Shown: positions 1 through 30,185 of the stretch, in pieces
How the letters are laid out: every line of letters begins with the position of its first letter
Numbering within the stretch: position 1 is the first letter of the stretch
Assembly (NCBI RefSeq): GCF_946885885.1
Contig: NZ_CAMPHN010000043.1
Span: 1-30,185 of the forward strand
DNA from: an uncultured Pseudomonas sp.
Lineage (GTDB): Bacteria > Pseudomonadota > Gammaproteobacteria > Pseudomonadales > Pseudomonadaceae
Length of the DNA: 30,185 nucleotides
Direction of reading: 5' to 3'
Translations under genes and position numbers: made by a program
Notes under the pieces: generated by a model
What the model was told of the DNA's origin: nothing
Databases searched by the model: none
What the model saw: the letters and a program-made list of their open reading frames with translations, nothing else

Positions 1-368
1 GGCAGGGCGTCAAGCGCGCGGCGTTGCTCGGTACGCGTTTCACCATGCAGGAGGATTTCTACCGCCAGCGTCTGGCCGAGCGCTTCGACATCGAGGTGAT
101 CATTCCTGAGCCGGCGCAGATGGCCGAGATAGACCGGGTGATCTTCGCCGAGTTGTGCCAGGGCCGCTTTCAGCCCAGCGCCCGCGAGTTTTACCTGGCG
201 TGCATCGAGGCGCTGCGTCGGCGCGGCGCCGAGGTGGCGATTCTCGGCTGTACCGAAATCGGCTTGCTGCTGGAGAACGCGTCGTCGCCGCTGCCGTTGC
301 TCGACAGCTGCGAACTGCATGTGGCCCAGGGCTTGGCCTGGATGCTCGACGCGGTCGATAGCTACTGA
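1..368 (+). CDS. Aspartate/glutamate racemase family protein (3' part)
   Basis: The reading frame is open from base 3, so the gene begins outside the window and about 122 C-terminal residues are visible. The family interconverts L- and D-amino acids (aspartate or glutamate, in YgeA/RacX-type enzymes often with broader specificity) using two catalytic cysteines. Only the second cysteine is in view, in the conserved GCTEIGLLL motif near base 248. The visible part also shows the alternating strand/helix pattern of the second lobe, including a DIEVIIPEP strand. Family members are usually about 230 residues, so roughly half is missing. The stop codon overlaps the stop of the convergent foldase gene by 7 bases. 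The family call is firm; the substrate cannot be told from this part. Confidence 0.85.
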   Translation, partial: QGVKRAALLGTRFTMQEDFYRQRLAERFDIEVIIPEPAQMAEIDRVIFAELCQGRFQPSAREFYLACIEALRRRGAEVAILGCTEIGLLLENASSPLPLLDSCELHVAQGLAWMLDAVDSY

Positions 369-1399
369 TAAAGCTCCATGGCCTGCACCTGCAGACGCTC
401 CTCGGGTTCGAAGCGCCGCTCGATCAGGCTGGCGACCGCCGCCTGCTGATCCTGGGCGCTCAAACTCGATTGGCGGATGGCCTCGCGCTCCTGCTCGTAG
501 CTGGCCAGGCGGCTGTTCCACTGCGCTTGGCGCTGATCCAGCTCGGCCAGCGCGGTGGCGGCTTCGCTGCCCAGAGCCTCGGCCCTGACCTGGAACAGGG
601 CTTCGGCGCTGGCGCCGTCCTGTTTCATCTGTTCGGTCAGCTCGTACAGCCGGGTTTGCTGGGTGGCTTGCTGGCGCGCCTGGCGGATGGGCTCGGGCAG
701 TTGCTGCTCCAATCGTTCGAGGGCCTGCTGACGCTCGGCGGCATCCAGGCTCTGGTCCTGAGCCAGTTGCAAACGCTGCAGCATGTAGTCGTCGTAGCTG
801 TCCTCTTCCTGGAAAAACACCTGGGCTTCATGGGCGCTGAAGTGTTGCAGACGTAAGTCCCGCAGCCGCTGCTGGCGCAGCTCGATGGCGTCCAGGGCGT
901 AGGCGCCGCTGGCATCGACGGCGCCGGGCAGGGCGTGCAACTCGACCAGGGCGATCTTGAAATCGAGATAGCGCTTGAGCAAGTCGCGGGCCTGGTCGAG
1001 GGCTGGGCCTTGCAGTTGTTCGGCGAGCGCCAGGCTGATTCGTGTCAGGCACAACTCCAGGGGTTCCTCGACCAGCGCCGAGAGGTAGAACTCGAACAGG
1101 TGGAGAATATCCGCCTCGATCAACAGGTTGCCGTCGGCATCGGTGTGCAGGCGTACATCGTGGTCGCTGCCCTGCAACGAGCGCGGCAGCGGCGGCAATT
1201 TGGGCAAGGCATCGATGGCGATGGCTTGCAGAGTCTGGTTGGTGTGCCGGGCCGCTACGGGGTCGGCCTGCTGAGTCCCATCGCGCGATTTACTGACGGT
1301 GGCCTGGGCGCTCGGTTCCTGGCTTACCAGCAGGCTGGCGGCACCGATGGCGACGGTCAGGCAGACGGCGCTGAGCAAAAAAATCTGGCGGGTGCGCAT
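362..1399 (-). CDS. lif: Lipase-specific foldase (lipase chaperone)
   Basis: This is a steric chaperone that folds the partner lipase in the periplasm before type II secretion. The ATG at 1399 gives 345 residues and has a GAGGA ribosome site 8 bases upstream; a longer reading from GTG at 1423 begins inside a hairpin and is not preferred. Residues about 5-25 form one hydrophobic anchor, followed by an Ala/Gln-rich variable linker and then a long, mostly helical, Gln/Leu/Arg-rich domain, as in Lif proteins (about 340 residues). The Lif signature RxxFDY(F/C)LSAxGE appears in altered form as HLFEFYLSALVEE, with the arginine replaced by histidine and Asp-Tyr by Glu-Phe. It lies 56 bases downstream of the lipase gene on the same strand, the usual lip-lif arrangement. 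Identification rests on the signature, architecture and neighbour. Confidence 0.92.
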   Translation of the reverse strand: MRTRQIFLLSAVCLTVAIGAASLLVSQEPSAQATVSKSRDGTQQADPVAARHTNQTLQAIAIDALPKLPPLPRSLQGSDHDVRLHTDADGNLLIEADILHLFEFYLSALVEEPLELCLTRISLALAEQLQGPALDQARDLLKRYLDFKIALVELHALPGAVDASGAYALDAIELRQQRLRDLRLQHFSAHEAQVFFQEEDSYDDYMLQRLQLAQDQSLDAAERQQALERLEQQLPEPIRQARQQATQQTRLYELTEQMKQDGASAEALFQVRAEALGSEAATALAELDQRQAQWNSRLASYEQEREAIRQSSLSAQDQQAAVASLIERRFEPEERLQVQAMELYQ

Positions 1400-1415
1400 G
1401 GGGTTTTCCTCGAAC

Positions 1416-1441
1416 CGCTCCACCCGGCGCAGGGTGGAGCG
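1416..1441. other. Hairpin between lipase and foldase genes
   Basis: There is a perfect 10-bp inverted repeat, CGCTCCACCC at 1416-1425 and GGGTGGAGCG at 1432-1441, with a 6-base loop. It fills much of the 56-base gap between the lipase stop and the foldase start. Read on the minus strand it is followed by no T tract, so it is not a standard intrinsic terminator for the lipase transcript. A role in mRNA stability or in setting the lipase:foldase ratio is inference. Confidence 0.6.
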
Positions 1442-1455
1442 TTTGTATCACTGAA

Positions 1456-2388
1456 TTACAAGCCGGCTTGCTTGAGGCGAGTGGTGTGGTTGCGCATCAC
1501 GGTTTTCGGGTTGGTCTCCAGCCAGGAAACCACACCGAACACCTGGTTGGTGATATCCAGGTGGTTCATCCGGTAGCTGTCCTGGATCACTTGGCCGAAG
1601 TGGCTGGCGCAGACGCCGGTCACGCCGTCGTTGCCCTTGCCCAGGAAGGACAGGCTGGTGATGGCGAACAGCGCATCCGACGGGTCGAAGATATTGGTCA
1701 ACGGCGACTTGCCGCTCCAGGAATACAGGCGGATGTTCTTGCCGGCGATAGACACGCTGTTCGGCCCGGCTCCGCAACTGGTGGTTGGCAGACCGGCTGG
1801 GAACTGCGCATTGAACGCGGCCGCGCCGTTCTTGTTGAACTCGCCGAGCATGGCGTAAATGTTCGATTGGCTCGCCGAGTTGTTCGACAGTATGTTCACC
1901 AGGTTACCCACGGCGTTGGCGAACACTTCGAAGGTGACCCCCAGCAGGCTGCCCGGCGGGGCGACGTTGGTGACGATGTCGGCCAAAGGCGAACCGGTGT
2001 GCGGCGTGGCCATGGTGGTCACCGAAGCGACCAGATCGGGGCGCACGTTCATCACATAGCGGGAGGTCATGCCGCCCTGGCTGTGGGCGATCAGGTTGAA
2101 TTTCTTGATCCGCCCGTTGGAGGCGGCCTTGTAGCTGTCGAGTTGGGCGATCAGTTGGTTGCCGCGTTTCACCGAACTGTCGAAGGCATTGATTTTCGGG
2201 ATGTAGACTTCGGTGCCCTGGGATTGCAGGTTGGCGGGGATCTGGTACCAGTAATCGATCATGGCGATATTGTCGAAGGCGAAAATGCCCGGTACCAGCA
2301 CCACCGGATTGGCCGTATAGGCGGCCTGGCAGGCCATGGATATGCTCATCAGCAGCGCGCTGATGGCGGTGAATAGTGTCTTTTTCAT
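1456..2388 (-). CDS. lipA: Secreted triacylglycerol lipase (family I, foldase-dependent)
   Basis: The protein hydrolyses long-chain triacylglycerols outside the cell. The 310 residues begin with a Sec signal peptide (MKK, hydrophobic core, probable cleavage after residues 20-22). The alpha/beta-hydrolase nucleophile elbow is AHSQGG with Ser103; by family alignment the acid is Asp254 (in NDG) and the base His276 (in NHLD). Cys205 and Cys260 match the conserved disulfide, and the Asp residues near 254 and 278 fit the calcium site. Length is normal for Pseudomonas family I lipases (about 310). The oxyanion loop reads VPGIFAFD where most relatives have VHG, and the elbow begins Ala-His instead of Gly-His. 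It probably shares an mRNA with the foldase gene downstream. Lipase identity is firm; whether it is closer to LipA or LipC of P. aeruginosa was not resolved. Confidence 0.93.
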   Translation of the reverse strand: MKKTLFTAISALLMSISMACQAAYTANPVVLVPGIFAFDNIAMIDYWYQIPANLQSQGTEVYIPKINAFDSSVKRGNQLIAQLDSYKAASNGRIKKFNLIAHSQGGMTSRYVMNVRPDLVASVTTMATPHTGSPLADIVTNVAPPGSLLGVTFEVFANAVGNLVNILSNNSASQSNIYAMLGEFNKNGAAAFNAQFPAGLPTTSCGAGPNSVSIAGKNIRLYSWSGKSPLTNIFDPSDALFAITSLSFLGKGNDGVTGVCASHFGQVIQDSYRMNHLDITNQVFGVVSWLETNPKTVMRNHTTRLKQAGL

Positions 2389-2490
2389 TATTGTTTTCTC
2401 TCTATCGGTCCGTTGAAGACGAGCCTGGCCGTCGCCACTACAGGCCCTGTTATGGCGTGGTGGATTCTAGGCGGGAGAAAACCCCGTGTA

Positions 2491-2510
2491 TTTCACCTGA
2501 ATGGGTGAAA
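2491..2510. promoter_or_regulatory. Palindrome upstream of the lipase gene
   Basis: TTTCACC at 2491-2497 and GGTGAAA at 2504-2510 form a perfect 7-bp inverted repeat with a 6-base centre, about 100 bases upstream of the lipase ATG. It could be an operator for lipase expression or simply a hairpin after selO. No clear -24/-12 or -35/-10 pair could be placed with it. Confidence 0.35.
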
Positions 2511-2556
2511 GTGCCGGGTGGGATCGGTACGGGAAGGTGCCCGGCGCTAAACCGCT

Positions 2557-2588
2557 CCCGGATTGCGCCGGAGGCTTATTCGGGCTAC
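2557..2588. repeat. REP-like element downstream of selO
   Basis: The stretch runs from CCCGGATTGCGCC to GGCTTATTCGGGCTAC. It resembles the CCCGGATT...GGGCTAC intergenic repeats common in pseudomonads and enterics. Its last part, GGCTTATTCGGGCTA at 2573-2587, has an exact inverted copy at 4170-4184 on the other side of selO. Confidence 0.5.
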
Positions 2589-2614
2589 TGGCGCGGCGAA
2601 ATCCGGGGCGGTGC

Positions 2615-7822
<5,208 letters not shown>

Positions 7823-7908
7823 GGGGATGATCGTACGACTGGAAAAAAGATGCCGAGTCTAGCAGGCCGGCGCGCCTCGTTGCGCGCCCGTTAGCGGTTG
7901 ATAGTCGG

Positions 7909-9654
7909 TTAAAGAAACAGGCCCGGACCGGGCTTGGCACCTTCCGGGAATTTGACCCCGACTTTGCGCACTTTGTGGCCTTCCATCGCCGCCACCGTCC
8001 AGGTCAGGCCTTGCCATTCGACCTGGTCGCCGATCACTGGCTCGCCGCCGATCTCATGGGCGATAAAACGCCCCAGCGGCTGCTGGCCGTCGAGCCCGTC
8101 GAGCTTCAGGCCATAGAGCGCCGCCACCGCCGCGAGTTCGGCATCGCCTTCGAGCACGAAGTCGCCGAAGAAGCGCAAATCCTGGCCGCGTTTCGGCGCC
8201 TGGCTGAACAGTTTGCCGAGAGCCGGCAGGTCGTGTTCGTGGCCGACCACGCAGAGCAGATCGCCGGCTTGCAGCTTGGTACTGCCGGACGGGTGGAGCA
8301 GTTCCTTGCCGCGAAACAGCGCGGCGATGCGCGTGCCCTCGGGCATTTTCAGCTCGCGCAGAGCGGCGCCGATGCACCACTTTTCGGCGCCGAGGCGGTA
8401 GATGAACAGCTCCCACTGGCTGGTCGGGTGCACGTCCAGGCCAGCGCGCGACACCGGCGCCGGCTCCGGCGGGATGGTCACGCGCAACCAATTGGCGGCC
8501 CAGGGCAGGCTGGTGCCCTGCAACAGCAGCGACACCAGGACGATAAAGAACGCCACATTAAAGAACAGTTGAGCATTGGGCAGGCCGGCCATCAGCGGGA
8601 ATACCGCGAGAATGATCGGCACCGCGCCGCGCAGACCGACCCAGGCGATAAACAAGCGCTCGCGGTCATGGAAGGCGTGAAATGGCAGCAGGCCGATCAG
8701 GATCGACAGCGGCCGAGCGAACAGAATCATCCACAGCGCCAGGCCCAGTGCCGGCAAGGCGATCGGCAGCAATTCGTGGGGCGTGACCAGCAAACCGAGG
8801 ACCAGGAACATGCCGATCTGCGCCAGCCAGGCCAGGCCGTCGAGCATATGCAAAATACCGTGGCGCGAGCGGATCGGCCGGTAACCCAGCAGCAGCCCGC
8901 ACAGGTAGATGGCCAGGATGCCGCTGCCGCCGACCGCGTTGGTCACGGCGAAAATAATCAGGCCGCCACTGACCACCAGCAGCGGATAAAGGCCGTTGGC
9001 CAACTCCATACGGTTGACCAGATTGAGCAGCAGCCAGCCGCCGCCAAGACCGAACAACGCGCCTATGCCGAACTGCAGCAGCAATTGCAGCAGCAGCTCC
9101 CAGCTCAAACCGTGCTGGCCGTTGCCGAGCAGGGCGATCAGGGTCACGGTGAGGAACACCGCCATGGGGTCGTTGCTGCCGGACTCGATTTCCAGGGTCG
9201 CGCTGACCCGCTCGTTGAGGCCGCGCCCGCCGAGCAGGCTGAACACCGCGGCGGCGTCGGTGGAGCCGACGATGGCGCCGATCAACAGCCCTTCCATCCA
9301 GCTCAGGTCGAACAACCAGGCCGCCGCCACACCGGTCAGCCCGGCGGTGATCATCACCCCGATCGTGGCCAGCGACAGCGACGGCCAGAGCGCCACGCGG
9401 AAACTGGAAACCCGGGTGCGCATGCCGCCGTCGAGCAGAATGATCGCCAACGCCAGGTTGCCGACCAGATAGGCCAAGGGGTAATTATCGAAGACGATGC
9501 CGCCGGGACCGTCGGTGCCGGCGAGCATGCCTACGCCGAGGAAAATCACCAGGATGGGAATGCCGAAGCGCGAGCCGAATGCACTGACCAGAATGCTCAT
9601 GGCCACCAGCAATGCACCGATCAAAAACAGGTTGTTGATGGTGTTGGCGTCCAA
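7909..9654 (-). CDS. nhaP2: Potassium(sodium)/proton antiporter, CvrA/NhaP2 family
   Basis: This inner-membrane CPA1 antiporter exchanges K+ or Na+ for protons and helps control cell volume and cytoplasmic pH. The 581 residues (E. coli CvrA 578) hold about 12 membrane helices up to residue about 390 with the [12 protein letters not shown] and [12 protein letters not shown] motifs of the ion path. A cytosolic TrkA-C/RCK-type regulatory domain (about 400-480) and a CorC/HlyC-like C-terminal domain (about 490-575) follow. The start is a TTG at 9654 with GGAG 6-7 bases upstream; it gives the expected [16 protein letters not shown] amino terminus, so a weak start codon is likely real. It lies 86 bases upstream of the mechanosensitive channel gene on the same strand, a plausible osmotic/ion pair. 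Ion preference is not readable from sequence. Confidence 0.93.
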
Positions 9655-9766
9655 GGAAGGCTCCGAGCTGAAACGAAAGAGCGCCCCGCATGGCGCCTGC
9701 CGCCGATTCTAACCCGCGCCTTCGCGAGGCGGTCAAAAAAACCCTATCGACCGAGGGCCTGACCAA

Positions 9767-10330
9767 GTGCGGGCGGATAGGGCGAAGCTTTGTCCGCCTA
9801 TAGATGCGCCCCGTAAACATTTTGACGGTTATAGCAGCGATTGGACCTATCCCGGTAGCCCATTTAACGTTGGCGATCTGACCTTTGTACAAGGTCAAGA
9901 AAGCCTTATCGGTGGGCAGAGCAGTTACGGTTTGGCGCGCAATGTTCTTGTTGATAATTATGGTCGCGGTACAACGGTTTTGACTGCTGGCAATCATGGT
10001 CTGCTTGGTTTTAATGCTGCGAACTTGGGGAGGGTGGGCACCGTCACGTTCGAGTTGGTGACTAATCTTGGTGCATACTATTATCTCGAGGCGATACCTA
10101 AGGGGTCGGCTGGGCTTAGGTTCTTAGGCTTTATGGCGGGCGCTGGCGAATATTTCACCAGCTTCCGCTTTGGGGCCACGGGCAATAGTGGCGTTTGGAC
10201 GGGTGTTACTGACGTACAGCTCGGCAATATATCCCCAGTTCCCGAGCCAGAAACCTATGCCATGCTGCTGGCCGGTCTTGGCCTGATGGCGGGTATTGCT
10301 CGTCGTCGTAAGAAACAGTTGGTTGCCTGA
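9767..10330 (+). pseudogene. PEP-CTERM sorting-domain protein, 5'-truncated
   Basis: The carboxyl end is a textbook PEP-CTERM signal: VPEPETYAM, then a hydrophobic helix (LLAGLGLMAGI), then ARRRKK. Such signals direct secreted proteins to an exosortase, which cleaves them at the membrane. The preceding 140 or so residues are Gly/Tyr/Thr-rich with beta-strand character, as in secreted PEP-CTERM proteins. The open frame begins at GTG 9767, but its first 18 codons come from a repeat-like sequence and give no signal peptide. PEP-CTERM proteins need one, so the original 5' end is probably lost and real homology likely begins near base 9821. An alternative is that the gene uses a start I cannot see or that a rearranged leader is supplied in cis. 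It lies just upstream of the exosortase. Base composition (30 of 60 G+C at 9961-10020) is lower than in the core neighbours. Confidence 0.7.
9772..9798. repeat. Short REP-like hairpin at the left edge of the insert
   Basis: GGCGGA (9772-9777) and TCCGCC (9793-9798) bracket TAGGGCGAAGCTTTG. Sequences of this form recur between genes in Pseudomonas. It sits exactly where the core antiporter upstream region changes to AT-richer sequence, so it may mark the junction of an insertion or deletion. Confidence 0.45.
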
Positions 10331-10351
10331 ATTTCAGCGCTATAAACTGCG

Positions 10352-10379
10352 AAACCCCGCCCGTTGGCGGGTTTTTTTG
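10352..10379 (+). terminator. Intrinsic terminator after the PEP-CTERM gene
   Basis: CCCGCC (10356-10361), a CGTT loop and GGCGGG (10366-10371) are followed directly by a run of seven or eight T. This is a classical Rho-independent terminator 20-odd bases past the PEP-CTERM stop codon. It lies only 25 bases upstream of the exosortase start. Confidence 0.85.
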
Positions 10380-10404
10380 TTTGGCTTTATGAGGTTTGCT
10401 GCCC

Positions 10405-11340
10405 GTGCCTGCCGATACCCAGTGTTCTCCTGCGCCATCATCCATAGCTGTCGCTCAGCCTAGAGTTGCGCTGTTGATCCTTGGTTTGGGCTTGGCGATT
10501 CTGTATCTCCCTACGCTTTGGCGCCTGTTTAATGGGGTCTGGGGCGAAGATGGCCAGGCTCATGGGCCAATGATTTTGGCCATTGCCGCGTGGCTTATTT
10601 ATCGCGCATTGCCCGATTTGGTCGCGGCTGGGCAAGCCGACATTAAGCCCGCTGGGTTCCGCCAGTCGCGAGCAACTCTTGTGGCTGGCTGGGTTGTGCT
10701 GCTGGTCGGTTTGCTGCTTTATATTGTTGGGCGCTCGCAGGCTATTGATTTTTTTGAAATTGGCTCTCTTATCTGGGTGCTTGCCGGTTCGGTGCTATTG
10801 CTGTTTGGCGCTAAGGCGCTGCGATTAATCTGGTTTCCGCTGTTCTTTATGCTGTTTATGATTCCCTTGCCGGGCTTGCTGGTGGCCGCAATCACCATGC
10901 CGATGAAAATTGCCGTGTCGGTTTGTGCTGAGTGGATTCTCTACGCCTTTGGCTACCCAGTGGCCAGATCCGGCGTGATCTTGCAGGTTGGTCAGTATCA
11001 ATTGTTGGTCGCCGACGCCTGTGCCGGGCTGCATACCTTGCTGACCTTGGAAGCGCTGGGTTTGCTGTACCTGAACCTGTTTCGCCATGAGTCGTTATTA
11101 CGCAATGTCTCGCTGGCGCTGTTGATCATTCCTATCGCGTTTTCCTCGAACGTCATTCGGGTCATGGTGTTGTCGCTGATTACTTACTATTTTGGCGATG
11201 CGGCCGGCCAAGGCTATTTGCATATGTTCTCCGGAATGGTGTTGTTCCTTAGCGCTCTTTTATTAGTGGTGGGGGTGGACTCGTTGATTCGCTGGTTTGT
11301 TCGCGGCAGATCCCGTGCTGCGTCGGAGGCTGTGGCATGA
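10405..11340 (+). CDS. xrtB: Exosortase (probably type B)
   Basis: Exosortases are multi-pass inner-membrane cysteine proteases/transpeptidases that process PEP-CTERM proteins in bacteria making exopolysaccharide. The GTG at 10405 (311 residues) has GAGG 10 bases upstream; a TTG at 10396 would be too close to that site. About eight hydrophobic helices are visible. The family active site is complete: Cys206 in DACAGL, Arg252 in SSNVIRV, and His273 in YLHMFSG. EpsI is not fused to it but encoded separately just downstream, which together with the EpsD neighbour fits XrtB rather than XrtA or XrtD; the type is inferred. The gene overlaps epsI by 4 bases (ATGA). G+C is low for this chromosome (26 of 60 at 10741-10800), suggesting transfer. 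Confidence 0.9.
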   Translation: MPADTQCSPAPSSIAVAQPRVALLILGLGLAILYLPTLWRLFNGVWGEDGQAHGPMILAIAAWLIYRALPDLVAAGQADIKPAGFRQSRATLVAGWVVLLVGLLLYIVGRSQAIDFFEIGSLIWVLAGSVLLLFGAKALRLIWFPLFFMLFMIPLPGLLVAAITMPMKIAVSVCAEWILYAFGYPVARSGVILQVGQYQLLVADACAGLHTLLTLEALGLLYLNLFRHESLLRNVSLALLIIPIAFSSNVIRVMVLSLITYYFGDAAGQGYLHMFSGMVLFLSALLLVVGVDSLIRWFVRGRSRAASEAVA

Positions 11341-12017
11341 GTTCAATTAACAGTCGGGCCATCGCCATTCTGCTGGCCGTGGTGTTAGCCGCAGTGGTGG
11401 CGCTATTGGCTCGCCCAACCGAGCGCTTGGTCGAGCAGGTGGGGCCGCTTGAATTGGAAAGCTTGGTTCCCCGTGAATTCGCCGGTTGGCTGCTTGACGA
11501 GCGGCAGAGTGCGGCGGTGGTCAACCCGCAAGCGGCCGGCTTGCAAGGGCGGATCTATCAACAAGTGTTGTCGCGTACTTACATTCACGCGGCCAGTCAG
11601 CGCAGCATCATGTTGTCGATTGCCTATGGTGAGAATCAGAACCGCGCCAATGACCTGCATGTACCTGATGTCTGTTATTCAGCGGGAGGCTTCAGGATTG
11701 AGCATGCGGAGCGTGGGGATATTCAAACGTCGCAAGGCGTTATCCCGGTTAAGCGTCTGATCGCCCAGCGTTTGCAGCGCCGCGAGCCGCTGACTTACTG
11801 GACCATTATTGGCGATCAGGTGGCCACCAGTGCGGTGGGCTCCAAGCTGATTGCGCTGTCCTATGGCTTGCGCGGAACTGTGCCGGATGGAATGATCTTT
11901 CGCGTTTCTTCAGTTGGCGTGCCCGATGAACAGGCGTTCGCCAACCAACAAGAGTTTGTTAAAAACTTAATGGATGCGCTGCCTGACGCTGGCCGCAAAC
12001 GACTTGCAGGCCTTTAA
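11337..12017 (+). CDS. epsI: Exosortase-associated protein EpsI
   Basis: EpsI proteins accompany exosortases in exopolysaccharide loci; their exact biochemical role is unknown. The 226-residue product has one N-terminal membrane helix (about residues 6-26, IAILLAVVLAAVVALLA) and a periplasmic domain. The family hallmark is present: RANDLHVPDVCYSAGGFRIE, with the conserved His-x-Pro-x-x-Cys-Tyr pattern, then a hydrophilic stretch and the YWTIIGDQVATSA region. Its ATG overlaps the exosortase stop as ATGA, so translation is probably coupled. The next gene starts 39 bases downstream. In XrtA systems this domain is often fused to the exosortase, so a stand-alone EpsI supports the type B assignment. 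Confidence 0.88.
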   Translation: MSSINSRAIAILLAVVLAAVVALLARPTERLVEQVGPLELESLVPREFAGWLLDERQSAAVVNPQAAGLQGRIYQQVLSRTYIHAASQRSIMLSIAYGENQNRANDLHVPDVCYSAGGFRIEHAERGDIQTSQGVIPVKRLIAQRLQRREPLTYWTIIGDQVATSAVGSKLIALSYGLRGTVPDGMIFRVSSVGVPDEQAFANQQEFVKNLMDALPDAGRKRLAGL

Positions 12018-12056
12018 TGGGCTCTGCACACTTTAGTCAGTTCAATATGGGATTTT

Positions 12057-12971
12057 ATGCGAAGCAATTCACTTAACAATTTGCTACGGCCGGCCAGTCA
12101 GGTTGTCTCGGCCGTTATGGCGCTTGTACTGCTGGCGGCCTGTACGGATGAGTCGGCTGGCGGCGGTGCTTCTCAGGTGGCGGCCAAAGTTGACGGTGCA
12201 GAAATTACCCTGCATCAGGTTAACTATGTTTTATCTAAGGCAGGTAGCGTACCGCCAGAAGCGATTGATATGGCGCGTAAACAAGTGCTTGATCGTCTAA
12301 TAGAGCAAGAATTATTTGCAGCCAAAGCGGTTGAGGAAAAGCTTGATCGATCCCCGCAGACGTTGTTGGCTATCGAGCAGTCACGCCGTGAGATATTGGC
12401 CGCGGCTTATATGGATCAAGTATTAGCATCGGGGAAGAAGCTTAATAAGCGCGATGTCAGCACTTACTATTATCAAAACCCCGAGTTGTTTGCCGAGCGT
12501 AAGGTCTACAACCTTGAAGAAATAAGCTTTCCTATCGGTGTGGTATCGGTCGATGAACTTAAGGCGCTGGTTGCGCAGGGCAGTAGTCTTGAACAGTTGC
12601 AGGCATATCTTGAGCAAAAGAATGTCGACTTTAAGCGGAATGCCGGCGTAAGCCCTGCCGAAAAGCTACCGCTGGCGCATATCAAAGAATTGCACAACGC
12701 TGAAGAAGGGCAAATCATTGTGCTGAATAACGCCGGTGAAACCAGCATTCTGCAGATTGTCAGCACGAGTCGATTACCCGTTAGCGAGGCTGAAGTGGCC
12801 CCGGTAATTCAGCAGTTTCTGTTTAATCAGCTCGCGGCAGACTTGCATGCCAAGCAACTTAAGCCGTTAAAGGAGCAAGCCAAGATCGAATATATGGGCG
12901 TGTTCGCTGACTTGGCTAAGTCCTCGCCGACGTTGCCAGTTCCCCCCGCAACGCCGGTGACAGGGCAATAA
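12057..12971 (+). CDS. epsD: EpsD-family peptidyl-prolyl cis-trans isomerase lipoprotein
   Basis: This is a SurA/PpiC-like periplasmic folding factor of the type found in exosortase-linked exopolysaccharide clusters. The 304 residues start with a lipoprotein signal: a positively charged start, hydrophobic core and lipobox LLAAC, so Cys at about residue 29 would carry lipid. The SurA-N-like helical part (VAAKVDGAEITLHQVNYVL ... LDRLIEQELFAAKAVE) spans about 40-130, and a divergent parvulin domain (YNLEEISFPIG ... ETSILQIVSTSRLPVS) about 150-250. The tail is Pro-rich. The ribosome site is weak (GGGA-like). A counted sample at 12181-12240 has 26 of 60 G+C against 41 of 60 at 9241-9300 in the antiporter gene. 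In complete loci polysaccharide export and chain-length genes usually follow; here none do. Confidence 0.82.
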   Translation: MRSNSLNNLLRPASQVVSAVMALVLLAACTDESAGGGASQVAAKVDGAEITLHQVNYVLSKAGSVPPEAIDMARKQVLDRLIEQELFAAKAVEEKLDRSPQTLLAIEQSRREILAAAYMDQVLASGKKLNKRDVSTYYYQNPELFAERKVYNLEEISFPIGVVSVDELKALVAQGSSLEQLQAYLEQKNVDFKRNAGVSPAEKLPLAHIKELHNAEEGQIIVLNNAGETSILQIVSTSRLPVSEAEVAPVIQQFLFNQLAADLHAKQLKPLKEQAKIEYMGVFADLAKSSPTLPVPPATPVTGQ

Positions 12972-12982
12972 CATACAGTCCC

Positions 12983-13004
12983 GCGCTGCCCTCGGCAGCG
13001 CTTT
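12983..13004 (+). terminator. Hairpin after epsD, possible terminator
   Basis: GCGCTGCC (12983-12990), loop CTC and GGCAGCGC (12994-13001) form a perfect 8-bp stem followed by only three T. It begins 11 bases after the epsD stop, so it probably ends the xrtB-epsI-epsD transcript, perhaps weakly. Confidence 0.55.
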
Positions 13005-13318
13005 GCCGTCTGCTATGGCAACACGTTCAGGTCATGCACCCAGCTGCCAGCTTTGCCGGCGAACCCAGCTGGCGCGCTGGCTGACATAGGCGCTTGGCTT
13101 TCTGAGCGCACCATAAGCCCCATCGTTAAATGACCCAGGCGCGACCCGATGCTGTGCTGCCGATTTCTCTTTCTGAAGCCAGCTGTGCGGTTTGCCCCGA
13201 TGAACCTGCAATGGCGTGGCTCGGGTAAGATCCGAGGCCGTGAGTCGCAGCACCAAGCGCACCCGGATTGCATCCGGACTACCAGCCCGCTGTTGCGGGC
13301 CTTGCGCAAGAAACGCTC
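13005..13318. other. Unexplained gap between epsD and the acyl-CoA dehydrogenase
   Basis: About 315 bases contain no recognisable gene. A minus-strand frame (13013-13309, 98 codons) is open but has no convincing start signal or domain. Composition is GC-rich again, unlike the eps genes, so this is probably not part of the same insert. A small hairpin, CCGGAT-TGC-ATCCGG at 13263-13277, resembles pseudomonad REP sequences. Confidence 0.4.
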
Positions 13319-15121
13319 TTAGAACCAGGCGTCCCGCATACCCAGACAGGTGTCGTCGCGGGCTTCGAGCAACGCCAGGTCGTGGTGGCAGCTCGGCACT
13401 TCCCAGGTCAGGAAGTAGCGCGCGGCTTGCAACTTACCTTTATAGAAGTCGACGTCCGCGGGATTGCCGGCCGCCAACCCCTGTTCGGCCTTGATCGCCT
13501 GCTCCAGCCAGCGCCAGCCGATCACCATATGGCCGAAGACTTTCAGGTACAGCGCCGAGTTGGCCAGGCCCTGGTTGACCTTGCCACTCATCAAGTCGCC
13601 GAGCAGCGCCAGGGTCACCGTCGACAGCCGCGCCAGCAGTTGCTCCAGCGGTTCGCGCAGGGCATTCAGCGAGTCGTATGCGCTGGCCTGCTGGCAAGTG
13701 CCCTGGATCAGCTTGACCAGTTGCTTGAGCGCCGCACCGCCGTTCATCGACACCTTGCGCCCGAGCAGGTCGAGGGACTGGATGCCGTGGGTGCCTTCGT
13801 GGATCGGGTTGAGGCGGTTGTCGCGGTAGTACTGCTCCACCGGGTAATCGCGGGTGTAGCCGTGGCCGCCGAGAATCTGGATCGCCAGCTCGTTGGCCTT
13901 GAGGCAGAACTCCGAGGGCCAGGATTTGACGATCGGAGTGAGCAAATCGAGCAGCTCCAGGGCGGTCTGGCGCTCTTGCGCGGTTGTCAGGGTCTGGGTG
14001 TCGTCGAACAATCGCGCGGCATACAGGCCGAGATCGAAGGCGCCTTCCACGTAGGCCTTTTGCGTGAGCAGCATGCGCCGCACGTCGGCGTGCTCGACGA
14101 TCGATACTTGCGGGCTGGTCGGGTCCTTGCCGTCCGGCTGGCGGCCTTGCGGGCGCTGGCGGGCATAGTCCAGGGAATACAGGTAACCGGCGTAGCCGAG
14201 CATCACCGCGCCCATGCCGACGCCGATGCGCGCCTCGTTCATCATCTGGAACATATAGGACAGGCCGGCGTGCGGCTTGCCGACCAGGTAGCCGACGCAA
14301 TCGCCGTTATCGCCGAAATTCAATGCGGTGGAGGTAGTGCCGCGCCAGCCCATCTTGTGGAACAACCCGGCCAGCACCACGTCGTTACGCTTGCCCAGCG
14401 AGCCGTCATCGCCCACCAGAAACTTCGGCACGATAAACAGCGAGATGCCCTTCACCCCGGGCGGCGCGTCCGGCAGCTTGGCCAGCACCATGTGCACGAT
14501 GTTCTCGCTCAATGGATGGTCGCCGCCGGAGATAAAGATCTTGTTGCCCTTGATCCGGTAGCTGCCGTCGCCGGCCGGTTCGGCGCGGGTGCGGATATCC
14601 GACAGCGAGGAGCCGGCATGGGGTTCGGTCAGGGCCATGGTGCCGAAGAAGCGTCCTTCGATCATCGGTTGCAGAAAGCGCTGTTTATGCTCCTCGCTGC
14701 CGAAGGTTTCGATCAGGTTGGCCGCGCCCATGGTCAGGAATGGATAGGAAGTGGTCGCCGCGTTGGCCGATTGGAAATGCGCGAAACACGCCTGCGACAG
14801 CAGGTTCGGCAACTGCATGCCGCCGGCCTCGAACTCGCGGGTGGCGTTGAGGAAGCCAGCTTCGAGGAAGGCATCCACCGCCGGCTTGACCTCGGGGATC
14901 AGCACCGCGGCGCCGTCGACATACTCGGGCTCGTGCTCGTCGTTCTTACGGTTATGCGGGGCGAACAGGTTCTCGGCGATGCTGCGGGCGGTATCGATGG
15001 CCGCATCGAAAGTCTCGCGGCTGTGTTCGGCAAAGCGCTCGCGCTGGGTCAGGGCTTCGGCGTCGAGCACTTCATAAAGTTCGAAGGCCAGGTTGCGGGA
15101 ACTGAGCAGGGACTCGGACAT
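13319..15121 (-). CDS. Acyl-CoA dehydrogenase with C-terminal extension
   Basis: This FAD-dependent enzyme catalyses the first oxidation of fatty acyl-CoA (or a related thioester) in the cytoplasm. The 600 residues match the long Pseudomonas type, with an extra C-terminal domain beyond the roughly 380-residue core. The substrate/FAD motif TEPHAGSSLSDIRT is at about 175-188, the IKGNKIFISGGDH strand pair follows, and the catalytic base by alignment is Glu442 in NPIHEGTHGIQ. The ATG at 15121 has GGAGG 7 bases upstream. From memory this gene and the antiporter (7909-9654) are neighbours in P. aeruginosa PAO1 (PA5020/PA5021); here the exosortase genes separate them. The natural chain length is unknown. 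Confidence 0.93.
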   Translation of the reverse strand: MSESLLSSRNLAFELYEVLDAEALTQRERFAEHSRETFDAAIDTARSIAENLFAPHNRKNDEHEPEYVDGAAVLIPEVKPAVDAFLEAGFLNATREFEAGGMQLPNLLSQACFAHFQSANAATTSYPFLTMGAANLIETFGSEEHKQRFLQPMIEGRFFGTMALTEPHAGSSLSDIRTRAEPAGDGSYRIKGNKIFISGGDHPLSENIVHMVLAKLPDAPPGVKGISLFIVPKFLVGDDGSLGKRNDVVLAGLFHKMGWRGTTSTALNFGDNGDCVGYLVGKPHAGLSYMFQMMNEARIGVGMGAVMLGYAGYLYSLDYARQRPQGRQPDGKDPTSPQVSIVEHADVRRMLLTQKAYVEGAFDLGLYAARLFDDTQTLTTAQERQTALELLDLLTPIVKSWPSEFCLKANELAIQILGGHGYTRDYPVEQYYRDNRLNPIHEGTHGIQSLDLLGRKVSMNGGAALKQLVKLIQGTCQQASAYDSLNALREPLEQLLARLSTVTLALLGDLMSGKVNQGLANSALYLKVFGHMVIGWRWLEQAIKAEQGLAAGNPADVDFYKGKLQAARYFLTWEVPSCHHDLALLEARDDTCLGMRDAWF

Positions 15122-15230
15122 GGGCTACCTCCAATGGAATGGCGCCAGTCTAGGCCGCTGAATAATCAGCGCCTAGCTTCATCCATTGGCGTGATAAAGC
15201 TGCAAAACCTGCTTAGCGCAAAGTGACCTC

Positions 15231-15367
15231 TTGTAGGAGCCAGCTTGCTGGCGATGCCGTTGCTCTGCTTGAGCCTCCGCGGTCGGTAGGGTGCGCCATG
15301 CGCACCAGGCACTGTCACTTGTACCGCTACTGGCGTGGCTTTTGTATCGGTACGCGGCGCACCCTAC
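15231..15367. repeat. REP-like sequences upstream of the acyl-CoA dehydrogenase
   Basis: TTGTAGGAGCCAGCTTGCTG starts at 15231 and contains the hairpin GCCAGC-TT-GCTGGC (15239-15252), a common Pseudomonas intergenic repeat. Next to it, GTAGGGTGCGCC (15286-15297) is an exact inverted copy of GGCGCACCCTAC (15356-15367). The two blocks fill most of the 256-base gap before the tautomerase stop. Confidence 0.65.
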
Positions 15368-15377
15368 GAAGTCAGGC

Positions 15378-15587
15378 CTAGCCTTTGGCCTCGCTACGCC
15401 GCCGCTCGGTTACCGGAATGCCGCCGATGCCCCAGTTATCGGTATCCACCTCGTCGATCACCACCACGGTGGTCGCCGGGTTCTTGCCCAGTACATCGAC
15501 CAGCAGTTGCGTCGCGCCTTCGATCAACTGACGCTTCTGCTCGGCGGTGGCGCCTTCGCGGGTGATCTTGATATTCACGTAGGGCAT
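15378..15587 (-). CDS. 4-oxalocrotonate tautomerase family protein
   Basis: This small enzyme of the tautomerase superfamily uses the amino group of Pro1 (exposed after Met removal) as a general base; classical members isomerise 2-hydroxymuconate. The 69-residue chain begins MPYVNIKITREG, with Pro2 in the gene as the catalytic Pro1, an Arg near position 10-11, and a WGIGGIPV C-terminal strand. Length is normal (62-80). The ATG at 15587 lies 4 bases after the MFS gene stop, and the AGGTAA over that stop acts as its ribosome site, so the two are co-translated. The physiological substrate is unknown; the C-terminal tail (TERRRSEAKG) is slightly longer than usual. Confidence 0.9.
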   Translation of the reverse strand: MPYVNIKITREGATAEQKRQLIEGATQLLVDVLGKNPATTVVVIDEVDTDNWGIGGIPVTERRRSEAKG

Positions 15588-15591
15588 GTCA

Positions 15592-16770
15592 TTACCTCAT
15601 TTCCGATAAATGAACAGGAACCGCAAACGACCAGGCCAGGGCCCAAATCAACGCGGCGGCGCCGAGTGCAAAGCTCTGCCCGAGGCTGCCGCCCTGAGCC
15701 AGCCATTGCTCGGCCAGCCAGGGACCGGCCAATTGGGCGCCGCCGTACAGCGCGATCAAGGCGGCGGATAGGCGGGGCCCCTGGTGCGGGTGCAGGCTGC
15801 GCGCCAGGCGCTGGGTCAAAAACACGCTGCCGATAAAGCTGCCGCCGACCAGCAGCGCACAGAGCAGCACGCCGAACGACCCCGGCCACAGCAGCGGCGC
15901 GGCAGCACCGAGCGCCTGGGCGGCGTAATTGGCGAGCAGGGCGCGTCTGTCGCCCAGACGCGCGCCGAGGTGATTCCACAGGGCGATGGAAGCCAGGCTG
16001 GCCAGCGCCGTCCAACGCCAGGCGCCGCTCAACAGCGGGTCGCCCTCCGGTAGTTGTTCGCGGGCCAGTGCCGGCAGAAAAGTCATCGGCAAAATGTAAC
16101 CGAGGCCGGCGCCGGCATAGGCGAGAAACAGCGGGCTACTGGCGCGATCGAACAGCTTGGTGGTCGGCGGCCGGACGGCCAAGGCATGCGGCTGCACCTT
16201 GAGTTGGCCGAGCAGGCAGGCGCTCAGCAGCGCTATCGGCAAGGCCAGGGCCGCGGCCGGCCACCAACGCTGCGCACCGCTGAGCCAGATCGCCGGCCAG
16301 TCCGCCACGCCGCTGGAGAGCAACAGCCCGCCACCCAGGCCGAGGTAGATCAAGCCGCTGAGGCGCGTGCGTTGCTGCTGCGCCAGCCACTCCAGCACCA
16401 ACGCTGGCGCCTGGACGAACACCAGACCATTGCTGATGCCATTGGCCAGGCGCAGCCAGAGCAGGCTCTGATAGTCCTCGGTAAAACCCTGGGCCAAGGT
16501 CAGCACGGCATTCAGCAGTAGCGCCAGGGGCAGGGCGATGCGCATCCGTTGCGGCGCATACAGAGCCAGGGCGAGCAGCGCGCCGAGCAGGTAGCCGATG
16601 TAGTTCCAGGTCGCCAGGCGAGCGCCCTGTTCCAGATTGAGCAAACCGTCGTCGATCAGGTGCGGCAGCAGCGGGGTGAAGGCGAAGCGGCCGAGCCCAT
16701 GCACCACCACCAGCGCGCTGGCGCCGGCGAGCAGGGCGAGGAAGATGTGACGGGGGTGGGCTGTGGTCAT
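15592..16770 (-). CDS. MFS transporter, YbfB/YjiJ family
   Basis: This is an inner-membrane major facilitator carrier with about 12 hydrophobic helices. The amino terminus GLGRFAFTPLLPHLI is the YbfB/YjiJ family signature, and WNYIGYLLGAL at the second helix fits as well. I chose the ATG at 16770 (392 residues); an open extension back to 16815 adds a basic, non-conserved segment (RFRSRSRRLP) and overlaps the promoter region. It shares a transcript with the tautomerase and is divergent from a LysR regulator, which suggests substrate-induced control by that regulator. The cargo is not known; these proteins are often guessed to be exporters of small organic molecules. Confidence 0.85.
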   Translation of the reverse strand: MTTAHPRHIFLALLAGASALVVVHGLGRFAFTPLLPHLIDDGLLNLEQGARLATWNYIGYLLGALLALALYAPQRMRIALPLALLLNAVLTLAQGFTEDYQSLLWLRLANGISNGLVFVQAPALVLEWLAQQQRTRLSGLIYLGLGGGLLLSSGVADWPAIWLSGAQRWWPAAALALPIALLSACLLGQLKVQPHALAVRPPTTKLFDRASSPLFLAYAGAGLGYILPMTFLPALAREQLPEGDPLLSGAWRWTALASLASIALWNHLGARLGDRRALLANYAAQALGAAAPLLWPGSFGVLLCALLVGGSFIGSVFLTQRLARSLHPHQGPRLSAALIALYGGAQLAGPWLAEQWLAQGGSLGQSFALGAAALIWALAWSFAVPVHLSEMR

Positions 16771-16824
16771 GGGGAGCCGCCTGGATCGAGATCTGAACCT
16801 TAGCGGTTGTGCCAATTCGACTGG

Positions 16825-16866
16825 TAGTGAAAAATACTGCGACTATTTTTCACTAATAGTGAATAG
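16825..16866. promoter_or_regulatory. Palindromic operator in the MFS/LysR divergent promoter
   Basis: TAGTGAAAAAT (16825-16835) and ATTTTTCACTA (16845-16855) are perfect 11-base inverted arms around a 9-base spacer. Immediately beyond, CACTA-A-TAGTG (16851-16861) adds a third TAGTG half-site. The array ends just before the LysR ribosome site (AGGAGG at 16865-16870). Position and symmetry are what is expected of a LysR-type autoregulatory and activation site. Confidence 0.75.
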
Positions 16867-16876
16867 GAGGCTGACC

Positions 16877-17767
16877 ATGTTGCCCTGGGAGCGGCTCAAT
16901 CCCCAATTGCTCAGGCATTTCCTCGCGCTTAGCCGCGCCGGCTCGCTGAGCGCGGCCGCCGAGCAATTGCACTGCGTGCCGTCGAATGTGTCGGCGCGCT
17001 TGCGCCAGTTGGAAAGCCAGCTCGGCGCCGTATTGTTCCAGCGCCAGGCTCAACGTCTGCGCCTGACCCCGGCGGGCGAGCGCCTGGTGAGTTACGCCGA
17101 ACAACTGGAGCAGCTGTGCCAGGCCGCTTGGCGCAGCGTGCAGGAGGACGTCTGGGCCGGCGAGCTGCGCCTGGGCTCGATGGAAACCACCGCCGCGGTG
17201 CGTTTGCCCGAAGTGCTGGCGGCCTTTCACCGCGACGCGCCGCGGGTCGATGTCAGCCTGCTGACCGGCACCAGTCGCCACCTGATCGAGCAGGTGCTGG
17301 CCGGGCGCCTTGATGCCGCCCTGATCGGCGGCCCCTTCGAACACCCACTGTTGCACGGCGAGGTGATCTGGCGCGAGGAATTGATGCTGGTGTTACCGGC
17401 CAGCCCTGCCGGCGAAGCTTTGCTGCAAGGGTCGGTAAGCCTGCTCGGCTTTCCCGCGGGCTGCCACTACCGCGAGCGCCTGGAGCAGTGGAGCGAACGC
17501 CATGCCGTGCAGATCGGCGCGCGCCAGAGCTACGGGTCCATCGACGCCATCCTCGGCGGTATTGCCGCCGGCATGGGCATCGGCATGCTGCCGCGCAGCC
17601 TGCTGCAACTGCACCCGCGCGGTCGCCTGGTGGCCGCCAAGGTCATCGACAGCGACTTGGCCGCGGCGCCGACCTTGCTGATGCGCCGCCGCGCCGCCCC
17701 GAGCCACCCTGCGCTGGAGCATCTGCTCGAACTATTACGCGCCCAGCCGCTGCAATCGGTCGCTTGA
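16877..17767 (+). CDS. LysR-family transcriptional regulator
   Basis: This is a cytoplasmic DNA-binding regulator. The ATG at 16877 (296 residues, normal for the family) has AGGAGG 6 bases upstream; an open extension to 16763 would run through the operator and is rejected. The winged helix-turn-helix occupies about residues 10-65 (FLALSRAGSLSAAAEQL, then NVSARLRQLESQLG with FQR), and the two-lobed effector-binding domain about 90-290, including GIAAGMGIGMLPRS typical of the second lobe. It is divergent from the MFS/tautomerase pair and likely controls it and itself through the palindrome at 16825-16855. The effector is not known. Confidence 0.93.
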   Translation: MLPWERLNPQLLRHFLALSRAGSLSAAAEQLHCVPSNVSARLRQLESQLGAVLFQRQAQRLRLTPAGERLVSYAEQLEQLCQAAWRSVQEDVWAGELRLGSMETTAAVRLPEVLAAFHRDAPRVDVSLLTGTSRHLIEQVLAGRLDAALIGGPFEHPLLHGEVIWREELMLVLPASPAGEALLQGSVSLLGFPAGCHYRERLEQWSERHAVQIGARQSYGSIDAILGGIAAGMGIGMLPRSLLQLHPRGRLVAAKVIDSDLAAAPTLLMRRRAAPSHPALEHLLELLRAQPLQSVA

Positions 17768-17786
17768 GCGATGCGGCAACCTTTTG

Positions 17787-17828
17787 TAGGAGGCGCGCCC
17801 CCGCGGCGAATGCAGCCCGCAGGGCTGC
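17787..17828. repeat. REP-like hairpin after the LysR gene
   Basis: TTGTAGGAGGCGCGCCCCCG resembles pseudomonad intergenic repeats. It is followed by the perfect hairpin GCAGCCC-GCA-GGGCTGC (17812-17828). No T tract follows, so this is not a standard terminator. Confidence 0.5.
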
Positions 17829-17982
17829 CTACCGGTTGTTGCGGGGTATGGCAAAAACTCGCCCACCAGGTCGCGAAATACCGCCCGGATCCTCCAGCAG
17901 TTCGCGCCTGGTGATACAACACCTAACGGGTACGTAGCCTTGCCAACGCCCTGTTAAACTGCGCGGCCACAGGAGTCCCTCT

Positions 17983-18828
17983 ATGAACTACCGCCACGCC
18001 TTCCACGCCGGCAACCACGCCGATGTACTGAAACACTATGTGTTGAGCCGCCTGATCGCCCTGCTGTCACGCAAGGAGGCGCCTTTCGCCTACCTCGACA
18101 GCCACGCCGGCGTCGGTCTCTACGACCTGCAAGGCGACCAGGCCAGCCGCACCGGCGAATGGCTGCAAGGCATCGACCGCCTGTGGCATGCCGAGGATGT
18201 GCCCGATCCGTTGCTCGACTACCTGGAAGTGATCCGCGCCATGAACCCCGATGGCGTGTTGCGCCACTACCCCGGCTCCCCCGAATTGGCGCGCATTCTT
18301 TCCCGCGAACAGGACCGCCTGCACCTCAACGAAAAACACCCGGAAGACGGCCGCCTGCTCAAGGAAAACATGCACGGCGACCGCCGCGTCGCGGTACACC
18401 TCGGCGAAGGCTGGCACGTCCCCCGCGCCCTGCTGCCGACCCGGGAAAAGCGCGCGCTACTGCTGATCGACCCGCCGTTCGAACAAGCCGACGAACAGGA
18501 ACGCTGCGTGCAAGCGCTGAACGACGCCATCGGCCGCATGCGCCAGGCCGTGGTCGCGATCTGGTATCCGATCAAAGATCTGAACCAACTCAAACGCTTC
18601 TACCGCGACCTGCAAAAAAGCCCCGCACCGAAATTGTTGCGCGTCGAGTTGTACGTACAGGCCGCCGACGACGCCCAGCGCCTGAACGGCTCCGGCCTGG
18701 TCATCAGCAACCCGCCATGGGGCCTGGAAGATGAGTTGAAACAGGTACTGCCATGGCTGACCAGTCTCCTTCGGCAAGGGCAGGATGGCTGGCGGGTGGA
18801 TTGGTTGATCGAGGAAAAGGCCCCGTAG
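17983..18828 (+). CDS. rlmJ: 23S rRNA (adenine(2030)-N6)-methyltransferase RlmJ
   Basis: RlmJ uses S-adenosylmethionine to methylate A2030 of 23S rRNA before ribosome assembly. The 281 residues match the family (about 280). The characteristic start MNYRHAFHAGNHADVLKH, the cofactor-site motif YLDSHAGVGLYDL at about 37-49, and the catalytic LLIDPPFEQ (DPPF) at about 160-168 are all present; a second NPPWG motif lies at about 243-247. AGGAG 8-9 bases upstream supports the ATG at 17983. It stands alone between the LysR gene and a convergent gene. Its TAG stop at 18826 falls inside a REP-like repeat that continues into the gap. Confidence 0.95.
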   Translation: MNYRHAFHAGNHADVLKHYVLSRLIALLSRKEAPFAYLDSHAGVGLYDLQGDQASRTGEWLQGIDRLWHAEDVPDPLLDYLEVIRAMNPDGVLRHYPGSPELARILSREQDRLHLNEKHPEDGRLLKENMHGDRRVAVHLGEGWHVPRALLPTREKRALLLIDPPFEQADEQERCVQALNDAIGRMRQAVVAIWYPIKDLNQLKRFYRDLQKSPAPKLLRVELYVQAADDAQRLNGSGLVISNPPWGLEDELKQVLPWLTSLLRQGQDGWRVDWLIEEKAP

Positions 18829-18857
18829 GATGGGTTGAGCGTAGCGATACCCATCGC
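18825..18857. repeat. REP-like element overlapping the rlmJ stop
   Basis: GATGGGT (18829-18835) and ACCCATC (18849-18855) flank TGAGCGTAGCGAT. This is the widespread GTAGGATGGGTTGAGCG...TACCCATC intergenic repeat. Its GTAG start supplies the rlmJ stop codon. Confidence 0.75.
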
Positions 18858-18879
18858 ATTGCTCATGACTACGTCGTCC

Positions 18880-19353
18880 TTAATGTTGCTGCAGCTGCGC
18901 CTGCTTGGCGCGTTCGACGTATTGCTGATACTGGGGAATGGCTATGGCTGCCAGGATGCCAATCACGGCGACGAAGATGAACGCGCAGACTATCGCCAGT
19001 ACCGCGTTAGAGCCACTTTTGACGTTGCCGTACTTGCGCTGCCAGTTACTCTCATTGGTGCAGAAAAACACGATGCTCTCGATCAAGGAAACAATGGAAG
19101 GTATTCCGCTTCCCCAAAACAGCAGATAAAACACCCCCCACCATTGCCCCAGGTAGAAACGGTGAATGCCGAGGCCACCCAGGAAAAGCGCCAACACGCC
19201 GGCGGTGATTTTGCTTTTGGGGTTGAGATTTTGGCTGGCCAGACAGCTCGGGCATTGGTTCGCATCGGCGGCTATCTTACTGCCGCACTGGCGGCAAAAT
19301 ACGCTGGCGATGGTCAAGTCGGCCTGAGGGGCCTGATAGGGCTGGGCATCCAT
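18880..19353 (-). CDS. Zinc-ribbon / TM2-domain membrane protein with pilin-like C-terminal helix
   Basis: The 157-residue product from the ATG at 19353 has three parts. A zinc ribbon carries Cys20, Cys23, Cys34 and Cys37 (CRQC ... CPSC). A TM2 domain follows (about 48-97), with ALFLGGLGIHRFYLGQWWGV and a second helix. The carboxyl end (about 118-151) reads GILAAIAIPQYQQYVERAKQ, closely like the conserved N-terminal helix of type IV pilins, including the IPQYQ turn, but placed internally and without the Gly-Phe-Thr-Leu-Ile-Glu processing site. A longer frame to 19458 adds residues without a ribosome site. No function is known; TM2 proteins are small membrane proteins of diverse roles. It is convergent with rlmJ and separate from the next gene by about 220 bases. 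Confidence 0.8.
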   Translation of the reverse strand: MDAQPYQAPQADLTIASVFCRQCGSKIAADANQCPSCLASQNLNPKSKITAGVLALFLGGLGIHRFYLGQWWGVFYLLFWGSGIPSIVSLIESIVFFCTNESNWQRKYGNVKSGSNAVLAIVCAFIFVAVIGILAAIAIPQYQQYVERAKQAQLQQH

Positions 19354-19536
19354 GATCGTAGTCTTCCATTTCGGTTGGGCGCGCACTCTATCAAGGCAAT
19401 TTGATATCGCCAAGGTCGGGCAGTTGGCTGTTTGGTGTTCCGGAAAGAGAAACCGCAACCGCCACCCCCGGCTGGCTGAAAGCTGGAGTGAGGAGGGGGT
19501 GACCGGGGAATGGCCCTGCTTTGAGCGCTCACTAGA

Positions 19537-19564
19537 GCCAGGTTACTGAGTGCAATAACCTGGC
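19537..19564. other. Inverted repeat downstream of the 219-residue secreted protein gene
   Basis: GCCAGGTTA (19537-19545) and TAACCTGGC (19556-19564) are perfect 9-base arms around a 10-base loop, 12 bases past the stop of the gene at 19577. It may act as a terminator or mRNA-stabilising hairpin, though no clear T run follows on the minus strand. Confidence 0.45.
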
Positions 19565-19576
19565 CTGGCTAGGGTG

Positions 19577-20236
19577 TTATTGCGCTTTGCCGTAGATGGT
19601 TACTACCACTTCATCATTGGTGCGTACATCCAAACCTTGTTTCTTGCAGTCGATGCTGACCGAGTTGGTTTTGAACGTCAGCCGTTGCCCTGTGGTTCTG
19701 TTCTGGCAGGATGCCTTGAGTGTATTTACACCATTGACATCGACGCCCATCGGCGGAACCAAGTTGTAGTTAATTGCGCCGTGAAGTGCGGCGACATTAC
19801 CTTCGCAATGCTGTTCGAATGTTGCGCTTAACGAGGTCAAGGTTCCATCGGTGTCATAGGACACTTCGCTTACTTTGAACTTTCCGGTAAGCGTATTGCA
19901 GCCTCGCCCATTGCCGCTAAAGTTGAGGCCCGGTTTGTCGGCCGGTTGAAAGGGGAAGCGCGCGGCCTGCTCGTAGACTCCAGGCTGTATTTGCGCATTT
20001 CCAGGGGCAGCCAGATCCAGTGTCCACCATGTATTGCTGTTTGTGATCGAGACCGTGATGCCCTTGTCGAAGTTGGTCGAATACTTGAATGCCGAGTCGA
20101 CATCCGTATAAGTGTAGTTTTGGCCTTGGCCGATATAGTCGCCGGGCTCGCTTGTCAGTGTCAGCTGGCTACCTGCAGTGGCAATCGAGCTGGCTGTTAT
20201 AAGTAACGAGGTGGCCAAGTATTTAAGGCTTTGCAT
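19577..20236 (-). CDS. Secreted protein of unknown function
   Basis: I do not recognise a named family. The 219-residue product has a clear Sec signal peptide (MQSLKYLATSLLITASSIATA, probable cleavage after residue 21), and a mature part rich in beta-strand, Thr, Asn and Gly. Four cysteines (113, 144, 177, 197) could form two disulfides. Motifs GDYIGQGQ (about 32-39), PFQPADKPGLNFSGNGRGCN (about 95-114) and FEQHCEG (140-146) look like conserved blocks of secreted proteins I have seen in other proteobacteria, but I cannot name the domain. The ATG at 20236 has AAGGA about 8 bases upstream. A counted sample at 20041-20100 is 30 of 60 G+C, lower than the core genes, so recent acquisition is possible. 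Expected location: periplasm or outside. Confidence 0.8.
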   Translation of the reverse strand: MQSLKYLATSLLITASSIATAGSQLTLTSEPGDYIGQGQNYTYTDVDSAFKYSTNFDKGITVSITNSNTWWTLDLAAPGNAQIQPGVYEQAARFPFQPADKPGLNFSGNGRGCNTLTGKFKVSEVSYDTDGTLTSLSATFEQHCEGNVAALHGAINYNLVPPMGVDVNGVNTLKASCQNRTTGQRLTFKTNSVSIDCKKQGLDVRTNDEVVVTIYGKAQ

Positions 20237-20479
20237 ACGTCATTCCTTGAGGTTTAAGTTACACGGCCATGTGCAAATGCATGTCAAACGTCGGTAATGC
20301 ATGGTACGGCTGGAGGCCGTATTAAATCCGAAGATGGTTCAGGTCCGTGGGTTGGGAAGATTAGCACGCGGACAACTACCCTAGTTGTGGCGGCTTAAAA
20401 GTGTGATCTGCGTCGCTCTGTGCGCCTTTTTGAGCGGCATCGCACGGTCTGTACTCCCCGTACGACGCCATCGGTTTCA

Positions 20480-21127
20480 TCAACCCGGCAAACAAACCCC
20501 AGTCCCACCCAACCCACAATACCCTCCAGGATTTTTCGCCAGATACTGCTGGTGATAGGCCTCGGCGTAGTAGAACTGCGGGGCTTCGGCGATTTCGGTG
20601 GTGATGGGGCCGAAGCCGGCCTTTTCCAGTTCGGCCTCGAACTGCACCTGGCTGGCCTGGGCGGCGGTGAGTTGTTCGGGGCTGTAGCAGTAGATGGCCG
20701 AGCGGTATTGGCTGCCAATGTCGTTACCTTGGCGCATACCTTGGGTCGGGTTGTGGGCTTCCCAGAAGACTTTGAGTAAGGCTGCATAGCTGGTTTGTTT
20801 GGGATCGAATGCCACCAGCACCGCTTCGGTGTGGCCGGTGAGGCCGGAGCAGGTTTCTTCGTAGGTGGGGTTCGGGGTGTGGCCGCCGGCGTAGCCGACC
20901 GCGGTGGTCCATACGCCGGGCTGTTGCCAGAAGCGCCGTTCGGCGCCCCAGAAGCAGCCCATGGCGAAGACCGCTTGTTGCAGGCCGACGGGGAACGGTC
21001 CTTGCAGCGGGTGGCCGTTGACGTAGTGGGCGTCCGGTACTGCCAGTGGGGTGTCGCGGCCGGGCAGGGCTTGCTCGGCGCTGGGCAGTTCGAGTTTGTG
21101 GGCGAGAATTTGCGAGCGCAGAACCAT
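20480..21127 (-). CDS. msrA: Peptide methionine (S)-sulfoxide reductase MsrA
   Basis: MsrA reduces methionine-S-sulfoxide in oxidised proteins, using thioredoxin for recycling. The 215 residues match E. coli MsrA (212). The catalytic cysteine is Cys58 in GCFWGAE, and the recycling cysteines are Cys204 and Cys212 in [14 protein letters not shown]. Other signatures, [18 protein letters not shown] and the [19 protein letters not shown] block, are complete. The long N-terminal arm (about 50 residues) is typical of the enterobacterial/pseudomonad type. GAGGA 8-9 bases upstream supports the ATG at 21127. Its place beside dipA matches PAO1 gene order as I remember it (PA5017/PA5018). Confidence 0.97.
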
Positions 21128-21243
21128 TAGCCGTTTCCTCGTTTCAGGCGGGTTTCCAAATAGACCGCGTAGTGCGCGCGGCGTTACGGATGATGTAGAT
21201 GCGGCCTGGGGAGGCAGGGCGGCGCTTCGTTGGGCCGCACTCC

Positions 21244-21293
21244 GCTTTAGCCGCGATTGACCTTACAGGCGCTGAAAGCATCGCGGCTAAAGC
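21244..21293. repeat. Long perfect inverted repeat upstream of msrA (REP pair)
   Basis: GCTTTAGCCGCGAT (21244-21257) and ATCGCGGCTAAAGC (21280-21293) are perfect 14-base arms, followed by CCCTCCTAC. The form matches the GTAGGAGGGGCTTTAGCCGCGA repeat common in Pseudomonas. It lies about 120 bases upstream of msrA. Confidence 0.7.
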
Positions 21294-21344
21294 CCCTCCT
21301 ACCTAGCCTTGGTATTGAATCGACACATGATGGTAGTCACGACA

Positions 21345-21506
21345 CTAGCAGGCTGTTGAAAAACTACCTGCGTTGCCATTGCTGCGTTAAAAACAGGCCG
21401 GGACTCGGTGTCTCAAAATGCTCATTTACAACACGTAAACTCCGTTTTTTCACCTGTTTTTGCCTTGCACTGGCTGCCTCGCCTACGTTTTTCAACGGCC
21501 TGCTAG
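21345..21506. repeat. MITE-like palindromic element at the dipA 3' end
   Basis: The 20-base ends at 21345-21364 and 21487-21506 are inverted copies that differ at one position (CTAGCAGGC...GTTGAAAAAC). The interior is also imperfectly self-complementary (AAAACAGG near 21391 against CCTGTTTT near 21452). It carries no gene, so it is a 162-base non-autonomous, MITE-like repeat. I recall this kind of TGTTGAAAAAC...GTTTTTCAACA sequence as dispersed in pseudomonad genomes. The right end supplies the dipA stop codon. Confidence 0.75.
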
Positions 21507-24139
21507 CCCCGGCAAGGGTAGCGTTTCAGGCTATCGGCCAGTTGGCTGCCGGCGATCGGTTGGTCGAACAGGTAGCCTTGGCCGATATCGCAGTTGTGCC
21601 GGCGCAGGAAGGCCAGTTGTGCGGCGGTTTCGATGCCTTCGGCGACGACTTTGAGCTTGAGGTTGTGGGCCATGGCGATCACCGCCGAGGTGATTTCCAT
21701 GTCGTCCTGGTCCTCGGGGATGTCCATGATAAAGCTGCGGTCGATCTTGATCACATCGATGGGGAATTTCTTCAGGTAGCTGAGTGATGAATAGCCGGTG
21801 CCGAAGTCGTCCATGGCCAGGGTCAGGCCGAGGCTTTTCAGGCGGCTGAGTTGATGGCGGGTGTCGTCGGTGGCTTCCAGTAGCAGGCCCTCGGTCAACT
21901 CAAGCTCGAGCAGGCCGGGGTCGAGTTGTTCTTCGTGCAGAATCGCCGCGATCGAGCCGACCAGGTCGATATCGGAAAACTGCTTGGGCGAGAGGTTGAT
22001 CGCCACTTGCAGGTTGCCGAGCCCGACTTTGCTCAACTGCTGGCTCATACGGCAGGCTTGGCGTACCACCCATTTGCCGATGGGGATGATCAGCCCGGTT
22101 TCTTCGGCGACGCTGATGAATTGATCCGGGCGGATCATGCCTTTTTCCGGATGGTGCCAGCGCAGCAGCGCTTCCAGGCCGAGCAAACGCCCGGTTTTCA
22201 GGCACAGTTTGGGTTGGTAATACACCTCGAGCTCGCTCTGATCGAGCGCGCGCCGCAGGTTGTTCTCGACGAACAGTTTGTAGTTGGCTTCGGCATTCAG
22301 CGCCTGGTTGAACACCTGCAACTGGTTCTTGCCGTTGGCTTTGGCCTTATGCAAGGCGATGCCGGCGTGTTTCATCAGGGTTTGCGGGTCGTTGCCGTGT
22401 TCGGGCGCGCAGGCCAGGCCGACCGAGCCGGTGATGCTGATCAGGTGGCTGTCGACGAATATCGGTTGTTCCAGACTGTGCAGCACTTGTTGCGCCAGCT
22501 GCTGAGCCGCGACCAGGTCGGCTACGCCCATCAATATGGCGAATTCGTTGCTGGCGAAGCGCGCGAGAATGCCGCCGCTGTCGATGCTGGCGGACAGTCG
22601 TTCGGCCAGGCTGATCAGCAGCTTGTCGCCGGTCTGATGGCCGAGGCTGTCGTTGATCCGTTTGAAGTTGTCGATGTCCACCAGCAGCAGGCTGACGGGC
22701 GGCGGCGTACTGGCGGCGAAATGCTGGTTCAGGCTGCGGATAAAGGCATAGCGATTGCCCAGGCCGGTGAGACTGTCGACATAAGCCAGACGCTCGATAT
22801 GCTGCTGCGCCTGTTTGCTCTTGCTGATGTCTTCATAGATGCCGATGTAGTGGGTCAGGGTGCCATCGTCGGCATGCACCTTGGAAATCGACAGCTGCGC
22901 CCAGTAGGGTTCGCGGTTCTTGCGCAGGCTCTTGAACTCGCCCTGCCAGCTGTTGTTTTCAGCGAGGCTGGCGCGGGCGGTGTCGAACAGGCCGCTCAGG
23001 TTCTCCAGGGCGGGCAGTTCGGTCAGGCGCTGGCCCCTGACCTCGTCGGCGTCGTATTGGGTGATGGCGGTGAAACTCGAGTTGACGTATTCCACCTCGC
23101 CATTGCGGTTGACCAGAATAAAGGCGCTGGCGCTTTGTTCCACGGCGCGTTGGAACAGGTGCAGCGCGCTGGCGGCGCTGCGCCTTTGCTGGTTGCTCAG
23201 CACATGGGCGTATTGATCTGCCAGCTCGCCGGCGAAGGCCACTTCGTCCGCTTGCCAGACGCGCTCTGCGCCAACGTGTTCCATGCACAGCACGCCCACC
23301 ACTTCGCCATCGACGCGGATGCTGGCGTCGAGCATGGCGCCGATACCCTGGGGGACCAGGTAGCCATCGCGTAGTTCGCAGGTGCGTGGGTCGGTAAGGG
23401 CGTTATACGCATCGATCGCCCTACCGCCCTGCAAAGCTTGCAGGTACGCCGGGAACTGGCTGATATCGATAGGCTGTGGACATTCGTGAGCCTGGATATC
23501 GCAGCGGTACAGTACTACCGGGTCGAGGTTTTGTTCGTGTAGAGCCCAGATGCTGGCGCGGGTCACATCGTAGATTTCGCAGGCGGCCCGGGTGATTTGT
23601 TGGGCGGCCTCCATCAGGGGATCGGCAGTGCTGTAACGTTGCTGCGCCAGACGCACGATCAGGTTCTGCTGCGCGCGAGTACGGGCTTGCTGCAGTTGAT
23701 CTTGCTGACGTCGCTGTTGCTGCAAAGGGTTGTGGGCCTTCGTCGGAGCCTGTACCTGCACCAGATAGCCGCGCAGTAAATGGCGGCCATGCTGCTTGTA
23801 GGGTTCGCCCAGTTCGAGCAAATCGAGCGGGCCGTTGGGCGTATGCAGGGTGTATTGCACCAGGTAATGCGTCTGCTGCACGAGTTGCAACTGAATGCTC
23901 TCATGCAACTGGTGGCGCACTTCGGGCTCCATCAGGCTGGCGTAGGGCGAATCCAGCAAGGTGCAGAGTTCGGTGGCGGCGACGCCGAGTTGGCGCTCGC
24001 AGGCCGGGTCGAGAAACAACAGGGTCCAGCTGGCTTCGTTGAGCCGCTCGAAACGCAACATGCCGAGCCGTGCCGGCACTGGCAACTGCGTCACAACCTC
24101 GGCCGCTAAGTTGTTAGCGGCATCGGGATGGCTTTTCAT
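21503..24139 (-). CDS. dipA: Cyclic-di-GMP phosphodiesterase DipA (GAF-PAS-GGDEF-EAL)
   Basis: The protein degrades c-di-GMP; DipA of P. aeruginosa (PA5017) is required for biofilm dispersion. The 878 residues contain a PAS-like N-terminal part (about 20-130), a GAF domain (about 180-325), a PAS domain (about 335-450, FILVNRNGEVEYVNSSF), a GGDEF domain (about 460-620) and an EAL domain (about 640-875). The GGDEF signature is degenerate, ASNEF at 529-533, so cyclase activity is unlikely. The EAL domain keeps Glu656 of EAL, Asp777-Asp778 in DDFGTG and VVAEGIET, so phosphodiesterase activity is expected. No membrane helix is obvious. The ATG at 24139 has only a weak site. The stop codon lies in the end of a MITE-like repeat. 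The ortholog call also rests on synteny with aceEF and msrA. Confidence 0.9.
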   Translation of the reverse strand: MKSHPDAANNLAAEVVTQLPVPARLGMLRFERLNEASWTLLFLDPACERQLGVAATELCTLLDSPYASLMEPEVRHQLHESIQLQLVQQTHYLVQYTLHTPNGPLDLLELGEPYKQHGRHLLRGYLVQVQAPTKAHNPLQQQRRQQDQLQQARTRAQQNLIVRLAQQRYSTADPLMEAAQQITRAACEIYDVTRASIWALHEQNLDPVVLYRCDIQAHECPQPIDISQFPAYLQALQGGRAIDAYNALTDPRTCELRDGYLVPQGIGAMLDASIRVDGEVVGVLCMEHVGAERVWQADEVAFAGELADQYAHVLSNQQRRSAASALHLFQRAVEQSASAFILVNRNGEVEYVNSSFTAITQYDADEVRGQRLTELPALENLSGLFDTARASLAENNSWQGEFKSLRKNREPYWAQLSISKVHADDGTLTHYIGIYEDISKSKQAQQHIERLAYVDSLTGLGNRYAFIRSLNQHFAASTPPPVSLLLVDIDNFKRINDSLGHQTGDKLLISLAERLSASIDSGGILARFASNEFAILMGVADLVAAQQLAQQVLHSLEQPIFVDSHLISITGSVGLACAPEHGNDPQTLMKHAGIALHKAKANGKNQLQVFNQALNAEANYKLFVENNLRRALDQSELEVYYQPKLCLKTGRLLGLEALLRWHHPEKGMIRPDQFISVAEETGLIIPIGKWVVRQACRMSQQLSKVGLGNLQVAINLSPKQFSDIDLVGSIAAILHEEQLDPGLLELELTEGLLLEATDDTRHQLSRLKSLGLTLAMDDFGTGYSSLSYLKKFPIDVIKIDRSFIMDIPEDQDDMEITSAVIAMAHNLKLKVVAEGIETAAQLAFLRRHNCDIGQGYLFDQPIAGSQLADSLKRYPCRG

Positions 24140-24167
24140 CGATTGGCTGGCTTCCAGTATGCTGACC

Positions 24168-24190
24168 GAAGCGAGTTCTCGGCTCGCTTC
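24168..24190. promoter_or_regulatory. Palindrome in the dipA / 24217 divergent promoter
   Basis: GAAGCGAG (24168-24175) and CTCGCTTC (24183-24190) are perfect 8-base arms with a 7-base centre, in the 77-base gap between two divergent genes. It is a candidate shared operator; a TATAGC near 24193 could be a -10 box for the rightward gene. Confidence 0.4.
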
Positions 24191-24216
24191 ACTATAGCTA
24201 TCGGTAAGGGTGCATC

Positions 24217-24744
24217 ATGCGATTGCGACTGACAAGAAAACTAATGACCGCTGTGTTGCTGGGAGGTTGCCTGGCGGCAACGACCGGCTGGGCCGCGGAG
24301 CCCTCCGTCGGCTTGAGCAGTTCCGAACAGGCACGCTACCTGACGGAGCTCAAGCGCCTGTACCTGACCGAGAACGATCGTCAGGCGTTGTTGGCGCACA
24401 GCAACGACCTGCTGAAGACCTACGCTTTGCGTTCGGCCTATCAAGTCGGTCAGACCGAACGCAAGGATCTGATCTATCAGTTGGCGCTGGGCGCGCCGGG
24501 CGAGTTGGTGTTGCGCGAAGAAACCCGCGATCCGCAGAGTGGCAACGTGGCGGTGCACAACCAGCGGATAAGCCTGTACGGGGTCGATCCCTTTATCCAA
24601 TACGACTGCCCGCGCTCGGGTATCAGCTGTGTGTTGAACAACCCGGCCGACGGCCGTCCGTTGTTGACCATAGTGCGCGATCACCAGGGCGCCGCCGAAC
24701 TGGCCAAGGCGCTGAGCTTTCTGATTCGTAATCTACAGAAGTAA
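24217..24744 (+). CDS. Conserved small secreted hypothetical protein
   Basis: I do not recognise a functional family. The 175-residue product starts with a signal peptide (MRLRLTRKLMTAVLLGGCLAATTGWA, probable cleavage at about residue 26; a lipobox-like GGC is present but followed by Leu, so lipidation is uncertain). The mature part is mixed alpha/beta, with an acidic/helical segment (SSSEQARYLTELKRLYLTEN) and a region YGVDPFIQYDCPRSGISCVLNNP containing two cysteines, which may form a disulfide. AAGGGTG just upstream supports the ATG at 24217. It is divergent from dipA and convergent with aceF. Confidence 0.78.
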   Translation: MRLRLTRKLMTAVLLGGCLAATTGWAAEPSVGLSSSEQARYLTELKRLYLTENDRQALLAHSNDLLKTYALRSAYQVGQTERKDLIYQLALGAPGELVLREETRDPQSGNVAVHNQRISLYGVDPFIQYDCPRSGISCVLNNPADGRPLLTIVRDHQGAAELAKALSFLIRNLQK

Positions 24745-24854
24745 GGGGCGTTGAGGTGTGACCTGTGACGGGCCTTGTTCCCCACGGGCACCCGAATGGC
24801 GGACAAGCCTTCGGCATGTCGCGCCCTACCACTGTACGCAACTATTCCAGCATG

Positions 24855-24884
24855 CAAAAAAAACCCCGCCAACGAGGCGGGGTT
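24855..24884 (-). terminator. Intrinsic terminator of aceE-aceF
   Basis: Read on the minus strand, AACCCCGCC, a TCGTT loop and GGCGGGGTT form a perfect 9-bp stem followed by a run of eight T (24856-24863 as A on the plus strand). It lies about 40 bases after the aceF stop and is the strongest terminator in the window. Confidence 0.92.
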
Positions 24885-24924
24885 GAGGGTACGAGCGTGG
24901 CGTGCTCGAAAGTTGAAGCGGGTG

Positions 24925-26571
24925 TTACAGCAGCATGGTGCGGATATCCGTCAGCACGTCGCCGAGGCGTTTGGTGAAGCGTGCGGCGGCGGCGCCATTG
25001 ATTACCCGGTGATCGTAGGACAGCGACAACGGCAGCATCAGCTTGGGCTGGAAGGCCTTACCGTCCCAGACCGGCTGGATGGTCGCCTTGCTGACGCCGA
25101 GGATCGCCACTTCCGGCGCGTTGACGATCGGCGTGAAGCCGGTGCCGCCAATATGGCCGAGGCTGGAGATGGTGAAGCAGGCGCCTTGCATGTCGTCGGC
25201 CGCAAGTTTCTTGGTGCGGGCCTTTTCCGCCAGCGCGGCGGCTTCGGCAGCGAGTTGCAGCAGGCTCTTCTGGTCGACGTTCTTGATCACCGGCACCAGC
25301 AGACCGTCCGGGGTGTCCACGGCGAAGCCGATGTGCACGTACTTCTTGCGGATGATCGCCTTGCCGCTCGGCGCCAGCGAGCTGTTGAAGTCCGGCAGTT
25401 CCTTGAGCAGGTAGGCACAGGCTTTCAATAGCAACGGCAGCACGGTGAGCTTGACCCCGGCCTTCTCGGCCACGGCTTTCTGCGCGACGCGGAAGGCTTC
25501 CAGCTCGGTGATGTCGGCCGAGTCGAATTGGGTCACATGCGGCACATTGAGCCAGCTGCGGTGCAGGTTGGCGGCGCCGACCTGCATCAGGCGGGTCATC
25601 GACACTTCTTCGACTTCACCGAACTTGCTGAAGTCGACCGCTGGGATCGGCGGAATGCCGGCACCGCCAGTGGCGCCGGCCGGCGCTTCCTTGGCCTTCT
25701 GCAGCATGGCTTTGACGTGCAGTTGCACGTCTTCCTTGAGGATGCGCTCCTTCGGGCCGGTGCCTTTGACTTCGGCCAGATTGACGCCGAAATCGCGGGC
25801 CAGCTGACGCACCGCGGGGCCTGCATGCACTGCGCTGCCGCTGGACGGCACTTGCGCTGCCGCCGCGCTGGCGGCAGCGGCCGACAGTTTGGCGATGGCG
25901 TTGACTTCGGCGACCACCTCGGGCGCTGCGCCAGCCGGCGTGCTGTGCACCGTCTGAGCGGCTGCCGGGGCCGCAGCAGGTGCCGCAGGTGCGGCACCGG
26001 CCACCTTGAGCTTGAGGATCAGGTCGCCGGTGCCGACTTCGTCGTCCAGCTTGACCTCGACGCTTTCCACCACGCCGGCGGCCGGCGAGGGGATTTCCAT
26101 GCTGGCCTTGTCCGATTCCAGAGTGATCAGCGACTGGTCGGCTTCCACCGTGTCGCCGGCCTTGACCAGCACTTCGATGATCTTGGCCTTGCCGGCCGAG
26201 CCGATATCCGGCACGTGGACATCCTGCACGCTGGCGCTGGCGCTGGCAGCAGGCGCCGCAGCGGCGGGAGCCGGCGTTTCGGCTTTCGCCGGTTCGGCGG
26301 CTTTGGCTGGCGCCTGCGCAGGTGCGGCCTCGGTGGCGCCCTCGGCTTCCAGTTCGAGCAGTTCGTCGCCTTCCTTCAGGCTGTCGCCGAGCTTGACCTT
26401 GATGCTTTTCACCACGCCGCCCTTGGGCGCCGGGATTTCCATGCTGGCCTTATCCGACTCGAGGGTCAGCAGGCTCTGGTCGGCTTCGATGCGGTCGCCG
26501 ACTTTCACCATCAGTTCGATCACTTCACCCTCACCGCCGCCGATGTCGGGTACGCGAATCAATTCACTCAT
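24925..26571 (-). CDS. aceF: Pyruvate dehydrogenase E2, dihydrolipoyl acetyltransferase
   Basis: AceF forms the core of the pyruvate dehydrogenase complex and passes the acetyl group from E1 to coenzyme A through a swinging lipoyl arm. The ATG at 26571 (548 residues) has AAGGAG 7-8 bases upstream; the frame runs further into aceE but without homology. Two lipoyl domains are visible, with the lipoylated Lys41 and Lys155 in ESDKASMEIP. They are joined by Ala/Pro-rich linkers, followed by an E3/E1-binding domain (GPAVRQLARDFGVNL, about 290-330) and the acetyltransferase domain with catalytic His521 in SYDHRVING. It starts 11 bases after aceE, so the two form an operon ending at the terminator at 24855-24884. 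Two lipoyl domains is the usual pseudomonad number (E. coli has three). Confidence 0.97.
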   Translation of the reverse strand: MSELIRVPDIGGGEGEVIELMVKVGDRIEADQSLLTLESDKASMEIPAPKGGVVKSIKVKLGDSLKEGDELLELEAEGATEAAPAQAPAKAAEPAKAETPAPAAAAPAASASASVQDVHVPDIGSAGKAKIIEVLVKAGDTVEADQSLITLESDKASMEIPSPAAGVVESVEVKLDDEVGTGDLILKLKVAGAAPAAPAAAPAAAQTVHSTPAGAAPEVVAEVNAIAKLSAAAASAAAAQVPSSGSAVHAGPAVRQLARDFGVNLAEVKGTGPKERILKEDVQLHVKAMLQKAKEAPAGATGGAGIPPIPAVDFSKFGEVEEVSMTRLMQVGAANLHRSWLNVPHVTQFDSADITELEAFRVAQKAVAEKAGVKLTVLPLLLKACAYLLKELPDFNSSLAPSGKAIIRKKYVHIGFAVDTPDGLLVPVIKNVDQKSLLQLAAEAAALAEKARTKKLAADDMQGACFTISSLGHIGGTGFTPIVNAPEVAILGVSKATIQPVWDGKAFQPKLMLPLSLSYDHRVINGAAAARFTKRLGDVLTDIRTMLL

Positions 26572-26582
26572 CGTTTCGCTCC

Positions 26583-29228
26583 TTAGCAGTCCAGCGGGTT
26601 GAGTTTTTCCGGGTCGATACCGAACTTGGCGATGGCGTCGGCCAGCACCTTGGCTTCGATTTCGCCACGGTCTACCAGGGCTTCGAGAGCGGCGAGGACA
26701 ACCCAGTTGCGGTCCACTTCGAAGAAGTGGCGCAGCTTCTTGCGGCTGTCGCTGCGGCCGAAGCCGTCGGTGCCCAGGACCTTGTATTCCTTGCTCGGCA
26801 CCCACTGGCGAATCTGCTCGGCGAACAGCTTCATGTAGTCGGTGCTGGCGATGACCGGGCCTTTACGCCCTTTCAGGCACTGCTCGATATGGGTCTGTTT
26901 CGGCTTCTGTCCCGGGTGCAGGCGGTTGCTGCGCTCCACGGCCAGGCCTTCACGACGCAGTTCGTTGAAGCTGGTGACGCTCCAGACGTCGGCGCCGACA
27001 TTGAACTGCTCGCGGAGGATCTTCGCCGCCTCGCGCACTTCGCGCAGGATGGTGCCGGAGCCGAGCAACTGCACGTGATGCGCGGCTTCCTTCTTGTCTT
27101 CCTCGAGCAGGTACATGCCCTTGATGATGCCGTCCTCGGCGCCCGCAGGCATCGCCGGCTGCTGGTAGGCCTCGTTCATCACGGTGATGTAGTAGAAGAC
27201 GTTCTGCTGTTCTTCCATCATCTGCCGCGTGCCTTCGCGGATGATCACCGCCAGCTCGTAGCCGTAGGTGGGGTCATAGGTGCGGCAGTTGGGGATGGTC
27301 GCGGCCATGATGTGGCTGTGGCCGTCTTCGTGCTGCAAGCCTTCGCCGTTCAGCGTGGTGCGTCCGGCGGTGCCGCCGATCAGGAAACCACGGGTGCGGC
27401 TGTCGCCAGCGGCCCAAGCCAGGTCGCCGATACGCTGGAAACCGAACATCGAGTAGAAGATGTAGAACGGCAGCATCGGCTGGTTGTGGCAGCTGTAGCT
27501 GGTGCCCGCGGCGATGAAGGAGCTCATGGCGCCGGCTTCGTTAATGCCTTCCTCGAGGATCTGACCTTTCTTGTCCTCGCGGTAGAACATCACCTGATCC
27601 TTGTCGACCGGCTCGTACAGCTGGCCGACCGAGGAGTAGATGCCGAGCTGGCGGAACATGCCTTCCATACCGAAGGTACGGGCTTCGTCCGGGATGATCG
27701 GGACGATGCGGCTGCCCAGCTCCTTGTCCTTGACCAACTGCGCGAGGATGCGCACGAAGGCCATGGTGGTGGAGATTTCACGGTCGCCGGAGCCGTCAAG
27801 GATGGCCTTGAGGGTATCCAGTGGCGGGGTCGGAATGCTGAAACTGTTGACCCGGCGCTGCGGCACGAAACCACCCAGGGCGGCGCGACGTTCGTGCAGG
27901 TACTTGTATTCGGCGCTGCCTTCTTCGGGTTTGAAGAACGGCAGGTCTTCGAGCTGATCGTCCTTGACGGGGATGTCGAAGCGGTCGCGGAATTTCTTCA
28001 GGCTGTCGACATCGACCTTCTTGGTGTTGTGCGCGGTGTTCTTCGCTTCGCCGGCGCCGGTGCCATAACCCTTGATGGTCTTGGCCAGTACCACGGTCGG
28101 TTGACCTTTGTGGTGCACGGCCTCGTGGTAGGCTGCATAGACCTTATAGGGGTCGTGGCCGCCACGGTTGAGCTTCCAGATTTCGTCGTCGGAGAGGTCC
28201 TTGACCATCTCTTTCAGCTCTGGGCTGTTGAAGAAGTGTTCGCGCACGAAGGCGCCGTCTTTGGCTTTGTAGTTCTGGTACTCGCCGTCGATCACTTCGT
28301 CCATGCGGCGTTGCAGGATGCCGTCTTTGTCCTTGGCCAGCAGCGGGTCCCAGAAACGGCCCCAGACCACCTTGTTGACGTTCCACTGGGCGCCGCGGAA
28401 CACGCCTTCGAGTTCCTGAATGATCTTGCCGTTGCCGCGTACCGGGCCGTCGAGGCGCTGCAGGTTGCAGTTGATGACGAAGATCAGGTTGTCCAGCTTC
28501 TCGCGGCCGGCCAGGGAGATCGCACCGAGGGATTCCGGCTCGTCGCACTCGCCGTCGCCGAGGAAGCACCAGACTTTCTGCTTGCCGGCCGGGATATAGC
28601 CGCGGTCTTCCAGGTACTTCATGAAGCGCGCCTGGTAGATCGCCTGGATCGGGCCGAGACCCATGGACACGGTGGGGAACTGCCAGAAGTCCGGCATCAG
28701 CCATGGGTGCGGGTAGGACGACAGGCCTTTGCCATCGACTTCCTGGCGGAAGTTGTTGAGCTGTTCTTCAGTAATTCGGCCTTCCATGAAGGCGCGGGCA
28801 TAAACGCCCGGCGAGGCATGGCCCTGGAAGTAGATCAGGTCGCCGCCGTGTTCGTCGGTCGGGGCCTGGAAGAAGTAGTTGAAGCCGATGTCGTACAGGG
28901 TCGCCGAGGAGGCGAAACTGGAAATGTGACCGCCCAGATCCGGGTCTTGCAGGTTGGTGCGCATCACCATGGCCAAGGCGTTCCAGCGCACCAGCGAGCG
29001 GATGCGGCGTTCCATGAACAGGTCGCCGGGCATGCGGGCTTCGTGGCCTACCGGGATAGTGTTGCGATAAGGCGTGGTGATCGCATAAGGCAACTGGGTA
29101 CCGCTGCGGGTGGCCAGTTCGCCGAGGCGGGTCATCAGATAATGTGCGCGGTCTTCACCTTCACGGTCGAGGACGGATTCCAGCGCGTCCAGCCATTCCT
29201 GGGTTTCGACGGGATCAAGGTCTTGCAT
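26583..29228 (-). CDS. aceE: Pyruvate dehydrogenase E1, homodimeric type
   Basis: AceE decarboxylates pyruvate with thiamine diphosphate and acetylates the lipoyl groups of AceF. The 881 residues match the gammaproteobacterial homodimeric E1 (about 885). The start MQDLDPVETQEWLDAL is typical. The thiamine-diphosphate/Mg motif GDGECDE ... NCNLQ lies near residues 224-257, and the conserved SFIAAGTSYSCH and HEDGHSHI blocks lie in the second half. GGAG 8 bases upstream supports the ATG at 29228. It is the first gene of the aceE-aceF operon and is divergent from glnE. Two matching palindromes in the upstream region point to control by a carbon-responsive regulator. Confidence 0.97.
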   Translation of the reverse strand: MQDLDPVETQEWLDALESVLDREGEDRAHYLMTRLGELATRSGTQLPYAITTPYRNTIPVGHEARMPGDLFMERRIRSLVRWNALAMVMRTNLQDPDLGGHISSFASSATLYDIGFNYFFQAPTDEHGGDLIYFQGHASPGVYARAFMEGRITEEQLNNFRQEVDGKGLSSYPHPWLMPDFWQFPTVSMGLGPIQAIYQARFMKYLEDRGYIPAGKQKVWCFLGDGECDEPESLGAISLAGREKLDNLIFVINCNLQRLDGPVRGNGKIIQELEGVFRGAQWNVNKVVWGRFWDPLLAKDKDGILQRRMDEVIDGEYQNYKAKDGAFVREHFFNSPELKEMVKDLSDDEIWKLNRGGHDPYKVYAAYHEAVHHKGQPTVVLAKTIKGYGTGAGEAKNTAHNTKKVDVDSLKKFRDRFDIPVKDDQLEDLPFFKPEEGSAEYKYLHERRAALGGFVPQRRVNSFSIPTPPLDTLKAILDGSGDREISTTMAFVRILAQLVKDKELGSRIVPIIPDEARTFGMEGMFRQLGIYSSVGQLYEPVDKDQVMFYREDKKGQILEEGINEAGAMSSFIAAGTSYSCHNQPMLPFYIFYSMFGFQRIGDLAWAAGDSRTRGFLIGGTAGRTTLNGEGLQHEDGHSHIMAATIPNCRTYDPTYGYELAVIIREGTRQMMEEQQNVFYYITVMNEAYQQPAMPAGAEDGIIKGMYLLEEDKKEAAHHVQLLGSGTILREVREAAKILREQFNVGADVWSVTSFNELRREGLAVERSNRLHPGQKPKQTHIEQCLKGRKGPVIASTDYMKLFAEQIRQWVPSKEYKVLGTDGFGRSDSRKKLRHFFEVDRNWVVLAALEALVDRGEIEAKVLADAIAKFGIDPEKLNPLDC

Positions 29229-29338
29229 GGCTTGCTCCAGGGCGGAAAGGCTTCCAGAATCGGAGGCCAGGGTTCGTGGCCGACTTCGTGAGTGGCCGCG
29301 TAAATTCTTGGGTTGACCGGCGGGTAGAACCGGCTCCG

Positions 29339-29405
29339 TGTAGTTTTACTACATTTCGAAGCTCTTTTCAGCCTCTGAGATACAAACGTCGGTAGTAAAA
29401 CTACA
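29339..29405. promoter_or_regulatory. Twin palindromic operators upstream of aceE (HexR/RccR-type)
   Basis: TGTAGTTTTACTACA (29339-29353) is a perfect palindrome around TTT, and GGTAGTAAAACTACA (29391-29405) is the same site with one mismatch at its end. The centres are 52 bases apart, 118 and 170 bases upstream of the aceE ATG. The form TGTAGT-N3-ACTACA matches, from memory, the sites bound by RpiR-family regulators such as HexR and RccR, which respond to the Entner-Doudoroff intermediate KDPG; RccR is known to act at aceE in Pseudomonas. The regulator itself is not in the window. Confidence 0.7.
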
Positions 29406-29497
29406 GTTATTTTTTTGTCCGTGACTTTTCCCCGCTCTATTTCGGGCATTTGCCGCGTCTGTGCCATCACGCGCAGCCCGCCGAAAAAGGATAGACC

Positions 29498-30185
29498 ATG
29501 AGCCTTCCCGTGCTGGCCTCTTTGCCGGTCACCCTCGAATCCCTGGCACTGAATGCCGAGCAAGCCTTGCGCGCGGTCCTGGCGGGTTTGGACAACGCTG
29601 TGACGTCGAGTTTCGCGGCCTGGCCACATGCCCGACACGAGGCGTGGCGCCGGGTTTGCGCCGCCAGCGATTTCGTCCATGAACAAGCCTTGCGCGACCC
29701 GCACATGTTGCTGAGCCTGGCCGAGAGCGGCTTGCTCGAGCGTGCTCTGCGCGGTGGCGAACTGCGCGAGCAACTGGTCGCGACGCTGGCCGATTGCGAG
29801 GGCGAAGACGAGTTGGCCAGGCGTTTGCGGCGCTTTCGTAATCGTCAGCAGCTGCGCATCATCTGGCGCGATATCACCCGCCAGGCCGATCTGATCGAAA
29901 CCTGTCGCGATCTGTCCGACCTCGCCGATGCCTGTATCGATCAGGCCTACCAATGGCTTTATCCGCGCCACTGCGCGCAATTCGGCACCCCGGTCGGGCG
30001 CCGTAGCGGGCAGGCGCAGCACATGGTGATTCTCGGCATGGGCAAACTGGGCGCCCATGAATTGAACTTGTCCTCGGATATCGACCTGATCTTCGGCTAC
30101 CCGGAAGGCGGCGAGACCGAAGGGGTGAAGCGCCCGCTGGATAATCAGGAGTTTTTCATCCGCCTTGGTCAGAAACTGATCAAGG
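29498..30185 (+). CDS. glnE: Glutamine synthetase adenylyltransferase GlnE (5' part)
   Basis: GlnE adds AMP to, and removes it from, glutamine synthetase in response to PII, so it tunes nitrogen assimilation. The first 229 codons are in view and the gene runs off the right edge; full proteins are about 950-980 residues. The ATG at 29498 has AAGGA 6 bases upstream. The visible part is the N-terminal deadenylylase half: a helical region followed by the nucleotidyltransferase motif GMGKLGAHELNLSSDIDLIF with metal-binding Asp194 and Asp196. Both lobes of GlnE are of this fold. It is divergent from aceE, the same arrangement as PAO1 (PA5014/PA5015) as I remember it. Confidence 0.95.
   Translation, partial: MSLPVLASLPVTLESLALNAEQALRAVLAGLDNAVTSSFAAWPHARHEAWRRVCAASDFVHEQALRDPHMLLSLAESGLLERALRGGELREQLVATLADCEGEDELARRLRRFRNRQQLRIIWRDITRQADLIETCRDLSDLADACIDQAYQWLYPRHCAQFGTPVGRRSGQAQHMVILGMGKLGAHELNLSSDIDLIFGYPEGGETEGVKRPLDNQEFFIRLGQKLIK

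Follow-up and report, generated by a model that had tools for sequence, protein, structure and literature searches.

An apparent mtgA-linked exosortase-B cassette fragment at a conserved gene junction in an uncultured Pseudomonas

Base composition and comparison with relatives support a foreign-composition insert at the conserved junction between a K+/H+ antiporter gene and an acyl-CoA dehydrogenase gene in an uncultured Pseudomonas sp. (NZ_CAMPHN010000043.1, assembly GCF_946885885.1; the window is the whole stretch analysed, 30,185 nucleotides). The block comprises xrtB, a type-B epsI, epsD and a PEP-CTERM reading frame, all on the plus strand (Table 1). Judged from its sequence, it is part of an mtgA-linked cassette, with a break inside one gene at each end. 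It is probably a relocated, minimal exosortase-B cassette whose enzymes survive and serve tailed substrates encoded elsewhere in the host genome. The families are already known.

Table 1. Features of the insert and its flanks (L001, cassette of Pseudomonas fluvialis S00202; L065, cassette of genome G241)
Feature	Position	Strand	Basis
Left flank: potassium/proton antiporter gene (core)	7909..9654	-	NF003714 1035.9 bits, cut-off 471
Inserted stretch, approximate	9742..13237		absent from 30/30 nearest loci; G+C contrast
PEP-CTERM substrate gene, 5'-truncated	9821..10330	+	frame opens GTG 9767, homology from about 9821; PF07589
PEP-CTERM sorting tag, reads VPEPETYAMLLAGLGLMAGIARRRKK	10235..10312	+	PF07589, residues 157-182
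Terminator-like hairpin and T run, after the substrate gene and ahead of xrtB	10356..10378	+	also here in L001 and L065 (L065 by eye)
xrtB, exosortase B	10405..11340	+	TIGR03113 377.4 bits, cut-off 275, best of 18 models matched
epsI, type B	11337..12017	+	NF045609 245.8 bits, cut-off 220; directly downstream of xrtB, overlapping it by 4 bases
epsD, peptidyl-prolyl isomerase family	12057..12971	+	TIGR02925 212.2 bits, cut-off 108.9
Decayed mtgA 3' end (monofunctional transglycosylase gene)	13013..13103	-	right of epsD and facing it, the same convergent layout as in P. fluvialis
REP doublet-like sequence	13216..13282		half at 13262-13282 tested; other half by eye
Right flank: acyl-CoA dehydrogenase gene (core)	13319..15121	-	Pfam acyl-CoA dehydrogenase domains; adjoins antiporter in 30/30 loci

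The insert and its target site

The insert measures 3.3-3.5 kb; it begins somewhere from 9742 to about 9820 and ends somewhere from about 13103 to 13237. Its G+C content is 0.541, against 0.636 to the left and 0.620 to the right. The five AT-richest 3.2-kb segments all start at 9651-9851 (G+C 0.534-0.537), and segments of that size clear of the insert have a mean of 0.624 (sd 0.023, minimum 0.567). Codon third positions follow the same trend: GC3 is 0.51-0.63 in the four insert genes versus 0.81-0.86 in mscK, the antiporter, acyl-CoA dehydrogenase, MFS, LysR and rlmJ genes. The antiporter gene has a DNA match in all 398 Pseudomonas genomes searched. At 30 of 30 nearest relatives' loci examined, drawn from the best of these 398 matching genomes, the antiporter and acyl-CoA dehydrogenase genes adjoin directly, with 130-367 bp between them. 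A REP-like sequence at the right edge, whose tested half gave one match versus none in 100 shuffles, probably belongs to the target site; REP doublets occupy the same intergenic place in two of the 30 empty sites (L048 and L049).

The initial annotation had described an AT-richer group of xrtB, epsI, epsD and PEP-CTERM genes, opposite in strand to two genes that are neighbours in P. aeruginosa and with no polysaccharide genes beside the exosortase. These points are borne out. Profile scores above the cut-offs uphold the gene names; the four open reading frames (9767-10330, 10396-11340, 11337-12017 and 12057-12971) lie on the plus strand and both flanking genes on the minus strand; the 60-base G+C counts (26, 26 and 41 of 60) are exact, with the lowest-G+C segments falling on the insert; all 30 loci compared at the junction lack the insert; and no polysaccharide synthesis or export gene adjoins the window's xrtB, where the flanks are the antiporter and acyl-CoA dehydrogenase genes. 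The extent required correction: the gene coordinates were right, but the insert is wider than 9767..12971 and also includes the mtgA 3' remnant.

Genes of the block

The xrtB frame opens at TTG 10396, and its homologue P0001 has 311 aa from GTG 10405. Counting residues from that TTG, Cys209 (11020-11022), Arg255 (11158-11160) and His276 (11221-11223), which we take to be the proposed active site, are kept in 132 of 132 aligned XrtB rows, the window included. Across xrtB-epsI-epsD, about 2.5 kb runs without a stop or frameshift, and all three proteins look intact. In the XrtB tree, P. fluvialis XrtB (38 rows, 96) is the sister group of the window's clade (36 rows, SH-aLRT 99). For xrtB and epsI, dN between the window and P. 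fluvialis is 0.22-0.25 versus a dS of about 1.7, although the selection measured in this way may predate the move of the cassette. A comparison of XrtB with solved structures gave no sequence match.

What originally lay upstream of the cassette is missing from the window, and 9600-13400 holds no promoter-like site on the plus strand (3 on the minus strand versus 2.3 expected); its expression is therefore only putative. Sigma-54 sites are reported for many PEP-CTERM genes (Haft et al. 2006, PMC1569441). A simple consensus scan without a positive control found none scoring at least 8 of 11 in the window, L001 or L065 cassettes or upstream of the solitary P. fluvialis substrate genes.

The PEP-CTERM frame ends in a typical tail of PEP motif, hydrophobic stretch and basic cluster (PF07589 36.9 bits, cut-off 20.7; TIGR02595 27.7, cut-off 16). 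Its earlier assignment as a PEP-CTERM gene thus stands for the sorting tail, but the frame is a 5'-truncated gene missing about 50 N-terminal residues relative to its homologues. Full-length homologues carry these residues, including a signal peptide, which is visible by eye in P0122-P0125. By eye, no signal peptide was found in the window's frame, which opens after a stop without a hydrophobic start. On this comparison, the gene is broken at its 5' end and its signal peptide lost. The truncated protein's cluster counts five contigs, probably including the window's own, which argues against a single assembly error. The hairpin between this gene and xrtB is supported as a real element by its repeated position, since terminator-like sites in the region (5 observed) equal those in shuffles (5.1).

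The predicted model of the full-length substrate homologue P0122 (mean pLDDT 80.5, pTM 0.70) is a beta-sandwich, and many of the 50 PDB matches shown are carbohydrate-binding modules. The matches have little strength, with query TM-scores of 0.26-0.39 and rmsd of 5-14; two of the 50 reach E<=0.001, and the second of these is a flagellar sheath protein. Hence no conclusion was drawn.

To the right of epsD, the mtgA remnant is recognisable by similarity at 13038-13103, with the last codons, down to 13013, placed by eye in another frame. In each of the 20 mtgA loci compared, tblastx matches it to the C-terminal end of MtgA, and the best DNA match is 86% over 44 nt. Together with the same four genes standing beside mtgA in P. 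fluvialis, this remnant points to the insert as a fragment of an mtgA-linked cassette.

Related cassettes within and beyond Pseudomonas

Exosortases are uncommon in Pseudomonas, as first proposed: they occur in 10 of the 398 genomes sampled, and XrtB in two. Both of these, which carry the same cassette, also encode another exosortase, XrtD, accompanied by polysaccharide genes; the remaining eight have one exosortase each. Among 194 relatives of G001, seven matched XrtB at E<=1e-20, G001 itself alone exceeding 34% identity, and none of 144 relatives of G289 matched at E<=1e-40 in a search without a positive control (both samples overlap the 398). A scan of genome contigs by exact peptide words returned 13 loci, one of them from Pseudomonas (P. 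fluvialis), and missed G241. The searched literature contained no title on XrtB in Pseudomonas.

The P. fluvialis S00202 cassette shares the order PEP-CTERM, xrtB, epsI, epsD, a hairpin after the substrate gene and a convergent mtgA directly at its end (XrtB 373.1, EpsI-B 258.1, EpsD 208.0 bits; mtgA TIGR02070 308.6 bits, cut-off 182.65), and its XrtB is 70% identical to the window's. Unlike the window, it lies at the rpoH/mtgA site, and its substrate gene is intact and encodes a different type of passenger (NF038127 122.1 bits). Of four PEP-CTERM genes over the cut-off in this genome, three are solitary, away from the cassette, with a similar tail; the XrtD polysaccharide locus is also separate. 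The G241 cassette has the same four-gene order (XrtB 375.1, EpsI-B 230.2, EpsD 200.3 bits), yet it adjoins, and is divergent from, xrtD with PrsT-like, ATPase-like and WcaJ-type genes, and its XrtB belongs to another clade (61% identity). This genome has one PEP-CTERM gene over the cut-off, within the cassette, although the 2.9-Mb sequence may be incomplete.

Outside Pseudomonas, the PEP-CTERM/exosortase (EpsH) system similarly pairs an exosortase with substrates bearing PEP-CTERM-type tails, and in Methylobacillus sp. 12S epsI lies directly downstream of epsH, as it follows xrtB here. Haft et al. 2006 (PMC1569441), who describe both, place 90% of EpsH homologues near polysaccharide genes; the window differs in having none nearby and in a local substrate without a signal peptide. 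Betaproteobacterial XrtB proteins of Azoarcus (L002), Ideonella (L003) and Burkholderiales (L010) are 53-62% identical to the window's, and in Ideonella a type-B epsI (272.0 bits) follows xrtB. Their xrtB genes stand behind export and chain-length genes (EpsE-EpsF-EpsG-like in L003, with EpsG at 155.2 below its cut-off; EpsF-EpsG in L002; EpsE-EpsF in L010), none of which is beside the window's xrtB.

Origin and function of the insert

The earlier alternative between a remnant and a minimal sorting system is not an either/or choice: the truncated substrate gene is a remnant, whereas the enzyme genes look intact. An accidental landing that cost the block its promoter and substrate, with enzyme genes intact merely because the move was recent, would make the whole insert dead or dying. 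Breaks inside genes at both ends, the lack of a plus-strand promoter-like site, the decayed mtgA tail, the truncated substrate gene and the foreign composition speak for such an outcome. It is nevertheless unlikely, as the enzyme genes are free of stops and frameshifts, XrtB keeps its active-site residues, the truncated substrate form recurs across contigs, and 33 of 35 close metagenome XrtB proteins (84-96% identity) are 306-320 aa long. We favour a minimal sorting cassette with substrates elsewhere over a dead remnant.

The mtgA remnant and the P. fluvialis cassette at mtgA could suggest that the host keeps a full cassette at its own mtgA and that the window holds an extra ectopic fragment. 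Such a spare partial duplicate is quite improbable: of the 120 XrtB proteins listed, none matches the window's exactly apart from P0001 and a shorter form of it, P0037, the next reaching 96%, and 15 of 20 mtgA loci have no cassette between mtgA and the rpoH-side gene. Carriage as cargo of a transposon, an integron cassette or a genomic island with an integrase is the least credible reading. Three different sites in three Pseudomonas lineages would suit it, as would XrtB-related matches on 3 of 72,556 plasmid records, where the annotation is xrtB in two cases and xrtV in one. One of these, the mobilizable Sphaerotilus sulfidivorans plasmid pSna507_unt12, resembles the window in pairing xrtB with epsI and in having no annotated polysaccharide gene for 7 kb around, but it is plasmid-borne, 56% identical, and has no epsD or PEP-CTERM gene annotated alongside. 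Mobile cargo is largely refuted by the edges, which share no 8-mer, direct or inverted, and have no convincing terminal repeats; by the absence of a phage match; and by the insert's open reading frames, among which no transposase or integrase was noticed (frames outside the four genes and the mtgA tail were assessed by visual inspection).

In the preferred reading, a module of substrate gene, terminator-like hairpin, xrtB, epsI and epsD, of a kind known in a few Pseudomonas, would have been the starting point. A piece of it, starting within the substrate gene and reaching some 90 bp into neighbouring mtgA, would then have left the mtgA-linked locus and entered the antiporter/acyl-CoA dehydrogenase intergenic region beside the REP-like sequence, by recombination without linking repeats or a transposase. 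This move would have destroyed the local substrate gene and spared the enzyme genes. In the general exosortase model, the tail holds an exported substrate in the inner membrane and the exosortase cleaves it. Proteins encoded at other places in the genome and exported with a VPEPETYAMLLAGLGLMAG-RRRK-like tail may thus be retained there until XrtB, through its Cys/Arg/His residues, cuts the tail and hands them on to the matrix or the surface of the cell; EpsI and EpsD would act as helpers, and another locus would supply the polysaccharide. The anatomy of the block, the empty site, the truncation, the mtgA remnant, the conserved active-site residues and, in P. fluvialis, the intact cassette and solitary substrates are observed directly, whereas XrtB activity, substrates and polysaccharide in the window's host are what we infer; substrates encoded elsewhere fit P. 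fluvialis, with its three solitary substrates.

If this is true, a three-gene XrtB core at varied sites without polysaccharide genes, and a relative's scattered substrates, would mean that sorting enzyme and matrix can be uncoupled. The cultured P. fluvialis, with a single XrtB, a single XrtD and four clear substrates of XrtB type, would offer a small, tractable genetic system that could show exosortase action on substrates and the purpose of EpsI and EpsD.

A more tentative and rather doubtful extension is that the slot upstream of xrtB is exchangeable, with unrelated passengers sharing a near-constant tail of ~33 residues ahead of a fixed xrtB-epsI-epsD, and the matrix made under XrtD. It draws on the co-occurrence of XrtB and XrtD, on the 12 substrates read, which represent four passenger types with the same tail, and on equal contig sizes as an indirect sign of linkage. 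The longest contigs of an XrtB and of one of 119 listed PEP-CTERM proteins are equal in size for 8 of 35 window-clade XrtB proteins versus 1 of 83 others (Fisher p = 2e-4).

Insertion site and base composition

The window is Pseudomonas-like; its antiporter stretch matched all 398 sampled Pseudomonas genomes, and the junction was compared in the best 30 of these 398. The initial annotation gave the antiporter and acyl-CoA dehydrogenase genes as neighbours in P. aeruginosa, and they are directly adjacent in 30/30 of these loci, 130-367 bp apart. Homology reaches 9739-9745 on the left in 22/30 loci, ending sooner (9643-9714) in 8/30; on the right, it restarts at 13305-13321 in 29/30 and at 13238 in L049, an empty-site locus. 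No 8-mer common to both insert edges was found. A REP-like sequence at 13262-13282 (one match versus none in 100 shuffles) probably belongs to the target site, because counterparts occur at the equivalent intergenic spot in 2/30 loci (L049 and another empty site, L048).

The three 60-base G+C counts offered earlier as a sign of AT-richness (26/60, 26/60 and 41/60) proved exact on recount. The five AT-richest 3.2-kb stretches all start within 9651-9851 (G+C 0.534-0.537); stretches outside the insert average 0.624 (sd 0.023, minimum 0.567). GC3 is 0.51-0.63 in the four cassette genes versus 0.81-0.86 in mscK, antiporter, acyl-CoA dehydrogenase, MFS, LysR and rlmJ genes, and lower values than the latter also occur elsewhere in the window: msrA (0.75), aceF (0.76), 24217-24744 (0.76), GGDEF-EAL (0.79), TM2 (0.69) and 19577-20236 (0.61). 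This last gene (minus strand) encodes a secreted-looking product of 219 aa without a Pfam match. A second AT-rich stretch (19100-20450, G+C 0.54), between the TM2-domain gene and msrA, is possibly another insert.

Genes of the exosortase block and its flanks, with family scores
Feature	Position	Strand	Score (cut-off)
Antiporter gene, left flank	7909-9654	-	
PEP-CTERM frame	9767-10330	+	PF07589 36.9 (20.7)
xrtB	10396-11340	+	XrtB model 377.4 (curated, 275)
epsI, type B	11337-12017	+	245.8 (curated, 220)
epsD	12057-12971	+	212.2 (curated, 108.9)
Acyl-CoA dehydrogenase gene, right flank	13319-15121	-	

Origin of the block

Right of epsD, a decayed mtgA 3' end lies on the minus strand (13038-13103). 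By tblastx it is matched, mostly over 21-22 codons, by 20/20 mtgA loci compared (18 relatives, P. fluvialis and G241, another cassette-bearing Pseudomonas); at the DNA level, L086 matches best (86% over 44 nt). Read by eye, its final codons shift to another frame, with a stop at 13013. In P. fluvialis S00202, mtgA (TIGR02070, 308.6 bits, cut-off 182.65) comes directly after an intact cassette and is convergent with epsD, which it touches; upstream of the cassette are rpoH (408.2, cut-off 323.1) and a gene that matched no family, taken to be PA0377-like from P. aeruginosa gene order. The PA0377-like gene adjoins mtgA, with no cassette between, in 15/20 loci, G241 included; the remaining five are P. 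fluvialis itself, two with an rpoH match only and two with neither an rpoH nor a PA0377-like match. Together, the remnant and the P. fluvialis arrangement point to an mtgA-linked source: most simply, the window's block would have been excised from such a cassette and broken within a gene at both ends. In one relative (G223), a REP doublet lies immediately 3' of mtgA (L072, 2246-2301).

At the left end, similarity of the PEP-CTERM frame to its homologues starts at residue 19 (~9821). The full-length homologues P0122-P0125 (213-220 aa) begin like a signal peptide and exceed the frame by about 50 residues at the N-terminus; the in-frame sequence upstream contains a stop, and no signal peptide was found there. 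Because the cluster of the 5'-truncated protein spans three sequences on five contigs, probably including the window's own, the truncation is not a single assembly error.

Function and substrates

The window's exosortase is an XrtB member by all sequence tests that could be made, while the block is incomplete as a PEP-CTERM/exosortase locus. Function is favoured by the lack of internal stops in xrtB, epsI and epsD, by the retention of Cys209, Arg255 and His276 in 132/132 XrtB rows, and by dN/dS against P. fluvialis of 0.224/1.73 for xrtB and 0.248/1.72 for epsI (dS is saturated for epsD). Against it, no promoter-like site was found on the plus strand of the insert, a terminator-like hairpin stands before xrtB, and the block has no local substrate. 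Terminator-like sites in the region occur at chance level, and hairpins stand at the equivalent place in the P. fluvialis and G241 cassette loci too. P. fluvialis has four PEP-CTERM genes over the cut-off, three of them solitary; by eye, all three have similar tails and start in the manner of a signal peptide. G241 has one over the cut-off. One solitary P. fluvialis gene (L017, 1036-1596) lies ~100 bp from a catalase/peroxidase gene end, and metagenome proteins P0141, P0143 and P0145 carry a passenger of this type too.

Twelve of the 119 listed substrate relatives, the window's own excluded, were read, and they comprise four passenger types with a single nearly constant tail. The longest contig equals that of a listed PEP-CTERM protein in length for 8/35 XrtB proteins of the window's clade versus 1/83 others (p = 2e-4), equal length being only an indirect sign of linkage, the lengths having been entered manually and the two sets differing in kinship to the query. 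It is possible that the slot upstream of xrtB exchanges substrate passengers.

Exosortases in Pseudomonas and beyond

Haft et al. (PMC1569441) report polysaccharide genes close to 90% of EpsH homologues; exosortases that stand alone are thus a minority already known. EpsE, EpsF or EpsG relatives precede xrtB in betaproteobacterial loci L002, L003 and L010 (Azoarcus, Ideonella, Burkholderiales), and a fourth, L009, has glycosyltransferase-like and flippase-like neighbours scoring below cut-off. A Sphaerotilus plasmid carries xrtB-epsI with no polysaccharide genes annotated within 7 kb. The novelty lies in the form, a cassette of four genes at three different sites in Pseudomonas; at two of these it has no polysaccharide genes of its own, one being the relocated, broken fragment.

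Among the 398 genomes, a sample from a larger group, 10 carry exosortases. XrtB occurs in two, P. fluvialis (G001, 373.1 bits) and G241 (375.1), both of which also have XrtD (559.7 and 556.7 bits, cut-off 400) beside a WcaJ-type transferase and PrsT-like and ATPase-like genes, the latter two scoring below curated cut-offs. The other eight genomes have one exosortase apiece (L024-L031): two were typed, both XrtQ, and six resemble this pair at the C-terminal end by eye. Antiporter DNA identity of 82-83% places G001, G241 and the window roughly equidistant. In a 132-row XrtB tree, built by a quick method without bootstrapping and containing several long branches, the window and 35 unnamed metagenome proteins form a 36-row clade (SH-aLRT 99), whose sister group is P. 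fluvialis plus P0039 (SH-aLRT 96); G241 XrtB lies in a separate 11-row clade.

In G241, a small Pseudomonas genome, the XrtD polysaccharide locus (L065, 8898-17024) is divergent to the XrtB cassette and includes two VPLPA/VPLPG-tailed proteins. Upstream of the P. fluvialis XrtD locus, ~16 kb of long open frames (L066, 143-16453) show a repeated G-Q-R/L-R-G pattern by eye; they probably represent the gene of a giant repetitive protein, read on the opposite strand.
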